Part shown: piece after piece, positions 1 to 64,000 of the stretch | How positions within the stretch are numbered: position 1 is the first letter of the stretch | Layout: the number at the start of each line of letters is the position of its first letter | From: Bryobacteraceae bacterium | GTDB lineage: Bacteria > Acidobacteriota > Terriglobia > Bryobacterales > Bryobacteraceae | Length of the DNA: 64,000 bases | Reading direction: 5' to 3' | Assembly: GCA_023384675.1 (NCBI GenBank) | Contig: JAHDVK010000005.1 | Coordinates: 62,001-126,000, forward strand | Made by a program: the position numbers and the translations under genes | The notes under the pieces: generated by a model | Database searches by the model: none | Told to the model about the DNA's origin: nothing | The model's input: only the letters and a program-made list of their open reading frames with translations

Positions 1-610
1 GCTTACGCGCGATACAGATTTCCCGGCCAAAATGGATGATCTGGTGAGAAAACAGGATCCAATTCTCACGGGGCAGCGCCTTCATCAGATCGCGTTCGAT
101 CTTGACGGGACTGGACTCGCGCGTGAGGTCGAGCCGACGGCTGATGCGCGTCACGTGCGTGTCCACCACCACGCCGCTGGCGATGCCGAAAGCGGTGCCG
201 AGCACGACGTTCGCCGTTTTGCGCGCCGCGCCGGGAACGCGAAGGAGCGCTTCGAGGTCGCGGGGGATCTCCCCGTGGAAGTCGTTGAGAATGGTCCGCG
301 CGGCGCCGATAATGCTCTTCGCTTTGTTATTGAAGAAGCCGGTGGAGTGGATGTCGCGCGCCAGTTCCTGCTGGCTGGCGGCGGCGAAATCCTCGATCGC
401 GGGGTATTTGCGGAACAGCCCGGGGGTGACTTTATTCACGCGCTCGTCGGTGCACTGGGCCGAAAGGATGGTCGCCACCAGGAGTTGCCAGGCGTTGTTG
501 TGATGCAGCGCGCAGGTGGCGCCGGGGTAGCGCTCGTTGAGCGCCGAGAGGATGCGGATCACGCGGGCTTTGCGTTCAGCGGCGGATTTGGGGCGTTTGG
601 GCAGGCTCAT
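1..610 (-). CDS. nth: Endonuclease III (DNA glycosylase/AP lyase), C-terminus cut by window edge
   Basis: Base-excision repair enzyme removing oxidised pyrimidines and cleaving the abasic site. The minus-strand frame is open from ATG at 610 to base 1. It shows the helix-hairpin-helix VPGAARKTANVVL (usual form LPGVGRKTA, with the catalytic Lys) followed by VVVDTHVTR, which carries the catalytic Asp. N-terminally, LLVATILSAQCTDERVN is the classic Nth helix. The iron-sulfur cysteines would lie beyond the window; only the first Cys region (EICIARK) is reached. It is divergent from the following membrane protein gene with 29 bp between start codons. The family assignment is firm; only the 3' end is unseen. 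Confidence 0.93.
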   Translation of the reverse strand, partial: MSLPKRPKSAAERKARVIRILSALNERYPGATCALHHNNAWQLLVATILSAQCTDERVNKVTPGLFRKYPAIEDFAAASQQELARDIHSTGFFNNKAKSIIGAARTILNDFHGEIPRDLEALLRVPGAARKTANVVLGTAFGIASGVVVDTHVTRISRRLDLTRESSPVKIERDLMKALPRENWILFSHQIIHFGREICIARK

Positions 611-639
611 CGGGTTGGCGAAGCGGGGGCCGCAGAGTC

Positions 640-1887
640 ATGGTAACACCGCGCTTCCGGTGGTTCGCAATCGGCTGCGGGGCGGCGGTATTCAGCGGGT
701 TGCTGAGCGCGCCTTACCACTCGCAGGAACTCGTGTTGCTGGCGGAGCCGGGTTGGCTCTACCGGCTCGACAGCGGCGCGCCGGTGTCGCGCGCCGTGCA
801 TCTTGCCTTGCATCTCGCGGCGGTCTGGCTGGCGGCGGGGCTGCTTGAGAAACTGCCGTCGCCGCGGGCGGCGCGGATCGCTTTGCTGCTCTATGCCATC
901 CACCCTCTGCAGACACAAGCCCTCGCCTCGCTTGAAGCGCGGCCCTTGTTGACAGCCGCTGTGCTGTCGTTGCTCGCGCTCCGGCTTTGGCTTCAAGGCC
1001 GGACGTGGTTCGCGGTGTCCTGCGGGCTTCTGGCCGTATTGGCCGATTGGAGCGCCGCCGCGCTGCCCGGATTGTTGTGGCTTTGGTCCGGGGTTGAGCA
1101 GCGGCGCGATTCGGCCGCGCCGCTGGGCGTGTTGACTGGCGTGGCTTTCGCGGCGGTCATAAAGGCTTTGGGTGAGTCGGTCACCCTCTCGTTGGACTAC
1201 CTGCTCTGGCAGGGACTCGCGGTGTTGCGCACGACCGGAATCTTCACAGCCCCCATCGGCCTGAGCGCGGACCCAGGCGTCCGCGGCGAGCCGCTGCTGG
1301 CGCTCACTGCCTGGGCCGTGATCGGGTTGGCCGCCTTTCTCACGGCGGCTTTACGCAGCGGCCCGCGGCGGTGGCTGGCAAGCGCGCTGATTGCGCTGGC
1401 GCCAACGTGTTCCGTGTTCGCCACCCCGCAACTCGCCTGGGAGCCCCGCGCCGCGCTGGCGCTCGTCTTTCTCTGCGGAGCGGCCGGTTGGCTGCTGGCC
1501 GGCACGGAACTTCGCCTGCTCGCGCCCGCAGCGGCGCTGTTCGCCCTGGTGACTGCAGTTCAGGTTCAGACCTGGCGAAGCGAAAGAAGCGTGTGGCTGG
1601 AGGCGGCCCGTCTCGCACCAGGCAAGCCGGAACCTCTGCGCCGCCTTGCGCGCCTGGTCGATCCCGCCTACGCATTGGAGTTGCTCGAACAGGCCCGGCC
1701 CCAGGCCCCCGATGATCCCGTGCTGGCCCTGGATCTGGCAGAAGCGTTCGCGCGGGCCGGGCGGCCGGCGATGGCCGAAATCGAGATGGCACGCGCGTGG
1801 CGGCTTGCGGGCTGCGCACAGGCTTCCGGTACGGCCTCCCGCGAGGGCACGGGCCCGTGCGCTACTTCGGCGGCGCGGTCACGCTGA
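640..1887 (+). CDS. Polytopic membrane protein with TMTC/TPR-like architecture
   Basis: A 415-residue protein made mostly of hydrophobic helices (about residues 1-300, some 8-9 segments) followed by a soluble, TPR-like helical tail rich in Ala, Leu and Arg (about 310-400). The segment IHPLQTQALASLEARPLLTA resembles the HPVHTEAVA...R loop of TMTC-type O-mannosyltransferase/TPR membrane proteins, so a distant, perhaps degenerate relative is plausible. No acidic catalytic pair typical of GT-C enzymes was identified, so no enzymatic function is claimed. ATG at 640 was chosen as the first start. The 3' end overlaps the convergent zinc-ribbon gene by 26 bp. Confidence 0.6.
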   Translation: MVTPRFRWFAIGCGAAVFSGLLSAPYHSQELVLLAEPGWLYRLDSGAPVSRAVHLALHLAAVWLAAGLLEKLPSPRAARIALLLYAIHPLQTQALASLEARPLLTAAVLSLLALRLWLQGRTWFAVSCGLLAVLADWSAAALPGLLWLWSGVEQRRDSAAPLGVLTGVAFAAVIKALGESVTLSLDYLLWQGLAVLRTTGIFTAPIGLSADPGVRGEPLLALTAWAVIGLAAFLTAALRSGPRRWLASALIALAPTCSVFATPQLAWEPRAALALVFLCGAAGWLLAGTELRLLAPAAALFALVTAVQVQTWRSERSVWLEAARLAPGKPEPLRRLARLVDPAYALELLEQARPQAPDDPVLALDLAEAFARAGRPAMAEIEMARAWRLAGCAQASGTASREGTGPCATSAARSR

Positions 1888-2680
1888 AGCGGACATCGAG
1901 AAACTGCCAGTCGGGCAGTTCGTAGGCCCGCAAAGTTGTCTTGACCGTGGACTCCATCTCTTTCACTCCCTGCGCCGGAATATCTCCGACCTTTGCGATG
2001 ATCTCTGCGATGGCGGGCGACTTCTCGTCCGCGTTCTTCGTGGTCAGCAGGATCCGCAACTCAACCCCGGAGAGTGCCGCGGGCGAGTGGTTCACCACGG
2101 TATAGCGCAGCAGCGCATTGCGCTTCGCATCCTCGAACAGGCGCAGCCCGGTGACATCGAGATGCCGCCGGAACGGGTGCGCTCCTTCCTCTTCGGCGAT
2201 GCTGGCGAGCGTGGGCGCGCCGGATTCGGGCCGCGACTGGGAACCGATGCCAAAAAAGTGGTACACCCCATAGAGACCTCCGCCAAGGACGCCGAAAACG
2301 AGAATCACGACCAGCCACGCGGGCATGCGTTTCTTCGGCTCGGGCAGGACGTATGCGGCCGCCGGATACGCCGGCATAGGGGCGGTCTCCTGGGGCGGGG
2401 GATAACTCGCAGGCGGCGGCGCCGGTTCGTACTGGGGAGGAGGCGCCGGCGGCGGAGCGTAAGCAGGCGGTGGCGGAGCGGCCTGATACACCGGAGGCGG
2501 CGCGGGTGCGTGCTGCACGGGCGGCGGTTGCACGGGCGGCGGAGGGGCGGGCGGAGGAGGCTGCGCCGCCGCGGGCTGGGCTGGTTGCGCGACGCGCCCC
2601 TGCGCCTGCGCGCATCGCGGACATTCTGAGTAGGCGGGCAAAACTTCCCCGCCGCATTTCGGACAAATCCAGGTAAACAT
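1862..2680 (-). CDS. Zinc-ribbon, proline-rich single-pass membrane protein of unknown function
   Basis: A 272-residue protein opening with a zinc ribbon (CPKCG at residues 6-10, CPRC at 20-23). A very Pro/Ala-rich linker follows (about 35-125), then one transmembrane helix (about 140-163, AWLVVILVFGVLGGGLYGV). The C-terminal domain of about 110 residues is probably extracytoplasmic and beta-rich, with a DUF-like look (TVVNHSPAALSGVELRI, then a pattern ending VRFSVTAPP). The same architecture occurs in many acidobacterial proteins of unknown role. Stand-alone gene downstream of the enolase-superfamily gene. The function is not recognised. Confidence 0.7.
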   Translation of the reverse strand: MFTWICPKCGGEVLPAYSECPRCAQAQGRVAQPAQPAAAQPPPPAPPPPVQPPPVQHAPAPPPVYQAAPPPPAYAPPPAPPPQYEPAPPPASYPPPQETAPMPAYPAAAYVLPEPKKRMPAWLVVILVFGVLGGGLYGVYHFFGIGSQSRPESGAPTLASIAEEEGAHPFRRHLDVTGLRLFEDAKRNALLRYTVVNHSPAALSGVELRILLTTKNADEKSPAIAEIIAKVGDIPAQGVKEMESTVKTTLRAYELPDWQFLDVRFSVTAPPK

Positions 2681-2730
2681 GAAAGCTGTCTCTTACTCTA
2701 GGTTATTGATGCACGCGCGCGTGCGCCGGG

Positions 2731-3837
2731 TTACGCAATCCTGTACCGGGCGAATTCCTCTTCAATGAGTTCGATACCGAAGCCGGGCAGGTTACGCGGC
2801 TCAATCCAGCCGTCGCGCGGCCGAAGGGGATTCGCGACGATCGAATCGAACATCTTCACCCCGGAGGACGCGAGGAAATACTCGATGAAAATCGCATTGG
2901 GAATCGCCGCGCACAACTGCGTGTGGTAGTCCCAGTGATAGTGGGGCGCCACCGGGATATCGAGAGCCGCGGCGTAGTGGGCGATTTTGAGCCATTCGCT
3001 GGCGCCGCCGCAGACGGTGGCGTCGGGCTGCAAAATCGCCGCCGCGCGCCGCTCCACCAGTTCAGCGAAGGCCCACCGGGTGGCTTCCAGTTCGCCGGTT
3101 GCCACGGGGATCGTGGTGGCCTCGGCGATGCGCGCCATGGCCGCGAGATTGTCGGCGCGGACGGGTTCCTCGATCCAGTACGGGTTGAACTCCTCAAGCC
3201 GCCGGAGGGCGCGAATCGCCTCGGGTGCGCTGCTCCAGCCGCCGTTGGCGTCCAGCAGAATGTCCACCGAGTCGCCGAATGCCTTCCGCACGGCGCCCAC
3301 GCGCGCCGCGTCTTCGGCCGCACTCAATTTACCCACCTTGAGCTTGATTGCCGTGAAGCCCTGCTCGAAAACGGCTCCGGCTTCTTTCACCAGATCCTCC
3401 ACCGTCTGACCTTCGCGATAGTACCCGCCCGTGGCATAGCAGCGGAGCCGCTTCTGATGAACCCCCAGGAGTTCCATGACGGGGCGTCCCAGCGCCTTGC
3501 CGCGCAGGTCCCAAAGCGCCAGATCGATGGCGCTGATGGCCCGTAACGCGGCGCCGCGCCGTCCGGCCTGGATCGATTGACGGTACATTTCCGCCCACAA
3601 ATGTTCGGTCGCGAAGGCGTCCGCTCCAACCAGGACCGGCCGGTAAATCGTATCGATCAGCGAAATCATCGCCAAAGAGGAGTCGTAGCCCAGAGCGAAC
3701 CCCATCCCGCTGATGCCTTCATCCGTGTCCACGTTCACGAACAGATGGTCGCGATGTGTGATCAGGCGCACGGCGTCGGCCACGGGCGTGGGGAGCGGGA
3801 TGGAGATGGCTTGCGCCTGCACGTTCACGATCTTCAT
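2731..3837 (-). CDS. Mandelate racemase/muconate lactonizing enzyme family protein (enolase superfamily)
   Basis: A 368-residue enolase-superfamily enzyme that would abstract the alpha-proton of a carboxylate substrate with Mg2+. Visible motifs: TAIKLKVGK (the KxK base), DANGGWS (first metal Asp), WIEEPV (second metal ligand), ATGELEATRWAF (third ligand) and PHYHWDYH near the C-terminus, giving a His of the MR type. ATG at 3837 was chosen because MKIVNVQAQAISIPL is a typical capping-domain start; upstream in-frame sequence is antisense to the NadD-like gene. It is divergent from that gene with only 18 bp between starts. The substrate is unresolved (sugar acid, muconate or amino-acid derivative). 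Confidence 0.85.
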   Translation of the reverse strand: MKIVNVQAQAISIPLPTPVADAVRLITHRDHLFVNVDTDEGISGMGFALGYDSSLAMISLIDTIYRPVLVGADAFATEHLWAEMYRQSIQAGRRGAALRAISAIDLALWDLRGKALGRPVMELLGVHQKRLRCYATGGYYREGQTVEDLVKEAGAVFEQGFTAIKLKVGKLSAAEDAARVGAVRKAFGDSVDILLDANGGWSSAPEAIRALRRLEEFNPYWIEEPVRADNLAAMARIAEATTIPVATGELEATRWAFAELVERRAAAILQPDATVCGGASEWLKIAHYAAALDIPVAPHYHWDYHTQLCAAIPNAIFIEYFLASSGVKMFDSIVANPLRPRDGWIEPRNLPGFGIELIEEEFARYRIA

Positions 3838-3855
3838 GTCGCTTACGATGATGGC

Positions 3856-4437
3856 ATGGAATTCTTGTGGCGGGGTGGTGCGGGCGGAGATGTCATTGCC
3901 GCGTTTCCGGGCGCATGGAATCCGCCGACGCGCGCGCACGTCGCCATGGCGGAGGCCGCCCTGGCGCATGCGCCGGAGGTGGTGCTGGTGATCGCCAGAG
4001 CCATGCCGCACAAAACCCTCGAGGGCCCGCCGTTCGACCGGCGCGTGGCCTGGTTGCGTGCTCTCTGCGCGTCCCGGCCGGGTATTTCGGCGGCGGTGGC
4101 GGACAGTGGCCTGTTTCTGGGCATCGCGCGCGAACTTTGCGCCGCGGCGGGCGCCGGGCGAGTCCTGCTGGTGTGCGGGCGCGACGCGGCGGAGCGGATC
4201 GTGAATTGGGACTACGGCCCGGAATACCCCACGATCGAGGACCAGCTCAAAGAATTCGAACTGCTCGTCGCTCCGCGGTGCGGGCCTTACGAACCGCCCG
4301 AAGCGCTGCGGACGCGCGTGCACCGGCTGGAGCTTCCGCCGGAGTGGTCCAACGCTTCTTCGTCCGGAGTGCGGCTATTGCGCGAGTTGGGACAGCCTTG
4401 GAGGCACCTTGTGCCTCCCGAAATAGGCGAGTTTTGA
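3856..4437 (+). CDS. NadD-like nucleotidyltransferase (cytidylyltransferase fold)
   Basis: A 193-residue nucleotidyltransferase of the HxGH superfamily. The nucleotide-binding start is FPGAWNPPTRAHVAMAEAAL, where TRAH stands for the usual (T/H)xGH. The C-terminal SNASSSGVRLL resembles the ISSTxxR motif of NMN/nicotinate-mononucleotide adenylyltransferases. PHKTLEGPPFDRRVAWL matches the substrate loop of that family. It may make NaAD from NaMN, or be a paralogue with another substrate; the replacement of the Gly in (H/T)xGH by Ala is unusual. ATG at 3856 is the only good in-frame start near the domain. It ends 4 bp before the convergent rpoD stop. Confidence 0.7.
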   Translation: MEFLWRGGAGGDVIAAFPGAWNPPTRAHVAMAEAALAHAPEVVLVIARAMPHKTLEGPPFDRRVAWLRALCASRPGISAAVADSGLFLGIARELCAAAGAGRVLLVCGRDAAERIVNWDYGPEYPTIEDQLKEFELLVAPRCGPYEPPEALRTRVHRLELPPEWSNASSSGVRLLRELGQPWRHLVPPEIGEF

Positions 4438-4441
4438 CGAA

Positions 4442-6175
<1,734 letters not shown>

Positions 6176-6205
6176 CGAATCGCCGGTGTCGTGCCCTCTT
6201 TCAAG

Positions 6206-7951
6206 CTATCCTTCGCGCTCAAGATCGCGCAATTCGTTCATCAATCGTAAGGCCTCCGGGAAATCTCCTGTGCGCTCGGCGTCCTTGATGGATTTCCGGA
6301 GGTGATCCCGGCCCAGGCGGTGTTCGCCGGCGCTCAACTGCCGCAGGCAGGCCGCCGCCTGTTCCATCGAGACTCCGTCGCGTAACAACTCATCGTCAAA
6401 AAGCACGTTCAACAATAGGGAGCGGTCCGATTCCTCCAGGCGGCCTTCCACCGCTCCAAGACTTATTTCCTCGCCCGCTTCAACTAGCCTGAGGAGCGTG
6501 TCAAACACTTTCGCTGACCGGAACCGCCGGACCCCCTCCATGGTCCGCAGGGCAGGCGCCAGTTCGGCGCGCGCCTCCGCGCTGGTCATCAGGGCGTGCA
6601 GCAGCAGCACCTCGTTGGGGTCGAGCGAACTCTCCTCGCGCGCCCGGTTGCGCTGTTCGCGGCGTTCCGAGGCGGCTTTGCGGAACTCGTCGAGCACGAG
6701 CCCCGGCTGAATGCCCATGTAATCGGCTAGATCGTTCGCCACGCTCAGGCGCTCGATCTTGTCGGGCATGCGGTGGATGGCGGGCAGCAGGAATTGGAAG
6801 ATCGAGACCTTGCCTTCCGGTGTGCGGGCATCGAAACGCGCGCGGGCGCGGTCGGCGAGCCAGTGAAAGTACCCGCGGGATTTCTCAAGGGCCTGGACAT
6901 AGGTCCCGGCGCCATGCGATTTGATGAACTCATCCGGGTCGAGGCCGTCCGTCAATTGCAGCACCTTCAGCCGCATGCCCTCTTCGAGCAGGACCTGACT
7001 GGACCGCTCCGTGGCCTGTTCTCCCGCGTTGTCGGGATCGAAATTCACAACCACGGACGTGGAATGGCGCTTCAGGCTGCGGACCTGCGCCGCCGTGAGC
7101 GCGGTGCCGCAGGTGGCCACCACGTTGCTTACGCCCGCCGCGTACACGCCAATCACGTCCATGTAGCCTTCCACCAGAACACCGAAGCCCGCCTCCTGAA
7201 TTGCCTTCCGCGCCCGGTTCAAGTTATAGAGAACGTGACTCTTGCGGTAGATCGGCGTTTCGGAGGAGTTCAGATACTTAGGTTCGTCGCCCTCAGCCAA
7301 CGCGCGCCCGCCAAAGCCGATCACTTTGCCCATCTCCGAGTGGATCGGGAACATGAGCCGGTAGCGGAAACGGTCGAAAAAGCCCGACCCGTCATTGCGC
7401 ATCAGCACGAGGCCGCAGGCTTCGAGGTCGGCCGGGGCGTAGTTCCGCCGCTGCAGGAGCCGCGTCAGGGCCTGCCCGCCGCGCTCGCTCAGGCCGAGGC
7501 CGAACGCTTCGGCGGTTTCCCGCGTCACACCGCGCCGCTGCAAGTAGGCGCGCGCCTCCTCGCCGCCGGGTCCAAACAGGTTCTGCCGGAAATGCTCCAG
7601 CGCGAGGTCGTGCATCTCATAGAGCACGCCGCGCCGCCGCGTCTCTTCGTCGGCTGCCTCGCTGCGCTTCGGCAGCGGAATCCCGTTCCGTTCAGCGAGA
7701 TATTTCACCGCCTCCCAGAACGGCAGGCTGTCAATCTCCATCACGAACTTGATCACGTCGCCGCCTGCGCCGCAGCCAAAGCATTTGTAGAACTGATGCT
7801 GGGAATGAACTGAAAAAGAAGGAGTTTTCTCGTTGTGAAAAGGGCACAGGCCCACATAGCGTGGCCCTGCGCCGACGCGCCGCAGACGCACGTTCTCCCC
7901 GATCACCTGGACAATGTCCACCTGCGACTTCAGTTGTTCGACAAACTCCAT
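6206..7951 (-). CDS. dnaG: DNA primase
   Basis: Synthesises RNA primers at the replication fork. The CHC2 zinc finger is at the N-terminus (CPFHNEKTPSF, later CFGCGAGGD), followed by the catalytic core with the Toprim motif VLVEGYMDVIGVY and NFDPDNAGEQAT. The C-terminal part would contact DnaB. 581 residues from ATG 7951, preceded by the strong AAGGGTGGA ribosome site; the longer in-frame extension lies inside the upstream dehydratase gene and is rejected. Seven bases separate it from that gene's stop, so dnaG is probably co-transcribed with both the dehydratase and rpoD. Confidence 0.96.
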   Translation of the reverse strand: MEFVEQLKSQVDIVQVIGENVRLRRVGAGPRYVGLCPFHNEKTPSFSVHSQHQFYKCFGCGAGGDVIKFVMEIDSLPFWEAVKYLAERNGIPLPKRSEAADEETRRRGVLYEMHDLALEHFRQNLFGPGGEEARAYLQRRGVTRETAEAFGLGLSERGGQALTRLLQRRNYAPADLEACGLVLMRNDGSGFFDRFRYRLMFPIHSEMGKVIGFGGRALAEGDEPKYLNSSETPIYRKSHVLYNLNRARKAIQEAGFGVLVEGYMDVIGVYAAGVSNVVATCGTALTAAQVRSLKRHSTSVVVNFDPDNAGEQATERSSQVLLEEGMRLKVLQLTDGLDPDEFIKSHGAGTYVQALEKSRGYFHWLADRARARFDARTPEGKVSIFQFLLPAIHRMPDKIERLSVANDLADYMGIQPGLVLDEFRKAASERREQRNRAREESSLDPNEVLLLHALMTSAEARAELAPALRTMEGVRRFRSAKVFDTLLRLVEAGEEISLGAVEGRLEESDRSLLLNVLFDDELLRDGVSMEQAAACLRQLSAGEHRLGRDHLRKSIKDAERTGDFPEALRLMNELRDLEREG

Positions 7952-7958
7952 TCCACCC

Positions 7959-9146
7959 TTACCAGTTTGCGCGCAAACCGTCGGGCAGGTCCATCGCCTG
8001 ATCGCGCCAGGTGGTGCCTTCCTGGGCCGCGCGTTCCACTTCCGCCCAATGGATCCGCACACCCAGCCCCGGTCCCGGAGGCAGCGCCAGGTGCCCGCCT
8101 TCGTCCACATTGAACAGAGCCCAGTCGCCCTCATCCACGTAGCGAAGCCAGGGGTCGCCCTCGCCCTTCGCTCCATGCACGTTATAGTGAATCCCCTTCG
8201 ACCACTCCAGAATCCAGCCGGCGCGCGAGGGCGCCACTGCGTGCAGACAGGCCATGAACGCGATGGGCGACAGCGGGCAGTGCGGCGCGATCGCGAGTCC
8301 GTTCACCTCGGCCAGAGCGGCGATTTCGGCTGTAAACCCGATGCCGCCCACATGGACCAGATCCGGCTGCAGGATGTGCGCGCCCTTGGCCGCCACCACG
8401 TCGCTGAACTCGGCCACGGTGGTCATGCGCTCGCCCGTGGCGATTGGCACATGGGTGATGGCCGCGATTTCGGGCAGCCAGCGGTTGTAGTCCGGCCGCA
8501 CCGGCTCCTCATAGAAGAGCGGATTCACGCACTCGAGCTCCTTGGCCAGCCGCCGCGCCATCGGCACGTTCGCCCGGCCATGGAAATCGAAGCCGATATC
8601 GACTTCCTCGCCCACAGCGTCCCGGACCGCCCGGGCCCGCGCCACCGCGGCGCGGATGCCGCCGTAGGTATCGATGGCCGCCAGCGGCGGGCATGCGTTC
8701 ATCTTGAGCGCCCGGGCGCCTTCCGCTACCACACGCGCGGCTTCTTCCGCCGCTGCCGCCGCCGAATTGTTGTTGCCGCCCGCCCAGCGGTACACCTTGA
8801 TCCGGTCGCGGACCGCGCCGCCCAGCAGTTCGTACACTGGTTTGCCTGCAACTTTGCCGGCGATGTCCCACAGGGCCGTCTCGATTCCTCCGAGCGCGCT
8901 CATGAAATGCACGCCGCCGTGGTAAAAACTCTGATCGAACGCCCGCCGCACCAGCCGTTTCAAGTTCCTCACCGGCTGCCCGATGAAGTACTCGCCCAAC
9001 TCATGCACCAGCGCCTCGCTGGAATCGAGCTGGCCCTCGACCGTGAACTCCCCGAAGCCCTCGAGTCCCCCGCTCGTCCGCACCCGCAGCAGCCCCCATC
9101 TTGGCGCTACCTGCGCCGTCTCGATGCGTTCAATCCGCTCGCTCAT
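7959..9146 (-). CDS. Galactonate dehydratase-like enolase-superfamily enzyme
   Basis: A 395-residue acid-sugar dehydratase. Motifs: RWAGGNNNS in the capping/barrel junction, ARALKMNACPPL, IGFDFHGRANVPMAR (Asp metal ligand and His, as in D-galactonate dehydratase), LFYEEPVRPDYN, IATGERMTT, and LAIAPHCPLSPIA with the barrel His. The FDFHGR/EEP/GER set is that of the DgoD/mannonate-type dehydratases. It lies directly upstream of dnaG (7 bp), an odd housekeeping partner for a catabolic gene. The exact sugar acid cannot be read from sequence. Divergent from the DsbA-like gene. Confidence 0.85.
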   Translation of the reverse strand: MSERIERIETAQVAPRWGLLRVRTSGGLEGFGEFTVEGQLDSSEALVHELGEYFIGQPVRNLKRLVRRAFDQSFYHGGVHFMSALGGIETALWDIAGKVAGKPVYELLGGAVRDRIKVYRWAGGNNNSAAAAAEEAARVVAEGARALKMNACPPLAAIDTYGGIRAAVARARAVRDAVGEEVDIGFDFHGRANVPMARRLAKELECVNPLFYEEPVRPDYNRWLPEIAAITHVPIATGERMTTVAEFSDVVAAKGAHILQPDLVHVGGIGFTAEIAALAEVNGLAIAPHCPLSPIAFMACLHAVAPSRAGWILEWSKGIHYNVHGAKGEGDPWLRYVDEGDWALFNVDEGGHLALPPGPGLGVRIHWAEVERAAQEGTTWRDQAMDLPDGLRANW

Positions 9147-9213
9147 TTTCGTTCCTCCCCCGCCATTGTAGGGCAGGCCCCGGACCGCGCGCGGAAGGGC
9201 GCGCGGAGCCGCC

Positions 9214-9222
9214 TGTTAGAAT
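9214..9222 (+). promoter_or_regulatory. Extended -10 promoter element of the DsbA-like gene
   Basis: TGTTAGAAT (TGn plus hexamer TAGAAT) ends 8 nt before the ATG at 9231. With normal -10 to +1 spacing the transcript would begin within a base or two of the start codon, making it leaderless or nearly so. No Shine-Dalgarno sequence lies between. No clear -35 box is seen. Confidence 0.45.
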
Positions 9223-9230
9223 AACCTGAT

Positions 9231-10151
9231 ATGAAGCCTTGGATCGCTCTGGGCATACTGTCTTTGCTCCTGTCGCCCGCCGGGTGGACGCAAGCGGCTG
9301 GGAAGTCGGCTCTCGACAAACCCACATTGGAAGCCTACCTCCGCCACCTGCTGCTCTGGAACCCACAAATCCAAGTCAGCATCTCGGACGCCAAATCCGC
9401 GCCGATGCCTGGCTTTAAGGAGTTTACGGTTACCGGTTCTTACGGGGAGGCGCGGATCGACGAGGTCTTTTACGTCTCCGATGACGGCAGCAGGATCGTC
9501 CGCGGAGCCGTTTATGACGTGAATGAGAGCCCGTTCAAGAGCGAACTCTCGAAACTCACCACGGACCTGCACCCCTCGATGGGCGCGCCGGGAGCGCCGG
9601 TAGTCCTTGCGCTGTTTAGCGATTATCAATGCTCTTACTGCCGCCAGGAAGCGAAGCAGTTGCGCGCCAATCTGCTCAAGACCTTCCCAACCCAGGTGCG
9701 GCTGTATTTCAAGGACTTTCCCATCGACGCCATCCACCCCTGGGCGCGCTACGCGGCCATCGCCGGGCGGTGCGTTTTCCGGCAGGACGCCCCGAAATTC
9801 TGGGATTATCACGACTGGATTTTCGACAAACAAGGCGAAGTGACGCCCGAGAACCTCAAAGGACGGCTCATGGAATGGGCGGGCGGGAGTGGACTCGACG
9901 TGATGCAACTCGGCCGTTGCTACGACCAGCGGCAGACCGAGGCGGAGGTGAATGCGTCATTGGCCGAGGCGCGGTCTTTGCGCGTGGATTCCACGCCCAC
10001 TTTGTTCGTTAACGGCCGCAAGGTGCCGGGCTCAGTGTCATTCGCGCAGTTGAAGGCGATCATCGAGTTCGAAATCGGCCATGTCGAGGCCGCCGGTAAA
10101 GGCGGCGTGAAGTGCTGTGAAGTCGCGCTGCCCACGCCCCTGGGGAAATAG
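9231..10151 (+). CDS. Exported DsbA-like thiol oxidoreductase with N-terminal extension
   Basis: A 306-residue periplasmic or envelope-anchored disulfide oxidoreductase. Signal peptide at about 1-22 (LGILSLLLSPAGWTQA). An N-terminal module of about 100 residues (FTVTGSYGEARIDEVFYVS) recalls the DsbC/BdbD-type accessory domain. The thioredoxin-like domain then carries the redox motif FSDYQCSYCRQEA and cis-Pro loop VDSTPTLFVNGRKV with the helical insertion typical of DsbA. It probably makes or isomerises disulfides in exported proteins. The stop is 3 bp before the TTG start of the M28 peptidase, suggesting co-transcription. Confidence 0.85.
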   Translation: MKPWIALGILSLLLSPAGWTQAAGKSALDKPTLEAYLRHLLLWNPQIQVSISDAKSAPMPGFKEFTVTGSYGEARIDEVFYVSDDGSRIVRGAVYDVNESPFKSELSKLTTDLHPSMGAPGAPVVLALFSDYQCSYCRQEAKQLRANLLKTFPTQVRLYFKDFPIDAIHPWARYAAIAGRCVFRQDAPKFWDYHDWIFDKQGEVTPENLKGRLMEWAGGSGLDVMQLGRCYDQRQTEAEVNASLAEARSLRVDSTPTLFVNGRKVPGSVSFAQLKAIIEFEIGHVEAAGKGGVKCCEVALPTPLGK

Positions 10152-10154
10152 ACC

Positions 10155-11948
10155 TTGCTCCGCTCCATCACGCTCATCCTCGCCTTCGCGGCCTCGGCCG
10201 CCGCTCTCGATGCGGATCGTTTTCGAGACAACGTCCGGCGTCTTTCCGCGCCTGAGATGCGCGGACGGGGGACAGGCACGCCCGAACTCGAGAAGGCCGC
10301 CCGCCTGATCGCCAGCGAATTCAAGAAAGCGGGCGTCCCGCCCGTACCCGGAGCGAAGGATTATTTTCAGCGCTTCGGCGTCACCATCAACGCATCCCTT
10401 GGTCCGGGCAATGCGCTCACCGCGTTCACTCCGCCGGGGAGCAGGCGGCTCAAACTGGGCGAGAGCTTTCAGCCGTTCAATTTCTCCGGCTCCGGGCGGA
10501 TTCAAGGTGACGTGGTCTTCGCCGGCTACGGCATCACCGCGCCCGAATACGGCTACGACGATTACGCCGGTCTCGACGTGGACGGCAAGGTCGTCCTCAT
10601 CGTCCGCCACGAACCACAGGAATTCGACGAATCCAGCATCTTCGCGGGAAAGAACTACACGCGTCACGCGCAGCTCGACAGCAAGGCCGTGAACGCGAAG
10701 ATGCATGGAGCGCGGGCCGTGCTTTTCGTCAACGACGTCCCGAATCACACTGACGCCGATTCGCTCGACCGCTTCTCGCGCAATGTAGGCCCTGCGCACA
10801 CCGATATTCCATTTGTCCAGGTCACCGCCACTGTGGCGGAGCCCTGGCTCGCCTTGGCCAATACGAACTTGAAGGATTGGATCAAGGCGGTGGACGGCGA
10901 CCTCAAACCTCGGTCTATGCCGCTGCCGGGTCTTCGCGTGGAACTCCATGCCGATGTCCGGCTCGAAACCCGCCGGGTGCCCAATGTCGTTGCGTACCTG
11001 CCCGGCGAGACCGATGAACATCTCATCATCGGCGCGCATTACGACCACCTGGGCATGGGCGAGCAGAGTTCCATGTCGCCCAAAGAAGCGGGCAAGGCCG
11101 TCCATCCCGGCGCGGACGACAACGCCAGCGGCACGGCCGGACTGATCGAACTGGCACACTACTTCAGCCGGATGCCCGCCCGGAAACGCGGCATCCTGTT
11201 CATCGCCTTCACCGCCGAGGAGATCGGGCTGCTGGGTTCGGCTCATTATGCGGAGAATCCCCTCCTGCCCCTGGACCGTGCCGTAGCCATGGTGAACATG
11301 GACATGATTGGCCGCATCCAGGATGGGCGCGTGTATGTAGGGGGAACGGGCACCGGCACCACACTTGAAGCGATTCTCGAAGCCGTCAAGCCCTCGCATG
11401 GACTGCGGGTCGAGGCCACCGACCAGGGCGGCTACGGCTCAAGCGATCACATGTCGTTCTACATCAAGCGCGTGCCGGTCTTGTTCTTTTTCAGCGGCAT
11501 CCATAACGACTACCACCGGCCGTCCGATACGTGGGATAAGATCAACCACCACGGAGCGGCCCAACTGCTGGGCCTGATCGGGGACGTGGGCGCGCGCCTG
11601 CTGGCCGCCGAGCAGCGCCCTGAGTATGTCAGGCTGGCCGACACGCGCCCCCAGGCCACCGCCAGCGCGTCGATGGGCGGCGGCGGAGCGTGGTTCGGCA
11701 GCGTTCCGGATATGGCCGCCAACATGGGCGGCTTCCGGCTGGCCGATGTCCGCGACGGCTCCCCCGCTCACAAGGCCGGCCTGCAGCCCGGCGACGTCGT
11801 GATCGAGTTCGGCGGCAAGCCCGTCGCGAGCCTGATGGAGTTCACCTATGTGCTGCGGGCTCACAAGCCAGGCGACACCGTGCTCGTGAAATGGAAGCGG
11901 CACGGGGCGGAGATGGAAGCGGAGGTCACCCTGGCACGGCGGCCCTAG
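10155..11948 (+). CDS. Exported M28-family metallopeptidase with PA and PDZ domains
   Basis: A 597-residue zinc aminopeptidase-like enzyme. Signal peptide MLRSITLILAFAASAAA, a protease-associated domain (about 120-215), then the M28 core: GAHYDHLGMG (zinc His/Asp region), HPGADDNASGTAGLIELA, FTAEEIGLLGSAHYAENP (catalytic Glu pair), MVNMDMIGR (zinc Asp) and the later zinc His in GIHNDYHRPSDTWDKIN. A C-terminal PDZ domain (VRDGSPAHKAGLQPGDVVIE) closes the protein. The start is TTG at 10155, three bases after the DsbA-like stop. Likely role: peptide degradation in the periplasm or outside. No close sugar or regulatory partner. Confidence 0.88.
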   Translation: MLRSITLILAFAASAAALDADRFRDNVRRLSAPEMRGRGTGTPELEKAARLIASEFKKAGVPPVPGAKDYFQRFGVTINASLGPGNALTAFTPPGSRRLKLGESFQPFNFSGSGRIQGDVVFAGYGITAPEYGYDDYAGLDVDGKVVLIVRHEPQEFDESSIFAGKNYTRHAQLDSKAVNAKMHGARAVLFVNDVPNHTDADSLDRFSRNVGPAHTDIPFVQVTATVAEPWLALANTNLKDWIKAVDGDLKPRSMPLPGLRVELHADVRLETRRVPNVVAYLPGETDEHLIIGAHYDHLGMGEQSSMSPKEAGKAVHPGADDNASGTAGLIELAHYFSRMPARKRGILFIAFTAEEIGLLGSAHYAENPLLPLDRAVAMVNMDMIGRIQDGRVYVGGTGTGTTLEAILEAVKPSHGLRVEATDQGGYGSSDHMSFYIKRVPVLFFFSGIHNDYHRPSDTWDKINHHGAAQLLGLIGDVGARLLAAEQRPEYVRLADTRPQATASASMGGGGAWFGSVPDMAANMGGFRLADVRDGSPAHKAGLQPGDVVIEFGGKPVASLMEFTYVLRAHKPGDTVLVKWKRHGAEMEAEVTLARRP

Positions 11949-12027
11949 TACTGGAACCCGGCTGACCCAGCCCATTACCTTTTCTCTCTATTGCCGGGCG
12001 TTCGCTGCCGATACCGTAATAGTAGCC

Positions 12028-12645
12028 ATGCAATTCGACTCCATCCCCGCTGGCCGGGTCTGGCCGTTGCCGCCCATCATCCTCCATCCGTTCGCGGACC
12101 CGGACGGCCCGGACCAATTGGTGGAAAGCTCGCGCGCGCACTTGATGCTGGAAGGCCTGTTGCCCAATGGCGAGCTCACCGCCGAGGAGCTCCAGCGGCG
12201 GTTCCTCTCCGGCCGCCTGACGGAGATCCGGATGCTGTTTTACGTCGGAAAGGATCTGGAACGCTGGGTGGAGCAGTGCGTGGAACTTGTGGAGCGCGAT
12301 GAGGTCCTGAGAGCCTCAGGCGCATCGGCGGGCAGTTTCATGAAGCTGCTGATCGATCACGCCCCGAAGAACGTCCGTGAAAAGCTGGCTCGGTGGGGCG
12401 TGGCCGATTATCGCTCGATCTTCCGCCGCGCCCTGGGATTGAACGCCGTTTTCGCCGAATGCCCCACATTCGAATCGCTGACGCCCGCCTTCGTCCGCTA
12501 CTACTACCGCTACGCCGATCATCTCTACAACTGCCGCCTGCAGACCGAAGAACACGCGGAACTCCCCGCGGCACAATTCCCATTTGACCTGTTCGCTTCC
12601 GGCGAGTACTCAAGGCTGCTGGAACGGGAGTGGGAAGAAATTTAG
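12028..12645 (+). CDS. Conserved-looking hypothetical cytosolic protein
   Basis: A 205-residue soluble, mostly helical protein without signal peptide or membrane segment. It has clusters of aromatic residues (FVRYYYRYADHLYNC) and acidic/basic helices (DLERWVEQCVELVERDEVL). No family is recognised. Codon use (GC-rich third positions) and a clean ATG at 12028 support it as real. It is followed 31 bp later by the LarA-like gene, whose own -10-like element sits in between, so it is probably a separate unit. Confidence 0.65.
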   Translation: MQFDSIPAGRVWPLPPIILHPFADPDGPDQLVESSRAHLMLEGLLPNGELTAEELQRRFLSGRLTEIRMLFYVGKDLERWVEQCVELVERDEVLRASGASAGSFMKLLIDHAPKNVREKLARWGVADYRSIFRRALGLNAVFAECPTFESLTPAFVRYYYRYADHLYNCRLQTEEHAELPAAQFPFDLFASGEYSRLLEREWEEI

Positions 12646-12661
12646 TTCCCTCCCCGCGTGC

Positions 12662-12670
12662 TGTTAGGAT
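12662..12670 (+). promoter_or_regulatory. Extended -10 promoter element of the LarA-like gene
   Basis: TGTTAGGAT ends 6 nt before the ATG at 12677, so the predicted start of transcription coincides with the start codon. No ribosome site lies in the 6 nt gap. Same motif family as at 9214-9222. Confidence 0.42.
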
Positions 12671-12676
12671 AGCGGC

Positions 12677-13939
12677 ATGGCCTTGAGTCCGCTTCTGTTC
12701 GTGCGCCAGCATTTCCCGTCGTACCGCCTCCCCGACGTGGCCGCCGAAGTTTGGCGCCGGATGGACGTGGCGGCGCTGGACCGTGGCCTGGTGCGTGGCT
12801 CCGAGGTTGCCATCGGCGTCGGGAGCCGCGGGATTGCCAATCTGGACAAAATCGTTGGCGCGCTCGTGGGATGGTGGAAAGCCCGCGGAATGCAGCCTTT
12901 TATTTTTCCGGCCATGGGCAGCCACGGCGCGGCCACCGCGCGCGGTCAGGCGGCGGTGCTGGCAAAGTTCGGAGTCACCGCCGAAGCGATGGGTTGCGCG
13001 GTGCGGAGTTCGCTTGCCGTGGACAAGCTGGGATCCACCCCCGAGGGCATCCCCGTGGTCATGGACCGTTTGGCGCACCGCTCCGCGGGCGTCATGCTCT
13101 GCGGGCGCGTGAAATGGCACACCGACTTTGCCGGCGGACTGGAGAGCGGCCTGTTCAAGATGATGGCCATCGGCCTGGGCAAGTTCGCCGGCGCGCAAGT
13201 CTATCACGCACATGGATTTAATCTGGGCCTGGAACGGGTGATCGTCAGCGTTGGCAGGCACATCCTCGGCGCGGGCAAGATCCTTGGCGGCATGGCCATC
13301 CTCGAGGACGCCCACCACGACACCGCGCGGCTGGAGGTGCTGGCGGTGCAGGAGATGGAAGCCCGCGAACGGGAGCTCCTGGCACTGGTGAAGACCTGGA
13401 TGCCCACGATCCCGCTTCCCGAGCTGGATCTCGTCATCGTCAACCAGTTGGGGAAGCCCATCTCCGGCTCGGGCATGGACCCGAAGATCATCAACCGCAA
13501 CGTCAGCGCGGAATATAATCCCTGGCCCGGCGCGCCCCAGATCCGGCGTGTCTACGTGCGAGGACTGCACCCGCTGAGCTATGGCAATGCGGTTGGAATC
13601 GGCCTGGCTGACGCGGTCCACAGCCGGCTGGCACGCCTGGTAAAGCGTGGCCCCACTTATCTCAACGCGCTGACCTCAAACAACCCGGCCGCCGCACGGA
13701 TTCCGCTGAATTATAGCTCCGACTGGAAGTGCCTACAAGCGCTGGCGGCCACGGTCGGGAAACTCGATTCCGCACAGGTCACCGTCGGCTGGATCCACAA
13801 CACGCAGGACTTACGGCGGTTGGCGTTCACGGAGAATCTGCGCGGGGAGATCGGGCAGAGATCGCATCTTGAAATCACGGGCGGGCCGCAGGACTGGCCC
13901 TTCAGTCGCCAGGGCGACTTGCCGGACGATTTGCCTTGA
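12677..13939 (+). CDS. LarA-like (DUF2088-type) protein, possible hydroxy-acid racemase relative
   Basis: A 420-residue protein resembling the N-terminal domain of nickel-pincer lactate racemase LarA and related DUF2088/DUF362 proteins. FIFPAMGSHGAATARGQ corresponds to the conserved G(T/S)H loop. GRVKWHTDFAGGLESGLFKMM matches the PHTDFRGGIESG-like loop. The C-terminal half (DLVIVNQLGKPISGSGMDP) is less like LarA. Without alignment, the residues that hold the nickel pincer cofactor cannot be confirmed. No lar maturation genes (larB/C/E) are nearby. Possible roles are a 2-hydroxy-acid racemase/epimerase or an unrelated function on the same fold. Confidence 0.7.
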   Translation: MALSPLLFVRQHFPSYRLPDVAAEVWRRMDVAALDRGLVRGSEVAIGVGSRGIANLDKIVGALVGWWKARGMQPFIFPAMGSHGAATARGQAAVLAKFGVTAEAMGCAVRSSLAVDKLGSTPEGIPVVMDRLAHRSAGVMLCGRVKWHTDFAGGLESGLFKMMAIGLGKFAGAQVYHAHGFNLGLERVIVSVGRHILGAGKILGGMAILEDAHHDTARLEVLAVQEMEARERELLALVKTWMPTIPLPELDLVIVNQLGKPISGSGMDPKIINRNVSAEYNPWPGAPQIRRVYVRGLHPLSYGNAVGIGLADAVHSRLARLVKRGPTYLNALTSNNPAAARIPLNYSSDWKCLQALAATVGKLDSAQVTVGWIHNTQDLRRLAFTENLRGEIGQRSHLEITGGPQDWPFSRQGDLPDDLP

Positions 13940-13951
13940 CCTAAAAAGCCG

Positions 13952-13982
13952 AAAGGGGCCAGCCATCTGGCTGCCCCCTTTT
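13952..13982. terminator. Bidirectional intrinsic terminator
   Basis: AAAGGGG-C-CAGCCA-TC-TGGCTG-C-CCCCTTT forms a hairpin with a 7 bp outer and 6 bp inner stem separated by one mismatch. It is flanked by A-rich sequence on one side and TTTT on the other. It lies between the convergent LarA-like and Flp pilin genes and could stop transcription from both sides. Confidence 0.8.
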
Positions 13983-14024
13983 GGGTTGCAAAGTTGTGAT
14001 TGGAATGAGCTTGAGCTGCTGGAA

Positions 14025-14222
14025 TTAGCCCTGGGTCGCGGCTTCGCCCATCACGCTCGAAACCTTGTTGAAGATCTGGCGGATGCTCTCGGCCACACCG
14101 GGGACGATCGCGCCAGCCGCAACGGCGACGAAACCGGCCATCAGAGCGTATTCGATGAGGTCCTGACCGCGGGTGTCCTTGATCACCTGCAGCTTCAGAA
14201 TCATGTTGTTCAGCTTTTTCAT
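14025..14222 (-). CDS. Flp/Fap-type pilin subunit
   Basis: A 65-residue type IVb pilin of the tight-adherence (Tad) class. MKKLNNMILKLQVIKDTRG is the basic leader, cleaved after Gly before QDLIEYALMAG; Glu at +5 and Tyr at +6 of the mature pilin are the family signature. A single hydrophobic helix (ALMAGFVAVAAGAIVPGV) follows, then a short Ser/Ala tail. Start at ATG 14222 is supported by AGGAGA 6 nt upstream; the longer in-frame reading is rejected. No tad/cpa assembly genes are in the window, so this is an orphan pilin gene served from elsewhere. Confidence 0.85.
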   Translation of the reverse strand: MKKLNNMILKLQVIKDTRGQDLIEYALMAGFVAVAAGAIVPGVAESIRQIFNKVSSVMGEAATQG

Positions 14223-14342
14223 TTCGTATCTCCTCTCCCTTGGCAGCGTCGTTTTCTTTGCTGCTGGAACCAGAGTAACGGTACGTCCCATCTGATCAAA
14301 TCAGCATGAAACCCTATTTGGGGCCCTAGTTTTGACTCAAAA

Positions 14343-15536
14343 TTAGGACTCGGAGCCTAGGAGTCCTATACGGCGGGCCACCCGCGCCAGGATTTCCACC
14401 GCCTGATCGAGTTGAGCCCGTGTATGAGCCGCGGTCACTATGGCCCGAATGCGCGCCTGGCCTTTAGGCACTGTCGGAAAGCCAATGCCAGTCGCCCACA
14501 AACCCTCTTCGAACAGGGTTGCGGAAAACTCCAACGCGGTTCGCGCCTCGCCTACCAGGATGGGCGTGATCGGGGTTTGCGTCGCACCTGAAGAAAAGCC
14601 TGCATCTTGTAGAGCAGATTGAAAATAACGAGTATTAGACCAAAGCGTCTCGATCCGCTCGGGCTCCTGCTCGAGCAAATCGAAAGCCGCCAGGCAGGCC
14701 GCCGTCACGGCGGGCGGATGCGAGGTGGAGAACAGGAAGGGTCGCGCCCGGTGATAGAGGTATTCGATCAGGTCCTGGCTGCCGCAAACGTAGCCGCCCA
14801 GCGCCCCGATCGCCTTCGACAGCGTGCCGACCTGCACGTGGACGCGCCCGTGCAGACCGAAATGGTCCACCGTTCCACGGCCGTTGCGGCCCAGCACGCC
14901 CGAAGCGTGCGCATCGTCCACCATCATGATCGCGCCATACCGCTCGGCAACTGGGACCAGCGCGTCCAGCGGACCGATATCGCCATCCATCGAAAACACG
15001 CCGTCGCTGATCAGCAGCTTGCGGCCGGGTGTGTCCCTCAGGCCTTCGAGGATCTCCGCCGCGTGGGCGGCGTCCGCATGGCGGAAAACGTGGATTTTGG
15101 CGCGGGAAAGCCGGCAGCCGTCAATGATGGACGCATGATTGAGGGCATCGGAGATGATGTGATCCTCCGGCGTAAGGATCGAACTCACGGTGCCCGCATT
15201 GGCCGTGAACCCGCTTTGAAAGACGACGCACGCCTCGGTGTGCTTGAACGCCGCGATACGGCGTTCCAGCTCCATGTGCATGGCCATCGTTCCCGTGATG
15301 GTTCTCACCGCGCCAGAGCCTACCCCGAACTCGCGGACCGCCCTTTCGGCCGCCTCCTTCAGCTTGGGATGATTGGCGAGGCCCAGATAGTTATTCGAAG
15401 CGAGGTTGATCACCTCGCGGCCATCGGCGCGGCACACGGGCTCGCAGGCCGATTCAAGCTCGCGAAGCCGGAAGTAGGAGCCCGCGGCGCGCAGTTCGCC
15501 GAGCGCTTCGCCGAGATACGCAAGAGGGTTGGCCAT
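14343..15536 (-). CDS. kbl: Glycine C-acetyltransferase (2-amino-3-ketobutyrate CoA ligase)
   Basis: PLP enzyme of the alpha-oxoamine synthase family converting 2-amino-3-oxobutanoate and CoA to glycine and acetyl-CoA. Motifs: NLASNNYLGLANHPKL, the DALNHASIIDGCRLS segment, MMVDDAHASGVLGRNGRG, and the PLP lysine in VQVGTLSKAIGALGGYV. 397 residues, normal length. Related AONS (bioF) would look alike, but the immediately upstream threonine dehydrogenase (6 bp gap) decides for Kbl. The stop overlaps a small hairpin that may end the operon. Confidence 0.9.
   Translation of the reverse strand: MANPLAYLGEALGELRAAGSYFRLRELESACEPVCRADGREVINLASNNYLGLANHPKLKEAAERAVREFGVGSGAVRTITGTMAMHMELERRIAAFKHTEACVVFQSGFTANAGTVSSILTPEDHIISDALNHASIIDGCRLSRAKIHVFRHADAAHAAEILEGLRDTPGRKLLISDGVFSMDGDIGPLDALVPVAERYGAIMMVDDAHASGVLGRNGRGTVDHFGLHGRVHVQVGTLSKAIGALGGYVCGSQDLIEYLYHRARPFLFSTSHPPAVTAACLAAFDLLEQEPERIETLWSNTRYFQSALQDAGFSSGATQTPITPILVGEARTALEFSATLFEEGLWATGIGFPTVPKGQARIRAIVTAAHTRAQLDQAVEILARVARRIGLLGSES
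14345..14367 (-). terminator. Possible intrinsic terminator at the end of kbl
   Basis: Read on the minus strand: AGGACTC, a 9 nt loop, GAGTCCT, then AATTTTG. The 7 bp perfect stem followed by a short T-run overlaps the last codons and stop of kbl. The T-run is short, so efficiency is uncertain. Confidence 0.45.
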
Positions 15537-15542
15537 CGCGCC

Positions 15543-16607
15543 TTAGTCCTCCCAACTCATGACGATTTTCACGGCTTGGCCTTTCTCGAGCAGGTCGAAG
15601 GCGTCACGGTAATCGCGGTAGCTGCATTGATGCGTGATCAGCGGGCGCAGGTCGAGTTTGTGGTCCAACAGAAATCGTTCGCATTGGTACCAGGTCTGGA
15701 ACATCAGCCGCCCGTTGATGCCGCGTACCGTCACGGACTTGAAGATGATCTCCTCGGCAAGATTCAGCCCCACCTGGGTTGGCGGGATGCCGAGCAGCGC
15801 GACATCGCCGCCGGGCCTCACCATCTTGAACGCGGTGTGGATGCCCGCCGCTGAACCGGACATCTCAAGCACGACATCCGCCCCAATGTTATCCGGGGTG
15901 TGATCGAGAAAGCTCTGCTCCCAGCCTTCGGCCCGGGGATCAAAAGCGAAGCCGCTGCCGGTTTGCAGGGCGAGGGTGCGTTTGTGCTCCTGAGGCTCCA
16001 CGGCGAGCACCTGGAGCGCCCCCGCCGCGCGCGCGATCGCGCAGGCCATCAGCCCGATGGCTCCGGCGCCGATCACGGCCACGGTGCGGCCGTTCACCGG
16101 CTGCGCCATCACGGTATGCATGGCGTTGCCGTAGGGGTCGAAAATCGCGGCCACCTCGTGCGGGATGCCCGGCTTCACCCGCCATACATTGACCTGCGGC
16201 ATCGCGATGTAGTGGGCGAAGCAGCCGTCCCGGTCCACGCCGATGATCTTCATCGTACGGCAGATGTGGCCCTGGCCCGTGCGGCAGAAATAGCAATGGC
16301 CGCACCCGATATGGCCTTCGCCGGAGACCACGTCTCCAGGCTTGAACTCCTCCACCGCCTCGCCCACCTTCTCCACCACGCCCATGAATTCGTGCCCCAC
16401 CACCAGCGGCGGCTTCACGCGCCCGGCGGCCCAGGGATCCCATTGCCAGATGTGGACGTCCGTGCCGCAAATACCGGTCTTTTGCACCCGGATCAGCACG
16501 TCGGTCTTGCCAATCTCAGGAATCGGAACCTGCTTGAGGTCCATGCCGCGCGCGCTTTCGGATTTCACCAGCGCGGGCATCGTGGGAGCGGACAGAGACG
16601 GGGTCAT
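15543..16607 (-). CDS. tdh: L-threonine 3-dehydrogenase
   Basis: Zinc medium-chain dehydrogenase oxidising threonine to 2-amino-3-oxobutanoate, the substrate of the downstream Kbl. Catalytic zinc site KTGICGTDVHIW and GHEFMGVVEKVG; structural zinc site GCGHCYFCRTGQGHIC (four Cys); Rossmann motif VAVIGAGAIGLMA. DPYGNAMHTVMAQPV is typical for Tdh. 354 residues from ATG 16607, slightly longer than usual; GGGAG lies about 5 nt upstream, and Met at 16580 is an alternative. First gene of the tdh-kbl operon. Confidence 0.93.
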   Translation of the reverse strand: MTPSLSAPTMPALVKSESARGMDLKQVPIPEIGKTDVLIRVQKTGICGTDVHIWQWDPWAAGRVKPPLVVGHEFMGVVEKVGEAVEEFKPGDVVSGEGHIGCGHCYFCRTGQGHICRTMKIIGVDRDGCFAHYIAMPQVNVWRVKPGIPHEVAAIFDPYGNAMHTVMAQPVNGRTVAVIGAGAIGLMACAIARAAGALQVLAVEPQEHKRTLALQTGSGFAFDPRAEGWEQSFLDHTPDNIGADVVLEMSGSAAGIHTAFKMVRPGGDVALLGIPPTQVGLNLAEEIIFKSVTVRGINGRLMFQTWYQCERFLLDHKLDLRPLITHQCSYRDYRDAFDLLEKGQAVKIVMSWED

Positions 16608-16636
16608 GTAGCTCCCAGTATATCGGGCGGCCTGAC

Positions 16637-16645
16637 TGCTAGAAT
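16637..16645 (+). promoter_or_regulatory. Extended -10 promoter element of the PqaA-like gene
   Basis: TGCTAGAAT ends 22 nt before ATG 16668. A GAAGGG stretch just downstream could serve as a loosely spaced ribosome site. Same TGnTAnnAT pattern as other plus-strand genes here. Confidence 0.4.
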
Positions 16646-16667
16646 CGAAGGGAACCCCGGTAGTCTC

Positions 16668-18068
16668 ATGAAACGCCTGCTCACGATCTCAACTCTCATT
16701 TCGATTTCCGCCTTCGCCCAGGGCCCGCGGGAAACGGCCCTCGATCGCTACGTGAAAGCCCCCGACGCGTCCTTCAAGTTCAGCCTGGTCAACACCGTCC
16801 CCGGCAAGGGCTACACCGCCTATGTCCTCGACATGACCAGCCAGAACTGGCTGAAGCCGGGCGAAGTGGATCGCACCGAATGGCGCCACTGGGTGGTGAT
16901 CGTGAAACCTGATGAATTGAAGCACGAAACCGCCTTGCTGGTGATCGGCGGTGGCAATAACGCCGGCAAACCGCCAGCGGGTGCGGACGAGTTCAGCGCG
17001 AATATCGCGCTAAAGACCAAGTCCGTGGTGGCGGACTTACGCATGGTGCCCAACCAGCCTCTGAGCTTCGATGGCGAATCGCGAAAGCGCAGCGAGGATT
17101 CGATCATCGCCTACACCTGGAAGAAATACCTCGAGACCGGCGATGACCGCTGGCCCGCCCGTCTCCCCATGACCAAGGCGGCCGTCCGGGCCATGGACAC
17201 GGTCACGCAATTCCTCGGCTCGCCCGCGGGCGGCGGCGTGAAAGTGGACAAGTTCGTGGTCACAGGCGGATCCAAGCGTGGCTGGACCACCTGGACGGCC
17301 GCGGTTACCGATCAGCGCGTGGTCGCTATCATGCCCGCCGTGATCGATCTGTTAAATATCGTGCCCTCCTTCATTCACCACTGGCGCGTGTACGGCTTCT
17401 GGGCGCCGGCCGTCGGCGATTACGTCGAACACGGGATCATGGACTGGAACGAAACCGTCGAATACCAGAAGTTGATGAAGATCGTCGAACCGTTTGAGTA
17501 TCGCGAACGCTTGACGATGCCGAAGTTCATCGTGAACTCCACGGGCGATCAGTTTTTCGTGCCGGACTCCTCCCAGTTTTATTTCAAGGAGCTGAAAGGC
17601 GAAAAATACCTCCGCTACGTGCCGAACACCGATCACGGCGTCACACGCCGTTCGGACGCGGGCGACAGCCTCGCCGCTTTCTATGATTCGATCCTGAACA
17701 ACTACAAACGCCCGGAGTTTTCGTGGGAGATCGCGGCGAACGGCGCCATCACGGTCACCACGAAGGACAAGCCCGCGGCAGTCAAGCTTTGGCAGGCCAA
17801 CAATCCCCACGCCCGCGATTTCCGCCTCGAAAAAATTGGGCCCGCCTACCAGTCCGCTGATCTGGCCGAGACAAAACCGGGGGTTTATGTCGCGGCCCCG
17901 CCGAAAGTCGCGCAGGGCTATACCGCGTACTTCGTGGAATTGACTTACCCGACGCCCAGCGGCCTGCGCTGGAAGTTCACCACCGATGTAAAAGTCCTTC
18001 CCGACACCTATCCCTTCCCTGCCCCGGCAGTGAAGACGCCCCCCGGCGCAACCCCGCTCGCGCGATAG
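16668..18068 (+). CDS. Exported PhoPQ-activated pathogenicity-related (PqaA-like) protein
   Basis: A 466-residue alpha/beta-hydrolase-fold protein with signal peptide MKRLLTISTLISISAFAQ. Motifs: LLVIGGGNNAGKPP, VVADLRMVPNQPLSFDGE, and the nucleophile-elbow-like segment FVVTGGSKRGWTTW (GxSxxGW). Later come MPKFIVNSTGDQFFVPD and YVPNTDHGV, which place Asp and His residues where a catalytic triad would be. The PqaA family was named from a Salmonella PhoPQ-regulated gene; the biochemical function is not settled. Here it is a single gene, divergent from tdh. Confidence 0.88.
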   Translation: MKRLLTISTLISISAFAQGPRETALDRYVKAPDASFKFSLVNTVPGKGYTAYVLDMTSQNWLKPGEVDRTEWRHWVVIVKPDELKHETALLVIGGGNNAGKPPAGADEFSANIALKTKSVVADLRMVPNQPLSFDGESRKRSEDSIIAYTWKKYLETGDDRWPARLPMTKAAVRAMDTVTQFLGSPAGGGVKVDKFVVTGGSKRGWTTWTAAVTDQRVVAIMPAVIDLLNIVPSFIHHWRVYGFWAPAVGDYVEHGIMDWNETVEYQKLMKIVEPFEYRERLTMPKFIVNSTGDQFFVPDSSQFYFKELKGEKYLRYVPNTDHGVTRRSDAGDSLAAFYDSILNNYKRPEFSWEIAANGAITVTTKDKPAAVKLWQANNPHARDFRLEKIGPAYQSADLAETKPGVYVAAPPKVAQGYTAYFVELTYPTPSGLRWKFTTDVKVLPDTYPFPAPAVKTPPGATPLAR

Positions 18069-18144
18069 GCGCGGTATCGCAGGAAGCCCCACCGGAAACG
18101 GCCGATTCGCGCTCCTTCGGCTCGCGAGCCGCGATCCGGCCCCA

Positions 18145-18153
18145 TGCTAAAAT
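18145..18153 (+). promoter_or_regulatory. Extended -10 promoter element of valS
   Basis: TGCTAAAAT ends 12 nt before the valS ATG at 18166, with AAGG in between as a minimal ribosome site. The leader would be only about 6 nt. Confidence 0.42.
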
Positions 18154-18165
18154 TCAAGGTTCCCC

Positions 18166-20847
18166 ATGCAATTGGAAAAAGTCTATGAGCCTCAGCGGTT
18201 TGAGCCGCATTGGGCCCAGTATTGGATCGAGCGCGGCTACTTTCACGCCCCCAGCGAACCTGATCCCGCGAAGCCCATTTTCTGCCTCGTCATCCCGCCC
18301 CCCAACGTCACCGGTTCGCTCCACATCGGCCACATGCTCGAGCACACCGAAATCGACGTCACGGTTCGCTGGCATCGAATGAAGGGCGACCAGACCCTCT
18401 GGCTCCCCGGCACCGACCACGCGGGCATCGCCACCCAGATGGTCGTCGAACGCCACCTGCGCGAGTCCCAGAACATCACCCGCCACGACCTGGGCCGCGA
18501 AGAATTCGAACGCCGCGTCTGGCAGTGGAAGGACCAGTACGGCAACACCATCCTCCAGCAGATGCAGCGCATCGGCGATTCCTGCGACTGGTCCCGCAAC
18601 CGCTTCACCCTCGACGAAGGCCTCTCCCGCGCGGTTCGCGAAGCCTTCGTCCGCCTCCACAGAAACGGCTTCATCTACCGCGGCGCCTACATGGTGAACT
18701 GGTGCCCGAGTTGCTCCACCGCCCTGTCGGACCTCGAAGTGGTCCACGAAGAGACCCAGGGCAACCTCTGGCACATCCGCTATCCCGTCGCCGGCCATCC
18801 CGGCCGGCATCTCACCGTCGCCACCACGCGGCCCGAAACCATGCTCGGCGACACCGGCGTTGCCATCCATCCTTCCGACGAACGCTACCTCGACCTGCAC
18901 GGCGCGGAAGTCGACCTGCCGCTCACCGGGCGCCGCATACCCGTCGTTTGCGACGAAGTCGCCGATCCCGAATTCGGCACCGGCGCCGTGAAACTCACTC
19001 CTGCCCACGACCCCAACGACTTCGAAGCCGGAAAACGCCAGAACCTGCCGCATGTGGCCGTCATCGGCAAGGACGGCAAAATGACCGCCGAAGCCGGCGC
19101 CGCCTACGCGGGCCTCGACCGCTTCGAGGCGCGCAAAATGGTGCTCGCAGACCTCGACGCGCAAGGTCTGCTCGCCGCGACCACCCCACACACGCTCCCG
19201 GTGAGCAAGTGCCAGCGCTGTAAGACGGTCGTCGAGCCGCTCGTCTCCGAACAGTGGTTCTGCCGCATGCGGACGCTGGCCGACAACGCTATCCAAGCCG
19301 TCGAGGACGGCCGCACTGTCTTCGTTCCCGAGAACTGGTCGAAAACCTACTTCGAGTGGATGCGCAATATCCGCGACTGGTGCATCTCGCGCCAACTCTG
19401 GTGGGGCCATCGCATCCCGGCCTGGCATTGCGCAGACTGCGGCGAAATCACAGTTTCCCGCGAAGACCCCGCCGCCTGCGCCCATTGTTCCTCCGCGAAT
19501 ATCCGCCAGGATTCCGACGTTCTCGACACCTGGTTTTCCTCCGGATTATGGCCTTTTTCCACGCTCGGCTGGCCCGATCCAACTCCAGAAATGGAAGCCT
19601 ATTATCCCAATTCTCTGCTCATCACCGGATTCGATATTCTTTTTTTCTGGGTGGCCCGGATGATGATGCTTGGCCTCGAAATGACGGGCAAAGTGCCCTT
19701 CCGCACCGTCTATATCCATGGCCTCGTCCGCGACGCCGAGCGCCAGAAGATGTCCAAGACGAAGGGCAATACCATCGATCCGCTTATCGTCACGGAGCAG
19801 TACGGCACTGATGCCGTCCGCTTCGCACTGCTGCGCGGCGCCGCCCCCGGCACCGATATCGTGCTCAGCGAGGAGCGCATGGTCAGCTCCCGCGCCTTTG
19901 CTAACAAGATCTGGAACGCCGCCCGCTTCATCTTCCTCCAGATGGAAAAGCTGGGCGTCGAAAGACTATCGCTTAATAGCGCCCCAGCGCCGGCGGAAAC
20001 CCTCGAGGACCAGTGGATTTATCATCGCCTCAACGAAACCACCGCGCGCATTCATAAAGCCCAGGAAAATTATCGCTATCACGAAGTGGTCGATCTGCTT
20101 TACGGCTTTTTCTGGGATGAATTCTGCGACTGGTATGTCGAGCTGAAAAAGCTCCGCATCAATACCGCCGCTACCCCTGAAGCGGCCCACGCCCACCTCG
20201 ACCATCTCCTCCGCGTCTTTGAAACCGCACTCCGCCTGCTCCATCCCGTCATGCCGTTTCTCACCGAGGAACTCTGGCAGCGGCTGGTGGAAAAGGCCGA
20301 AAACACCGCCGAATCCATCTGCCTAGCCGCCTTCCCGCAGGCAGGACAGACAACAATTGCGGCCCTTCAGGGTGAACTGGCAGCCACTTCCTTCGACATT
20401 CTTAAAGAAATAGTAGTCATTTCGCGGGCATCACGCTCGGACAATCAGATCGATCCGAAGCTCCGGCTGTCAGCTTGGATTGAGACTGACGACGAAATCG
20501 TGCTTGCGCTCCTTAGAGATGAATCTAAGACGATTGAGCACCTCACCAACTGCACATTTGCGGTCAACCCTTCCGGGTTGCTTAGAAAAGCGGGGGCACG
20601 AATGGAAACGAAGCGATTTGCGATCACCCTAGACTTGCCTGACTTGATTCTCGAAACCCGTAAGGCGCGTTTGATCAAGGAGATCGCAGAGTTGGAGAAG
20701 GTTATCTCCAGAAGCCACGCCCAGCTCAACAGTGGGAAATTCATCGAACGCGCTCCGCTAGGGGTTGTTGTGCAGATGAAAGAGAAATTAGCTGATTACG
20801 AGGCACAACTCTCGAAATCCCGCACAGCACTGGACGAGTTATCCTGA
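18166..20847 (+). CDS. valS: Valyl-tRNA synthetase
   Basis: Class I synthetase charging tRNA-Val. HIGH motif in PPPNVTGSLHIGHMLEH, CP1 editing domain (about 180-340), DWCISRQLWWGHRIPAW, a zinc-like insertion (CADCGEITV, CAHC), the KMSKS motif in QKMSKTKGN, the anticodon-binding helical domain, and a C-terminal coiled coil (ELEKVISRSHAQLNSGKFIERAP). 893 residues, full length. The last ~450 bp are visibly less GC-rich than the rest of the gene. TGATG overlap with nadC means the two are translationally coupled. Confidence 0.96.
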   Translation: MQLEKVYEPQRFEPHWAQYWIERGYFHAPSEPDPAKPIFCLVIPPPNVTGSLHIGHMLEHTEIDVTVRWHRMKGDQTLWLPGTDHAGIATQMVVERHLRESQNITRHDLGREEFERRVWQWKDQYGNTILQQMQRIGDSCDWSRNRFTLDEGLSRAVREAFVRLHRNGFIYRGAYMVNWCPSCSTALSDLEVVHEETQGNLWHIRYPVAGHPGRHLTVATTRPETMLGDTGVAIHPSDERYLDLHGAEVDLPLTGRRIPVVCDEVADPEFGTGAVKLTPAHDPNDFEAGKRQNLPHVAVIGKDGKMTAEAGAAYAGLDRFEARKMVLADLDAQGLLAATTPHTLPVSKCQRCKTVVEPLVSEQWFCRMRTLADNAIQAVEDGRTVFVPENWSKTYFEWMRNIRDWCISRQLWWGHRIPAWHCADCGEITVSREDPAACAHCSSANIRQDSDVLDTWFSSGLWPFSTLGWPDPTPEMEAYYPNSLLITGFDILFFWVARMMMLGLEMTGKVPFRTVYIHGLVRDAERQKMSKTKGNTIDPLIVTEQYGTDAVRFALLRGAAPGTDIVLSEERMVSSRAFANKIWNAARFIFLQMEKLGVERLSLNSAPAPAETLEDQWIYHRLNETTARIHKAQENYRYHEVVDLLYGFFWDEFCDWYVELKKLRINTAATPEAAHAHLDHLLRVFETALRLLHPVMPFLTEELWQRLVEKAENTAESICLAAFPQAGQTTIAALQGELAATSFDILKEIVVISRASRSDNQIDPKLRLSAWIETDDEIVLALLRDESKTIEHLTNCTFAVNPSGLLRKAGARMETKRFAITLDLPDLILETRKARLIKEIAELEKVISRSHAQLNSGKFIERAPLGVVVQMKEKLADYEAQLSKSRTALDELS

Positions 20848-21710
20848 TGTTCGACATCGATCACCCCGAAATCACCGCGCTGGTGGAGGCCGCCCTTGCC
20901 GAGGACATCGGCGCGGGCGACATCACCACCGAACTGACCGTGCCCGCCAGCGCCCGTGCCACCGGAGCCTTCCACGCCAAGGAACCCCTCGTCGTCGCGG
21001 GCGTCGAACTCCTGCACACGATCTATTCACTTCGCGGCCCTGTCGATTCGCTCGAAATCGTCGCCCCTTCGGGCACACAGGTTGCTGCGGGCGCCTGCCT
21101 GGCCCGCGTCGCCGGACCGGCGCGCACTTTGCTGAGCTGCGAGCGCGTTTCGCTCAATTTCATGCAGCGTCTTTCGGGCGTCGCCACCATGGCCCGCCGC
21201 TTCGCTAATGAAGTAGCCGGGACCGGCTGTAAGATTCTCGACACCCGCAAAACCACCCCCGGCTTCCGCCGCCTCGAAAAAATGGCCGCCGCCGCGGGCG
21301 GAGCCACCAACCACCGTCACGGCCTCTTTGACGCCATCCTGATCAAAAATAACCACATCGCCGCCGCCGGCAGCGTCACCGCCGCTCTTGCGGCCGTCCA
21401 TGGCCAACCCCTGCCCGCCGAAATCGAAGTCCGCACGTTGGACGAACTCGACGAAGCCCTCACCGCAGGCGCCACCCGCCTCCTGCTCGACAATCTGACC
21501 CCGGATGAAGCCCGCCAGTGGATCGCCCGGATCGCGGGCCGAGCCTCGGTCGAACTCTCCGGCGGCATCACGCTCGATACCGTCCGCGCCTACGCCGAAG
21601 CCGGGGCTGATTTCGTCTCCTCCGGCGCCATCACCCACTCCGCCCGCGCCATGGACATCCACTTCCGCCTGTCGCTTGCTGAGCCTCTTCCGTCCGGCCA
21701 ACCACGATAG
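20847..21710 (+). CDS. nadC: Nicotinate-nucleotide pyrophosphorylase (quinolinate phosphoribosyltransferase)
   Basis: Converts quinolinate and PRPP to nicotinate mononucleotide in NAD synthesis. Motifs: LAEDIGAGDITTELTVP, SCERVSLNFMQRLSGVAT, ILDTRKTTPGFRRLEKMA (phosphate/quinolinate-binding Arg and Lys), GGATNHRHGLFDAILIKNNHI, EIEVRTLDELDEAL, and VELSGGITLDTVRAYAEAGADFVSSGAIT. 287 residues, normal length. Starts within the stop codon of valS. The NadD-like protein at 3856 could act in the same pathway but is far away. Confidence 0.96.
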   Translation: MFDIDHPEITALVEAALAEDIGAGDITTELTVPASARATGAFHAKEPLVVAGVELLHTIYSLRGPVDSLEIVAPSGTQVAAGACLARVAGPARTLLSCERVSLNFMQRLSGVATMARRFANEVAGTGCKILDTRKTTPGFRRLEKMAAAAGGATNHRHGLFDAILIKNNHIAAAGSVTAALAAVHGQPLPAEIEVRTLDELDEALTAGATRLLLDNLTPDEARQWIARIAGRASVELSGGITLDTVRAYAEAGADFVSSGAITHSARAMDIHFRLSLAEPLPSGQPR

Positions 21711-21919
21711 TCCCGACCGGCACGCAGCCCCGCGCTCCACCACCAACGGCCGCCCACACACAGATCCCGATGTCCCGTCAGCCGGATCACCAGGTCCTTC
21801 AATTGGAAGCAGCCGGTCGGATATACGCCGTCAAGGCTGACGAATCCTCATTGGGAATCAGCCGAAGGGGAATTGGACTCCAGCCCCGAAGGAGATGCAC
21901 TCTGGCCGCCTCTCGGTGC

Positions 21920-21928
21920 TGCTAGCAT
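21920..21928 (+). promoter_or_regulatory. Extended -10 promoter element of the lipocalin-like gene
   Basis: TGCTAGCAT lies 22 nt before the GTG at 21951. The ribosome site AGGGAGG (21934-21940) lies between, about 10 nt from the start. This is the one promoter of the set with a good Shine-Dalgarno. Confidence 0.4.
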
Positions 21929-21950
21929 CCGATAGGGAGGATGCAGACTG

Positions 21951-22382
21951 GTGCAGAGTGCGTTGATTGGGACGTGGCGATTGGTCGCGATGGAGTCCAG
22001 GGCGGCTGACGGACAGATCAGCCGGCCTTTCGGAGAGAATCCCACAGGCCTGCTGATCTATAGCGCTGACGGTTTTATGGCCGTATCGGTCATGGGCGCA
22101 GGCAGGGAGCACTTCACCTCCGGGGATTTGCGGGGTGGCACGCCAGAGGAGAAGGCTGGTGCGGTTGGCTCCTATCTCAGCTACAGCGGGAGCTACGACG
22201 TGCTGCCGGACAGAGTGGTTCACCACGTCGAAGTAAGTCTGCTGCCAAACTGGTGCGGCACCCGTCAGGAGCGGTTCTTCGAACTGCACGACGACCGGCT
22301 TGTGCTCCGGACTCCTCAGATGGTGATGGCCGGCCTTGAGTGCACTACCGTTCTCACTTGGCGGCGCGCTCGGCCTGCCTGA
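21951..22382 (+). CDS. Lipocalin-like domain protein
   Basis: A 143-residue soluble protein of the bacterial lipocalin-like type: LIGTWRLVAMESRAADGQISRPFGENPTGLL at its start (the GTWRL...G...P.G.L pattern), ADGFMAVSVM, YSGSYDVLPDRVVHHVEVSL, and a closing strand TVLTWRRA. Such small beta-barrels are common in soil bacteria and probably bind a small ligand; the ligand is unknown. GTG start with AGGGAGG 10 nt upstream. No partner genes. Confidence 0.75.
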   Translation: MQSALIGTWRLVAMESRAADGQISRPFGENPTGLLIYSADGFMAVSVMGAGREHFTSGDLRGGTPEEKAGAVGSYLSYSGSYDVLPDRVVHHVEVSLLPNWCGTRQERFFELHDDRLVLRTPQMVMAGLECTTVLTWRRARPA

Positions 22383-22430
22383 GGCGGCATGAGACTCAGG
22401 GCTTTTGATGAAGACTTATTGCAGAACAAG

Positions 22431-22483
22431 GCCGAAAAGCCGGATATGCGTCATCCGGCATTGCTTCTAAGCGGCTTTTCGGC
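22431..22483. repeat. 12 bp perfect inverted repeat with nested smaller hairpin
   Basis: GCCGAAAAGCCG (22431-22442) pairs with CGGCTTTTCGGC (22472-22483) around 29 nt. Inside and partly overlapping the left arm, GCCGGAT (22439-22445) pairs with ATCCGGC (22453-22459) around 7 nt. The two pairings compete for the same bases, so they are mutually exclusive in part. No T-run follows, so it is not a classical terminator. Confidence 0.7.
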
Positions 22484-22743
22484 ATCATTGGCCGCCCGCA
22501 TCAGGGCGTCGCTTCAGCGGCAGCCGGCGCCTTCCGCGGTTCGCCTTCACTATAAATGGTGATCGGCCGCGGCCAGCGGATCGAGCGCAGGCAGGCTGCT
22601 GACCATCCCTTTCGCCGGCTGTACCTCGGGGTGTGCGGCCAGGTGTCGCTTACCACTCGGCAGACATGCAGCCGCCTATTGGCCGCCGAGGCCGTATCGT
22701 AGCCTTCAGACGGAGGATAGCTGCTTTGTTGAGGCGGCGGCGG

Positions 22744-22765
22744 CACGAAGCCCGCAGGCTTCGTG
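22744..22765. repeat. 9 bp perfect hairpin upstream of padR
   Basis: CACGAAGCC, loop CGCA, GGCTTCGTG. GC-rich and compact, with no T-run. It lies about 80 bp upstream of the padR start; a role in transcription stop or in mRNA structure is possible. Confidence 0.6.
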
Positions 22766-22818
22766 ATGGGCTTTCACGCCCATCCTTCGCCGGCAGTTGC
22801 CGCGAATTTGCATTTACG

Positions 22819-22836
22819 ATGATCGTTGACGATAAT
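22819..22836 (+). promoter_or_regulatory. Candidate PadR autoregulatory operator
   Basis: ATGATCGTTGACGATAAT is an 18 bp near-palindrome (ATCGT-TG-ACGAT core, one mismatch in the outer arms) lying 10 bp before the chosen padR start. Its position fits repression of the PadR-efflux operon by its own first gene. Confidence 0.4.
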
Positions 22837-22845
22837 CATAAAACT

Positions 22846-23184
22846 ATGTCCCAGGAGAACCCGCTGGCTCGCGAGATCCTGCTTGCGTTCTGGAAAGTAC
22901 ACATCCTCCACCATGCCGCCGAGGGGCCCATCTACGGGCAATGGGTGCTGGAGGAGCTGCGCCGGCACGGTTATGACTTGAGCCCTGGCACTCTCTATCC
23001 TCTGCTCAAGCGCATGGAATCTCACGGCTGGCTCTCTTCAAAGGAGAAGGCTGGAATCGGGAAGGCGCATGCGCGGCGTGAATACCGGCTCGCGCCCGCC
23101 GGCCGCAAAGTCCTGAAGCAGTTGCGTGCTCAGGTTGCCGAGCTTCATCACGAGGTGGTGGAGGAACACGGCCATGCGCATTAG
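22846..23184 (+). CDS. PadR-family transcriptional regulator of the efflux operon
   Basis: A 112-residue winged-helix repressor. IYGQWVLEELRRHGYDLSPGTLYPLLKRMESHGWL is the PadR recognition region, followed by the wing AHARREYRLAPAGRKVL. It is a short PadR (subfamily 2-like) with only one C-terminal helix for dimerisation. ATG 22846 is chosen because homology begins shortly after; ATG 22819 is also in frame but would place the palindrome inside the gene. It overlaps the TolC-like gene by 11 bp, so it is very likely the ligand-responsive repressor of this operon. Confidence 0.88.
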   Translation: MSQENPLAREILLAFWKVHILHHAAEGPIYGQWVLEELRRHGYDLSPGTLYPLLKRMESHGWLSSKEKAGIGKAHARREYRLAPAGRKVLKQLRAQVAELHHEVVEEHGHAH

Positions 23185-24523
23185 CGCCTTGGTGCTGGCG
23201 CTCTGCACGGCCCTGCCCGCGACGCCTCAATGGACTCTGCCTGAGGTGGTCCGCCGAGCTGGCCAACGCAATCCCGGCGTGAACGCCGCTCTGGAACAGG
23301 CGGCCGCAGCGGCATCCGGTGTTCGTCTTGCCCGCACGGCGTGGCTGCCGCAGGGCGACGTACTGGGCCAGTTCAACGGGGCCACACGTAACAACGTGTT
23401 TGGAATGCTGTTACCGCAGCGTGTGATCGCGCCGATCTCCGGCCCTCCGGTCGCGGAAAGCAGCGCCAGCATGGTCTTCGGTACGGCCGCCGGCGTGCTT
23501 GTTTCCTGGGAGCCGTTCGACCTCGGCCAGCGCGCCGCGCGCCTCGCCGCTGCTGATGCCGAACGCCGGCGCGCCGAGCGCAGCCTCTCACGCGAACGTT
23601 TCGAGATCGAAGCGGCCGCCGCGGACGCGTACTTCTCCATTGTTGCTGCTGATCAACTCGTCACAGCCGCGCGCGCGGGGCTGGACCGCGCCAAAGCACT
23701 TGAACTCGTCACCACAAGACTCGCCGAAGCCGGCCTCAAGCCTGGCGCTGATGCCGCCCGCGCCCGCGCCGAGCGCGCCACCGCCGAAGCGGCTGTCATT
23801 CAGGCCGAGCAAGCCGCCCGCGTCGCGCGCGCCGCTCTCACCGGCATCACCGGCGATGAACCCGTCGAAGTGAAGCCTCAGGCCCAGCGTCTGCTGGGCC
23901 CCGCCGGAGTCTTTGCCGCTTCCGCCGCCGCGCACCCGCGCCGCGCCGAGCAGCAGGCTGCCGCCGCCGCGGCCGACGCCCGCCGTCACGAACTCGCCGT
24001 CGCCTGGCGTCCCCGGTTTGAACTCCAGGGTTCACTCTACGGCCGTGGCACCGGAGCCAATTTCGACCAGACCGCCAGCCGCCCGCCTCAGGGCCTCTAT
24101 CCCAACTTCTATAACTGGGGCCTTGGCTTCACCGTCACCTTCCCCTTCCTCGACCGCCCGGCCAACCGCGCCCGCCACGAAGCCGAAGGCCACCGCGCCG
24201 CGGCCGAAACCGCGCGGCTCCGCAAGGTCGAACTCGAACTGAAAGCACAGGTGGAGACGGCCCGCGCCACGGTGGAAGCGGCCGAACGCCTCACCGCCAC
24301 AACGCCGGTCCAACTCGAAGCCGCGCGCGCCGCGCACGAACAGGCCCAGGTCCGTTACCGCTCGGGCCTCACCGGCATCGTGGAGGTCGCCGACGCGCAG
24401 CGGCAACTCGCTCAGGCTGAAATCGACGACTCGCTCGCCCGCCTCGGCGTCTGGCGCGCTCTGCTTGCGCTCGCCACCGCGCAGGGCGATCTCACCCCAT
24501 TCCTGGAAGCTGTGGAACGCTGA
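23174..24523 (+). CDS. TolC-family outer-membrane efflux protein
   Basis: A 449-residue outer membrane factor with signal peptide MRISALVLALCTALPATPQ. Long Ala/Arg/Glu-rich helices form the periplasmic barrel in two structural repeats (TLPEVVRRAGQRNPGVNAALEQ at the start of repeat 1; QAQVRYRSGLTGIVEVADAQ near the end of repeat 2, a typical TolC motif). It would form the exit duct for the RND pump encoded next. It overlaps padR at the 5' end and lies 1 bp before the RND gene. Confidence 0.9.
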   Translation: MRISALVLALCTALPATPQWTLPEVVRRAGQRNPGVNAALEQAAAAASGVRLARTAWLPQGDVLGQFNGATRNNVFGMLLPQRVIAPISGPPVAESSASMVFGTAAGVLVSWEPFDLGQRAARLAAADAERRRAERSLSRERFEIEAAAADAYFSIVAADQLVTAARAGLDRAKALELVTTRLAEAGLKPGADAARARAERATAEAAVIQAEQAARVARAALTGITGDEPVEVKPQAQRLLGPAGVFAASAAAHPRRAEQQAAAAAADARRHELAVAWRPRFELQGSLYGRGTGANFDQTASRPPQGLYPNFYNWGLGFTVTFPFLDRPANRARHEAEGHRAAAETARLRKVELELKAQVETARATVEAAERLTATTPVQLEAARAAHEQAQVRYRSGLTGIVEVADAQRQLAQAEIDDSLARLGVWRALLALATAQGDLTPFLEAVER

Positions 24524-24524
24524 C

Positions 24525-27500
24525 ATGAGACTCGTCCGCTTCGCCCTCCGCCGCCCCATCACCATCGTCATCGCTGTGCTGGCCATCGCGTTCTTCAGCA
24601 TGCTTGCGATCCAGCGCATGCCCGTGGATATCTTTCCCCAGCTGGGCGCGCCGACCATCTATATCGCGCAACCCTACGGCGGCATGACACCGACGCAGAT
24701 GGAAGGCTTCCTGACGTATTACTACGAGTACCACCTGCTCTATGTCACCGGCATTCGCAATGTCGAATCGCGCAGCATTCAGGGCGGTTCTCTGATCAAG
24801 TGCACGTTCCATCGCGACACCGATATGTCCTCAGCGCTGGCTGACGTAGTCGCCGCCACCACGCGATCGCGATCATTCATGCCGCCCGGCACGGTGCCCG
24901 CGTTCATCACGCGCTTCGATGCGGGCAGTGTCGCCGTCGGCCAGCTTGTCTTCCGTAGCGAAACCCGCGGCACAGGCGAGATGCAGGACATCGCCATCAA
25001 TCGTGTGCGGCCTTTGTTCGCCACGCTGGAAGGCGTCTCCGCGCCCCCGCCCTTTGGCGGCGCGGCGAAGACCGTTGTTCTTCGCCTTGACCCCGACAAA
25101 CTCCGCCAGTACCGCGTCTCGCCCGAGGAGGCAATCGAAGCGTCTTTACGCGGCAGTACCGTGATGCCCGCAGGCAATATGCGCGTCGGCGATCAAAACC
25201 TGTTCGCGGTCACGAACGCCACACTCGCCGGCGCCGTCGATGGGCTGCTCGAAGCGCCCATCAAAGCGGGCGCCAACCCCGCCGTCTACCTGCGCGACCT
25301 CGGCACGATCGAGGTCGGCACCGATATCGTCACCGGCTACGCCCACGTCAACGGCATCCGCACGGTGTACATCCCAGTCACGAAACGAGCCGACGCCTCC
25401 ACGCTGCGCGTCATCGAGCGCGTCAAAGCAGCCATGCCCGAAATGCAGGCCGCCGTCCCCGAGGACGTCACTGTCTCGCTCGAATTCGACCAATCCCGCT
25501 ACGTCGCTTCCGCCATTCGCAACCTTGTCACCGAAGCCTGGCTCGGCGCGCTGCTTACGGGCATCGCCGTGCTGCTGTTCCTGCGCGACTGGCGCGGCGC
25601 GCTCGTCGTCATCACCACCATCCCCGCCGCCTTGCTCTCCGCCGTCGTCTGCCTGTGGGCCACCGGCCAGACCATCAACATCATGACGCTCGCCGGACTT
25701 GCCCTCGCCGTCGGCATCCTTGTCGACGAGGCCACGGTCGAAATCGAGAACATTCACGCGCATCTCGCTTCGGGCCTCAGCCGCGCGCGCTCCGTGCTCG
25801 ATGCGTGTAAGAAGACTGCCGTGCCGCGCCTGCTCGCCATGGTCGCCATCCTCAGCGTCTTCGTGCCTGCGTTTCTGATGGAGGGCGTCGTGCGGCAGTT
25901 GTTCGTCCCGCTGGCTCTCGCCGTCGGCTTCGCGATGATCTCGTCATACCTGCTGTCCAGTTCACTTGTGCCGGTGATGTCGATATGGCTCCTGCGTAAA
26001 GGCAGCGGCCACGCGGAGGACACGCGGCTGGGCCGTGTCTATGGCGGCTATGTCGATCGCGTCGTCTCCGCCCGCTGGATTGTCGCCGGCGTCTACACCG
26101 TCACCGCCGTCGTTTTCCTCGCTCTACTCGCTCCGCGCCTTGGCCAGGAGGTCTTCCCGCAGTCCGGCGACAACTTCCTCCAACTTCGTATTCGCGCCAG
26201 GGATGGCGCGCGCGTCGAACGAGCGGAGCAGGAAGTCCTCCGCGCCCTTGCCATCATTGAAGAAGAGGCCGGAAAGGAGCACGTCGCCATCTCCACTTCC
26301 TTTGTCGGCACGCCCCCCTCAGCCAACCCCGTCAACATGATTCACCTGTTTAACGCAGGGCAGCACGAAGGGCTGCTCAAGGTGGAGCTTCGCCGCGAAG
26401 CTCCCCTCCAGGGCGAACCCTTGCGCGAACGCCTCCGTGCGCGCTTCGCGAAAGATCTGCCCGGCGCTGACGTTCGCTTCGAGCCTGGCGACATCGTCGG
26501 CCAGGTGATGAGCTTCGGCGCACCCACGCCAATCGAAGTTGCCGTGCAGGGGGCCAGCATTGCCAACAATCGCGCCCACGCCGAAAAGCTCCACGCCGAA
26601 CTCTCGAAGCTCGACATTCTCCGCGACATTCAGTACGAACAGGCGCTCGACTACCCCGCCATCGACGTCGAAATCGACCGCATCCGCGCCGCCCAATACG
26701 GCCTGACCATGGAATCCGTCGCCCGGTCCATGGTCGCCGCCACCTCCTCTTCCCGCTTCATCCAGCCGAATTACTGGCGCGATCCCGGCTCCGGCAACGC
26801 CTTCCAGATCCAGGTTGAAATCCCTTATCAGCGCATGGATTCGCTCGATGAACTCCGCCGCCTGCCTGTCATGCGGAACGGCGCCGCCCGCCCGCTGCTT
26901 TCAGATGTCGCCACCATCAAACCCGCCACCGCGCCCGGCATCGTCGAACGCAACAACATGCAGCGCGTCGTCAGCATCACCGCCAACCTGCACGGCGTCG
27001 CGCTCGGCGAAGCCGCCCGCCAGGTCGACGCCGCCATTGCGCGCGCCGGCGAACCACCCCGCGGCGCGAAGGTGGTTCTGCGTGGCCAACTCCCGCCCTT
27101 CGAGGAGACCGCCTCGAGCCTCACCTTCGGCGTCGCGCTCTCGCTCGTCACCATCTTCCTGCTGCTCTCGGCCTACTTCCAATCGCCGCGCCTCGGCCTG
27201 GCGATCCTCTCCACCACGCCCGGCGTGCTCGCCGGCGTCACTCTCATGCTGCTCATCACCGGCACGACGCTCAACGTGCAGTCCTTCCTCGGCACGATCA
27301 TGGCCACCGGCATCGCCGCCGCGAACGCCATCCTGCTTTGTTCGTTCGCCGAATACGAACGCCGCGCCGGCGTGGACCCGCTCGAAGCCGCGCGCCGCGG
27401 CTCGAAGGGCCGCCTGCGTCCCATTCTCATGACCGCCACTGCCATGACACTGGGCATGGTGCCGATCGCCCTCGGCCTCGGCGAAGGCGGCGCTCAAACC

Positions 27501-27662
27501 GCGCCCCTCGGCCGCGCCGTCATCGGCGGGCTGATTGGCGCAACCGCCGCCACGTTGACCGTCCTGCCCGCGGTCTACGCGATTCTCATGCGCGGCGCGC
27601 GCGCCCACTCGGCCTCACTCGATCCCGAAGACCCGGAGAGTCTCTACCATGAAGCTGTCTAG
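24525..27662 (+). CDS. RND-family efflux pump inner-membrane permease
   Basis: A 1045-residue proton-driven exporter. N-terminal FALRRPITIVIAVLAIAFF, then RMPVDIFPQLGAPTIYI, which are signature RND sequences. Twelve transmembrane helices surround two large periplasmic loops. TM4 carries GILVDEATVEIEN with a single relay Asp followed by Glu, where AcrB has two Asp. The C-terminal half has ATGIAAANAILLCSFAEYE and GSKGRLRPILMTATAMTLG. The substrate is not readable; sequence style is HAE/MexF-like rather than a clear metal exporter. ATG 24525 chosen, 1 bp after the TolC-like stop. Confidence 0.92.
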   Translation: MRLVRFALRRPITIVIAVLAIAFFSMLAIQRMPVDIFPQLGAPTIYIAQPYGGMTPTQMEGFLTYYYEYHLLYVTGIRNVESRSIQGGSLIKCTFHRDTDMSSALADVVAATTRSRSFMPPGTVPAFITRFDAGSVAVGQLVFRSETRGTGEMQDIAINRVRPLFATLEGVSAPPPFGGAAKTVVLRLDPDKLRQYRVSPEEAIEASLRGSTVMPAGNMRVGDQNLFAVTNATLAGAVDGLLEAPIKAGANPAVYLRDLGTIEVGTDIVTGYAHVNGIRTVYIPVTKRADASTLRVIERVKAAMPEMQAAVPEDVTVSLEFDQSRYVASAIRNLVTEAWLGALLTGIAVLLFLRDWRGALVVITTIPAALLSAVVCLWATGQTINIMTLAGLALAVGILVDEATVEIENIHAHLASGLSRARSVLDACKKTAVPRLLAMVAILSVFVPAFLMEGVVRQLFVPLALAVGFAMISSYLLSSSLVPVMSIWLLRKGSGHAEDTRLGRVYGGYVDRVVSARWIVAGVYTVTAVVFLALLAPRLGQEVFPQSGDNFLQLRIRARDGARVERAEQEVLRALAIIEEEAGKEHVAISTSFVGTPPSANPVNMIHLFNAGQHEGLLKVELRREAPLQGEPLRERLRARFAKDLPGADVRFEPGDIVGQVMSFGAPTPIEVAVQGASIANNRAHAEKLHAELSKLDILRDIQYEQALDYPAIDVEIDRIRAAQYGLTMESVARSMVAATSSSRFIQPNYWRDPGSGNAFQIQVEIPYQRMDSLDELRRLPVMRNGAARPLLSDVATIKPATAPGIVERNNMQRVVSITANLHGVALGEAARQVDAAIARAGEPPRGAKVVLRGQLPPFEETASSLTFGVALSLVTIFLLLSAYFQSPRLGLAILSTTPGVLAGVTLMLLITGTTLNVQSFLGTIMATGIAAANAILLCSFAEYERRAGVDPLEAARRGSKGRLRPILMTATAMTLGMVPIALGLGEGGAQTAPLGRAVIGGLIGATAATLTVLPAVYAILMRGARAHSASLDPEDPESLYHEAV

Positions 27663-28476
27663 CCTACTGCTTTGCCTCGCCCTGCCGCTTGCGGCGCAGT
27701 CCGTTCGCCTGCCCTGCGAACTCGCACCATACCAGCGCGTCTCGCTCATGGCGCGCGTCCCCGGCATCGTGGAAACAGTGAATGTGGACCGCGGTTCCGC
27801 GGTCCGCGCGGGCGATGCCCTCATTGTCCTTCACGCCCCCGAAATGCAAGCCCGCATCGCGGAAGCCGAAGCGAAAGCCAGCGCCATCGAAGCCCAGCGT
27901 GTCGAAGCCGAAGCCCGGCTAATTGGCGCCGAAAGCCGCTACGAACGCCTCAAGTCCGCCGGCGCCACGCCCGGCGTAGTCGCCGAACTCGACATCATCC
28001 TCGCCGAAAAGGAACGCGACGCGGCGAAGATGCTCGTCTCCGCTTTCGAACGCAGCGCCAACGCCGCCCGCGCCCAGACCGCCGCTCTCAGGCAGATGGA
28101 AGCCTACCTGCGCATCGCCGCGCCCTTCGACGGCATCATCACCGCCCGCCATGCCCATCCCGGCGCTCTCGCTGCGCCCGATTCGGGCGCCCTGCTCGAA
28201 CTCGAACAGGTCTCCCGCCTGCGCCTCGTCCTGCCCGTTCCCGAAGCTGAACTCGCCGGCATCCGTGCCGGGCGCAAGCTCAACTTCAAAGTCCCCGCAC
28301 ACCCTGGCCGCACCTTCACTGCCACTATTGCCCGTATCCCGCGCAGTCTCGACGCCGCCACCCGCACCATGCCCATCGAACTCGACGTCCCCAACCCTAC
28401 TGGGACCCTCGCCCCCGGCATGTACTGCGAAATCGACTGGCCGCAAACAGCCGCCGCGCAATCTGGTGCACGCTGA
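27649..28476 (+). CDS. Membrane fusion protein (periplasmic adaptor) of the RND pump
   Basis: A 275-residue adaptor linking the RND pump to TolC. Signal peptide MKLSSLLLCLALPLAAQ; lipoyl halves GIVETVNVDRGSAVRAGDALIVLHAPEM and RIAAPFDGIITARHAHPGALA flank a helical hairpin (EAKASAIEAQRVEAEARLIG); beta-barrel domain LRLVLPVPEAELAGIRAG. Short for the family, lacking most of the membrane-proximal domain. It starts 14 bp inside the RND gene. Gene order regulator-OMF-RND-MFP is unusual in having the adaptor last. Confidence 0.9.
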   Translation: MKLSSLLLCLALPLAAQSVRLPCELAPYQRVSLMARVPGIVETVNVDRGSAVRAGDALIVLHAPEMQARIAEAEAKASAIEAQRVEAEARLIGAESRYERLKSAGATPGVVAELDIILAEKERDAAKMLVSAFERSANAARAQTAALRQMEAYLRIAAPFDGIITARHAHPGALAAPDSGALLELEQVSRLRLVLPVPEAELAGIRAGRKLNFKVPAHPGRTFTATIARIPRSLDAATRTMPIELDVPNPTGTLAPGMYCEIDWPQTAAAQSGAR

Positions 28477-28509
28477 GTCTTCACCGGCGTGGCCGTCTGT
28501 GTGATCTCT

Positions 28510-28938
28510 TCAGAACGTTACGACCCGGTCCGATCCGCGAACGAGTTCGTGGAGATCCTTGAGTGTCGAACGAGGACACAACTCGGACCCTTCCGAATCG
28601 CGAAGCTTCAGGCAGGTACCACAGGCCATGATGTTGCCGCCCTTGCCCAGGAAGTCTTTCGCAACGCCCTGCACATCGAACTTCTCGTCGACAATCTGAT
28701 CGAGTTCGACCGCTTTCCCCAGCAGAAATACCGAGACGGTGTCGCCATTTTCGGCCGCGTAGTTGGCCAGCCGGAAAGCATTGAAAACAGCTTCCGGATC
28801 GGTGGTCGTAAGAACGAATCCCAACCGCATCGAAGTCTTGTCTTTCGGAGTTTCTGTGGCGGCCGTATTGCATCCCTGGAACGTAATTGCCATGAACAGC
28901 ATCGCCACGAGAAAGTAGGCGTGAGGTTTCCGCATCAT
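28510..28938 (-). CDS. DsrE-family sulfur-handling lipoprotein
   Basis: A 142-residue DsrE/DsrF-like protein carrying a lipoprotein signal (MAITFQGC, lipidation Cys at residue 23), so it would sit at the membrane facing outward. The DsrE domain follows (LGFVLTTTDPEAVFNAFRLANYA) and contains MACGTCLKLRDSEGSELCP, with a CxxC and a later Cys that could carry persulfide. Start at ATG 28938 (tandem ATGs) behind AAAGGAG. Last gene of the sulfur operon and paralogous to the cytosolic DsrE gene just upstream. Confidence 0.82.
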   Translation of the reverse strand: MMRKPHAYFLVAMLFMAITFQGCNTAATETPKDKTSMRLGFVLTTTDPEAVFNAFRLANYAAENGDTVSVFLLGKAVELDQIVDEKFDVQGVAKDFLGKGGNIMACGTCLKLRDSEGSELCPRSTLKDLHELVRGSDRVVTF

Positions 28939-28982
28939 CAATGCTCCTTTGTTTTCAGGCCGGGTGGCCGAAACTGGCCTCA

Positions 28983-29303
28983 TCAGAGGGTCACCAGCTT
29001 GTCTGAGTCGCGCACGACTTCGTAATGATCCTTCAGCCTTGACAGCGGGCAGATCTCCGAACCTTCGGAGTTGCGGAGTTTGAGGCACGTCCCGCAGGCA
29101 AGGAACTCGCCTCCCGCATCCAGCACTCTCTGGGCCTCGCCCTTCACGTCGAAGACCGCGTCTTCGATGGAGTCGATCTCGACGCCCTTGCCGGACAGGA
29201 AGATCCGAACCTGGTCGCCCTGCTTCAGGCTGTAGAGCGCCAGCCGCAACGCGTTGAACACCGACTCCGGTTCGGTTTGAGTAATGATCAATCCGAGTTT
29301 CAT
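28983..29303 (-). CDS. DsrE-family protein, cytosolic paralogue
   Basis: A 106-residue DsrE-like sulfur relay protein without signal: MKLGLIITQTEPESVFNALRLALYSLKQGD, then ACGTCLKLRNSEGSEICP with the same CxxC...C pattern as the lipoprotein next to it. It probably accepts or stores sulfane sulfur. Met at 29303 was preferred; an upstream ATG (29327) would add eight residues. Located between the SQR-like gene and the lipoprotein DsrE. Confidence 0.85.
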   Translation of the reverse strand: MKLGLIITQTEPESVFNALRLALYSLKQGDQVRIFLSGKGVEIDSIEDAVFDVKGEAQRVLDAGGEFLACGTCLKLRNSEGSEICPLSRLKDHYEVVRDSDKLVTL

Positions 29304-29339
29304 GATTTTCCGTGAATTCCTTCCCAACTCAGGTATTAG

Positions 29340-30578
29340 CTAGAGTTTGATCGGTACGCCGTAGAGTCTTCCGCCGGCCTTAATCACCCAGCCAATCGCG
29401 GACCGCCGCATGCCGGCCGGGGCCAGCCACCACTTTTCGAAGAGCACCTTGCCGAGGTGCCAGGCCTTTCCGATCTGGCGCAGTTGAATTTGCGGTGAGG
29501 GTTCGGCGAAGAAGTTGCCGGAGGCAAACCCGGCCAGATCCTCGCCAGCCTCCAGCATGCAATAACCGTCGCCGCAGAAGGACGAGTCGCACGGACGGCC
29601 GGTGATTTCAGCAACGATCCGTTGCGCAACCACTTCGGCCTGGGCGTGAGCGAACACGCCGGCTTTGGGCAACATCAGCGGAACATCCGGCTTCCAGCGC
29701 CCCGGAATCGGGATCGCGGTGATGTCGCCGATGGCGTAGACCCCGCCCTGATTCGTCCTCAGCGTTTGGGCATCGACCGGAATCCAGCCGGCCTGGTTGG
29801 TCAAGCCCGACTCAACGACAGCCTTCGGTGCGCGATGGGGAGGGATCGCCGCCAACAGGTCATAGCCGCACCGCGTCCCGTTATCGAAGACCAGTTCTCC
29901 GGCGCTTGCGTCTACAGCGCTGAGCTTATGGAGCGGGTGGAACTCGATCCCCTTGGAGCGGAGCATGCTTCGAACGGCTTCACCAAGCTGCGGACCTGCC
30001 ACCGGCATGGGCTGCGGCTCGGGTGTGTACAGGTGGATCTCCACTTTTGAAGACAAGCCGCGACGGCGGAAATGGTCGGCGATCAGCATGGCTCCCTCGT
30101 GGGGCGCGCCGGGGCACTTGTACGGCATGGCGGAGACGACAATGGCGATTCTCCCGCCGGTGAAGGCCTTCAGCTTGTCCCGGAGCCGTGCGGCGCCATC
30201 CAGCGTGAAGAACGTCTGCGACGCCTCGGCCAAACCCGGGATGCCCTCGGGCGCCAGATCGGCACCCAGCGCCACGATCAAGTGATCGTATGCGATCTCC
30301 GGCCCACTGGTCCGCACCTTGCGATGAACCGGGTCGATACCCAGAACTTCCGCCTGCACCAGTTCGACGCCCCGGCGCAACAGCCCTGCCAGCGGTCTAC
30401 GAATCTGATGCGGCTCACGATCTCCCGTCATGAGCCAGAGGAATGAAGGAGCAAAGGCGTGTTGCGCGTTTTTTTCTACGACCACAACCCGATGGCCGGA
30501 AGGCAATTGCCGGCGAACTTCGTTCGCGGCCACCATGCCGCCCACACCGCCGCCGAGCACAACAATCGTTGATTTCAT
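29340..30578 (-). CDS. Sulfide:quinone oxidoreductase-like FAD protein
   Basis: A 412-residue flavoprotein of the SQR/flavocytochrome-c sulfide dehydrogenase family. FAD-binding VVLGGGVGGMVAANEVR at the N-terminus, VVEKNAQHAFAPSFLWLM, second dinucleotide region, and VYAIGDITAIPIPG near the C-terminus. Cys155 (MPYKCPGAPHEG) matches one SQR active-site cysteine, and Cys335/Cys340 (SSFCGDGYC) lie where the C-terminal redox Cys is expected. It likely oxidises sulfide to bound polysulfide and passes electrons to quinone; the C-terminal amphipathic helix for membrane contact is short. Start overlaps the stop of the desulfurase (ATGA). Confidence 0.85.
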   Translation of the reverse strand: MKSTIVVLGGGVGGMVAANEVRRQLPSGHRVVVVEKNAQHAFAPSFLWLMTGDREPHQIRRPLAGLLRRGVELVQAEVLGIDPVHRKVRTSGPEIAYDHLIVALGADLAPEGIPGLAEASQTFFTLDGAARLRDKLKAFTGGRIAIVVSAMPYKCPGAPHEGAMLIADHFRRRGLSSKVEIHLYTPEPQPMPVAGPQLGEAVRSMLRSKGIEFHPLHKLSAVDASAGELVFDNGTRCGYDLLAAIPPHRAPKAVVESGLTNQAGWIPVDAQTLRTNQGGVYAIGDITAIPIPGRWKPDVPLMLPKAGVFAHAQAEVVAQRIVAEITGRPCDSSFCGDGYCMLEAGEDLAGFASGNFFAEPSPQIQLRQIGKAWHLGKVLFEKWWLAPAGMRRSAIGWVIKAGGRLYGVPIKL

Positions 30579-31747
30579 CTGCTTTCCTCCTCACCCTGCG
30601 ATCGGCCGGCCCGAAGACGTCCGGCCGCTTCCGCGACGACGGCAACCGCGGTGTCAATATCCTCCCCGGTGGTCATGCGTCCGGTGGAAAACCGAAGCGT
30701 TCCCCGCGCCCATTCCTCAGGGACACACATCGCCTGAAGCACGTGAGAGACATGAACGTGACCGGAATGGCAAGCTGCTCCAGCGGAAGCGGCTACCTTG
30801 TCCTCGATGGCGGCGAGCAGAATGTTCGCATCCACGCCATGCAAGCTCACGCTCAGCGTATTTGGGAGTCTTTGGTCAGGATGACCGTTCACCCTCAAGC
30901 GGAGCACACGCTGCCGCAGTCCTGCTTCCAGGCTGTCGCGCATACTCCGCATGTGCTCCCGGTTCGCCGCGAGATCCTGAAGCGCGATCTCGCACGCTTT
31001 GCCCAGCCCCACGACTTCGAGAACATTTTCCGTGCCCGGCCTCCGGCCGCCCTCCTGCCCGGCGCCCTCCATGAATTTCTCCAGCGGCGTTTCTTTGCGA
31101 ATGTACAGCGCCCCCACACCCTTCGGCGCATAGAGCTTGTGGCCCGCAATCGTGAGCAGGTCCACTCCCAGGGCTTGGACATCCACCGGGATCTTGCCTG
31201 CGGACTGCGCTGCATCGGAATGAACGACGATGCCGCGCGCCCTTGCCAGCGCCGTCACCGCCTCAATCGGCTGGATTGTTCCCACCTCGTTGTTGGCATG
31301 CATCAACGTGATCAGGATCGTGTCCTTACGGATCGCCCTTTCCACATCGGCAATGGACACAAGCCCGTGAGCATCCACAGGCAGGTACGTGATGTCGAAC
31401 CCGTCCTGCTTCATCTTTTCGCACACCCGCGTCACGGCGGGATGCTCGATCTGGCTTGTGATGATGTGCCTGCCATGGTCCCGCCGGGCGAATGCGATCC
31501 CGCGAATGGCATGGTTGTTCGATTCTGTGCCGCCGCTGGTGAAGAGGACTTCGTCCGGCGCGCACTGCAACAGAGCGGCCACCTGGGCGCGCGCCGTCTT
31601 CACAGCCTCGCGCGCTTTCCGCCCGTACGCGTGCGAACTGGAGGGGTTGCCGAAGTGTTCCTCGAGGTACGGACGCATCGCCTCGATCACCTCGGGAGCA
31701 TGCGGCGTTGTCGCGTTGTAGTCCAGATAAATCGGTCGGCTGGTCAA
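30575..31747 (-). CDS. Cysteine desulfurase / possible selenocysteine lyase
   Basis: A 390-residue class V aminotransferase-fold PLP enzyme removing S (or Se) from cysteine (or selenocysteine). Motifs: YLDYNATTPHAPEV, FTSGGTESNNHA, HSDAAQSAGK, PLP lysine K204 in IAGHKLYAPKG, and catalytic Cys326 in SAGAACHSGHVHVSHVL. The AACHSG loop differs from IscS and, as I recall, resembles the AACHSD of eukaryotic selenocysteine lyases. The TTG start at 31747 overlaps the ArsR-rhodanese stop (TTGA) and has AGGGAG upstream; the longer frame is rejected. It would feed sulfane sulfur to the neighbouring rhodanese/DsrE/SQR proteins. Confidence 0.88.
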   Translation of the reverse strand: MTSRPIYLDYNATTPHAPEVIEAMRPYLEEHFGNPSSSHAYGRKAREAVKTARAQVAALLQCAPDEVLFTSGGTESNNHAIRGIAFARRDHGRHIITSQIEHPAVTRVCEKMKQDGFDITYLPVDAHGLVSIADVERAIRKDTILITLMHANNEVGTIQPIEAVTALARARGIVVHSDAAQSAGKIPVDVQALGVDLLTIAGHKLYAPKGVGALYIRKETPLEKFMEGAGQEGGRRPGTENVLEVVGLGKACEIALQDLAANREHMRSMRDSLEAGLRQRVLRLRVNGHPDQRLPNTLSVSLHGVDANILLAAIEDKVAASAGAACHSGHVHVSHVLQAMCVPEEWARGTLRFSTGRMTTGEDIDTAVAVVAEAAGRLRAGRSQGEEESR

Positions 31748-32454
31748 ATTCTTCTCCCTGCGATCCGGGCCCGATGCGGCTCTACCGTGCTCACCTCGAC
31801 GGGAAGCCCTCTCGCCTGCCAGTCCGCGACACCGTCCTCCAGCCGGAAGGCAGTGAAGCCGCGAGCCCTGAGGACCTCGACCGCTTCCACTGCCAGCACG
31901 CAATAAGGACCGCGGCAGTAGGCTACAATCTCCCGGTCGCGGGGCAGATCGGCCAGGCGGCGTTCCAGTTCCTTCAGCGGCACGGACAAGGCGCCAGGCA
32001 AATGGCCGGCGGCGTACTCCTCCACCGGCCGGACGTCCAGCACCGTGACCGCGCCGTCCCGCACCTTGGCGAGCAACTGCTCGCGGTCCACGGGCTGCAA
32101 ACCGTGGCGCCCTTGCAGGTAGCGGCGCGTCATCTCGCCCACCTCGGCCAACTGCGCCTCCGCCAGGGTCCGAAGCGACAGGAAAAACTGGCTTACTTGC
32201 TCGTCCGCTAGGCGGTAAGTGACAAACAAACCGGACTTCTCCGCCTCCACCAACCGGGCCTCGCGCAGCGCCCTCAGATGTTGTGATGTGTTCGCCAGTC
32301 CCAGACCGGCTTCTGTGGCCAGCGCATCAACGGTCCGCGGGCCCTGACAGAGCAGATCCAGCAGTTCGAGCCGGCTGGGGCTCGAGAGGGCTTTGCCTAT
32401 GCGGGCAAACTGCTCGTAAATGGACCTCTTGAAACGGGTGCTGCGGCTTGCCAT
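31744..32454 (-). CDS. ArsR-type regulator fused to a rhodanese domain
   Basis: A 236-residue fusion. Residues 10-110 form an ArsR winged helix (ALSSPSRLELLDLLCQGPRTVDALA, recognition helix LANTSQHLRALREARLV) with one Cys at 36. Residues 125-220 form a rhodanese domain (VTVLDVRPVEEYAAGHLPGA) with active-site loop VAYCRGPYCVLA (Cys180, Cys185). Such fusions are known as sulfide/persulfide- or metalloid-responsive repressors. It is first in the sulfur operon with a palindromic operator 6 bp before its start, so autoregulation is expected. The inducing chemistry could be persulfide on Cys180 or Cys36. Confidence 0.9.
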   Translation of the reverse strand: MASRSTRFKRSIYEQFARIGKALSSPSRLELLDLLCQGPRTVDALATEAGLGLANTSQHLRALREARLVEAEKSGLFVTYRLADEQVSQFFLSLRTLAEAQLAEVGEMTRRYLQGRHGLQPVDREQLLAKVRDGAVTVLDVRPVEEYAAGHLPGALSVPLKELERRLADLPRDREIVAYCRGPYCVLAVEAVEVLRARGFTAFRLEDGVADWQARGLPVEVSTVEPHRARIAGRRI

Positions 32455-32460
32455 GGCTTA

Positions 32461-32484
32461 TTCAGTAATTTATTATGTACTGAA
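32461..32484 (-). promoter_or_regulatory. ArsR-type operator palindrome of the sulfur operon
   Basis: TTCAGTA-N10-TACTGAA, a perfect 7 bp inverted repeat in an AT-rich 24 bp island, ends 6 bp before the ArsR-rhodanese ATG. Size and symmetry suit a dimeric ArsR-family repressor, and the position would block the promoter or ribosome loading. Confidence 0.7.
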
Positions 32485-32605
32485 GTAATGAGCCGGCGTC
32501 AAAAGCTCTGTCCATCCTTGCAGTACACCGTGATGCACGGCTTGAGGAATGAATTGGAGCGCCCTCGACGACAGCGTTCCCCCTGGCTCTCCCTGATTCC
32601 CGCCG

Positions 32606-32611
32606 TATAAT
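32606..32611 (+). promoter_or_regulatory. -10 box of the large exported protein
   Basis: A consensus TATAAT ends 8 nt before ATG 32620, again giving a predicted leaderless transcript. No convincing -35 element was seen. Confidence 0.45.
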
Positions 32612-32619
32612 TCCAACCG

Positions 32620-34233
32620 ATGGACTCGCGTCCGATCGTTCATGCAGGTAGAATCGCCATGGCGGCGGTCATGGCTTTGGGTATGGCGCTCGTCGCGGCC
32701 CAGGAATCGCCTGTTACCGCGGTGGTCGACCGCGTCCGCGCCGCGCCGCCCGAGGTGCTCGGCGATCTCTTTCTGGGGCTTCTGGAGGACAAGCGAATTC
32801 AGGACGCGGCCTTGCGCAGTGAGATGCTGGACGACCTTTGGACGTCCTCGTTCCGCATCGCCGCCCCAGCGCCCGGTATAGCAATTCATCCCTCCGGTTC
32901 GGTATCCGTGGATGCCGACCCGCGGAATCTGACCAGCGGTCTGCGCCTGGACCGGTTGAGCGTTCGGGTCCGCACGCTGCGGCTCATGCTCGCGCAGGAG
33001 CCCGAGCGCGCGCGGGATGCCTTTGTCCAGTGGGAACCCTTCGACTTCCCGGCCGAAGACTGCGGTGTGGCTGTGCTGCCGGATGTCACCGGATACTACG
33101 AACTGGCGGGGGCGATTTTTGAGCGCGGATTCACGGATCAGCAGCGCACCGAACAGCGCCACGAGCGCTTCCTCGATGAGATCCTGTTGCGCACGCGTTC
33201 ACCACTTGAGCTGGCTGCGGCAGCCCGCGTGATCGGCGGTCTTAAGCTGACCACGACCCAGCGCCGCCATTTCGCGGGACTGTTCGCCGAGCGGTTAGGG
33301 GCGGCGCAAGGCGGTAACCGGGCCTTCTATGTCGCGGTCCGGCGCCAGGAGTTGCTGGTCCGGGTCCTGGCGCTCATCGAAACCCTTCCGGCACGCGAGC
33401 CGGCCGCGCACGCACTCGCTTTCGCTCTGCGTTCCTTTCTCGGTGCGCATCTGGCCGCGCCGCGGTGCCGCGATATCTCCGAACTCGAGCGGGGGTTTCG
33501 CGAGTTCCGGGAGGACACCCCACGGCTGGAGAAGCTGCGAGCCGATCCGAAGATCCAGGTGAATATTCGCGAGGATCCGGCGCAGGATTTCAACCAGCTC
33601 GTGCTGCCAGCGCTTGCGGCGCGCGGATTTGCGCTTGATCCGTTACCGCTCTTGATCGAACCGGAGAAGGTCGTGGACGGCGTGAAGGAAGAGGACCAGC
33701 CCATCGAGGCTTCGGCTGCTTTCTGGGAGCGGCATCGGAAGCTCGCGCAAAGCCGCCCCGGGCGGACTGGCGGACAGCAGCCCGACTCTGTCGAACAATG
33801 GCGCAAGGAGTTCAGCGACCTATTGGATCTTGCGGCCAAGGCGGCGGCCGGCGAGAAGCACTCATCCGTGTACTCGTTCACCCGCATCACCGGCGCGTAC
33901 GCCGGACTTGCGGATCTTTCGCTGGATGCCGCGCAGGCGGAGGCCGCAGCGCGGAGGTGGGTGGAATTCGTCTGCGATTCGGAGGTGGGGAACAGCGCTC
34001 CGGAACACTGGCTGGCAGCCGTAAAGCGTTTGGTCCGGCTCAGCCGGCCACTGTCGGAGAAGGCGCGCAAGGACGCGGAAGATCGCCTGGCCACGGGCTG
34101 GTCCGTCCCCGGAGTGAATCCCCTGGTTCCGGAGGCGCTGCAACAACAGTTGGCCGCTGCCCGTCATCCGGTGGTTGCGCTCTATGGCTGGGTGGGGCAG
34201 GTGTTTGCATCCGAGCGGCAGGGCTGGCGCTGA
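32620..34233 (+). CDS. Large exported protein of unknown function
   Basis: A 537-residue protein with a signal peptide (IAMAAVMALGMALVAAQ after a short basic start). The mature part is largely helical, with many Arg/Glu-rich amphipathic helices, no cysteine pairs and no recognisable catalytic motif. Segments such as LDRLSVRVRTLRLMLAQEPERARDAF suggest repeat-like helical hairpins. It precedes an ECF sigma factor by 85 bp but carries its own TATAAT, so co-regulation is not shown. The function is not recognised. Confidence 0.7.
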   Translation: MDSRPIVHAGRIAMAAVMALGMALVAAQESPVTAVVDRVRAAPPEVLGDLFLGLLEDKRIQDAALRSEMLDDLWTSSFRIAAPAPGIAIHPSGSVSVDADPRNLTSGLRLDRLSVRVRTLRLMLAQEPERARDAFVQWEPFDFPAEDCGVAVLPDVTGYYELAGAIFERGFTDQQRTEQRHERFLDEILLRTRSPLELAAAARVIGGLKLTTTQRRHFAGLFAERLGAAQGGNRAFYVAVRRQELLVRVLALIETLPAREPAAHALAFALRSFLGAHLAAPRCRDISELERGFREFREDTPRLEKLRADPKIQVNIREDPAQDFNQLVLPALAARGFALDPLPLLIEPEKVVDGVKEEDQPIEASAAFWERHRKLAQSRPGRTGGQQPDSVEQWRKEFSDLLDLAAKAAAGEKHSSVYSFTRITGAYAGLADLSLDAAQAEAAARRWVEFVCDSEVGNSAPEHWLAAVKRLVRLSRPLSEKARKDAEDRLATGWSVPGVNPLVPEALQQQLAAARHPVVALYGWVGQVFASERQGWR

Positions 34234-34317
34234 CCTGCCGCCCGCGTTCATCCCGCCGGATCCGCGATTTGCACGGTATTCCGGAGTTCGGTGTAACGGA
34301 CTGCGGTTTAGTGGATA

Positions 34318-34815
34318 GTGTCTGGTGTGTGGGATGAATCGGAGCGGCTGCCTGGTTTCGCGGAGATGTACAGCGCATACTCGCGAGACATCTGGCGCTA
34401 TGCCCTGTCGCTCTCGGGCGACCGGGCCTGGGCCGACGATCTCACGGCCGAAGCCTTCCTGCGCATCTGGGAGGCGGGTCCGCGCGTGCAACTGGCGACC
34501 GTCAAGGCCTACCTGGTGGCGATTGTCCGCAACCTCTATTTGAAGGATCTGGTCAAGCGCCGGCGCATGAGCGAAATGCCCGAGCAGGTCCAGGCGGCAT
34601 CGACGGCTGGAGCGGAATTGGAGGAGGTCCTCCAACTATTGCAGCGAATGTCCGAGGATGACCGTTCGGCGCTGCTGATGCGGGCCGAGCAGGGGCTGAG
34701 TTACGCCGAGATCGGGCAGTTGCTGGGCATCAGCGAGGGCGCCGCGCGAGTGAAGGTCCACCGGGCGCGCACGCGATTAATCGAAATGAGGGACGGACAT
34801 GGAACAAGCAACTGA
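34318..34815 (+). CDS. ECF-type RNA polymerase sigma factor
   Basis: A 165-residue alternative sigma factor. Region 2 is FAEMYSAYSRDIWRYALSLSGDRAWADDLTAEAFLRIWEA; region 4 is SYAEIGQLLGISEGAARVKVHRARTRLIEM, an ECF helix-turn-helix. GTG start at 34318, since no in-frame ATG precedes region 2. Its 3' end overlaps the small membrane protein gene by 17 bp, the usual arrangement of a sigma factor with its anti-sigma regulator. Confidence 0.87.
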   Translation: MSGVWDESERLPGFAEMYSAYSRDIWRYALSLSGDRAWADDLTAEAFLRIWEAGPRVQLATVKAYLVAIVRNLYLKDLVKRRRMSEMPEQVQAASTAGAELEEVLQLLQRMSEDDRSALLMRAEQGLSYAEIGQLLGISEGAARVKVHRARTRLIEMRDGHGTSN

Positions 34816-35332
34816 GAGACTTCTGCCGGACCATCTGGGACCGGAACGCGAGGTGGCGATGGAAGCGTTCGCGCGGACGCAGCGGGCGCTGCGCGCGCGG
34901 GGGCGATCGCTCGGGCTGGCGCTGGTTTGCGTGGCGCTGGTGTTTGCGTGTCTGCCGGACCACGGGCGGGGCCTGGTTTCGGGGCTGCGGCAGGGAGGGA
35001 TTCCATTGGCTGGGGCATTTCTGGCGGTGGGTGGGTGGTTCTTCTGGCGGTTTGTGCAGGCATCGCGACAGCTTGGAGGGACCGGTCTTGCGCCGCAGCG
35101 GTCGAACGCGGCGCGGGGGGCGTGGGCGTTTGGGGGTTGGCTGGCGGGGTTGGCGCTGGGGGAGTTGCTATGCGCAGCGTTTGGCTGGCCCGCGAGCCGG
35201 TCGATCCTGGTGGCCGGGCCGATGAGCGGGCTGATGCTCTGGGTGGGCGAGAAGCTCGGCGAGCTGGCGGAACCAGCAGCAGTGCGGACCATCCACACAC
35301 TGTTCGAGCGCGACGATCAGGACAACGGGTAG
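34799..35332 (+). CDS. Membrane protein, probable partner (anti-sigma) of the ECF sigma factor
   Basis: A 177-residue protein with a short charged cytosolic N-terminus (about 1-38) and four hydrophobic segments (LGLALVCVALVFACL; GIPLAGAFLAVGGWFFW; AFGGWLAGLALGELLCA; ILVAGPMSGLMLWV). The 17 bp overlap with the sigma gene suggests function as its membrane regulator, but the N-terminus lacks the zinc HxxxCxxC motif of classical anti-sigma factors. Assignment rests on context. It overlaps the convergent deoxyhypusine-synthase-like gene by 16 bp. Confidence 0.6.
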   Translation: MEQATERLLPDHLGPEREVAMEAFARTQRALRARGRSLGLALVCVALVFACLPDHGRGLVSGLRQGGIPLAGAFLAVGGWFFWRFVQASRQLGGTGLAPQRSNAARGAWAFGGWLAGLALGELLCAAFGWPASRSILVAGPMSGLMLWVGEKLGELAEPAAVRTIHTLFERDDQDNG

Positions 35333-36573
35333 TTGAGAGTGTCGCGGAGCCAGTCTCCGTTTTGTGCGACTTGGGATTTAAGGGTTTGGAGGAGGCGGTC
35401 GCGGTGGTCGAAGAGGCGGTAGCCGGCGCGGGGGCGGAGGTAGCCGCGGGCTTTGGGTTGTTCCATGAAGAGGACGTCTTCGCCTTTTTCGGCGGCGAGT
35501 TGTTCGTAATGGCGGCGGTTGTCGAGGAGGGCTTTAATGAGGAAGGGGAGGAGGGCGGAGTAGTCGCCCTGCATGGATTCGGTGGTTTGTTGATAAACGT
35601 CCTTGTCGACTTTGCCCCAGGTGACGGCTTCGGCGGGGAAGCAGGAGGAGAGGGAGCCATCCGTAACGGGGGAGGAGACGATCTGGACGTCGAAGTGGTA
35701 GCCGCGGACGTCGGGGAGGCCGAGGATCTGGCCGAGGGCGGGTTCGGGCTGGAGGTTGAAGTTCTTCGGGACGCCGCCGCCGAGGATGAAGGTGCCGAGG
35801 GCGTGGGCTTCGTTTTCGAAGAGGCCCCAGTAGTGGTAGGCGCAGGATTCGAAGACTTCGGCGTGAATATCGAGTTCGAAGTCGTAGGCGGGCAGGAGGC
35901 CGGCCTGCTTCATGGCCCACAATTTCATGGAATTGAGGAAGATCGAGCCGTCGCCCGGCGCGCCGACGAAGAAGGGGATGGCGAGGCGGTGGCAGGTGGA
36001 GAGCAGGCCGGGTTCCACGCCGTTACGCGCTTCCAGTTCGTGCAGGTATCTGCCGAGAAGAAAGCGGAACTCGGTGCCGGTCATTTTGCGCTGGAATTCC
36101 GGGCGCTGGAGAATGGCGGAGAAAAAGCGGTCCTGATCGAGAAGAATATCCTCATCGAAGGCCATGTCGGTGACGCGGATGGTTCGTTCGTCACGGAGGG
36201 CGGCGTCGTCGCCGAAGATGGGGACTTCGTGGATGGGATCGCGGTGACCGGTGAGGGAGCGATGGCCGTCGTGGTAGCACATGGCGTCGGTGCCAGAGAG
36301 GTAGGCGACCCAGCCGGTTTCAAGCAGCGGAATGAGCCAGGTCTGGTGCTGGCCGGAGACGGTGACGGGGCCGGCGAGGGCGAGAGTCAAGGGAACACTG
36401 GCGCCGATGGCGGTATCGAGAATGGTGTAAATGCGGCGGAGGTAAGCGCCGCCGAAGGCGGGCAGGCAGTGGCGGAAGAGGCCGTCGAGGGTGTCGACTT
36501 CGTCGACGCGGCGGGTGCGGACGGTGGGACGCCGGCGGAGGGGGCTGGCGGGGGTTTGGTGTTCCATCTCCAT
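35317..36573 (-). CDS. Deoxyhypusine synthase-like protein
   Basis: A 418-residue member of the deoxyhypusine synthase fold (NAD-dependent aminobutyl transfer from spermidine in eukaryotes and archaea). Signatures: AYLRRIYTILDTA, WVAYLSGTDAMCYHDGH, IFLNSMKLWAMKQAG, the family motif FILGGGVPKNFNLQ, and AVTWGKVDKDVY, where Lys321 matches the catalytic Lys of DHS (WGKI). Bacteria lack eIF5A, so bacterial members may act as homospermidine synthases or in unknown polyamine chemistry. The long N-terminal extension and 418 residues exceed the typical ~340-370. A single gene. Confidence 0.85.
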   Translation of the reverse strand: MEMEHQTPASPLRRRPTVRTRRVDEVDTLDGLFRHCLPAFGGAYLRRIYTILDTAIGASVPLTLALAGPVTVSGQHQTWLIPLLETGWVAYLSGTDAMCYHDGHRSLTGHRDPIHEVPIFGDDAALRDERTIRVTDMAFDEDILLDQDRFFSAILQRPEFQRKMTGTEFRFLLGRYLHELEARNGVEPGLLSTCHRLAIPFFVGAPGDGSIFLNSMKLWAMKQAGLLPAYDFELDIHAEVFESCAYHYWGLFENEAHALGTFILGGGVPKNFNLQPEPALGQILGLPDVRGYHFDVQIVSSPVTDGSLSSCFPAEAVTWGKVDKDVYQQTTESMQGDYSALLPFLIKALLDNRRHYEQLAAEKGEDVLFMEQPKARGYLRPRAGYRLFDHRDRLLQTLKSQVAQNGDWLRDTLNYPLS

Positions 36574-36627
36574 TCAGATTAGCCTAGAGATTGCGTGGGA
36601 CAGCACGCGAACGAGGAGGGAATGAGA

Positions 36628-37623
36628 ATGAGAACTCTGTTAGGTGCAGTCGTAGGAGTGATGCTTGCAGGCGGCGTGCCGTTGGCGGCACAGGGAGACT
36701 GGCAGGAGATCCAGCCGAAGCGGACGCGGGATTACGACGACCGGAAGAGTGAGGGCTATTGCGCGATTCGGGTCTGGGTGGACGATCTGGTGATTATCCA
36801 CACGCGCGGCAACCGCGTGGCGTTTGAGACTGTCCGCGGCCAGCGCGCCAAGGATGCGGGGACGGAGTGCTCGCAGCCGCTGCCGGGAGCGGATGCGATT
36901 TCCGATTTCCGCTTCCGGGGGATAGACGGGCGGGGACGCGTGGAATTGCTCGAAGAGCCGGACCGGCGGAACCGGTTCACAGCGATCGTGCGAATCGAGG
37001 ACCCGCGCAGTGGCGGGCAAGAGCATCATTTCCGGCTGACGTGGCGGAATCTGCGGCCGGGCAGCGCGCCGGGCGGTGACTGGGGTGGTTGGGGCCGCGG
37101 CACCGCCTCGGACCAGGGGAACCAGCCGCCGGGCGGCGGTTGGGGCCAGGGCAGCGCCTCGGACCAGGGGAACCAGCCGCCGGGCGGCGGATGGGGCCGG
37201 GGCGGGCGTCAGGATGACCGCCAGCAAAGCGGACGGTGGAACACGGGCAGCAGCCGCCGGGGAAGCGGCGCCACCTGGTCGGGTCCGGCGAATTTCCAGG
37301 ATATCCGCGTGCAGGAACGCGGGCGCGGCACATTTGAGTTGCGCAATGGACGGCAGCAGCGGCTGGACGAGGTGAAAGTGGAGATCCAGCGCGATGGACA
37401 GGCGTTTGTCGAGTTCCGCGGCGGCCAGAATCCGGTGTTTCGCGGGCGCGTGACCGAGCAGCGCGGAGACGAGTTCACGATCCGGGTGGAGCGCTACGGC
37501 TGGGAGGACGCCGATGGCGAGGCGCGCGTCCAGATGCGGAGCGGGCGCGTGCAGCGTGTGGAGATCCGGGGCGAGGAGCGGAGGAGCCGGAACGAGTTCC
37601 GGGCCGACTTCCAAAGCAATTGA
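36628..37623 (+). CDS. Exported protein with Gly/Gln-rich repeat linker, unknown function
   Basis: A 331-residue secreted protein with signal peptide MRTLLGAVVGVMLAGGVPLAAQ. An N-terminal beta-rich domain (YCAIRVWVDDLVIIHTRGNRVAFETVRG) is joined by a Gly/Trp/Gln-rich linker containing two near-identical 17-residue units (ASDQGNQPPGGGWG pattern). A second beta-rich domain, highly charged (RGRGTFELRNGRQQRLDEVKVEIQ), closes the protein. ATG 36628 is preferred over 36622 because AGGAGG then sits 8 nt upstream. No family is recognised. It is divergent from the DHS-like gene. Confidence 0.72.
   Translation: MRTLLGAVVGVMLAGGVPLAAQGDWQEIQPKRTRDYDDRKSEGYCAIRVWVDDLVIIHTRGNRVAFETVRGQRAKDAGTECSQPLPGADAISDFRFRGIDGRGRVELLEEPDRRNRFTAIVRIEDPRSGGQEHHFRLTWRNLRPGSAPGGDWGGWGRGTASDQGNQPPGGGWGQGSASDQGNQPPGGGWGRGGRQDDRQQSGRWNTGSSRRGSGATWSGPANFQDIRVQERGRGTFELRNGRQQRLDEVKVEIQRDGQAFVEFRGGQNPVFRGRVTEQRGDEFTIRVERYGWEDADGEARVQMRSGRVQRVEIRGEERRSRNEFRADFQSN
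37104..37205 (+). repeat. Two tandem 51 bp in-frame repeats
   Basis: Two copies (37104-37154, 37155-37205) differ at a few bases and encode a 17-residue Gly/Pro/Gln/Trp-rich unit of the exported protein's linker. Such a repeat could vary in copy number by slippage or recombination. Confidence 0.85.
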
Positions 37624-37644
37624 GGTGTCATGGCCGCCCGCATC

Positions 37645-37653
37645 TGTTAGATT
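37645..37653 (+). promoter_or_regulatory. Extended -10 promoter element of the lactonase-like gene
   Basis: TGTTAGATT ends 10 nt before ATG 37664 (22 nt before ATG 37676). It follows the TGnTAnnAT pattern in all but the second-to-last base. Confidence 0.35.
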
Positions 37654-37663
37654 CGTTTCTAGG

Positions 37664-38779
37664 ATGCGGGCAACCATGATGACTTTACTCGCGATCGCGC
37701 CCCTGTTCGGCGCCGAAGTGCCGGTGTTTATCGGCACATACACGAACCAGGGGAGCCAGGGAATCTATGCCGTGCGGCTCAATCTGGAGACCGGGGCATT
37801 GAGCACGCCGGAGTTGGCCGCGGAGGTGCAGAATCCGACGTTTCTGGCGTTGCACCCCTCGGGCAAGTACCTGTACGCCGTGAGCGAGGTCGCCAACTAC
37901 AAAGGTGAGAGGGCGGGGGCGGTGAGCGCCTACGCCATCGATCCGAAAACCGCGAAGCTGACGTTGATCAACCAGGTGTCGAGCCACGGCACCGGACCCT
38001 GTCACGTGTCGGTGGACAAGACGGGCGAGGCGCTGATGGTGGCAAATTACGGGGGCGGCAGCGTGGCGGCCTTCACGATTGGGGGCGACGGGCGCGTGCA
38101 TGAAAGCACGAGTTTCCATCAGCATTTCGGCAAGAGCGTGAATCCGAAGCGGCAGGAGCGCGCGCACGCCCATTCGATCAACCCCTCGCCGGGTAACCGG
38201 TTTGCGGTGGCGGCGGATCTGGGGACGGATAGTCTGTACATCTACCGGTTCGATGCGCACCGGGGCCAGATTTCGCCGCACGTGCCGGAGCGCGTGGCGG
38301 CGGCGCCGGGTGCGGGTCCGCGGCATTTCGCGTTCCATCCCGATGGGCGGCACGGTTACGCGGTGAATGAGTTGGATAATACCGTGACGGCGTATGCGTG
38401 GGACGAGCAGAAGGGTTCGTTGAAGCCGCTGGGGAATGTCACCACTCTGCCGCCCGACTTCAAGGTGACCAGCTACACGGCGGAGATCCGGGCGCACCCT
38501 TCGGGCAAGTTCCTGTATGCCTCGAACCGGGGGCATGATTCGATCGCGGTGTTTTCGCTCAGCGATCCGGCGGCGCCGAAGCCCGTTCAGCACATCTCCA
38601 CGGGCGGCGTTCAACCGCGGAATTTTACGCTGGATAAGTCGGGCAAATGGCTGCTGGCGGCGAATCAACGGACTGGCAATATCGCCGTGTTCCGGGTGGA
38701 TGCGGCGACGGGGCGGCTGACGGACACCGGGAAGCGAATCGAAGTTGGCGCGCCGGTATGCCTGCGGATTCTGGAGTAG
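37664..38779 (+). CDS. Exported 6-phosphogluconolactonase-type (YbhE/Pgl) beta-propeller
   Basis: A 371-residue seven-bladed propeller of the lactonase family. Short signal-like start (MRATMMTLLAIAPLFGA), then FIGTYTNQGSQGIYAVRLN, the family opening, with blade repeats such as HPSGKYLYAVSEV, HVSVDKTGEALMVANYGGGS and HPSGKFLYASNRGHDSIAVFSL. It may hydrolyse sugar lactones; the signal sequence would place it in the periplasm, unlike cytosolic Pgl. Start choice between ATG 37664 and 37676 is open. The gene ends 5 bp before the GGT gene, so they are likely co-transcribed. Confidence 0.85.
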   Translation: MRATMMTLLAIAPLFGAEVPVFIGTYTNQGSQGIYAVRLNLETGALSTPELAAEVQNPTFLALHPSGKYLYAVSEVANYKGERAGAVSAYAIDPKTAKLTLINQVSSHGTGPCHVSVDKTGEALMVANYGGGSVAAFTIGGDGRVHESTSFHQHFGKSVNPKRQERAHAHSINPSPGNRFAVAADLGTDSLYIYRFDAHRGQISPHVPERVAAAPGAGPRHFAFHPDGRHGYAVNELDNTVTAYAWDEQKGSLKPLGNVTTLPPDFKVTSYTAEIRAHPSGKFLYASNRGHDSIAVFSLSDPAAPKPVQHISTGGVQPRNFTLDKSGKWLLAANQRTGNIAVFRVDAATGRLTDTGKRIEVGAPVCLRILE

Positions 38780-38783
38780 GCCG

Positions 38784-40466
38784 ATGCGGGTACTGGCGGC
38801 GGCAGGATTGACATTGATATTGATGGACGCGGCATTCAGTCAGGATCGCGACTCAGCGCGCTCGATGGTTCTCACCGAGCGCGGTGTGGTGGCGGCGAGC
38901 CAGACGCTGGCGGCGCAGGCGGGCAGCGAGATCCTGCGGCGGGGCGGGTCGGCGGTGGACGCGGCGATTGCGGCGAACGCCGTGCTGGGTGTGGTGGAGC
39001 CGATGATGAACGGCATCGGCGGCGATCTGTTCGTGATCGTGAGGGAGGCCAAAACAGGGCGGGTGACGGGGCTGAACGCATCCGGACCGGCGCCGGCGGG
39101 GTTGACGATCGAGCGGCTGAAGAAGGCGGGCCACAAGGAGATGCCGCAAGCGGGCATCGATACGGTGACCGTGCCGGGCTGCGTGGCGGGCTGGGCGGCG
39201 CTGCATCAGCGCTACGGAAAGCTGCCGTGGGCGCAGGTGTTCGCACCGGCGATCCATTATGCCGAGAATGGGTTTCCCGTGACCGAGATCATCGCCGCGC
39301 AATGGGCCTCGCCGGTGAAGAAGCTGGAAGGAGACGCCGACGGCGCCGCCGTGTATCTGCCCGGCGGGAAGGCGCCGGGTGTGGGCGAGGTGTTCAGGAA
39401 CCCTGAACTGGCGCGGGCGCTGCGCGAGATTGCCGCCGAAGGCCCCGACGCATTTTACCGGGGCGGTATCGCGCGGGCGATCCTCCAGAAGTCGGACAAG
39501 CTGGGCGGGACCCTCAGCCTGCAGGACCTGGCCGCGTTCGAGCCCGAATGGGTGGAGCCGGTTTCCACCGATTACCGCGGGTGGCGGGTTTGGGAATTGC
39601 CGCCGAATTCACAGGGTATCGCCGCGCTGGCGATGCTCAACATCATGGAGCGGTTCGAACTCGGCAAGCTCTCGCCGTCGGGCGCGCCGCTGTTGCATCT
39701 GGAGATCGAGGCGCAAAAGCTGGCCTATGCGGATCTGGCGCGGTACGTGGCCGATCCGCGCGTGGCGCCCGCGCCCGTCACCGAGATGCTCGACAAGGGC
39801 TACGCGGCGCGGCGCGCGGAACTGATCCGGCAGGGGCGCGCGGCATGCGATGTGCCGCCGGGCCGGTTCCCGCTGCCGGGCGAGGGCGACACGATCTATC
39901 TGTCGGCGGCGGACGAAGAGGGCAACCTCGTTTCGCTGATCCAGAGTATCTATCTGAGCTTCGGGTCGGGGATCGGGGTGCCCGGCTATGGATTTCACCT
40001 GCACAACCGGGCGGGGCTGTTCACGCTCGAAGAGGGCCATCCGAACGCGCTCGCGCCGGGCAAGCGACCGTTTCACACGATCATCCCGGCGTTGATGGAA
40101 AAGGACGAGCGCCACATCGCTTTCGGCATCATGGGCGGATTGAATCAGGCGCAGGCGCACGCGCAGTTCGTCTCGCGGGTGGTGGACCACGGGATGAATG
40201 TGCAGCAGGCGCTGGAGGCGCCGCGGTTTACCAGAACGACCTTCGGGGGCTGCGGAGTCCTGATCGAGAACCGGATCCCGGCGGCCGAAATCCGGACGCT
40301 GCAGCGGTGGAAGCACGAGGTGAAGACCGTGGGGGCGTACTCGAATAACATGGGCGGCGGGCAGGCGGTGGAATGGAATCACCGTACGGGAGTGAAGGCC
40401 GGGGCTTCATCGCCGCGCAAGGACGGCGCCGCGATTCCGCAGCCGGACGCCTACCTGCCCGAGTGA
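38784..40466 (+). CDS. Gamma-glutamyltransferase-type N-terminal nucleophile hydrolase
   Basis: A 560-residue exported GGT-family enzyme (signal peptide MRVLAAAGLTLILMDAAFS) that self-cleaves into two subunits. The large subunit carries SMVLTERGVVAASQTLAAQAGSEIL and GIGGDLFVIV. The autoprocessing/catalytic Thr370 opens the small subunit in EGDTIYLSAADEEGNLVSLIQS, followed by YGFHLHNRAGLF and the closing GGGQAVEWNH. The GDTIYL variant (not TTH) is typical of the GGT-like/acylase subgroup, so the substrate may be a gamma-glutamyl compound or another amide. ATG 38784 chosen; follows the propeller gene by 4 bp. Confidence 0.9.
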   Translation: MRVLAAAGLTLILMDAAFSQDRDSARSMVLTERGVVAASQTLAAQAGSEILRRGGSAVDAAIAANAVLGVVEPMMNGIGGDLFVIVREAKTGRVTGLNASGPAPAGLTIERLKKAGHKEMPQAGIDTVTVPGCVAGWAALHQRYGKLPWAQVFAPAIHYAENGFPVTEIIAAQWASPVKKLEGDADGAAVYLPGGKAPGVGEVFRNPELARALREIAAEGPDAFYRGGIARAILQKSDKLGGTLSLQDLAAFEPEWVEPVSTDYRGWRVWELPPNSQGIAALAMLNIMERFELGKLSPSGAPLLHLEIEAQKLAYADLARYVADPRVAPAPVTEMLDKGYAARRAELIRQGRAACDVPPGRFPLPGEGDTIYLSAADEEGNLVSLIQSIYLSFGSGIGVPGYGFHLHNRAGLFTLEEGHPNALAPGKRPFHTIIPALMEKDERHIAFGIMGGLNQAQAHAQFVSRVVDHGMNVQQALEAPRFTRTTFGGCGVLIENRIPAAEIRTLQRWKHEVKTVGAYSNNMGGGQAVEWNHRTGVKAGASSPRKDGAAIPQPDAYLPE

Positions 40467-40544
40467 TCCGAATTTTCCCCGCCTGAGTCAAGATTCGCTC
40501 CAAAGAGCGCGGCCGCTGCCGATAACAGGATCGAGGACACAGCA

Positions 40545-41678
40545 GTGCCGCCCTTACCACAACCCCTGCCCTCCGACCGGCTGTCGCGAAAGGAGGTTCT
40601 CGAGCAGGTTGAAAAGCTCCCCGATCACGAATTGATCTTTGCGCTGCTGCACGCGACGCAGTCGCGGACCGTAGTGGTCAATGCCGAGCGGCAGATCCTG
40701 CTGGCGAACGAGGCGTTCGGCTGGGCGGCACGGGCGGCTGGCAACCCGCACTATGAAGGGATGCGCGTGGGCGAAGCGCTGGGGTGCGTCCACCGGGAGG
40801 CGGCGCGGGGCGGCTGCGGGACCAGTCCGCACTGTCTGGACTGCGGTTTGGCGCAGGCGACGGCGGCGGGGCTGGCCGGACAAGTCACCAAGAAGCTCTG
40901 TTTGATGGAACGCGACATTGATTCGCGGGTAGAGTGCGAAGAGTCGATGGTTTCGGTGCGTCCCCTGGAGGAATCGGGTCCGGGCAAACTGGTTTGCAGC
41001 CTGGCTGACATCAGCGACGCTCAACGGCGCAAGGTGATCGAGACTGCCCTGGCACAGGAGATGCGGGAGTCTGCGGAGAACCTTCGGAAACTGGCGGAGG
41101 CGGCAGTGGCGGTGCATACCGAGGAAGGTGACAGCTGGCGGAGCGCGCGCGCGGTGGCCGATGCGGCGATCCTGCTGAGCCGGCGGCTGGAAGCACAAAA
41201 CGTGCTGCTGGCAGCCGAAAAGGGCGAATTGGGGGTCCAGTTCCGCGAGGTGGATTCCGCCGGATTGGTTCGGGCGACTGCACGCAAGCTGGAGTCCGAA
41301 CCGGTGGCGTCGCGGCGCCGGATTCTGTGCGCGGGCGAACCGGGCATGAAGCTCAGCACCGACCCTGCGCTGCTGCGGCGGGCCCTCGAACCCCTGCTGA
41401 CCAACGCGCTCGAAGCCACGCCCGATGGCGGCACGGTGAAGGTGTCGGTCCAGCCGCTCACCAAGGGCGTGCGTATCGAAATCTGGAACGAGGGCGTGAT
41501 GCCCGATAGCGTCCAGCGACAGGTCTTCAAGCGCTCCTTCACCACGAAGCAGAAAGGCACGGGGCTGGGCGCCTACTCGGCGAAGCTGTATGTGGAGCGC
41601 TATCTCAGCGGGCGCGTGGGATTCCGTTCGTCGAACGGCGAGGGCACCACGTTCTGGGTTGATCTGACGGGCGAATAA
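40545..41678 (+). CDS. Sensor-kinase-like protein with Cys-rich PAS region and no phospho-acceptor His
   Basis: A 377-residue cytosolic protein. Residues 25-155 form a PAS-like domain with cysteines 81, 91, 97 and 100 (CVHREAARGGCGTSPHCLDC), a spacing seen in redox or metal-binding PAS domains. Residues 158-220 replace the dimerisation/His domain, but the position where an H-box His is expected reads ALAQEMRESAENLRKLAE, without His. The ATPase domain is present (LLTNALEATPDGG N-box; KGTGLGAYSAKL G2), though the G1 box is reduced to WNEGVM. GTG start at 40545. It ends directly against the convergent selenoprotein gene. Probably a degenerate or allosteric kinase. Confidence 0.8.
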   Translation: MPPLPQPLPSDRLSRKEVLEQVEKLPDHELIFALLHATQSRTVVVNAERQILLANEAFGWAARAAGNPHYEGMRVGEALGCVHREAARGGCGTSPHCLDCGLAQATAAGLAGQVTKKLCLMERDIDSRVECEESMVSVRPLEESGPGKLVCSLADISDAQRRKVIETALAQEMRESAENLRKLAEAAVAVHTEEGDSWRSARAVADAAILLSRRLEAQNVLLAAEKGELGVQFREVDSAGLVRATARKLESEPVASRRRILCAGEPGMKLSTDPALLRRALEPLLTNALEATPDGGTVKVSVQPLTKGVRIEIWNEGVMPDSVQRQVFKRSFTTKQKGTGLGAYSAKLYVERYLSGRVGFRSSNGEGTTFWVDLTGE

Positions 41679-42746
41679 CTACTTGCGCCGCAGGGTCTCG
41701 GGCACGCGCACGCCGTCGTGTTCTTCCAGGCGGAAGCGCCACTCGACGGGCAGCGATACCGGTGTGTAACAGACCTTGTCGTCGCAAGCCTGATAGCGGA
41801 ACTCGCCGCGCAGCCGGACGGCGCCGTCCGTTCCGGCCAGTGACTGCAAAGCCTTCTGCTGGGGAAACGTCACATCGCGATAAACGCGGAACCTGCCTTC
41901 GAAGACCGGCACGGTCTCCTGAATCGCGGGCAGGTGCAGGGTCTTTGAGGCCGGGTACGCGGCCTCGGTGGACTTCGCGCCATCGGGCAATTGCATGGTC
42001 CACGAGACCGGAATGTAGCCCGCCACGCCGGGTGCGTACACGTGCATTTTTGCTGGTAGGTCCACTTCGAGGACAAGCCGGACGCGGAAGCCGCCCCGCG
42101 CCGCTGTGTCGCTGGCCCCGTGGCGCAGCCTCAGATGCCTGGTCCGGGTGTCGGCCCAACCCGAGGAGTCCGGCGGCGAGGTCTCGATCAGGATCGTGCC
42201 GGCGGAGTAGCGCTCGCGGTAGTTCTCCTCCAGGTACTTCCGCTGAACCTTGGCATCGGCCCCGATGACGAACGTGCCGGGCCAGGGAACGCCATGGAAC
42301 GGGGTGCCGGCAGGCACGGTTTCATTCAGCAGGCCGAACTCCCGGATCACGCGGGACTCGGGGTCGCTCAGCAGCGGGACGGTGACGCCGCGGCGCCGCG
42401 CGAAAGCGCTCAGAACCTCGACGCTGTCGTAGCTGAGGGCCGCGACGTTCAATCCCTGCTTTGCAAAGGCCGCTTTTTGCTCTTCCAACTCGACCAGTTG
42501 GGTTTTGCACCACGGTCACCAATCGGCGGAACGGTAGATGACAATCACCAGACCGTTCGGGCCCTTGAGCGAGTCGAAGGTTTGCGCGCGGCCGTGCTGG
42601 TCGCGCGCGGTGAAAGCGGGAATGGGCTGGCCAACGGCCGGACCGGGGTCCCGGGGCATCTGCGCGGAGAGCATGGCCGGGACCAGAGAAACCCAAAAGG
42701 CGGCACGGGGAAATATCATCCCCCAAGGATTCGTTCGCAGCCCCAT
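41679..42746 (-). CDS. Selenoprotein: exported Sec-containing redoxin fused to a DsbD N-terminal-like domain
   Basis: Reading through one in-frame TGA (42518-42516) gives a 355-residue protein. Signal peptide (about 1-28), AhpC/TSA-type redoxin domain (about 35-180) in which the TGA is residue 77 in IYRSADW-U-PWCKTQLVELEEQ, exactly where the redox Cys of such redoxins sits, with Cys80 completing UxxC. The rest of the fold continues in frame (LSDPESRVIREFGLL, GTFVIGADAKVQRKYLEE). Residues ~195-345 resemble the DsbD alpha domain, with Cys321/Cys326 in YQACDDKVCYTPVSLPVEW. A hairpin follows the TGA by 14 nt. ATG 42746 chosen; 42719 possible. Likely an envelope peroxidase/thiol reductase. If TGA were a stop, the catalytic site would be lost. 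Confidence 0.85.
42485..42518 (-). promoter_or_regulatory. Sec UGA codon and candidate bacterial SECIS hairpin (redoxin gene)
   Basis: Minus strand: TGA (42518-42516), 14 nt, then CCAACT-GGTCG-AGTTGG (42501-42485), a perfect 6 bp stem with a 5 nt loop starting GGUC. E. coli fdhF SECIS has the loop GGUCU at a comparable distance from its UGA, and the loop guanines are what SelB contacts. Confidence 0.8.
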
Positions 42747-42777
42747 TCCTGTTACGATGACACAAAAAGAATTACGT

Positions 42778-43860
42778 ATGTTGCGCCGGACCTTTCTCTC
42801 CACACCCCTCGCGGCCTCGCTGGCCCGGTTGCGCGCCGCCGCGCCAGGCATCCGATTGGGCTACGACACTTACTCGCTGCGCGCGTGGCGCTGGAAGGCG
42901 ATGGAGCACCTGGATTTCTGCGCGGCCCACAAACTCGACACCATTCAGATCTCTTCGCTCAACGACTTTGAATCGCTCGAGCCGGCGCATCTCGAAAAAG
43001 TGCGGCGGCGCGCCGAAGAGCTGGGCGTGACCATTGACGCGGGCACGGGTTGCATCTGCCCGAGTGCCCGGGCGTGGCGGCCGGCGTTGGGCGATCCTGC
43101 CGAGCATCTCAGCAAGGCGCTGCGCGTTGCGAAGGCCGTGGGCGCGAAATCCGTGCGGTGTTACCTCGGCGACCTGGTGGACCGCCTGGGCCCGGTTCCG
43201 ATCGAAAAACACATCGAAAACACGGTAAAAGTGTTCAAGAATGCGCGAAATGCGGCATTGGAGACGGGTGTCAAGATCGCGATCGAGAACCACTCGGGCG
43301 ACCTGCAGGCCTGGGAAGTGAAGATGCTGATCGAGGAGGCCGGCAAGGACTACGTAGGGGCCTGCCTCGACACGGGCAACCCTATCTGGTGCGCCGAGCA
43401 TCCCGAGGTGACGATGGAAGTGCTCGCGCCGCTCACCGTCACCACCCATATCCGTGACACCGCGATCTTCGAACACCCGCGCGGTTGCGCGGCCCATTGG
43501 ACCGCGGTGGGCGACGGCGCGGTGGACTTCGCGCGCATTGTGGCTTTGCACCGGCAACTTTGCCCGCAGGCGTCGATGCAACTCGAGATCATCACCGGCC
43601 GGCCGCCGCGCGTGGTGCCTTTCCTCGAGGATGACTTCTGGAAAGCCTTCCCGAAGGCGCGCGCGAGCGAATTGGCGCGGTTCGTGGCCTTGGTGAAAAA
43701 AGGCCGTCCGTTGATGGCCCCGATGATCGTTGCGGATGTGCCCGGCGAACGTCCCCCGGAATTCGCCGAGGCGCTGAAAGTGCAGCAGAGGCGCGACCTG
43801 GAGCGCAGCTTCGAGTACTGCCGGAAAGCCCTGGATACAGGCCTGAATTGGAGGGGCTGA
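42778..43860 (+). CDS. Exported sugar phosphate isomerase/epimerase-type TIM barrel
   Basis: A 360-residue xylose-isomerase-like TIM barrel preceded by a Tat-like signal (MLRRTFLSTPLAAS). Strand motifs: GIRLGYDTYSLRAW, TIQISSLNDFESL, VKIAIENHSGDLQAWEV (metal Glu), YVGACLDTGNPIW (metal Asp/His region), VTTHIRDTAIFE, and MQLEIITGRPP (last metal Glu). Common in acidobacterial and planctomycete sugar catabolism, where they act on keto-sugars. ATG 42778 is preferred; ATG 42757 also in frame. Divergent from the selenoprotein with a very short gap, followed 3 bp later by the GyrI-like gene. Confidence 0.85.
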   Translation: MLRRTFLSTPLAASLARLRAAAPGIRLGYDTYSLRAWRWKAMEHLDFCAAHKLDTIQISSLNDFESLEPAHLEKVRRRAEELGVTIDAGTGCICPSARAWRPALGDPAEHLSKALRVAKAVGAKSVRCYLGDLVDRLGPVPIEKHIENTVKVFKNARNAALETGVKIAIENHSGDLQAWEVKMLIEEAGKDYVGACLDTGNPIWCAEHPEVTMEVLAPLTVTTHIRDTAIFEHPRGCAAHWTAVGDGAVDFARIVALHRQLCPQASMQLEIITGRPPRVVPFLEDDFWKAFPKARASELARFVALVKKGRPLMAPMIVADVPGERPPEFAEALKVQQRRDLERSFEYCRKALDTGLNWRG

Positions 43861-43863
43861 GCG

Positions 43864-44328
43864 ATGCTATCAGAGATCACTGTGCGGCGGCAGCCGGGAG
43901 CGTGGGCCTTGGTGATTCCCGCGACGGTGGATGCGGTGGGCATTGGCGACCTGCTGAAAGAACTGTTGCCGGAGGTGTTTCTGTTCGCCGTGGCGAACGG
44001 CGCGGCGCCCGCGGGACGGCCGTTCACCCGCTACATGGCCTGGAATCCCGATGGCACGGTGGAACTGGAAGCGGGGGTGCCGGTCCTCAAACCGTTGGAG
44101 GGCAACGGGCGCATTCAATGCGTGGAACTGGACGATACGCGGGCGGCGGTGGTGACCCACACGGGGCCGTATGACGATCTGGGCGAGGCCTATGCCGCGC
44201 TGGGCGCGTGGGTGAAGGAGAACGGTCTCGAAACGGCCGGCCCCTGCCTGGAGTGCTACATGACCGATCCGGGCGAGGTGACGGATCCGGCGCTGTGGCA
44301 GACCGAAGTGGTGTGGCCGGTGCGCTGA
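43864..44328 (+). CDS. GyrI-like small-molecule-binding domain protein
   Basis: A 154-residue stand-alone effector-binding domain of the GyrI/AraC-C type: LSEITVRRQPGAWALVIPATV at the start, GAGVPVL-like strand (ELEAGVPVLKP), AAVVTHTGPYDDLGEAYAALGAWV (the typical HxGPYxxLxxAYxxLxxW), and CLECYMTDPGEVTDPALWQTEV at the end. Such domains bind drug-like or lipid molecules; some are hydrolases. It follows the TIM-barrel gene by 3 bp and meets the convergent isomerase gene 4 bp later. Confidence 0.85.
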   Translation: MLSEITVRRQPGAWALVIPATVDAVGIGDLLKELLPEVFLFAVANGAAPAGRPFTRYMAWNPDGTVELEAGVPVLKPLEGNGRIQCVELDDTRAAVVTHTGPYDDLGEAYAALGAWVKENGLETAGPCLECYMTDPGEVTDPALWQTEVVWPVR

Positions 44329-44332
44329 GGCT

Positions 44333-45265
44333 CTAGGAGAGATGGGCGGAGGCCCATTCGAGGCAAGCCCTGACGTTGTGTTCCTCGCGTTCAAGGCGGC
44401 TGCCGTCGGGAAGGTCCGAGAGGCGGGCGAGCGGGGCGGGGTTGCGGTGCGCGAGTTCGAGCAGGCGGGCCAACTGGCGCGCGGACCGGTGCGGCATGGC
44501 AGCCCAATAGTGGCTGGCGAGGCAGGGGATGCGCAGCGGATCGCGAGTGATCATCTCGAGTGTGAGTGGTGTGGATGGCCTCGCGGCGCGGACGCTCGCG
44601 ACGATGGCCCTGATGTCGAGTTGGCCCGTTCCGAGCGGAACTTCGGCGAGCAAGAACCCATCCTGGACTGAGCCGAGGGCCATATCCTTCAAGTGGGTCG
44701 AGACGGCGTAGGGCGCGAAGGCGTTCACAAACTCGGAGGCATCGTCGAGCAAGGCGAGGTTATTGCCCGTATCCAGACAGACGCCGAGCCATTCGCTTTC
44801 GAACTCGCCCAGCAGCGCGCTGAGTTCCTCGAGCGTCCAATCCTTGTGGTTTTCAAGCGCAAGCGGGATCCGCGCGCGTTCGGCGGCAGGCACGGCAAGC
44901 GCAAGGCGGCGGCGGGCCTCCGCGGCGAAACGCGTCCATTCGTCAAGTGACTTGAATGTTTCGTAGCGGCGGCCGCTCAGGCACACGACACGGACGCAGC
45001 GCGCGCCGGCTTCGCGGGCCTCGCGCAAGGCGGCTTCAAAGCGGGTCAGATCGCCGGCATCGCGGGGCAGCGCGGCCATCGCCTCGAAGTAGAGCGTGTT
45101 CTGTTCGCAATAGGCACGGATTGCCGGAGCCTGGCCGGGCGCCACGGCGGCTTGCGCGCCGCAGGCCTCGAGGGTGTTGGCGTGTTGGAGCAGCTGAAGC
45201 CCATCCGACAGGCGGCGCACCGTCATGTAACAGGTCGAGGCGAGGCCGAGCGGAGAGCGGGGCAT
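44333..45265 (-). CDS. Sugar phosphate isomerase/epimerase-type TIM barrel
   Basis: A 310-residue xylose-isomerase-like TIM barrel without an obvious signal. Motifs: GARCVRVVCLSGRRYE, RIPLALENHKDWTLEEL (metal Glu), WLGVCLDTGNNLALLDD (Asp), VSTHLKDMAL, and PLTLEMITRDPLRIP (last Glu). It starts 7 bp after the stop of the MocA-type oxidoreductase gene, so the two form an operon, a pairing typical of keto-sugar or inositol-like catabolism. Confidence 0.85.
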   Translation of the reverse strand: MPRSPLGLASTCYMTVRRLSDGLQLLQHANTLEACGAQAAVAPGQAPAIRAYCEQNTLYFEAMAALPRDAGDLTRFEAALREAREAGARCVRVVCLSGRRYETFKSLDEWTRFAAEARRRLALAVPAAERARIPLALENHKDWTLEELSALLGEFESEWLGVCLDTGNNLALLDDASEFVNAFAPYAVSTHLKDMALGSVQDGFLLAEVPLGTGQLDIRAIVASVRAARPSTPLTLEMITRDPLRIPCLASHYWAAMPHRSARQLARLLELAHRNPAPLARLSDLPDGSRLEREEHNVRACLEWASAHLS

Positions 45266-45272
45266 GGCGGCA

Positions 45273-46622
45273 TCACCTCAGCAGGCTTTTCAGTACCTGG
45301 TCCCAAGGGGCGCGATACGGGCGCTCGAGCATGGCGGCGGCTTCGGCATCGCCGACGATCTGTTCGGTTTCGGGGTCCCAGCGGATCTTGCGGCCGGTCC
45401 GGAGGCTGATGTTGGCGAGGTGGCAGGTGAGCGTGGTGCGGTGGCCGTCCTCGACATCGGCAATGGGGCGCTGGCGCGACTTCACGCAGTCCAGGAAGTT
45501 GCGCGTGTGCAGGTCGAACTGCTGCTGGCCGTTGCCGGACATCTTCATCGGCTGCGTCCAGACGTCATACTGCTTCTCTTCCCGCCGGGGTCCGCCCTGG
45601 GGATGGCCCTGAAACGTGGGGATGGCGTTCTCGGGCGGGCGCTTCATGTCGCCCACGATCTCGAAGCCCTCCCGCGTGATGGTGAGCGAACCTTTCGAGC
45701 CATGGTAGGCTGCGCCGCGCGTAGCGACGCGGCCCATGGCGGCTTCGCGGTGGCTCCAGGATGCGGTGAAGCCGGGGAATTCGAGCAGCGTGTCCTGCGT
45801 GTCTGGGGTTTCGCCATCGTCCTCGAGTGCGAACCGGCCGCCGGCACTGGTCACGCTCACCGGACCTTTCTGATTCATGCTCCAGAGCAGAATGTCGATG
45901 TCGTGCGCGCCGAGGTTGGTCATCTGGCCGCCGGAATAGTCCCAGAACCAGCGGAAATGATAGAGGCCGCGATGGGGCGAATAAGGCCGCGCGGGTGCGG
46001 GCCCGAGCCACATATCGTAATTGAATTCCGGGGGCAGCGCCTCTTCGGGCCGGCCAAAACCGGGCATCACGTTGCGGTAGGAACCCATGCGGATGGAATG
46101 GACCTTGCCGAGGTAGCCTTCCTGGATCAGGCGCCGGGCGGTCTGGTAGTGCGGTCCGCTGCGCTGCTGCGTCCCGACCTGGACGATGCGTTGATGGCGG
46201 CGGGCCGCATCGGTCATCCAGCGGCCTTCACGGACGAACAGCGTCATCGGTTTTTCGACATACACATCTTTGCCGGCGGCGCAGGCCATGATGGTCATCA
46301 GCGCGTGCCAGTGATCGGGGGTGGAGATGCAGACGGCGTCTACGTTCTTGTCGTCGAGCAGGCGGCGGAAGTCCGAGTAACCCCGCGGGTCCATGCCGGG
46401 TTTGGCGCGGATGGCTTCGAGGCCTTGCCGCATGCGGGGTTCATAGACTTCGGAAAGCGCGACGAGGTTCGCGTCGTCCTGGTTCTTGAAATCGTGGATA
46501 TGCTGGGCGCCGATCAGGCCGTAGCCGATGAAGCCGATGCCCACGCGGTTGTTCGCGCCCGCAATCCGGCTGTAGGCGGCGGCCGTCAGAGTGCCCAGGA
46601 CGGCGCGTCGTGTCAAGGACAT
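45273..46622 (-). CDS. Tat-exported Gfo/Idh/MocA-family oxidoreductase
   Basis: A 449-residue NAD(P)-dependent sugar oxidoreductase. N-terminal Tat signal ([15 protein letters not shown]), Rossmann start [37 protein letters not shown], the catalytic-lysine motif [10 protein letters not shown] (EKP), and [17 protein letters not shown] with the usual His/Asp. The long C-terminal insertions match the group often found with TIM-barrel isomerases in Acidobacteriota and Planctomycetota. ATG 46622 chosen (upstream ATG 46634 possible). Divergent from the YjhG-type dehydratase. Confidence 0.9.
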
Positions 46623-46657
46623 GGGCGAGATCATATCATCGAAGTTGGTTCCGCGCT

Positions 46658-48652
46658 ATGGCTGACATGTTTTCCGCACCGCCGCTGGCGGCAATTCTCG
46701 ATTCGGGCGATCCCGGTCTTTTTGAAGTCCGGAGCCGCGGCCAGGGGCCGGAAGGATTGCTGCCGCTGACGCCGGAGCTTCTGGCGCAGTCGCCATCGGG
46801 GAATTTGTTCGGCTGGACGCAGAACGTGGGCATGGGCTGGGACCCGAACGCGCTGACGGGGCCGGAGGTGCTGCTGCTGTCCACGCACGGCGGGCTGCGG
46901 GCGCCCGATGGGACGCCTGTGGCGCTGGGTCTGCACACCGGGCATTGGGAGGTGAGCCTGCTGGTGGAGGAGGCGGCACGCGAGTTGAAGGCGCTGGGGG
47001 CGGTGCCCTTCGCGGCCTATTGCAGCGACCCTTGCGACGGACGAACGCAGGGCACGGCGGGCATGTTCGATTCCCTGCCCTACCGCAACGACGCGGCACA
47101 GATCTTCCGGCGGCTCGCGCGAAGCCTGCCGACGCGGCGGGGCGTGGTGGGCGTGGCGACGTGCGATAAGGGTCTGCCGGCGATGATGATGGCGCTGGCG
47201 TCGATGCGGGACTACGCGACCGCGCTTGTGCCTGGAGGCGTGACGCTGCCGGTGGAGGGCGCCGAGGATTTGGGCGTGATTCAGTCGATTGGGGCGCGGT
47301 TTGCGCACGGGGTGATCACGCTGGAACACGCTGCGGAGATGGGGTGCCGGGCGTGCGGCTCACCGGGGGGCGGGTGTCAGTTTCTGGGCACGGCAGCGAC
47401 GTCGCAGGTGGTGGGCGAGGCTTTGGGATTGACGCTGCCGCATGCGGCGCTGGCGCCCTCGGGCGACCCGATCTGGCGCGATATGGCACGGCGCAGCGCG
47501 CGCGCGGTGGCGGCGATGATCGCTTCGGTCCGCACCACCAGAATGGTGTTGACGCCCGCCGCTCTGCACAACGCGCTGACGGTGCATGCGGCGTTTGGCG
47601 GGTCCACGAACCTGGTGCTGCATTTGACGGCGATTGCGTACCACGCCGGATTAACGCGGCCCACGGTGGAGGATTGGAGCCGGGTGAACCGGGCGGCGCC
47701 GCGTCTGGTGGACGCGCTGCCGAATGGCCCGGTGGGGCATCCGACCGTGCAGGTGTTTCTGGCAGGCGGCGTACCGGAAGTAATGCTGCACCTGCGGCGC
47801 GCGGGCTTGCTGGAAACGAAGGCGATGACAGTGAGCGGCGCCACCGTGGACGAGGCGCTGGACTGGTGGGAGCAGAGCGAGAGGCGGGCCGTGTTGCGGC
47901 GCAGGCTGCGCGAACTCGATGGGGTGGATCCGGACGCCGTGATCATGAGCCCCGATAACGCGCGGCGGCGGGGGCTGACATCCACGGTCTGCTTCCCGGC
48001 GGGGAACCTGGCGCCGGAGGGCGCAGTGACGAAGAGCACGTCGATCGACCCGTCGGTCGTGGGCGCCGACGGGGTGTACCGGAAGCGGGGGCCGGCGCGA
48101 GTGTTCACGTCGGAACCGGCGGCGATTGCGGCGATCAAGGCGGGCGCGATTCGCGAGGGCGATGTGCTGGTGCTGTGCTGCCGGGGTCCGATGGGGTCGG
48201 GGATGGAGGAGACCTACCAGTTGACGTCGGCGCTGAAGCATCTGCCGTTCGGCAAGCAAGTGGCGCTGCTGACCGATGCGCGGTTCAGCGGGGTTTCGAC
48301 GGGCGCGTGCATCGGGCATGTTTCTCCGGAGGCACTGGCTGGCGGGCCGGTGGGCCGGCTGCGCGACGGGGACATGATCGAAATTGTCATCGACAGGAAT
48401 ACCTTGGAAGGGCGCGTGGACTTTGTGGGCTGCGACGGGCGGGAGTTCCCGGCCGAGGAGGGTGCGCGGGTGCTGGCCGCGCGAGCGCCGCGGGAGGATT
48501 TGCAGGCCGATCCGGCGCTGCCCGAAGACACGCGGCTGTGGGCCGCGCTGCAGGCGGTGAGCGGCGGCGCGTGGGGCGGCGCGGTGTTCGACGTGGACCG
48601 CATCCTCGAGGTGCTGGAGGCGGGCAAGCGCGCGCTGGCGGGCAAGCGGTAG
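46658..48652 (+). CDS. YjhG/YagF-type sugar-acid dehydratase (IlvD/Edd family)
   Basis: A 664-residue dehydratase removing water from aldonic acids (D-xylonate in the E. coli homologues YjhG/YagF). Typical: [39 protein letters not shown], and [19 protein letters not shown], where conserved cysteines bind the iron-sulfur cluster; [56 protein letters not shown]. Length and the DGRTQG motif fit YjhG rather than IlvD. It belongs functionally with the divergent sugar oxidoreductase/isomerase pair. Confidence 0.9.
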
Positions 48653-48655
48653 GCG

Positions 48656-49633
48656 TTAGAGACTACGCGGCGTGCGATGGCGGATCTTGCCGTCTGGGCC
48701 GAGCACGTCCACATGCACGGATTTCATGAAAACTTCGAGGCGTTTGGCGTAAGATTCGTTGAGTTTACGAAGGATACGGAGCTCCTGATAAGCGCCATCG
48801 TGATCGCCGCGCATGAGCAGGGCGAAGCCGAGCAGGTAGTGGGCTTCCACGAGTTCGGGGTCGAGCTCAATGGCCTTGCGGTAGCAGTCCACTCGCCGTG
48901 AGGCGTGGCCGCTCTTGCCTTCAACAAAGCCTAAGTGGAGCCAAACGCGGGCATTTGCGGGATCGAGTTCGGAGGATCTGCGGAAGTAGAACAGGGCGCC
49001 GCTGAATTCGTCGGCCCACAGATGGCCGATGGCGCGCAAGTAGGGAGCTTCCTTCGTCGCATCGTGCCGGGAGTTCCATTCCTCCAGGGTCAGGTGGAGC
49101 GTGCGGCTGATCAGACTCAGACGCTCAAGTGGCACGGCGAAGCACATGGGGCGGCCGTCGACGGTGCGCGTGGCGTGCCAGCCGGCGAAAAGCCCGTGTT
49201 CGTCGTAGAGCGGGCCGCTTGCGGGAGCTTCGCCGGGGCAGTCGGGTTCGATGCGCGAGACCATGCCGAAGGCGCCGGATTCCTTGGCGGGCACACGGCG
49301 GACCTCCCAACCGGCGAAGCGCACGCGATTGGAGGATTGGGAACTCGCATCGGGACCAGGCGGCGCCTGCGCGCCGACCCAGACTTCCAGGACGCCGGTG
49401 TCGATGTCCTCTCCGGTAACCCACAACACGGGGTGCAGGCGGCTGTCCTTATCCTGGATCAGGGCGCGTTGCGCGCCATAGAAAGCCTCGCGCGGGGCGA
49501 GCGCATAACCGCCCGAGCGAAGAATGGCGGGCCCGTCAGCCAGCAGCGCGCCATCGGCTGCGAATGTCAGCAGGCGAGGTTCGCCCGCGGAGGCGGGAAG
49601 GGCGAGCAGCAGGCTCAAACACACGAACCGCAT
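48656..49633 (-). CDS. Exported TPR-containing protein
   Basis: A 325-residue protein with signal peptide MRFVCLSLLLALPASA. An N-terminal region resembles a serine-protease-like/beta domain without a visible triad (TFAADGALLADGPAILRSGGYALAPREAFYGAQRALI). C-terminal TPR repeats follow (SGALFYFRRSSELDPANARVWLHLGFVEG; RVDCYRKAIELDPELVEAHYLLGFALLMRGD). The N-terminal pattern (GSGGYALAPREAFYGA in place of GSGFVVAP) recalls trypsin-like domains that have lost activity; this is inference. It ends 4 bp after the dehydratase stop, convergently. Confidence 0.7.
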   Translation of the reverse strand: MRFVCLSLLLALPASAGEPRLLTFAADGALLADGPAILRSGGYALAPREAFYGAQRALIQDKDSRLHPVLWVTGEDIDTGVLEVWVGAQAPPGPDASSQSSNRVRFAGWEVRRVPAKESGAFGMVSRIEPDCPGEAPASGPLYDEHGLFAGWHATRTVDGRPMCFAVPLERLSLISRTLHLTLEEWNSRHDATKEAPYLRAIGHLWADEFSGALFYFRRSSELDPANARVWLHLGFVEGKSGHASRRVDCYRKAIELDPELVEAHYLLGFALLMRGDHDGAYQELRILRKLNESYAKRLEVFMKSVHVDVLGPDGKIRHRTPRSL

Positions 49634-49702
49634 ATGGGATCAGACGAAGCCGTCAACCGGGACGTTGCAGGCATTTTGTACCATGAAAGATTCAGGCAAC
49701 AA

Positions 49703-52546
49703 ATGGATTCACCCGTCGAAGACCTCAAAAAGACCGTCAACCTGCCGAAGACGGCCTTTCCGATGAAGGCCAATCTGCCCACGAGCGAGCCGAAACTGCT
49801 GGAGCGGTGGGAGAGCGAAGGCCTGTATGCGAAGATCCGGCAAGCCAGCCAGGGGCGGCCGAGCTACATCCTGCATGATGGTCCTCCGTATGCGAATGGC
49901 AACATTCACATGGGGACCGCCTTCAACAAGACGTTGAAGGATTTCATCGTGAAGTCGAAGTCGATGGCGGGCTACGATGCGCCGTTCGTGCCGGGTTGGG
50001 ATTGTCACGGACTGCCGATCGAATTCAAGGTCGATAGCGAGCTGGGCGCGAAGAAGGCGCAGATGACGTCGGCGCAGATCCGGGGCGCGTGCAGGCGGTA
50101 CGCCGAGAAGTATGTGGACATTCACCGGCGCGAATTCAAGCGCCTGGGCGTGTTCGGCCGCTGGGAAGATCCGTATCTGACGATGAGCGCGCAGTACGAA
50201 AGCGTGATCGCGCGGGCGTTCGTCGATTTTCTGGACAAGGGCTACGTGTACAAGGGCCTGAAGCCGGTGAACTGGTGCTTAAGCTGCAAAACGGCGCTGG
50301 CCGAGGCAGAGGTGGAGTACGAGGATCACACGAGCCCGTCGATCTGGGTCCGTTTCGCGCTGCGGAGCGAAGCGGGAGAGATCGATGGCGCGCTGGCGGG
50401 CCGCCGGGTTTTCGCGATGATCTGGACGACGACACCGTGGACGATTCCCGCGAACGTCGGGCTGGCCTTTCATCCGAAGTTCGAGTACGTGGCGGTGGAA
50501 GTGCGCGGGGATGCCTACATCGTGGCCGAGGGCCTGCTGGCGGCAACCGCGGAGAACTGCGGGTGGCCCGAGTATCGCGAAGTAGCACGGTTCAAGGGCG
50601 AACGGTTGGAGCGCACGCGCTTTGCGCATCCGCTGTTGGAGCGCGAGAGCGTGGGCGTGTTGGCGGATTACGTCACGCTGGAGCAAGGCACCGGCGTGGT
50701 GCACACCGCGCCCGGCCACGGCCAGGAGGACTACATCACCGGCCAGAGGTACGGTCTGCCGACCTATTGTCCGGTGGATGCCTCGGGGCAGTTTTTTCAG
50801 GCGGAAGGCGCGCCGGGGCGCATTCCGGAGGCGATTCTCGGCAAGACGGTGTGGGATGCGAACCCGGTGGTGGTCAACCTGCTGCGGGAAAGCGGGGCGC
50901 TGTGCGGTCATAAGACCCTGTCACACAGCTATCCGCACTGCTGGCGGTGCCATAACGCGACGATCTTCCGGGCCACCGAGCAATGGTTCATTGGGATGGA
51001 CCAGAACGGCGGCTCCAAGCAGACATTGCGCCAGGATGCGCTGGATTCAATCAAGGGAATCGACTGGCATCCGGCGTGGGGCGAGGAGCGGATCTCGAAC
51101 ATGATCGCGGGGCGTCCCGACTGGTGCATCTCGCGGCAGCGCGTGTGGGGCGTGCCGATTACGGTGTTCTACTGCGAGGATTGCGGGGAGGCGCTGACAG
51201 ACCGCAAGCATCTCGATCAAGTGGTGGACCAATTCGCCGAACATACGGCCGACATCTGGTACACCAGGACAGCGGAGGAGCTGCTGGGACCGGATGTGAA
51301 GTGCGGCAAGTGCGGCAGCGGGAAGTTCCGGAAGGAAAGCGACATTCTCGATGTGTGGTTCGATTCCGGATCAAGCCATCTGGCCGTGTTGTGCGAGCGG
51401 TTCGATTTGCCGTGGCCCGCTGACCTGTACATAGAAGGCGGCGACCAATACCGCGGCTGGTTCCACAGTTCGCTGCTGGTGGGTGTGGGGTTGCGCGGGG
51501 GCGCGCCTTACCGGAATTGCGCGACCCACGGGTGGACGCTGGACGCCGACGGCCGGGCGATGTCGAAATCGCTCGGCAACATCATCGAACCGCAGGAGAT
51601 TGTGAAGAACTACGGCGCGGATGTTCTAAGGCTCTGGGTGGCTTCGGTGGAATTCACCGAGGATGTGCGCATCTCCGAAGTGATTCTGTCGCGGCTGACC
51701 GAGGCATACCGGAAGCTGCGGAATACGTTCCGCTATGCGCTCGGGAATTTGCACGATTTCGACCCGGCGGCCGACGCCATCCCGGCCTCCGAGCTGCCCG
51801 AGATCGATCAGTGGATTTTGCGGCGCGCCGCGAAATTGGTGGACGATTGCCGCGGCTACTATGAGCGGTTTGCGTTTCACCGCGTGTATCAGGCGGTGTA
51901 CGGGTTCGCCGGCACTGATCTCAGTTCAGTTTATTTCGACATCCTCAAGGATCGCCTCTATTCGTCCGCCCCGGCGTGGCCCGCGCGCCGTGGGGCGCAG
52001 ACCGCGCTCTACCGGATTCACCACGCGCTTGTGCGCCTGATCGCTCCGCTGCTGGCCTTCACCGCCGAGGAAGTCTGGTCCCACACCCGGCTTGCCCAGA
52101 GCGATCCGCCGAGCGTGCATTTGGCCCAGTTCCCAACGTCCTCCGAACTGTTGGCGGGCCTGGAGGGGACCGGCGGCGAACTCACCGCGAATTGGGACCG
52201 GCTGATGGGCGTCCGCGATCAGGTGCTAAAGAGCCTCGAAACCGCGCGGAATGAGAAACTGATTCGCGCGCCCCTCGAGGCCAGGGTGCGGCTTGAGGCG
52301 GGACCTGTTTTGTGGCCTCTGCTTGAAAGTTATCTCGCGGAATTGCCCGAGATCTTCATCGTTTCGGAGGTGGATTTGCAGCCCGCGGCGGAAGGTGTGG
52401 AGCTTGCCGTAGTCGTTGAGCGGACGGGCGGCGAGAAATGCGACCGTTGCTGGAAATTCACCTATGACCGGGGCGCCGGTCCGCAGTCCTCCGGAATTTG
52501 TGCGCGCTGCGCGGCTGCCGTGCGCGATATTACGGCCCAATCTTGA
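49703..52546 (+). CDS. ileS: Isoleucyl-tRNA synthetase
   Basis: Class I synthetase charging tRNA-Ile. HIGH-like motif GPPYANGNIHMGTAFNK, PGWDCHGLPIEFKV, CP1 editing domain with WTTTPWTIPANVGLAF, DWCISRQRVWGVPI, KMSKS-like GRAMSKSLGNIIEP, and the C-terminal zinc finger GEKCDRCWKF...GICARC typical of bacterial IleS. 947 residues from ATG 49703; the longer in-frame region upstream is antisense to the TPR gene and rejected. The stop overlaps the TTG start of lspA (TTGA), so they are coupled. Confidence 0.97.
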   Translation: MDSPVEDLKKTVNLPKTAFPMKANLPTSEPKLLERWESEGLYAKIRQASQGRPSYILHDGPPYANGNIHMGTAFNKTLKDFIVKSKSMAGYDAPFVPGWDCHGLPIEFKVDSELGAKKAQMTSAQIRGACRRYAEKYVDIHRREFKRLGVFGRWEDPYLTMSAQYESVIARAFVDFLDKGYVYKGLKPVNWCLSCKTALAEAEVEYEDHTSPSIWVRFALRSEAGEIDGALAGRRVFAMIWTTTPWTIPANVGLAFHPKFEYVAVEVRGDAYIVAEGLLAATAENCGWPEYREVARFKGERLERTRFAHPLLERESVGVLADYVTLEQGTGVVHTAPGHGQEDYITGQRYGLPTYCPVDASGQFFQAEGAPGRIPEAILGKTVWDANPVVVNLLRESGALCGHKTLSHSYPHCWRCHNATIFRATEQWFIGMDQNGGSKQTLRQDALDSIKGIDWHPAWGEERISNMIAGRPDWCISRQRVWGVPITVFYCEDCGEALTDRKHLDQVVDQFAEHTADIWYTRTAEELLGPDVKCGKCGSGKFRKESDILDVWFDSGSSHLAVLCERFDLPWPADLYIEGGDQYRGWFHSSLLVGVGLRGGAPYRNCATHGWTLDADGRAMSKSLGNIIEPQEIVKNYGADVLRLWVASVEFTEDVRISEVILSRLTEAYRKLRNTFRYALGNLHDFDPAADAIPASELPEIDQWILRRAAKLVDDCRGYYERFAFHRVYQAVYGFAGTDLSSVYFDILKDRLYSSAPAWPARRGAQTALYRIHHALVRLIAPLLAFTAEEVWSHTRLAQSDPPSVHLAQFPTSSELLAGLEGTGGELTANWDRLMGVRDQVLKSLETARNEKLIRAPLEARVRLEAGPVLWPLLESYLAELPEIFIVSEVDLQPAAEGVELAVVVERTGGEKCDRCWKFTYDRGAGPQSSGICARCAAAVRDITAQS

Positions 52547-53027
52547 GCGCAGCATTCCCATGGAGGCCCTTCCTGCTGGCGCTGGCCGTAGCTCTGGCGG
52601 ACCGGCTGACCAAAGTCCTGGTGGAAACCCGGGTGCAGCCCTGGGAGATGGTTCCCGTGATCCCCGGCTTTTTTCAAATTGTATTTCTCCGTAATACGGG
52701 AATTGCGTTTGGCTTTTTGCAAAGCTCCGATGGGCAAACCAGCATTCTCCTCGTGTTGTTTTCGCTGGGTGTGCTGGCCTTTATTGGATTCATGCTCTGG
52801 CAGTCGCCGCGCGAGCATTGGACGCTGCGCTACGGTCTCGGTTGTGTGCTCGGCGGCGCCGCGGGCAATTTGTATGACCGGATCGTCTTTCGCGGCGTTA
52901 CCGATTTCCTGGATTTCTATTGGGGCCGCTATCACTTTCCGGCCTTCAACGTCGCCGACGCCGCCATCACGTGCGGCGCGGGGCTTTTGCTGCTGAACCT
53001 TTGGCTCGCGCGCGGCAAGCAGCCAGG

Positions 53028-53031
<4 letters not shown>
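52543..53031 (+). CDS. lspA: Lipoprotein signal peptidase (SPase II)
   Basis: Membrane aspartyl peptidase cleaving lipoprotein signal peptides. Four transmembrane segments; catalytic Asp pair in AAGNLYDRIVFRGVTDFLDF and FNVADAAITCG; conserved NTGIAFGF near the first loop. 162 residues from the TTG at 52543, which overlaps the ileS stop; the ileS-lspA order is widespread. Its substrates here would include the DsrE lipoprotein at 28510. The 3' end overlaps the convergent Hyi-like gene by 4 bp. Confidence 0.94.
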
Positions 53032-53867
<836 letters not shown>

Positions 53868-53901
53868 GCCCGATAGCGTATCAGACGTACCATGGGTAGG
53901 A

Positions 53902-54864
53902 ATGTCTGTGACTGAACTGTCAAACCTGTTCCGCGACTTGGACGACAATCTGATCCGTATTCTGCATGGCTTCGCCTACCTGCTGGGGGCGGCGCTGCTG
54001 ACGATGGTGGTCAGTTCCCTGGTGCGGCGCCTCCGGAATTACTGGCTCGACCAGATGCGCGAGCGAAAGGGCGTGGCGGGGATCGAAATGGAGAAGCAGA
54101 CCCGCACGATGGCGTCGCTGATGCGCCGCCTCGCGGTGACGGTCATCTGGGCGTTGGGTATCGCGCTCGCCCTCGGTCAGTTTGGATTAAACGTCGCCCC
54201 GCTGCTGGCGGGCGCGGGTGTCGCGGGCATCGCCATCGGCTTTGCCGCACAAAGTATTCTGAAGGACTGGATCAATGGGTTCTTCCTGCTCACGGAGGGC
54301 CAGATCCGGATTCACGATGTCATTCAGGTTGGGAATGTCACCGGCGCGGTGGAGAAGATGACGCTCCGGACCATCGCCCTGCGCGGATTCGACGGTGCTC
54401 TGCACGTCATCGCCAACGGCACGGTGCAGTCATTTACGAATAAAACTCTGCTGTTCAGCTATTATGTCTTCGAAATCGGGGTTGACTATTCCGAGGACCC
54501 GGCCCGCATGATGCAGTTGATGCGCGAAGTCGACCAGGCATTGCGCGATGACGCCCAGTTTGGCCCATTGATCCTGGAGCCGCTGGATATCGTGGGCGTG
54601 GACCGGTTCGCCGAGACCGGCGTGATCGTCAAAGCGCGCCTGAAGACGCTGCCTAGCCAGCAATGGCGGGCAGGACGGGAATTCAACAAGCGGCTTCAGC
54701 AGCGCTGCGGCGAGGCGGGGCTGGCCATCGCGACGGCGCAGCGGGCCGTGCAGTTGTTCGAGCGTGGCGATCCGGCGGCCGAGTCGCGCCGCTTGGTCTT
54801 TGATCCGCTGGCCCGCCAGGAATTGAAGGAGATCGTCCGCGAGGTGGTGCGCGAGGAGAGGTGA
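53902..54864 (+). CDS. Small-conductance mechanosensitive channel (MscS family)
   Basis: A 320-residue channel opened by membrane tension to release solutes on osmotic downshock. Transmembrane segments at about 24-45 and 68-90, and pore helix TM3 in PLLAGAGVAGIAIGFAAQSILKDWINGFF, which has the Gly/Ala pattern of the MscS pore. Beta domain DVIQVGNVTGAVEKMTLRTIALRGFDG, then IANGTVQSFTN. ATG 53902 with TAGGA upstream; the longer frame is rejected. Followed closely by a small hypothetical gene. Confidence 0.93.
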   Translation: MSVTELSNLFRDLDDNLIRILHGFAYLLGAALLTMVVSSLVRRLRNYWLDQMRERKGVAGIEMEKQTRTMASLMRRLAVTVIWALGIALALGQFGLNVAPLLAGAGVAGIAIGFAAQSILKDWINGFFLLTEGQIRIHDVIQVGNVTGAVEKMTLRTIALRGFDGALHVIANGTVQSFTNKTLLFSYYVFEIGVDYSEDPARMMQLMREVDQALRDDAQFGPLILEPLDIVGVDRFAETGVIVKARLKTLPSQQWRAGREFNKRLQQRCGEAGLAIATAQRAVQLFERGDPAAESRRLVFDPLARQELKEIVREVVREER

Positions 54865-54871
54865 TTCAGTG

Positions 54872-55408
54872 ATGCAGCCAATCGACCGTAAAACACCCAA
54901 TACCCTGGAGTGGAAGCAGGAGTCTGCCTTTGGGCGCTACTTCGAGTTAAAAGGCGGGGAATCTCTATACGGAACAATCGAATTCGTGAAGAAGTTCGGG
55001 TCGCTGGCCGAGGCGCGCACAGCCACGGGCAGTTGGAGCTTCAAGCGGCGCGGAATGCTGACGCCCACCGTGGCGGTCAGGGAGTCCGGCAAGGAGGAGG
55101 ACATCGCGATCTACAAGCCGAAATGGAGCTCCTGGAAGGGCGAACTCACGCTGAACGCAGGCGAGAATCTAAAGTTTGAAAGCGCGAGCATGTGGGGCAA
55201 GGACTGGGTTCTCTCTGCGTCTGGCGAAACGCCCCTCCTGCGATTCACAACGCGCGGGCTTCTGAAGTCCGCGGCGGAAGTACAGGTGGAGCCGGCCGGA
55301 CACTCCCGCGCGGATCTGCCTTTGCTGCTCTGCCTTTGCTGGTACCTGATCGAGCTGTACCGCCTGGACGCCGACGCCGGCGGCGCGGCGGCCGCGGGAG
55401 TGGTTTGA
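54872..55408 (+). CDS. Hypothetical protein
   Basis: A 178-residue protein, soluble and beta-rich in its first 145 residues (GRYFELKGGESLYGTIEFVKKFGSLAEARTATGSWSFKR), with a hydrophobic stretch near the C-terminus (LPLLLCLCWYLIELYRL) that could anchor it as a tail. No family is recognised. GTG 54869 or ATG 54872 may start it, with GAGGAGAGG upstream. Eight bp after the MscS stop, so likely in one transcript. Confidence 0.62.
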   Translation: MQPIDRKTPNTLEWKQESAFGRYFELKGGESLYGTIEFVKKFGSLAEARTATGSWSFKRRGMLTPTVAVRESGKEEDIAIYKPKWSSWKGELTLNAGENLKFESASMWGKDWVLSASGETPLLRFTTRGLLKSAAEVQVEPAGHSRADLPLLLCLCWYLIELYRLDADAGGAAAAGVV

Positions 55409-55509
55409 CTCCAAGCCGCATCCGCCGGGTTCTCTACATCGCCGCGCATGGCGGCTTCCAGGGACAACCGCTCCCTTCGCGATTCCGCCGCCCGCCGTGC
55501 GGTCCTGCT

Positions 55510-56565
55510 TCAAGCCGGTTGGGGCGCACGCGCGTGCTGCCCGATCACCGCGCCAATCCTTTCCAGCGGCAGGACCATCTCCGCCGCACCAAGCCTGATC
55601 GCCTCGCGGGGCATGCCGAAGACCACGCAGCTTGACTCGTCCTGGGCCAGCGTCAGCGCCCCAGACGCGCGCATGGCGGCAAGACCCTCAGCGCCATCGC
55701 TGCCCATTCCCGTAAGAATCACACCCATGGCCCCGGCCCCCGCCTCGCGCGCCACGGAACGGAACAAGACGTCCACCGAGGGCTTCTGGTAGCAGACCTT
55801 CGGACCATCTTCCAGCCGCGCCCGCCAGCGTCCCGCGCCGCCGCTCTCCAGGACGAGATGCCGTCCTCCGGGCGCGATCAGCACCAAACCCGGTTCGAGC
55901 GCTTCTCCGCCCTGAGCTTCACGAACGTCGAGGGCCGTGGCGCGATTCAGGCGTTCCGCGAAGGCGGTGGAAAAGACGGGTGGAATATGCTGCGCCACCA
56001 GCACGGGCGGGGTTCCAGGCGGCAGCATGCGAATCACCTGCTCGATCGCCTGCGTGCCGCCGGTGGACGCACCGATGGCGATCAGGCGCCGGCGCGGCCC
56101 CTTCTCCATCTGAAATCGCGGCAGCGGCGGCAGCCGCGGCGCGGCCGGGCGCTTGCACGCCCGCGCCGCGGCTGCCGCTCGCACACGGCGGGGCAGATCC
56201 TCCTTCAGATCGCCCACCGAATAGGGTCCGCCCGGCTTGGCCACCACATCCACCGCGCCCCGGCTCAGGGCCTCGATCGCCGCCGTTGTTGAACTTTGAG
56301 CCAAAGAACTGATCACGATCACCGGCAGCGGATGATGGCGCATGATGCGGTCCAGGAAGGTGAGCCCGTCCATGCGCGGCATCTCGATGTCGAGCGTCAC
56401 CACGTCGGGCTTGAGCGAAAGGATCCGGTCGCGCGCGATATACGGGTCTGGAGCCGTCCCGACAACCTCGATGCCCGGCGCGGCATCCAGGATCGAGGAC
56501 AGAACGCGGCGGACAATCGCCGAATCGTCCACCACCAGTGTCCGGATTGGCTTCGCGTCCCTCAT
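55510..56565 (-). CDS. cheB: Chemotaxis protein-glutamate methylesterase/deamidase CheB
   Basis: A 351-residue adaptation enzyme removing methyl groups from chemoreceptors. Receiver domain with RTLVVDDSAIVRRVL and phospho-Asp in DVVTLDIEMPRMDG; linker; esterase domain with catalytic Ser in LIAIGASTGGTQAI, His in VLVAQHIPPVFSTAFAERL, and Asp in LTGMGSDGAEGLAAMR. ATG 56565 overlaps the cheX stop by 1 bp; upstream in-frame sequence lies inside cheX. Last gene of the operon. It would be phosphorylated by CheA. Confidence 0.95.
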   Translation of the reverse strand: MRDAKPIRTLVVDDSAIVRRVLSSILDAAPGIEVVGTAPDPYIARDRILSLKPDVVTLDIEMPRMDGLTFLDRIMRHHPLPVIVISSLAQSSTTAAIEALSRGAVDVVAKPGGPYSVGDLKEDLPRRVRAAAAARACKRPAAPRLPPLPRFQMEKGPRRRLIAIGASTGGTQAIEQVIRMLPPGTPPVLVAQHIPPVFSTAFAERLNRATALDVREAQGGEALEPGLVLIAPGGRHLVLESGGAGRWRARLEDGPKVCYQKPSVDVLFRSVAREAGAGAMGVILTGMGSDGAEGLAAMRASGALTLAQDESSCVVFGMPREAIRLGAAEMVLPLERIGAVIGQHARAPQPA

Positions 56566-57041
56566 CACGCTCCGTTGAAGAACAGGCGCACCGCCAGACG
56601 GCCGCTCTCGAGCGGGGCCACCAGCCAACCCTCCGGCCCAACTTCCGCCTCCGCCAGGATCAGTCTCGGCGCGGCCAGTTGGAAGCCCCCCGGCGGCTGG
56701 AGGCGTGAAAGAGCGGTCCCGCATAGCATGTTGGCCAGTTCGAGGAGCACCAGGCGGACCTCGGCTCCTGTTACCGTGCTGTCGTCTTCGCGCCCCAGAA
56801 AACTCCCGGCGAGCCGCTGTGCCGCCGCCGGGTCCGCATCCACTTCGAGGCGCCCCGCGGACGCACCCTTGAATTCCACCGCCGCGCCCAGCCCCGCGCA
56901 GGGCGGCCGCCCCTCGAACAGCTCACCGATGGGGCACTCGAAGAACATGGTTTCCAGCACCTCCGGTACAATCCCGGCCAAATCGTTATCCAGGACGCGC
57001 CGCGTTGCGGCCTTGAAGGTCTCCGTCTCAAAACTCCGCAT
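56565..57041 (-). CDS. CheX-type chemotaxis phosphatase
   Basis: A 158-residue CheC/CheX/FliY-family protein that would dephosphorylate CheY-P. The active-site pair Glu..Asn is visible as LLELANMLCGTALS (ExxN), the single-site arrangement of CheX rather than the two sites of CheC. The rest (ETMFFECPIG; GASAGRLEVDADPAAAQRL) fits the fold. GGAAG ribosome site upstream. Placed between cheD and cheB. Its presumed substrate, a CheY, is not in the window. Confidence 0.85.
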   Translation of the reverse strand: MRSFETETFKAATRRVLDNDLAGIVPEVLETMFFECPIGELFEGRPPCAGLGAAVEFKGASAGRLEVDADPAAAQRLAGSFLGREDDSTVTGAEVRLVLLELANMLCGTALSRLQPPGGFQLAAPRLILAEAEVGPEGWLVAPLESGRLAVRLFFNGA

Positions 57042-57155
57042 TTGCCACTTCCTTTCTCTGGGCGCCCGCCCAGCCCGGAAATCATGCCGCCGGCAACCCG
57101 GCCCTCCCGGCCGAACGCCGGACCAACCGGAACTCCAACCGGAAATCGCCCGCTT

Positions 57156-57713
57156 TCAACCGCCGTCTGCGCATATTGCATCCCCCTTTCCCCCGGACCG
57201 CGCCTGCGGACGACGGGCCCGTCCGCCTCCCAGCTCGCGCTCGCCATCCTCCAAGGTCCGAATCCATTGCCTTCCGGTACCCACCTCCAGGCGAACCGAC
57301 CGCGACACCACTCCGCCCACATCCTCGGCCTCCACCAGAACCCCAGCCTGCCCGAGGATGCGCCGGATCGCGGCGTAGTTCCGCCTGCCGATCTGGAACG
57401 GCCCGCATCCTCCCGCCACCGCCGCTCCACCCGCCAGCCGGACCACCAACCTCTGCTTTTCGGCTCCCAGACGGTAGGCCGCCTGGAACAACAGGGGCAC
57501 GCCGGTGTCGGCGTAGCGGAAGGGCTGGCTCGCGCCGGCCTCCTCCAGCCCGCCTTTGGCCTCGGGCAGCACGAAATGCAGCAGGCCCCCAACGCACGCC
57601 ACCGGGTCCCACACGGTCACGGCGATGCAGGAGCCCAGCGCGTAGGTCACCAGTTGTGTGTCCGCCGCCGCGCTGAGTTGGCAGCCGCCCATGCCCACCA
57701 CCAGCGGCCTCAC
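57156..57713 (-). CDS. cheD: Chemoreceptor glutamine deamidase CheD
   Basis: A 185-residue deamidase acting on receptor Gln residues. Cys nucleophile in VTYALGSCIAVTVWDP, His in GGLLHFVLPEA, and Thr in YADTGVPLLF; then RRNYAAIRRIL near the end. Start GTG 57713 overlaps the cheR stop (GTGA); Met at 57692 is an alternative. A 114 bp gap to cheX contains no gene. In species with CheD and CheX/CheC, CheD often binds the phosphatase; the ordering suggests this here. Confidence 0.9.
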   Translation of the reverse strand: MRPLVVGMGGCQLSAAADTQLVTYALGSCIAVTVWDPVACVGGLLHFVLPEAKGGLEEAGASQPFRYADTGVPLLFQAAYRLGAEKQRLVVRLAGGAAVAGGCGPFQIGRRNYAAIRRILGQAGVLVEAEDVGGVVSRSVRLEVGTGRQWIRTLEDGERELGGGRARRPQARSGGKGDAICADGG

Positions 57714-58564
57714 GGCTGTTCCCTCCCAGATTGGGGTCGCCGGTACACCGACGGCATCACGTAATCCAGGCCGTGCCGTATTCCCATCAGACCCTCGCTA
57801 TGGCCGATCAACAGCCAGCCGCCGGGCACGAGGCGGTCCCGAAGCCGCCGGACCAGCAGCTCCTGCACTGTCCTGCCCAGATAAATCATGACGTTCCGGC
57901 AGAAGATCACGTCGAAGTGCGGCAAACCGGCCAGGCTCCCGGTCAGGTTCCGGCGCTGAAACTCCACGCGGCGCCGCAAGGTGTCCTTCACGCGCACATA
58001 ACCCTGACAGGCGCCCGAACCGCGCTGCAGATACCGGCGCCGCCAGACTTCCGGGAGCATGCCCACCCGGTCCGCACTGTATATCCCCGTGCGCGCCACC
58101 TCCAGAGCCCTGGTCGAGATATCGCTCGCCACCAGGCGCAGGCTCGCCAGCCTGGCTTCGCCCAGCACCTCGGCGGCGTGCATCAGGATCGTGTATGGCT
58201 CCTCGCCTGTTGCGCACCCCGCGCTCCAAATCGCCACCTCGCAGCCGTGACGCGCCGCCGGGACCAGCACCCGTTCTCTCAGCAGATCGAAGTGCCGGGG
58301 CTCGCGCTGAAAGCTGGTGTGATTTGTCGTCAGCGCATCGATCAGCGCCACCAGTTCCCCCCCTCCCGGTTCGCGGCGAATCCGTTCGAGGTAGGCGGGG
58401 ATGCCATTCAGGCCCAGTTCGCGGGCCCGCCGGGCCAGCCGCGCCGCAACCAGCGCCTCCTTGCCAGGCTTCAAGTCCAGGCCGCAGGCGCGCCGGGCCA
58501 GTCCGCGGATCAGCTCGAATCCCTCCCGGCCCAACTCCCATTCGGATCCGATCCCCGCCGCCAT
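57710..58564 (-). CDS. cheR: Chemotaxis protein methyltransferase CheR
   Basis: A 284-residue SAM-dependent enzyme methylating chemoreceptor glutamates. N-terminal helical domain (ELGREGFELIRGLARRACGLDLKPGKEALV), SAM site AIWSAGCATGEEPYTILM, LVASDISTRALEVARTGIY, and the beta-subdomain region FDVIFCRNVMIYLG; IGHSEGLMGIRHGLDYV closes it. ATG 58564 has AGAGGA upstream; the tandem ATG at 58594/58591, overlapping the cheA stop, is an alternative. No TPR domain. Confidence 0.95.
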   Translation of the reverse strand: MAAGIGSEWELGREGFELIRGLARRACGLDLKPGKEALVAARLARRARELGLNGIPAYLERIRREPGGGELVALIDALTTNHTSFQREPRHFDLLRERVLVPAARHGCEVAIWSAGCATGEEPYTILMHAAEVLGEARLASLRLVASDISTRALEVARTGIYSADRVGMLPEVWRRRYLQRGSGACQGYVRVKDTLRRRVEFQRRNLTGSLAGLPHFDVIFCRNVMIYLGRTVQELLVRRLRDRLVPGGWLLIGHSEGLMGIRHGLDYVMPSVYRRPQSGREQP

Positions 58565-58590
58565 GGGCGTCCTCTTCTCTCCACCGGCCA

Positions 58591-60369
58591 TCATTCCCGC
58601 GCCAGCCTCCGGGCTCCGGGACCGAGCGCCGCCAGGTCGATAATCAGACCCACCCGCCCGTCGCCCAGGATCGCGCCGCCCGCGATGCCTCGCACCCGGC
58701 TGAACGTCTCCCCAAGGCTTTTGATTACCACTTCCTGCTTGCCAGCCAGGCTGTCCACTTGCAGGCAGAACTGCAGTCCCTCGCTCTCGCCGACAATCAG
58801 CAAACCTGCCCCGGCGTCCGCCGCCGGCGCCGCGCCGAACCGCTGGGCCAGCCGCACCACCGGCAAAAGACGGTCCCGCACCAGCGCCATCTCGCCCTTG
58901 CCCTCCACGGTAAACATCATGCCGGGCTCGGACTTCAGGATCTCGCGTACACCATAGATCGGCACGATGTAACGCTCTCCCGCCGCATGAACCACCAACC
59001 CGTCGATGATCGCCAGCGTCAGCGGAACCTTCACGTGGAACACCGTTCCTTCGCCCGGCGACGTCTCGATCTCCACCCGGCCCCGGAGCCGTTCCACATG
59101 CCGCCGCACCACATCCATCCCCACCCCGCGGCCGGAAACGCCGGTGACCTTTTCGGCCGTCGAAAAGCCCGGATGAAAGATCAACTGCCAGACCTCGGCG
59201 TCGCTCAGCTGCTGGTCCGCTCCGACCAGGCCGCGCATACGGGCCTTGTCCAGTATCTTCCCGCGGCTCAGCCCGCGGCCGTCGTCGCGGATGCCGATGA
59301 CGATCTGCCCCGCCTGGTGCTTCGCGCCCAGCCACACGCGGCCCACAGGCGGCTTTCCGGCCGCCAGTCGCTCCTCGGGCCCCTCCAGCCCGTGGTCCAC
59401 CGAGTTTCGAAGCATATGGACCAGCGGGTCCGCGATCTCCTCCACGATCGAGCGGTCCAACTCCACATCCTCCCCGGACAACTCCAATTCAGCCCGCTTG
59501 CCGGACTTGCGGGCCAGATCGCGGACCAGCCGCGTCATGCGCCTGAACAGCTGCCCCACCGGCACCATGCGCAAGGCCATGGCCGTCTTCTGCACTTCGG
59601 CGGTGACCCGCGCCAGCTGCGTCAGGTCGCGCTGCAGCCGGGGAGTCTTCGCGCCTTCCAAGCCGGGGTTGTGCCGCAGCATCGACTGCGCAATCACCAG
59701 TTCGCCCGCCATATCCACCAGGTATTCGAGCTTCGCGGTATCCACCCTGATGAGCGCAGCCGGGGCCCTCGACGACTTCGCGGCTGTCTGCGCCGCGGCG
59801 GCCGGCGTCTCGCCCTCCAAACCCGGAGCGCCGCCCGCGCCAGCGCTCGAAGCCGCGCGCACCCTGTCGATCAGGGCCTCCGGGGCGGGCGGCGGCAGGC
59901 CCGCCCGGCCGCACGCGCCCTCTTCGATCGACCCCAGCCACACCGCCAGGTAATCGCTGGCGGCCAGCACCGCATCCACCCGTTCCGGCGTCATCTTCAA
60001 TTCGCCGGAGCGCACCCGGTCGAGCAGCGTCTCCACCTCGTGGCTTACCTCCTGGATCACCGGGAAATCCAGGAACCCGGCCAGGCCCTTGATCGTGTGA
60101 AAGCTCCGGAACGTACTGTTGATCGTCTCCGCACCCGAGGCCCCCTGCTCAATCTCCAGCAGGCGCGCCTCGATATTGCTCAGATGCTCCCGCGCCTCCA
60201 GCAGGAAGTCCTGAATCATCTGCGGATCCTGCGCCAACGCGTTGAGCGCGGGCGGCTCCGTCCCGGCCGGCGCTTCGGCCAGCCTGCGGAGCGCCTCGCC
60301 GGCCTCCACCACGGTCTCCGGCCGGATGGCCTCCGCTTCCGGCGGGTGTGTAGGGGTACGCTTCTTCAT
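58591..60369 (-). CDS. cheA: Chemotaxis histidine kinase CheA
   Basis: A 592-residue kinase. HPt domain with phospho-His in STFRSFHTIKGLAGFLDF; no clear P2 CheY/CheB-docking domain but an Ala-rich linker; dimerisation domain with LVDMAGELVIAQSMLRHN; ATPase domain with HMLRNSVDHGLEGPEER, GIRDDGRGLSRGKI and VSGRGVGMDVVRRHVERL; CheW-like regulatory domain (VPLTLAIIDGLVVHAAGERYIVPI). ATG 60369 chosen; the upstream extension is rejected. Lack of a recognisable P2 domain is noted but P2 is poorly conserved. Confidence 0.95.
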   Translation of the reverse strand: MKKRTPTHPPEAEAIRPETVVEAGEALRRLAEAPAGTEPPALNALAQDPQMIQDFLLEAREHLSNIEARLLEIEQGASGAETINSTFRSFHTIKGLAGFLDFPVIQEVSHEVETLLDRVRSGELKMTPERVDAVLAASDYLAVWLGSIEEGACGRAGLPPPAPEALIDRVRAASSAGAGGAPGLEGETPAAAAQTAAKSSRAPAALIRVDTAKLEYLVDMAGELVIAQSMLRHNPGLEGAKTPRLQRDLTQLARVTAEVQKTAMALRMVPVGQLFRRMTRLVRDLARKSGKRAELELSGEDVELDRSIVEEIADPLVHMLRNSVDHGLEGPEERLAAGKPPVGRVWLGAKHQAGQIVIGIRDDGRGLSRGKILDKARMRGLVGADQQLSDAEVWQLIFHPGFSTAEKVTGVSGRGVGMDVVRRHVERLRGRVEIETSPGEGTVFHVKVPLTLAIIDGLVVHAAGERYIVPIYGVREILKSEPGMMFTVEGKGEMALVRDRLLPVVRLAQRFGAAPAADAGAGLLIVGESEGLQFCLQVDSLAGKQEVVIKSLGETFSRVRGIAGGAILGDGRVGLIIDLAALGPGARRLARE

Positions 60370-60412
60370 GGCATTCCTGACGTGCGGACAGCGCCGGCGG
60401 CGCCACCCCGGC

Positions 60413-61969
60413 TTAGAAGTCCCTGAAGCCCTCCTCCAGGGGAAAAGCCTCCCGCCCCCGCGCAAGCGCCCACGGAGCGGCCCGCACCGGAGCCGGCGGC
60501 GCAGGCCTCGCCTCGGAGCGCGGCAACCGCTCCATGCGCACGCTGCCCACCAGATCGCGCAACTGCTCCACAGCCGCGTTCAACGAACCTGCCTGCTCGC
60601 TCATCATCTCGCCCGCCGAGGCGCTCTGCTCCGCGCTCGCGGCCGTGGACTGGGTCAACCCCTGCATCTGCGCGACTGCCCTTGCGATCTGCTCGATCCC
60701 GCGCGCCTGCTCCTGGCTGCCCACATGCACCTCGTTGGTCAGCACGTTGATGCGCGCGGCGTTCTCCACCACTTTCGTCACCCAGGCCGCTACTTCGTCC
60801 AGTTTCGCCTTGCCCTCGTTCGAGCGCACGATCGACTCCTCAATCAGCTCCGAAGTGTCCCGCGCCGCCTGCGCAGAACGCTGCGCCAGGTTCCGCACTT
60901 CGTCGGCCACCACCGCGAAGCCCATCCCGGCTTCGCCGGCGCGCGCCGCCTCCACCGCCGCGTTCAGCGCCAGGATATTGGTCTGGAAGGCGATCTCATC
61001 GATCACCTTGATGATCTTCGAGATCTTCTCGCTCGAGGCGTTGATCTCGCGCATCGAACCGATCATCTCCTCCAGCTTCCGGTTCGTCTCCTTCAGCATC
61101 CGGTCCACCTGCTCCACCTCGGTGGCCGCGTTGCGCGCGTTCTCGGCGTTTTTCTGCGTCATCGCATTGATCTCCTCGGTCGAGGCCGAGGTCTCCTCGA
61201 GCGAGGCCGCCTGCTCGGAAGATCCCTGCGCCATCGACTGGCTGGCTGTGGAAACCTGTTGCGCCGCCGATGCCACCTGGGAGGCCCCGCGGGCGATCTC
61301 CAGCGTGATCCCGCGCAGCTCCCGGTTCGCGCTCCAGACCGTCCGGAAGCCGAAGATGACAACCGCCACCGCGGCCCCCGCCAGCGCCAGCATGACCGCC
61401 ATGAGCAGCGAGGCCCGGCCTCGCGCATCGCCGCCCGCGCGCTCCAGCATCTCCTGCTGCGCCCGCACCAGCCACGTGACATGCTCGACCGTTTCGGCCA
61501 GCAGCGGCGCGATGCGTTCCCGCTGCAGCGCGGTCGCTTCGTCGAATCGCTGTTCGCGCAGCTGCTCCACGAGCCGGGCTGAATGCGTCCGGTACTGGTC
61601 CACAATCGCGCCCAGCTTGTCCCAACGGACGCGCCCCTCGCCACCCGCCAGCAGAGCCCGGCCTTCCTCGAGCATCCGCTCCATCCGGTCGAGCGCCTCG
61701 CGCGACTGCTTCTCCGCCTCCGCCACGCCAGCGGCGTCGGCGGTCAACCCGCTCAGCATCATCCCCCTCTGCGCGGCGATCAGGTTCTGCGACCGCGCAT
61801 CGACCTGCGAGATCAGTTCCGTCTTGCGCGCGTCCTTCGCCGCGAACTGCTCCACCAGCCCGCCGAACGACACCACGCTATAGACGCCGAAACCGCCCAG
61901 CAGCAGCAGAAACGCCGCGAGAATCGATTGCACGCTCAGCAGCTTGGTACCTAAAGCCATCCTTTTCAT
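60413..61969 (-). CDS. Methyl-accepting chemotaxis protein
   Basis: A 518-residue receptor. TM1 (about 8-34), a periplasmic four-helix-bundle-like sensor (about 35-190), TM2 (about 188-210), then a short HAMP-like stretch and the cytosolic coiled coil with hairpin tip [44 protein letters not shown]. The C-terminus ends EEGFRDF; G-F-R-D-F fits the aromatic pentapeptide pattern used to tether CheR/CheB on some receptors. ATGA overlap with cheW. The ligand is unknown. Confidence 0.93.
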
Positions 61970-62538
61970 GACTTCTCACTCTCCCTTGCGATTTCCTTGT
62001 CATCTTCCACGCCCGCGCTCGCCGCGCTGTGCTGCCGCCGCAGGTGTTCCAGCCCCTGCACTTCGCTCGCCGTCAGCACCCCGTCGATGTCCAGCAGCAT
62101 CTTCACCTTGCCCTTCACCTTGGCCATGCCCAGGATGTACGGCACTTCAATGTCCTCGCCGAACTCCGGCGTGTCCTCGATGTCCGCTGCCTGCAGCGTC
62201 AGAACCTCCGACACGCCATCCACGATGGCGCCCATCTGCACCGGACGCGATTCCTGCATCACCTCGGCCACCACGATGCAGGTCCTCTGCGTGTACCCCG
62301 CCTCCTCCAGGCCGAACTTCGCCCGCAGGTCGATCACCGGAATCACCTTGCCCCGCAGGTTGATCACGCCTTTTACGAAATGCGCCGTTTGCGGTACCGC
62401 CGTGATCTCCTGCAGACCCATGATCTCGCGCACTTTCAAGACCGGAACGCCGAACTCCTCGCGCCCCAGATAAAACACCAGGTACTTGCCGGGCCGGTCC
62501 CCCGCGCCTGCCTGCTTCTCCGCCAACCCAGCGTGCAT
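61966..62538 (-). CDS. cheW: Chemotaxis coupling protein CheW
   Basis: A 190-residue scaffold coupling CheA to receptors: [24 protein letters not shown] at the start, [23 protein letters not shown], then [22 protein letters not shown] and a Ser/Glu-rich C-terminal tail. ATG 62538 is preceded by GGGAGG. First gene of the seven-gene operon; its stop overlaps the receptor start. The operon promoter must lie in the 172 bp shared with the divergent selenocysteine peroxiredoxin gene. Confidence 0.95.
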
Positions 62539-62710
62539 GACCGCCTCCCGTGCTTGCTCTCAGACGCCAGCCTCGCGCCGCCGGCTCTCCCATCTCCTCT
62601 TCGGCCAACTTCCCTCTCTCTTCACCGTTTCGGGGGAGATTCTTTCATCCGCCCGGCCGGGCGTGTTAAGCTCAGGGCCAGAATCCCGATTCCCTTCTCG
62701 AGGAGGTCCC

Positions 62711-63244
62711 ATGCGCCATTTCCTTCGGCTCTTGCCGCTCGGTCTCGCGGCCATCGCGCTCTGCGCTCAAACCGCGCCGCCCAAGTCTCATCTCAAAGTG
62801 GGCGACGCCGCGCCCGAACTCGAACTCCGCACCACCGCCGGTTCGCCCTTCAAGCTCTCCGACTACAAAGGCAAGCAGACCGTCGTCCTCGCCTTCTTCC
62901 CCGCCGCCTTCACCGGTGGTTGAACGAAGGAAATAACGGCGTACCAGGCTGGTCTCGCCAAATTCAAAGAAGCCGGCGCGCAGGTCCTTGGCATCTCCAC
63001 CGATAACCTGCCCGCCCTGAGTTACTGGTCCAAGGAGGTATTGAAGCTCGATTTCCCCCTCGCAAGCGACTGGCAGCGCAAAACCGCCGCCGCCTATGGT
63101 GTCCTCAACACCGCCAGCGGCTTTGCCAACCGCGCCAGCTTCGTCGTCGATCCGCAGGGCATCATCCAGCACATCGAAGAGGGTTCCTCGGCCATCAACC
63201 CCGACGGCACCGCCGCCGCCTGCAGCCGCATCAAAGCCCGCTGA
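62711..63244 (+). CDS. Selenoprotein: exported selenocysteine peroxiredoxin
   Basis: Reading through one in-frame TGA (62921-62923) gives a 177-residue AhpC/TSA peroxiredoxin. Signal peptide (about 1-20, ending IALCAQ), HLKVGDAAPELELRTTAG, then LAFFPAAFTGG-U71-TKEITAYQAG, so TGA stands exactly at the peroxidatic Cys of the PxxxTxxC motif. The fold continues: AQVLGISTDNLPALSYW, FPLASDWQRKTAAAYGVL, ASFVVDPQGIIQ. Only Cys171, at the C-terminus, could act as resolving thiol besides signal Cys18. GAGGAGG sits 4 nt before ATG 62711. A SECIS-like hairpin begins 14 nt after TGA. Divergent from the chemotaxis operon. Confidence 0.88.
62921..62959 (+). promoter_or_regulatory. Sec UGA codon and candidate bacterial SECIS hairpin (peroxiredoxin gene)
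   Basis: TGA (62921-62923), 14 nt, then GGCG-T-ACCA-GGC-TGGT-CT-CGCC (62938-62959): outer 4 bp stem, bulged U opposite CU, inner 4 bp stem, loop GGC. A bulged U below the loop and loop guanines are features of the E. coli fdhF SECIS. Weaker than the other hairpin but at the identical distance from the UGA. Confidence 0.7.
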
Positions 63245-63270
63245 TCTCCGGCGGGCGGCAAATGAGCAGG

Positions 63271-63298
63271 TGACAGAAAGCGCTTTCAGCGTTAGAAT
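63271..63298 (+). promoter_or_regulatory. Promoter of the sodium:solute symporter gene
   Basis: TGACAG (63271-63276), 16 bp spacer, TAGAAT (63293-63298), ending 12 nt before ATG 63311. This is the most complete -35/-10 pair seen in the window. The spacer contains a perfect palindrome. Confidence 0.55.
63276..63287 (+). promoter_or_regulatory. LacI-family-like operator inside the symporter promoter
   Basis: GAAAGCGCTTTC is a perfect 12 bp palindrome with the central CG typical of LacI/GalR-family operators. It occupies the spacer between the -35 and -10 boxes, the place for a repressor to block polymerase. Confidence 0.5.
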
Positions 63299-63310
63299 TG
63301 GCCCTTGGCC

Positions 63311-64000
63311 ATGTCACCTCTCATGCCGCCCGCCTTTCTTCTTGCCGCCGATTCCGATACCCTGATCCGCCTCAGTCCCGTCGACCTCGCCATCATCGTC
63401 ATCTATTTCGTCGCCGTTCTCGGCATCGGCTTCTACCTGAAGGCCCACACCAAGACCGGCGACGATTTCTTCATGGCCGGCCGCGAGATGACCGCCTGGG
63501 TCGCCGGCCTCAGCTTCCTCGCCGCCAACCTCGGCTCGCTCGAACTCATGGGCTGGGCCGCGGCCGCCTACCAGTACGGCATTCTCGCCACCCACTGGTA
63601 TTGGATCGGCGCCATCCCCGCCATGCTCTTCCTCGGCGTCGTGATGATGCCCTTCTACTACATCTCCAAGACCCACTCCGTTCCCGGCTACCTCAAACTC
63701 CGCTTCGATGAACGCTCCCGCGCCCTCTCCGCCATCACCTTCGGCGTCATGACCGTTCTCATGTCCGGCATCAACATGTACTCGATGGCCCTCGTCATGA
63801 AGGTCGTCCTCGGCTGGGACATCCACTTCTCCATCTGGGTCTCCTCCCTGACAGTCGCCGCTTACGTCTTCCTCGGCGGCCTGCTCTCCGCCATCTTCAA
63901 CGAAGTCCTCCAGTTCGTCCTCATCTGGCTCGGCGCCATGCTGGTCCCCATCATCGGCCTCATCGAAACCGGCGGCTGGGCCGGCATGGTCGAACGCATC
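63311..64000 (+). CDS. Sodium:solute symporter family transporter, 3' end beyond window
   Basis: The frame is open from ATG 63311 to the window edge (230 codons). SSS-family features: PVDLAIIVIYFVAVLGIGFYL (first helix), the cytosolic loop TGDDFFMAGREMTAWVAG, then LAANLGSLELMGWAAAAYQYGI, a typical sodium-binding helix region, and WYWIGAIPAMLFLGVVMMPFYY. The substrate (sugar, amino acid, other) is not visible. Downstream of the selenocysteine peroxiredoxin but with its own promoter and operator-like palindrome. C-terminal two-thirds unseen. Confidence 0.9.
   Translation, partial: MSPLMPPAFLLAADSDTLIRLSPVDLAIIVIYFVAVLGIGFYLKAHTKTGDDFFMAGREMTAWVAGLSFLAANLGSLELMGWAAAAYQYGILATHWYWIGAIPAMLFLGVVMMPFYYISKTHSVPGYLKLRFDERSRALSAITFGVMTVLMSGINMYSMALVMKVVLGWDIHFSIWVSSLTVAAYVFLGGLLSAIFNEVLQFVLIWLGAMLVPIIGLIETGGWAGMVERI

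Follow-up and report, generated by a model that had tools for sequence, protein, structure and literature searches.

The question at this locus is whether a TGA codon inside a gene for a putatively exported redoxin ends translation or is read as selenocysteine (Sec) and, in the latter case, what the Sec residue does. The window that we analysed is a stretch of 64,000 nucleotides from a Bryobacteraceae genome of the phylum Acidobacteriota (G000; 97.4% complete). The plus strand reads TCA at positions 42516–42518, and hence the minus strand reads TGA. If the codon is given an amino acid, a single reading frame runs along the minus strand from an ATG at 42719 or 42746 to a TAG at 41681–41679, with no other stop in between (Table 1). 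The translation around the codon runs ...VIYRSADW-U-PWCKTQLVELEEQ..., and the second half of the redoxin protein ends ...FRYQACDDKVCYTPVSLPVEW.... The original prediction numbered the TGA as residue 77; this holds from ATG 42746, whereas counting from ATG 42719 gives residue 68, with no clear ribosome-binding site to decide between the two starts. The product is predicted from its sequence to be exported. On the plus strand, a histidine kinase gene (40545–41678) converges with the redoxin gene, and the stop codons of the two abut directly at 41678/41679. A search of a plasmid collection gave no matches.

Table 1 Features of the redoxin locus (window positions; residue numbers refer to protein P0001 unless a start is named)
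Feature	Position	Strand	Remarks
Predicted selenoprotein gene, putatively exported Sec redoxin fused to DsbD-alpha	41679..42719	−	346 aa with TGA as Sec; alternative ATG 42746
TGA, predicted selenocysteine	42516..42518	−	U75; residue 68 from ATG 42719
Signal-peptide-like N-terminus MIFPRAAFWVSLVPAMLSAQ	42660..42719	−	By eye from the translation
AhpC-TSA/Redoxin domain (PF00578, PF08534), thioredoxin fold	42201..42635	−	Pfam, residues 36–180
U-P-W-C active site (UxxC)	42507..42518	−	Both redox residues invariant in the family
bSECIS-type hairpin CCAACUGGUCGAGUUGG	42485..42501	−	6-bp stem, 5-nt loop, GU at nucleotides 25–26 from the T of TGA
DsbD_N (DsbD-alpha) domain, PF11412	41760..42083	−	Pfam, residues 220–327
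CDDKVC, invariant CxxxxC pair of the DsbD-alpha domain	41769..41786	−	C319, C324

To place the codon in context, we searched 101 relatives, roughly 300 and 400 genomes at the levels of class and phylum, respectively, and a species-level genome collection, and found the redoxin gene across the Acidobacteriota. Removal of duplicates from the fetched loci left 112 distinct homologues, which at the TGA column carry TGA in 98 cases and Cys in 13, and have lost the site in one (L155). The frame continues seamlessly through the codon, and homologues align across it with Cys or Sec, both as originally predicted. Because so many distinct homologues share TGA, and the others have Cys apart from the one deletion, the presence of TGA in this column is not due to chance. 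None of the homologues shows a further Sec elsewhere in the alignment. In the exceptional locus (G036:C34), which is from a selB-positive genome, the whole U/CxxC site is gone (YQSAEPEPSEI) and the remaining frame is kept.

The form of the codon follows the presence of selB. A hand tally restricted to genomes with completeness of 90% or more and contamination of no more than 5% finds selB in 58 of 60 genomes with the TGA form compared with 3 of 10 with the Cys form (Fisher P = 3 × 10−6, uncorrected for kinship); the seven Cys-form genomes that lack selB come from only four genera. The two TGA-form genomes without a selB match (G288 and G253) are well complete, and both are in hundreds of contigs. 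A phylogenetic tree of 109 proteins, constructed with the columns from UGA through the hairpin left out, requires at least 7 to 8 exchanges between Sec and Cys. One genome, G073, has two copies of the gene (L026 and L145; G073:C70 and G073:C330), one in the Cys form and one in the TGA form; a TAG also interrupts the frame of the TGA copy, which may be decaying.

The source genome contains the means to decode Sec: a tRNA-Sec (C41:28820, 74.7 bits; called SeC with anticodon TCA by ARAGORN), SelA (C34, 493 bits), SelB (C13, 358 bits) and SelD (C42, 351 bits). The search for selA, selB, selC and selD that had been proposed as a check on the prediction therefore returned all four. The selD gene (C42:114913–115809, locus L019) has an in-frame TGA of its own at the active-site Sec/Cys position (KAAGUASKLG), and SelD is, judging by this codon, probably a selenoprotein itself.

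Downstream of the TGA we identified a hairpin of the bacterial SECIS (bSECIS) type. Counting the T of TGA as 1, nucleotides 18–23 pair with 29–34 around a loop at 24–28. A published bSECIS model specifies a loop of 3–9 nt, a stem of 4–16 bp and a G within the first two loop positions, and further limits the loop to 16–37 nt from the UGA and the minimum free energy to at most −7.5 kcal/mol (PMC13188914). The window hairpin conforms to this model, with the loop GGUCG (5 nt), a 6-bp stem and a distance of 20 nt from the UGA; its energy is −6.4 kcal/mol bare and −7.9 kcal/mol with flanks. When the single window sequence is folded with the UGA included, an alternative structure wins (z = −0.28), and the energy of one sequence is thus no proof by itself. 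An Rfam scan of the window returned no family at gathering score.

Comparison across homologues took the place of single-sequence folding as the test of the hairpin. The loop GU at positions 25–26 occurs in all 94 Sec sequences tested. Mean stem pairing in the Sec forms is 5.88 of 6 pairs, compared with 4.28 (s.d. 0.10; maximum 4.69 in 2000 draws) under a synonymous-codon null, a difference of 16 s.d., and all six pairs form in 88% of Sec sequences versus 10% of synonymous redraws. Cys homologues are at the null level (3.92 pairs versus 3.99), which indicates that there is no selection for the hairpin among them. Pair 21–31 joins the wobble position of a Gln codon to the initial base of a Leu codon, and each of these bases can change synonymously; the CAA–TTR/CAG–CTN counts are 27/1/1/65, and the two positions match in 92 of 94 sequences (P = 2.8 × 10−21). 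On the tree built without these columns, this pair switched between A–U and G–C about 16 times. Considering only well-supported branches, 8–10 of 10 independent pairs co-changed and none did the opposite (sign test P = 0.002–0.008). The synonymous null and the recurrent co-changes on the tree together answer the objections that coding constraint or shared ancestry created the pattern.

Homologues, decoding machinery and hairpin together uphold the predicted recoding, and we regard it as practically certain that the TGA, with its SECIS element, encodes Sec. A genuine stop, whether in a pseudogene, through a sequencing error or at the end of a short exported peptide, would accord with the standard code, which splits the frame, and with other genes of the window that end at TGA. 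It would leave without explanation the same TGA in 98 independent homologues, the purifying selection on both the downstream protein and the synonymous RNA hairpin, and the whole Sec machinery in the genome, and we consider it extremely improbable; a pseudogene or a sequencing error in particular is ruled out by the conserved codon and the conserved downstream frame. Equally improbable is the reading of TGA as Trp or Cys through a changed code or general read-through. Such decoding would likewise leave the frame open, but the column has Cys and never Trp in homologues, other genes in the window do stop at TGA, the Cys homologues lack the hairpin and the occurrence of the TGA form follows that of selB.

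What the Sec residue does is indicated by its surroundings. The redoxin domain scores 100.7 bits for PF00578 and 62.5 bits for PF08534, both over the cut-off, AlphaFold2 models are confident (pLDDT 92), and the matches of the domain are peroxiredoxins and ResA. Nearly all Sec homologues share the motif DWUP[WFY]C[KR], and Sec occupies the thioredoxin-type first position of the pair. Profile alignment with AhpE places C78 at the peroxidatic Cys, U75 at the peroxiredoxin Thr position and P154 at the peroxiredoxin Arg position. The canonical PxxxT/SxxC motif with its catalytic Arg is therefore absent, and the Pro that starts the motif is also missing. The absence of the Thr and Arg, combined with a Sec that lies off the peroxidatic position, points to a UxxC thiol-disulfide oxidoreductase and not to a canonical peroxiredoxin. 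The prediction that Sec replaces the redox Cys of an AhpC/TSA-like CxxC is thus correct as regards fold and UxxC motif; it fails as regards the peroxidatic catalytic position, to which the second cysteine corresponds. We consider it likely, from the sequence, that the protein has UxxC oxidoreductase activity, and very probable that Sec insertion and this oxidoreductase reading hold jointly, setting aside the electron relay discussed below.

The C-terminal half of the protein went unseen in the original prediction and is, by Pfam and modelled fold, a DsbD-alpha domain. PF11412 matches the window protein with 32.7 bits (cut-off 25) and occurs in 29 of 30 family members scanned. Structure comparison of the isolated second domain gave Z = 12.9 for ScsB-N and 10.2–11.6 for ten nDsbD entries, compared with at most 9.3 for other folds; a profile of the domain compared with PDB sequences found nothing, and the relationship rests on Pfam and structure. 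The columns of U75, C78, C319 and C324 are Sec or Cys in all 109 of 109 proteins. The genome also encodes a membrane DsbD (C44:105865–107010), and two further DsbD_N domains outside DsbD occur at C10:83–430 and C41:296355–296711 (L178 and L180) in short frames of 220 and 177 aa.

We propose that SelB brings Sec-tRNA to the UGA, guided by a bSECIS with its apical loop starting 20 nt downstream, and that the product, once exported, would carry Sec-x-x-Cys in its redoxin domain and Cys-x4-Cys in its DsbD-alpha domain. Such a protein may work in the cell envelope as a reductase of the thiol-disulfide or possibly the peroxide type, with disulfides favoured over peroxides as substrate. A Sec–Cys selenenylsulfide would arise in each cycle; the fused DsbD-alpha pair would reduce it and could in turn be recharged by the membrane DsbD of the genome. 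In DsbD, the N-terminal domain uses its Cys pair to hand electrons on to partners with the thioredoxin fold, and the structural matches of the second domain include the complexes 1z5y, 1vrs and 1jzd. We give even chances to a relay within one chain, from DsbD through the DsbD-alpha pair and Sec–Cys to substrate.

The DsbD-alpha domain could instead be an adaptor through which the Sec-containing redoxin docks onto DsbD or onto substrates, with no electrons passing to the Sec site of the same chain. The redoxin and DsbD-alpha domains are connected by sequence only, as this would allow, but 109 of 109 proteins conserve the DsbD-alpha Cys pair together with the UxxC residues, and we treat an adaptor as a possibility of lower standing than the relay. 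Still less probable is an enzyme that is mainly a peroxidase, in which the inserted Sec would attack hydroperoxides, Cys78 would resolve and the DsbD-alpha pair would recycle. Sec is common in peroxidases, and peroxiredoxins are nearest to the redoxin domain in fold and profile; against this, the peroxide-activating Thr and Arg are absent, and the peroxidatic position falls on Cys78 and not on Sec. We therefore retain the UxxC oxidoreductase as the preferred reading of the redoxin domain.

Several catalogued selenoproteins resemble the window protein. Prx-like thiol:disulfide oxidoreductases (PF00578, UxxC/UxxU) and a 'Redoxin family protein' (PF08534, UxxC) are listed in PMC13188914 and PMC9312934, and 'Prx-like 3' (PF08534, UxxC) was reported from marine metagenomes in the Global Ocean Sampling selenoproteome (PMC2398784). 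These UxxC redoxins likewise have an AhpC/TSA-redoxin domain with Sec first in UxxC; compared by description, the lists name the redoxin domain only, whereas the window protein adds DsbD-alpha with one CxxxxC pair. PrxU (TxxU; NF040737) belongs to the same domain superfamily, but the window protein scores 19.6 bits against its cut-off of 270, and Sec in PrxU is second and peroxidatic, whereas in the window protein it is first and the peroxiredoxin Thr and Arg are missing. The second-best NCBIfam match over the redoxin domain is the SelL-related redox protein NF040769 (45.5 bits, below the cut-off of 120), a model of 173 positions, too short to include a DsbD-alpha domain as well; the window protein stays below the cut-off of every NCBIfam model. 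With the alpha domains of DsbD and ScsB the protein shares the fold (Z = 12.9 for ScsB-N, 10–12 for nDsbD), a PF11412 score over the cut-off and the Cys pair; it differs in fusing the alpha domain to a Sec redoxin, without the membrane part of DsbD. TsoB (NF045694, UxxxxU), a rhodanese/DsbD fusion-like selenoprotein named in PMC13188914, is also predicted to be a selenoprotein and likewise combines a DsbD-like domain with a pair of equal spacing, but its pair is Sec and its partner is a rhodanese, whereas the pair in the window family is always Cys.

In the part of the literature that we covered, we found no paper that describes a redoxin–DsbD-alpha selenoprotein, or this family in Acidobacteriota. 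The fusion and the phylum-wide dominance of Sec look undescribed, with catalogue entries compared by description, and the family may already be catalogued as 'Redoxin family protein' (HEU0032618.1) with its second domain unremarked. On balance, we lean slightly towards an undescribed Acidobacteriota selenoprotein family, an exported Sec redoxin with its own DsbD-alpha electron-input domain, in which Sec predominates and at least 7 exchanges with Cys have occurred, often where selB is lacking. Acidobacteriota are a major soil phylum, for which few selenoproteins are listed in the papers found; three families with four proteins were recorded in 2006 (PMC1794560). The presence of Sec in most family members across the phylum implies a role for selenium in the redox chemistry of the acidobacterial envelope, and it implies that in many genomes of the phylum this gene has been called in two parts or missed. 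The DsbD-alpha fusion offers a testable model for the re-reduction of an exported selenoenzyme, and the repeated Sec/Cys exchanges provide natural pairs for probing the benefit of Sec.

Neighbouring genes are shared at the clade level only; because none is conserved across the family, no operon partner can be named. In two related genomes, selB lies within about 1–3 kb of the redoxin gene (G168, C20:90362–93286; G265, C6:29522–35183), which may be chance. A distant second group of relatives, with about 32–33% identity over residues 30–331, has exactly one in-frame TGA in each member; it includes G064:C1:1702058–1702990, G065:C6:320047–320979 and many genomes of family f59.

Follow-up and report, generated by a model that had tools for sequence, protein, structure and literature searches.

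The SECIS elements of bacteria have been described as largely dissimilar to one another (PMC13188914). The bSECISearch consensus, restated in the same work, comprises a stem of 4-16 bp, a loop of 3-9 nt, a distance of 16-37 nt between the UGA and the loop, a G as one of the first two loop bases, often followed by G or U, and a minimum free energy (MFE) of -7.5 kcal/mol or lower. The E. coli SECIS is longer, at ~40 nt, and its bulged U17 was reported to be essential (PMC8659212). For the SECIS of redoxin-DsbD_N proteins in particular we found no specific description in the open-access literature, an absence that is not evidence of novelty.

Here, we analysed a stretch of 64,000 nucleotides (the window) containing a redoxin gene with an in-frame TGA, and compared the hairpin that follows this TGA with its counterparts in homologous genes. 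Judged from sequence comparison, the hairpin is almost certainly a bacterial SECIS that would support SelB-dependent decoding of the UGA as selenocysteine (Sec).

The redoxin gene, its UGA and the hairpin

The gene, its domains and the parts of the hairpin are listed in Table 1. The TGA stands where a CxxC motif would have its first Cys. After the Met at 42719 comes a hydrophobic stretch with LSA at its end, and from this N-terminus the redoxin is probably exported. With its U-P-W-C site, the product is probably a thiol/selenol oxidoreductase or peroxidase. It belongs with the known UxxC selenoproteins of the Prx-like thiol:disulfide oxidoreductase/redoxin group (PF00578, PF08534; Table 1 of PMC13188914), with which it shares the redoxin fold and the UxxC site, and it differs from them in its C-terminal fusion to a DsbD_N domain. 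This DsbD-alpha-like domain carries a C-x4-C motif; together with the Sec site it might act as an intramolecular relay. The nearest named relatives are Bryobacteraceae/Bryobacterales genomes, which places the window in an acidobacterium of the order Bryobacterales. No NCBIfam model reached its cut-off for the redoxin-DsbD_N protein. A weak redoxin match in the same genome, listed with a TGA (L181), had no stop in the re-read frame.

Table 1. Features of the redoxin selenoprotein gene and its hairpin (window coordinates).
Feature	Position	Strand	Basis
Selenoprotein gene read through TGA	41679..42719	-	Translation, homology; Met 42719 start inferred (signal-peptide-like N-terminus)
AhpC/TSA-redoxin domain with UxxC	42240..42635	-	PF00578, E 8.8e-29
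DsbD_N (DsbD alpha-like) domain	41760..42083	-	PF11412, E 1.1e-7
In-frame TGA read as selenocysteine (SADW-U-PWC)	42516..42518	-	Aligns with Cys TGC/TGT in 18 homologues, TGA in 152
14-nt spacer, UGA to stem; four codons (P-W-C-K) plus two bases of the following one	42502..42515	-	Sequence
SECIS stem 5' arm CCAACU	42496..42501	-	Pairs with 42485-42490; conserved/covarying among Sec homologues
Apical loop GGUCG	42491..42495	-	GU = 42494, 42493 (second and third bases), nearly invariant, 151/152
Covarying loop pair	42495 + 42492	-	Pair 20-23 covariation
SECIS stem 3' arm AGUUGG	42485..42490	-	Pairs with 5' arm

TGA is a stop in translation table 11, and an alternative TTG start is available downstream, at 42488; both would suit a TGA that simply ends the gene or that arose as a lesion in a pseudogene, the downstream ORF then being separate or dead. 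We consider this explanation exceedingly improbable, as 152 distinct homologues from across the phylum share the TGA at this active-site position, the reading frame on either side of it is open and conserved, and the genome has a complete Sec machinery.

Read directly from the sequence, with the coordinates recomputed, the minus strand from 42501 to 42485 is CCAACT-GGTCG-AGTTGG, with six Watson-Crick pairs and zero mismatches, just as an earlier note on this DNA had reported for a perfect 6 bp stem 14 nt past the UGA. The span that the note gave to it, 42485-42515, also takes in the spacer; the hairpin proper covers 42485-42501. The loop, 5 nt long, begins +20 nt from the UGA, and the hairpin sequence doubles as coding sequence for Thr-Gln-Leu-Val-Glu-Leu. 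The MFE was -9.2 kcal/mol for the UGA plus 42 nt and -6.4 kcal/mol for the hairpin by itself; in the window, RNAfold adds a 3-bp lower helix. Rfam gave no match at the gathering threshold and no SECIS family even at E ≤ 10.

We then asked how often such a structure is encountered behind a TGA. Among the 1574 TGA trinucleotides on both strands of the window, 4.3% precede a perfect 6-bp stem under general rules for spacing and loop G (a loop of 3-9 nt that lies at +16 to +37 and has G as its first or second base). Requiring also that the loop be of the fdhF-like GU type and lie at +18 to +21 reduces the fraction to 0.19% (3 TGAs, the redoxin hairpin included). Given the encoded peptide and the codon usage of the gene, six pairs have a probability of ~0.30. 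The earlier note had argued that the hairpin is constrained twice; a perfect stem does lie within coding sequence, but as a lone argument this is weak. Since the stem is this probable given protein and codon usage, the single-sequence evidence is weak and our conclusion rests on comparative data.

Stem retention and covariation among homologues

We drew homologues from the phylum (396 genomes), the order (257 genomes) and a named collection (78 loci). After removal of identical stretches, 152 TGA and 18 Cys sequences of the redoxin family were left. All six pairs were intact in 141 of the 152 distinct Sec homologues versus 2 of the 18 Cys homologues (Fisher p 1.5e-13, computed on sequences that are related). 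A codon-aware null, in which the protein was kept and synonymous codons were drawn from each gene's own usage, predicts 26/152 intact stems in Sec genes and 0.8/18 in Cys genes. The median hairpin MFE was -8.9 kcal/mol in Sec genes versus -0.9 kcal/mol in Cys genes.

A short and stable hairpin might also be an RNA element unrelated to Sec, e.g. an intrinsic terminator or an attenuator. The sequence 3' of the hairpin contains no U-run, however, and the hairpin lies within the coding region and is lost along with Sec, so that such a function is scarcely conceivable here.

The two Cys homologues with the full stem intact (L140, L224) come from genomes in which SelB is not detectable, which fits a recent loss of Sec; they are likely fossils of recent Sec-to-Cys replacement, and such fossils have been described for other families (PMC1794560). 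An in-frame TGA is also found in a more distant redoxin clade (L156-L178, motif F[FY]xRGxW-U-xxC); in many of its members a stem occupies the corresponding site, and the loop of some has GG in place of GU.

Pairs are numbered with the first base after the UGA as 0. At pair 14-30, Sec genes carry GC in 74 cases, CG in 66, UA in 2 and UG in 2; at pair 17-27 the counts are 113 GC, 36 AU and 2 GU. The remaining four stem pairs are essentially fixed. Within the loop, pair 20-23 is CG in 73 genes and GC in 53; this pair was unanticipated and flanks the nearly invariant GU (151/152). These three were the top column pairs by mutual information in the first 45 nt, and the covariation score was 0.354; shuffled controls gave 0.134, and slid controls did not exceed 0.092. 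The comparison of Sec with Cys homologues for which the earlier note had called came out in favor of the element: besides the difference in intact stems, compensatory changes were seen at two pairs of the stem and one of the loop.

Because the Sec and Cys sequences are related, we also used a tree test. The tree was built with FastTree, so that its support values are approximate, and the residues coded by the hairpin were left out; 13 Sec/Cys changes were placed on it. In the 10 supported independent pairs, the core stem followed Sec in 9.3 on average and opposed it in 0.0, with a median p of 0.004. For pair 17-27, whose two sides both change synonymously in nearly every sequence, 8.9 of 10 cases were concordant and 0 discordant; the corresponding figures were 5.6 of 7 and 0 for pair 14-30, and 9.6 of 14 and 0.7 for pair 20-23. 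Control combinations yielded only 1.2-2.1 concordant changes. N20-N24 was considered as the loop-closing pair and rejected by the same test, N20-N23 being preferred.

The association between the Leu and Val codons beneath pair 20-23 had an odds ratio of 258. Codon-pair bias was rejected as the source of the loop covariation: other Leu-Val pairs in the same genes gave an odds ratio of 0.76 (p 0.39).

These data bear on the view that the hairpin is a by-product of the conserved peptide Q-L-V-E-L and codon bias, with Sec decoded via another signal or none. The window stem taken singly, with the probability given above, would be compatible with such an origin. The excess of intact Sec stems over the codon-aware expectation, the purely synonymous covariation at pair 17-27, the lack of a stem in most Cys homologues despite related peptides, the tree-based tests and the lack of a comparable codon association elsewhere in the same genes all speak against it, and we regard it as very improbable.

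A functional SECIS could also be larger, like the long E. coli element, the 6-bp hairpin then being only its tip; the lower helix drawn by RNAfold in the window would agree with this. In the first 45 nt, however, there was no covariation beyond pairs 14-30 to 20-23, and the putative lower helix, which we rejected, makes use of an invariant Cys codon. A larger element is thus unlikely, though less so than the by-product, and we retain the 6-bp hairpin as the candidate SECIS.

Selenocysteine machinery and constraint on the protein

The same genome encodes SelB, with GTPase, SelB beta-barrel and SelB-wing_3 (C-terminal winged helix) domains, as well as SelA (E 4e-120), SelD (E 1e-104) and a tRNA-Sec with anticodon TCA (UCA). 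Across genomes, SelB was detected in 58 of 64 with a Sec copy versus 6 of 16 with Cys copies only (hand tally; Fisher p 2e-5). Several of the six Sec-gene genomes that had no SelB match are incomplete drafts. In the genus of the window, two genomes (G560, G561) have SelB and no match to the window redoxin at E ≤ 1e-30; Sec use there presumably serves other genes.

Together with the Sec/Cys contrast in the stem and the covariation, the complete machinery supports the earlier note's reading of the hairpin as a putative SelB-dependent SECIS. We infer that SelB binds the hairpin and that Sec is inserted at the redoxin UGA. When the ribosome arrives at this codon, SelB loaded with GTP and Sec-tRNA-Sec(UCA) would use its C-terminal winged-helix domain to contact the stem and the GU in the apical loop. 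SelB would thereby deliver selenocysteine to the UGA, competing with release factor 2, and the ribosome would then translate on through the hairpin.

The protein differs between Sec and Cys forms where the hairpin is encoded. The loop residue is Val in 151/152 Sec genes, and Ala or Ile in 8/18 Cys genes. After it, every Sec gene has Glu or Gln, encoded by a codon that ends in G, and 6/18 Cys genes have Asp. We attribute the restriction of Ala/Ile and Asp to Cys forms to the constraint from the RNA being gone there. For the Leu of the 3' arm, the codon CUC, which accounts for roughly one in three Leu codons of these genes, was used in 0/152 Sec versus 7/18 Cys genes. Pair 14-30 links a wobble base to the choice between Glu and Gln at a later residue. 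We see evenly balanced chances that the acidobacterial redoxins represent a SECIS class of their own, one without a bulge, where SelB would read an extruded GU above a covarying N20-N23 closure and a strict 6-bp stem and where the element dictates protein sequence.

With ~150 homologous elements and Cys controls, the family provides a covariation-level view of one bacterial SECIS, covering the pairs that matter, the loop bases that are fixed and the limits that the RNA sets on the amino acids of the enzyme. Its natural compensatory pairs are available for probing SelB recognition without the U17 bulge of E. coli. In annotation, the UGA of this widespread acidobacterial redoxin family should be given as Sec and not as a stop.

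Comparison with known SECIS elements

The redoxin hairpin belongs to an already known kind of signal, the bacterial SECIS. It follows an in-frame UGA aligned with Cys or Sec, covaries in Sec genes and is lost in Cys genes, and its host has SelA, SelB, SelD and tRNA-Sec.

A second element was observed in the same genome outside the window, in a selD gene (L279, G000:C42:114913-115809) with an in-frame TGA (KAAG-U-ASK) and the hairpin GGUCCAA-AGGUA-UUGGACC. Sec-type selD genes of the order have the common stem GUCCAA/UUGGAC, and in the two Cys-type selD genes seen the loop motif is lost and the hairpin is degenerate. In the genome and the order, the selD SECIS likewise lies ~19-20 nt after the UGA and has a loop G followed by G or U; its stem sequence is unrelated to that of the redoxin SECIS, and its loop is mostly AGGUU.

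The window hairpin conforms to the bSECIS model (PMC13188914), with 6 bp, a 5-nt loop of GGUCG, a distance of 20 nt and -9.2 kcal/mol over 45 nt. A difference from the model is that the best-supported loop pair of the redoxin family, N20-N23, closes directly over the GU.

The likeness to E. coli fdhF that the earlier note had pointed out holds for the GGUC loop motif and for the distance from UGA to loop (20 nt in the window versus 18 nt in fdhF). The invariant GU corresponds to G23 and U24 of fdhF, and N20-N23 matches G22 and C25 by position. The likeness does not extend to the bulged U17, as position 15 in the redoxin stem is C paired with G in 151/152 sequences. The redoxin loop also has five nt, whereas that of fdhF has four, and there is no covarying lower helix. 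With loop and distance alike and the bulge absent, the redoxin element is therefore to be seen as a bSECIS rather than as a copy of the fdhF type.

Follow-up and report, generated by a model that had tools for sequence, protein, structure and literature searches.

Selenoproteins of the peroxiredoxin (Prx)-like type with a UxxC site are well known (PMC13188914, PMC1794560). They include thiol:disulfide oxidoreductases of the AhpC-TSA fold (PF00578, UxxC/UxxU; SelL-related, NF040769), whose entries in PMC13188914 show no DsbD domain. In the GOS survey, UxxC redoxins were described in fusion with Cys-bearing domains of unknown identity, and one of these domains had a CxxC motif (PMC2398784). Its Unknown_3 group likewise joins a UxxC redoxin to another domain with conserved Cys, but the description given there is of three conserved Cys including a CxxC and reports no DsbD identity, and the group is probably distinct. 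TsoB (NF045694, rhodanese/DsbD fusion-like, PMC13188914) is a selenoprotein with a DsbD-like part; it differs in being rhodanese-like with a UxxxxU motif. In the Neisseria PilB/MsrAB system (PMC6210582) a periplasmic thioredoxin-fold module is fed by an alpha domain, yet that alpha domain sits on DsbD and not on the acceptor chain, and the thioredoxin-fold site of the acceptor is not Sec. Here we describe a Sec redoxin of the AhpC-TSA fold with a UxxC site, fused on one chain to a predicted DsbD alpha domain. No published account of such a fusion was found in the open-licence literature searched, and an earlier, sequence-only reading of the DNA had named no described system of this exact layout; the fusion is apparently undescribed so far.

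The gene was found in a Bryobacteraceae bacterium (GCA_023384675.1, contig JAHDVK010000005.1), in a window of 64,000 nt that comprises the whole stretch of DNA analysed (contig positions 62,001-126,000). It occupies window positions 41679-42746 on the minus strand, from a start at 42746 to a stop codon ending at 41679, and encodes 355 aa with one TGA read as Sec (stop codon included in the coordinates). The extent given by the sequence-only reading was correct, and the strand, unstated there, is added here; homologues match over the entire length. Translation with TGA as Sec gives a single U at residue 77, in SADWUPWCKTQLV. All features of this gene given below lie on the same minus strand. 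Residues 1-29 (MGLRTNPWGMIFPRAAFWVSLVPAMLSAQ; 42660-42746) were read by eye as a probable signal peptide with a basic start, a hydrophobic core and small residues at the end, in a region of low model confidence, and the exact start codon of the gene is uncertain. The chain is probably exported to the periplasm. An AhpC-TSA/redoxin domain follows at residues 38-169 (42240-42635; PF00578, E 7e-29, with PDB profile and fold matches), and a DsbD alpha (nDsbD) domain at residues 196-340 (41727-42161; PF11412, fold comparison and HHalign). The AlphaFold model of the full-length protein had a mean pLDDT of 92.8 and a pTM of 0.85. Pfam gave no DsbD_TM match in the 355-aa protein, which, unlike full DsbD, does not combine its alpha domain with a transmembrane beta domain and a gamma Trx domain. 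A convergent histidine-kinase-like gene (40545-41678) ends at the base that adjoins the stop codon of the selenoprotein gene; it encodes a Cys-rich stretch, GCGTSPHCLDCG, and has no known relation to the selenoprotein.

Reading of the TGA codon (42516-42518) as Sec77, the first residue of UxxC, is well supported by comparative sequence data. The in-frame TGA is kept at about 70 homologous loci, at the identical codon wherever Sec is encoded; a few homologues have Cys in that column. Directly 3′ of the TGA lies a bacterial SECIS apical stem-loop (CCAACU-GGUCG-AGUUGG, 42485-42501, 17-33 nt past the U of UGA) with six pairs and a five-base loop. Among 54 distinct Sec sequences, 98% of the pair cells were paired, with A-U to G-C covariation, a level reached by none of 2000 shuffles, and positions 2-3 of the loop were GU in every one of them. 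GC-rich codons by themselves already favour such a hairpin, so that a control with uniform codons overstated the significance; with a control based on the codon usage of the individual genes, all six pairs were expected in 18% of the sequences and observed in 91%. Cys homologues with a nearly identical peptide usually had a broken hairpin with 2-5 of the six pairs left, and one retained all six. No SECIS family of Rfam matched the window at the gathering threshold. The fold of the SECIS region, computed from one sequence only, had a z of -0.6, and it was the comparison across sequences that decided. The genome itself encodes SelB (358 bits) and tRNA-Sec (74.7 bits). Among genomes carrying the TGA fusion SelB was present in 58 of 59 (32/32 in the close set and 26/27 in the wider phylum sample), the lone exception being a 2.5-Mb assembly estimated to be 97% complete (G336), while it was absent from all six genomes that carry the Cys version only. 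An open reading frame does begin past the TGA, so the codon could in principle be a true stop, with the gene broken or the downstream part (269 aa) made alone. We give this reading next to no credence in view of the same-codon TGA at some 70 loci, the covarying hairpin and the SelB correlation; a pseudogene was rejected on the conserved TGA position and the SelB correlation.

The C-terminal domain had been proposed to resemble the alpha domain of DsbD, and Pfam, AlphaFold and Foldseek bear this out. DsbD_N (PF11412) matched residues 222-329 at E 9e-8, with 32.7 bits against a curated cut-off of 25, and both profiles suggested for a check, DsbD_N and AhpC-TSA/redoxin, matched the protein; DsbD_N was also matched at E<=0.001 by 45 of 46 homologues. 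Modelled alone, the domain reached a mean pLDDT of 95.8. A sequence search of it against the PDB found nothing, but fold comparison did find matches: the first seven Foldseek hits, at E values from 8.5e-6 to 3.5e-4, were all DsbD/ScsB alpha domains and unrelated proteins started at E 2.6e-3, and in VIA all 11 DsbD/ScsB alpha entries scored Z 10.3-12.4 with the next row at 8.7. An unrelated C-terminal fold would have spoken against the proposal; the predicted fold was that of a DsbD/ScsB alpha. HHalign of the domain with the alpha domain of the genome's own DsbD gave a probability of 95.6. The Cys pair lies in YQAC-DDKV-C, a motif of the type found at the active site of nDsbD, with Cys321 (41784-41786, motif YQAC....C) as the equivalent of nDsbD C103 and Cys326 (41769-41771) as that of C109, the residue thought to attack partners (PMC7347389). 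Four residues separate the two Cys here and in the DsbD of the same genome, whereas C103 and C109 of E. coli DsbD are spaced by five. Judged by sequence and predicted fold, the domain is a DsbD alpha domain: it shares with the DsbD/ScsB alphas the fold (Z 10-12 to solved structures), the YQxC...C motif and both Cys, and differs in that its chain also bears a Sec redoxin and has no DsbD membrane domain.

A scan of GTDB contigs recovered further copies, nearly all labelled Acidobacteriota and with Bryobacterales among the closest, and about half of the 61 related genomes searched encode the full-length protein, in nearly all cases with a single in-frame TGA. By these searches the family occurs widely in Acidobacteriota and is strongly conserved there. 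It is easily missed: standard annotation ends or begins the gene at the TGA, and on the protein from the window every NCBIfam model stays below its cut-off; NF040769 gave 45.6 bits where its cut-off is 120, and NF045694 was not among the NCBIfam matches. U77, C80, C321 and C326 were invariant in all 46 aligned sequences (U counted as C). The protein from the window has no other Cys or Sec, the 46 sequences share no further conserved Cys column, and both redox pairs are also kept in distant members. A separate phylum survey found the C321/C326 pair at 29 of 30 loci, the exception (L167) being a match that stops before the region. Lack of conservation of the pair in homologues, which the sequence-only reading had named as evidence against its proposal, was thus not what we observed, and the observation as a whole is far beyond chance. 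Ig-like folds are common as binding modules and lone alpha proteins exist, which would fit an alpha domain that serves only for docking or substrate binding, with a structural Cys pair. Even so, the redox motif of nDsbD and the two Cys in it are invariant, distant members included, and we consider such a role very unlikely.

Several relatives show other arrangements. In one (L123:1701-2567) the alpha domain and its two Cys are retained but the redoxin part has lost the UxxC site, and another (L124) is a lone alpha protein; the alpha domain can thus act without this redoxin. At L130 (minus strand, reverse-complement positions 1128-2849) the Sec redoxin-alpha pair stands behind an extra N-terminal exported domain in one frame of about 574 codons in all. 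L125:2004-3257 encodes a possible redox sensor, a histidine kinase (HisKA, HATPase) fused to a relative of the redoxin with Cys in place of Sec (WCPFC). One clade carries ribH- and nusB-like genes, assigned by reading their sequences, beside the fusion. No neighbour of the fusion is conserved past close relatives, and genomic context therefore names no substrate.

The redoxin domain has a Prx/TlpA-like scaffold. Its PDB profile and fold matches include both ResA/TlpA and Prx, and VIA gave Z scores of about 19 to BcpB and AhpE. Sec is generally reactive with peroxides. Together with best Pfam and fold matches to peroxiredoxins, this would suit a periplasmic Sec peroxidase in which peroxide oxidises Sec77 to the selenenic acid, Cys80 resolves it and the alpha domain regenerates the enzyme. 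Alignment with AhpE places the invariant Cys80 (42507-42509), the second UxxC residue, at the peroxidatic Cys, U77 at the Thr of TxxC, R72 at the Pro of PxxxTxxC and the invariant P156 (42279-42281) at the catalytic Arg. The PxxxTxxC motif is consequently absent (R72xxxxU77xxC80), Pro and Thr being replaced in 46 of 46 sequences, and so is the active-site Arg. According to a survey of the thioredoxin fold, the first Cys is missing from peroxiredoxins, and an Arg takes the position of the cis-Pro of thioredoxins (PMC2757866). The family shows instead the thioredoxin combination, because the first position of UxxC is kept and Pro, not Arg, stands at 156. As far as these residues tell, the redoxin active site is thioredoxin-like and not of the peroxiredoxin type. 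With the residues that activate peroxide replaced under the rule of that survey (Pro by R72, Thr by U77, Arg by P156), we regard a peroxidase as improbable. The selenenic-acid route of the earlier proposal is likewise unsupported, since the catalytic Pro, Thr and Arg of peroxiredoxins are absent.

In E. coli, electrons pass from thioredoxin to the beta domain of DsbD, on to gamma, then to alpha and from there to thioredoxin-fold partners, and C109 of alpha is thought to start the transfer to these partners (PMC7347389). nDsbD also reduces the thioredoxin-fold domain of PilB (PMC6210582). A membrane DsbD was looked for elsewhere in the genome, as had been suggested, and the one DsbD_TM protein found is a full-length DsbD with its own alpha, TM and Trx domains. 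DsbD_TM was matched in 57 of the 61 genomes searched; three genomes of the relatives set that carry the TGA fusion or its kin (e.g. G051, G054) gave no match, possibly through incomplete assembly. The genome also encodes two lone alpha proteins. The gene for the first overlaps an upstream gene for an exported TlpA/ResA-like protein with a CGPC site (the pair at L003:861-1881, contig C41), and among 25 genomes examined (L168-L192) 24 had the TlpA/ResA-like gene followed closely by the lone-alpha gene. By its domain composition, an AhpC-TSA-type redoxin plus a DsbD alpha, we take this gene pair to be the split Cys counterpart of the fusion. At L001:50-1896 the second lone alpha has as its neighbour a protein of 453 aa that contains a GCPPC motif and matches Omp28/DUF1223 weakly.

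Comparison of sequences and genomes, together with the predicted fold, shows both domains, the Sec coding, the invariant pairs, the departure of the redoxin site from peroxiredoxins and the presence of DsbD. From these we infer export, the direction of electron flow, a gamma donor, contact of alpha with Sec and the kind of substrate. We propose that the protein is probably a periplasmic Sec thiol-disulfide reductase whose own alpha domain passes on electrons derived from DsbD. The redoxin would offer a thioredoxin-type UxxC site in which Sec77 attacks an oxidised substrate, which may be a sulfenylated thiol or a disulfide, in a protein or in a small molecule; Cys80 would then close a Se-S bond with Sec77. 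Cys326 of the alpha domain would attack Sec77 to form a mixed Se-S bond, which Cys321 would resolve with release. The oxidised alpha would be recharged by a thioredoxin-fold donor, for which the gamma domain of the one full-length DsbD in the genome is the simplest candidate, and DsbD would in turn draw on cytoplasmic thioredoxin. Against this proposal count the relatives in which alpha occurs without this redoxin site, the lack of a conserved neighbour that names a substrate, and the three genomes with no DsbD_TM match.

The sequence-only reading had suggested a self-contained relay on one exported chain, in which a DsbD-type dithiol reduces the selenenic acid or the selenenylsulfide. The fusion stands, with its two sole conserved redox pairs, and export is probable. 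Of the chemistry, the half that holds is reduction of a selenenylsulfide by the dithiol, by analogy with nDsbD the most likely reaction of the fusion. "Self-contained" was an overstatement, because the alpha domain must be recharged by an outside donor, and a full DsbD is present in the genome. Flow in the opposite direction would have the redoxin act as the gamma domain of DsbD and reduce the fused alpha, which would then serve other periplasmic thioredoxin-fold proteins. The domain pair is of the same kind as in DsbD, where the thioredoxin-fold gamma reduces alpha (PMC7347389); but there is no obvious donor for the redoxin besides DsbD itself, and in fold and site the redoxin is nearer to alpha acceptors (ResA/TlpA and Prx matches) than to gamma (Thioredoxin_7). 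We think this direction unlikely and favour delivery of electrons from alpha to Sec77.

To our knowledge, how exported bacterial selenoproteins stay reduced is poorly understood. Fusion with a DsbD alpha domain names a probable donor pathway for one such protein and makes the question testable. To the fuller picture, a periplasmic intramolecular Se-S relay between a DsbD alpha and a thioredoxin-type Sec redoxin, through which the DsbD pathway feeds extracytoplasmic selenium chemistry, we give about an even chance. The conserved TlpA and lone-alpha pair suggests a wider principle, in which a soluble alpha is an adaptor between DsbD and redoxins. If true, the Se-S relay would represent, in fused form and with Sec, a pairing of redoxin and soluble alpha that is general in Acidobacteriota, and the fusion suggests that bacteria link a selenium redox centre to a reducing pathway beyond the inner membrane.

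Follow-up and report, generated by a model that had tools for sequence, protein, structure and literature searches.

PrxU of Eubacterium acidaminophilum is a cytosolic peroxiredoxin that carries selenocysteine (Sec) at the peroxidatic position of a PxxxTxxU motif. Sec peroxiredoxins with TxxU are treated as an established family in passages of two reviews (PMC13188914, PMC9312934), the first of which lists PrxU under PF00578 with TxxU. For the phylum considered here, sections of a 2006 survey report four selenoproteins of three families in Acidobacteria and associate peroxiredoxins in their Sec form with low oxygen (PMC1794560), and part of a 2025 paper gives three selenoproteins in one Acidobacteriota genome (PMC12013277). 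The main text of the 2026 review (PMC13188914) contains no Acidobacteri-, periplasm or signal peptide, and among titles and the starts of abstracts, drawn from a literature with few subscription journals, we found no description of an exported Acidobacteriota Sec peroxiredoxin. The TxxU type is thus already known, and what the comparative analysis presents as new is a predicted exported Sec peroxiredoxin lineage of Acidobacteriota with a C-terminal Cys.

The window (the whole stretch of 64,000 nucleotides analysed here) belongs to contig C8 of a 5.7 Mb genome, a draft of 60 contigs that is 97.4% complete, and its host is a soil bacterium. The preliminary description, made from the letters of the DNA, had placed GAGGAGG-ATG, a signal peptide and a downstream fold in one frame around a TGA at the peroxidatic position, and direct reading bears this out: the ATG at 62711 and the TGA at 62921-62923 share a frame that stays open onward to the stop at 63242-63244. 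The read-through product, MRHFLRLLPLGLAAIALCAQTAPPK...FFPAAFTGG-U-TKE...AACSRIKAR, has 177 residues with U as residue 71, and its assignment to a peroxiredoxin family holds, since Pfam AhpC-TSA (PF00578) matches residues 30-155, spanning the TGA, at 123.4 bits against a gathering cut-off of 26 bits. The PxxxTxxC/U motif is present as P64, T68 and U71, with the Pro not universal in the family (many copies from the wider phylum have YVLAFTGGU), and R141, which we take to be the conserved peroxiredoxin active-site Arg, is invariant across a 54-sequence alignment. These features identify the gene as a member of the peroxiredoxin family (PF00578) and a predicted peroxidase. Gene callers that stop at UGA would shorten it to 70 residues.

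Features of the predicted exported Sec peroxiredoxin locus, in coordinates of the window.
Feature	Position	Strand	Evidence
Shine-Dalgarno GAGGAGG	62700..62706	+	direct reading
Predicted exported Sec peroxiredoxin CDS, 177 residues, stop TGA 63242-63244	62711..63244	+	direct reading, read-through translation, Pfam
Predicted signal peptide MRHFLRLLPLGLAAIALCAQ, about residues 1-20	62711..62770	+	translation; hydrophobic leader conserved in homologues
UGA for predicted selenocysteine, residue 71, peroxidatic position of PxxxTxxU	62921..62923	+	direct reading, homologues
Predicted bacterial SECIS hairpin	62938..62959	+	predicted MFE -10.1 kcal/mol; conserved pairs, changes on both sides
Predicted SECIS apical stem-loop, apical loop GGC 62947-62949	62942-62954	+	
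TGC, residue C171, C-terminal helix, proposed resolving residue	63221..63223	+	translation, alignment, model

The window protein resembles PrxU in being a peroxiredoxin with predicted Sec at the peroxidatic position of PxxxTxxU, but it scores 76 bits on NCBIfam peroxi_PrxU (NF040737), whose cut-off is 270, and is not the same equivalog; the signal peptide and the conserved C-terminal Cys belong to the window protein. An AlphaFold model built from 54 sequences shows a peroxiredoxin fold (mean pLDDT 90.3); residue 71 falls close to the beginning of helix 69-80, and the final helix (165-176) contains residue 171. Among solved structures, those of Sulfolobus Bcp4 and Bcp1 and of M. tuberculosis AhpE come nearest. 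The Sulfolobus proteins, which we take to be archaeal Cys enzymes, are without Sec, unlike the window protein; they are the best fold matches (PDB 3hjp, 3drn), Bcp4 also by sequence. AhpE (Rv2238c; PDB 1xvw, 4x0x) is 34-35% identical over 151-157 alignment columns, with a TM-score of 0.78-0.79 by query length, but it has Cys at the active site and is described with one Cys, whereas the window protein combines predicted Sec with a further conserved Cys and an N-terminal signal peptide. The UxxC Prx-like thiol:disulfide oxidoreductase described in passages of PMC1088965 and PMC13188914 is likewise a PF00578 selenoprotein, but has a UxxC motif where the gene reported here has TxxU.

We collected homologues at two taxonomic depths. 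Among 257 genomes of the same order, 204 had a match at E 1e-20 or better, and the resulting order set comprises 134 copies, two of them from L077, a Terriglobia MAG near the order, and the remainder fetched from 127 of the 204 matching genomes; duplicate loci (L044, L074-L076) and a paralogue (L078) were left out. The peroxidatic codon of this set is TGA in 106 copies and TGC or TGT in 28, so that the residue at column 71 is Sec or Cys as the preliminary description had anticipated. All Sec copies have their TGA at the peroxidatic column, and the few additional TGAs in the matched regions are terminal stops at the C-terminal end. A sample of 396 genomes from the wider phylum gave matches in 63 at E 1e-25, which means that the family is scattered across Acidobacteriota and not universal, and the best 29 copies among the matching loci all have TGA at the peroxidatic codon (29/29). 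Because TGA and Cys codons exchange at this one position (106 and 28 of 134) and TGA recurs throughout those wider-phylum copies, a chance in-frame TGA is excluded. When named contigs were scanned, only five loci emerged, and the close relatives were placed in Bryobacterales (Acidobacteriota).

A tree of 163 rows and 139 columns was poorly resolved; it implies 12 Sec/Cys changes, 3 of which are forced by starred branches. Fitch parsimony under one arbitrary rooting gave nine Sec-to-Cys and three Cys-to-Sec changes, a direction that is not secure. In two genomes the exported peroxiredoxin is present in both Sec and Cys form (L099, G060:C135; L080, G123:C299). The enzyme occurs naturally in Sec and Cys versions, in sister species and even together within a single genome. 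Selenocysteine use is costly; that much of the phylum has kept a predicted exported Sec peroxiredoxin makes the preference for Sec over Cys directly testable.

Peroxiredoxins of the PrxQ/BCP type have a resolving Cys five residues after the peroxidatic residue. This arrangement is ruled out for the window protein, in which residue 76 is Thr and the sole Cys after the active site is C171. Of 163 copies, 162 have this Cys or its equivalent, 97-105 residues beyond the active site, and nearly all of them have no other Cys past that site; the 54-sequence alignment, with Sec written as Cys, shows no variation at positions 71 and 171. Conservation in 162 of 163 copies therefore makes two-residue catalysis by Sec71 and Cys171 likely. 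It is possible, but in our judgement unlikely, that the protein is instead a real Sec peroxiredoxin of the one-residue, AhpE-like kind, in which a small thiol or another protein resolves the active site and C171 has a different role. AhpE is among the closest solved structures and is described with only one Cys in part of a published account (PMC8945050), but the near-complete retention of a lone distal Cys argues against such an enzyme here. In an atypical 2-Cys mechanism the bond would join the peroxidatic and resolving residues of one subunit; C171 could also form a bond between subunits or serve some other role.

With two-residue catalysis as the preferred reading, a sequence of steps may be proposed for the enzyme. 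The hairpin downstream of the UGA would recruit SelB and Sec-tRNA(Sec), and the ribosome would insert Sec at residue 71, as conservation and the machinery suggest; the signal peptide would direct export of the precursor to the cell envelope. There the selenolate of Sec71 would reduce peroxide and become a selenenic acid, which Cys171 of the C-terminal helix may resolve to a Se-S bond. Re-reduction of this bond by exported thioredoxin-like proteins fed by DsbD is the least certain step. The window genome contains one frame for a DsbD-type membrane reductase and several thioredoxin-like proteins with N-terminal leaders, which could be the electron source for the peroxiredoxin. Taken as a whole, a predicted exported peroxiredoxin with SECIS-driven Sec71, resolution by Cys171 and thioredoxin-like re-reduction is a reading in which we place high confidence. 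Gene neighbourhood was considered as a functional link and rejected: with the window included and short flanks examined, a CheW-like neighbour occurs in 13 of 159 loci and a downstream transporter in 2 of 159.

Export from the cytoplasm via an N-terminal signal peptide is predicted for the Sec peroxiredoxin and supported by its relatives. By a crude hydrophobicity rule, a leader is called in 121 of the 134 order copies, and several of the 13 that fail do so owing to a late start chosen by the script; the best wider-phylum copies have both a hydrophobic leader and the C-terminal Cys in 29 of 29 cases. The exported location, which the preliminary description had singled out, is in this way supported by a hydrophobic leader kept across the family, as judged by the crude rule only. 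A cytosolic protein starting at an internal codon such as the GTG of V30, a choice the script did make for one homologue (L147), is very unlikely in view of the good Shine-Dalgarno sequence ahead of ATG 62711, the absence of any Met other than the start, and the leaders seen in both sets of homologues.

The predicted hairpin starts 14 bases after the UGA, and, counting the U of UGA as 1, its apical part occupies positions 22-34 with the loop at 27-29. We compared 125 distinct Sec sequences with 28 Cys sequences. All four inner pairs are formed in 120 of the former and in one of the latter, counts that come from related sequences with a shared history and are not independent events; in a synonymous-codon control using the genes' own frequencies, the inner four pairs formed in a mean of 3.6 of 125 sequences, with a maximum of 10. 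Of 625 pair cells in the Sec sequences, 596 are formed; in 500 shuffles of the 3' letters the number averaged 566.9 and peaked at 575. Pairs change on both sides, with pair 24-32 being CG in 96 and TA in 25 of the 125 sequences, pair 26-30 AT in 117 and GC in 7, and pair 23-33 AT in 121 and TA in 1. Of the 106 order Sec copies, 99 have GGT as the codon at positions 31-33, and GGT makes up 19.6% of glycine codons elsewhere in the same genes. A G lies within the first two loop positions in all 125 Sec sequences, and the window hairpin follows the rule of a small apical loop with G given for bacterial SECIS elements in part of PMC1088965. On this comparative evidence the conserved hairpin is a predicted bacterial SECIS, which persists in UGA genes and has disappeared from Cys genes. 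Outliers occur in the wider phylum, where L201, L204, L206 and L207 form one to three of five apical pairs at the SECIS columns and L203 forms four of five. One Cys copy (TGC; L102, G083:C18) retains an intact SECIS-like hairpin in a genome that retains SelA, and looks as if it had recently been converted from Sec.

The selenocysteine machinery of the window genome is complete, with SelA (493 bits), SelB (358 bits), SelD (351 bits) and a tRNA-Sec with anticodon tca (74.7 bits) all above cut-off. The SelD match itself contains one in-frame TGA (L041, G000:C42:114913-115809). Of the 257 order genomes, 208 gave a SelA match, and every fetched order genome with a Sec copy (103/103) has SelA, SelB or tRNA-Sec: 90 were counted by SelA, 11 by SelB and the remaining 2 by tRNA-Sec, SelA not having been found in 13, each of which has SelB or tRNA-Sec. 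Of the 24 genomes that contributed only Cys copies to the fetched set, 17 have machinery (14 with SelA, 3 with SelB or tRNA-Sec); the 24 include one genome (G215) whose further TGA copy in the match list lies outside that set. SelA, SelB and tRNA-Sec were all not found in the other 7 of the 24, among them a four-contig assembly that is 98% complete (G046). Because TGA and Cys exchange at one column, the hairpin is conserved and the machinery is complete, Sec at residue 71 is supported.

Decoding of the UGA as a standard amino acid such as Cys or Trp, whether through a different tRNA or through programmed read-through, would fit with the Cys found there in non-UGA homologues, but we consider it highly improbable in a genome with complete Sec machinery and tRNA-Sec(tca), given a SECIS-type hairpin that UGA genes retain and Cys genes have lost, and machinery that is always found in Sec-form genomes. 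UGA is a stop in the standard code, yet a true stop yielding a 70-residue peptide is scarcely credible when all copies are conserved beyond the UGA and Cys homologues run through the column. That the TGA arose by a mistake in sequencing or assembly, which the draft state of the genome might allow, or that a nonsense mutation has made the gene a pseudogene, has a negligible probability, as the same codon is TGA in 105 other order-set copies and in 29/29 wider-phylum copies and the frame past it is conserved, with invariant residues up to C171. Comparison across the family thus indicates that the TGA at 62921-62923 is neither an error nor a pseudogene mutation. The preliminary description had itself named sequencing error and absent Sec machinery as objections to Sec at the peroxidatic position; the codon is common to many independent assemblies, SelA, SelB, SelD and tRNA-Sec are present, and its central claim is upheld by the TGA/Cys exchange, the hairpin and the machinery. 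The SECIS hairpin, the conserved C171, the family's spread across the phylum and another exported redox gene of the window with an in-frame TGA go beyond that description.

To a broader account of the lineage we would give an even chance. In it, an ancient exported Acidobacteriota peroxiredoxin would pair one Sec with one C-terminal Cys and so place selenium in an oxidising envelope; the SECIS would have frozen the encoded stretch as YQAG(I/L) or YQADI, and loss of the Sec trait would have led to Cys and freed this stretch to vary.

Other redox genes of this genome also contain in-frame TGAs. On the minus strand of the window, 41682-42719 encodes a Prx-like protein that is probably exported; its gene has an in-frame TGA at 42516-42518, in the motif U-P-W-C, and its PF00578 match is followed by a DsbD N-terminal-like domain (PF11412). 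This protein is probably a further selenoprotein, one of the UxxC Prx-like type. A third PF00578 gene of the genome (L004, G000:C36:14605-14964, minus strand) has an in-frame TGA at the peroxidatic position, in the motif FYPADDTPG-U-TAQ, and its BCP-like product is 30% identical to the window protein.
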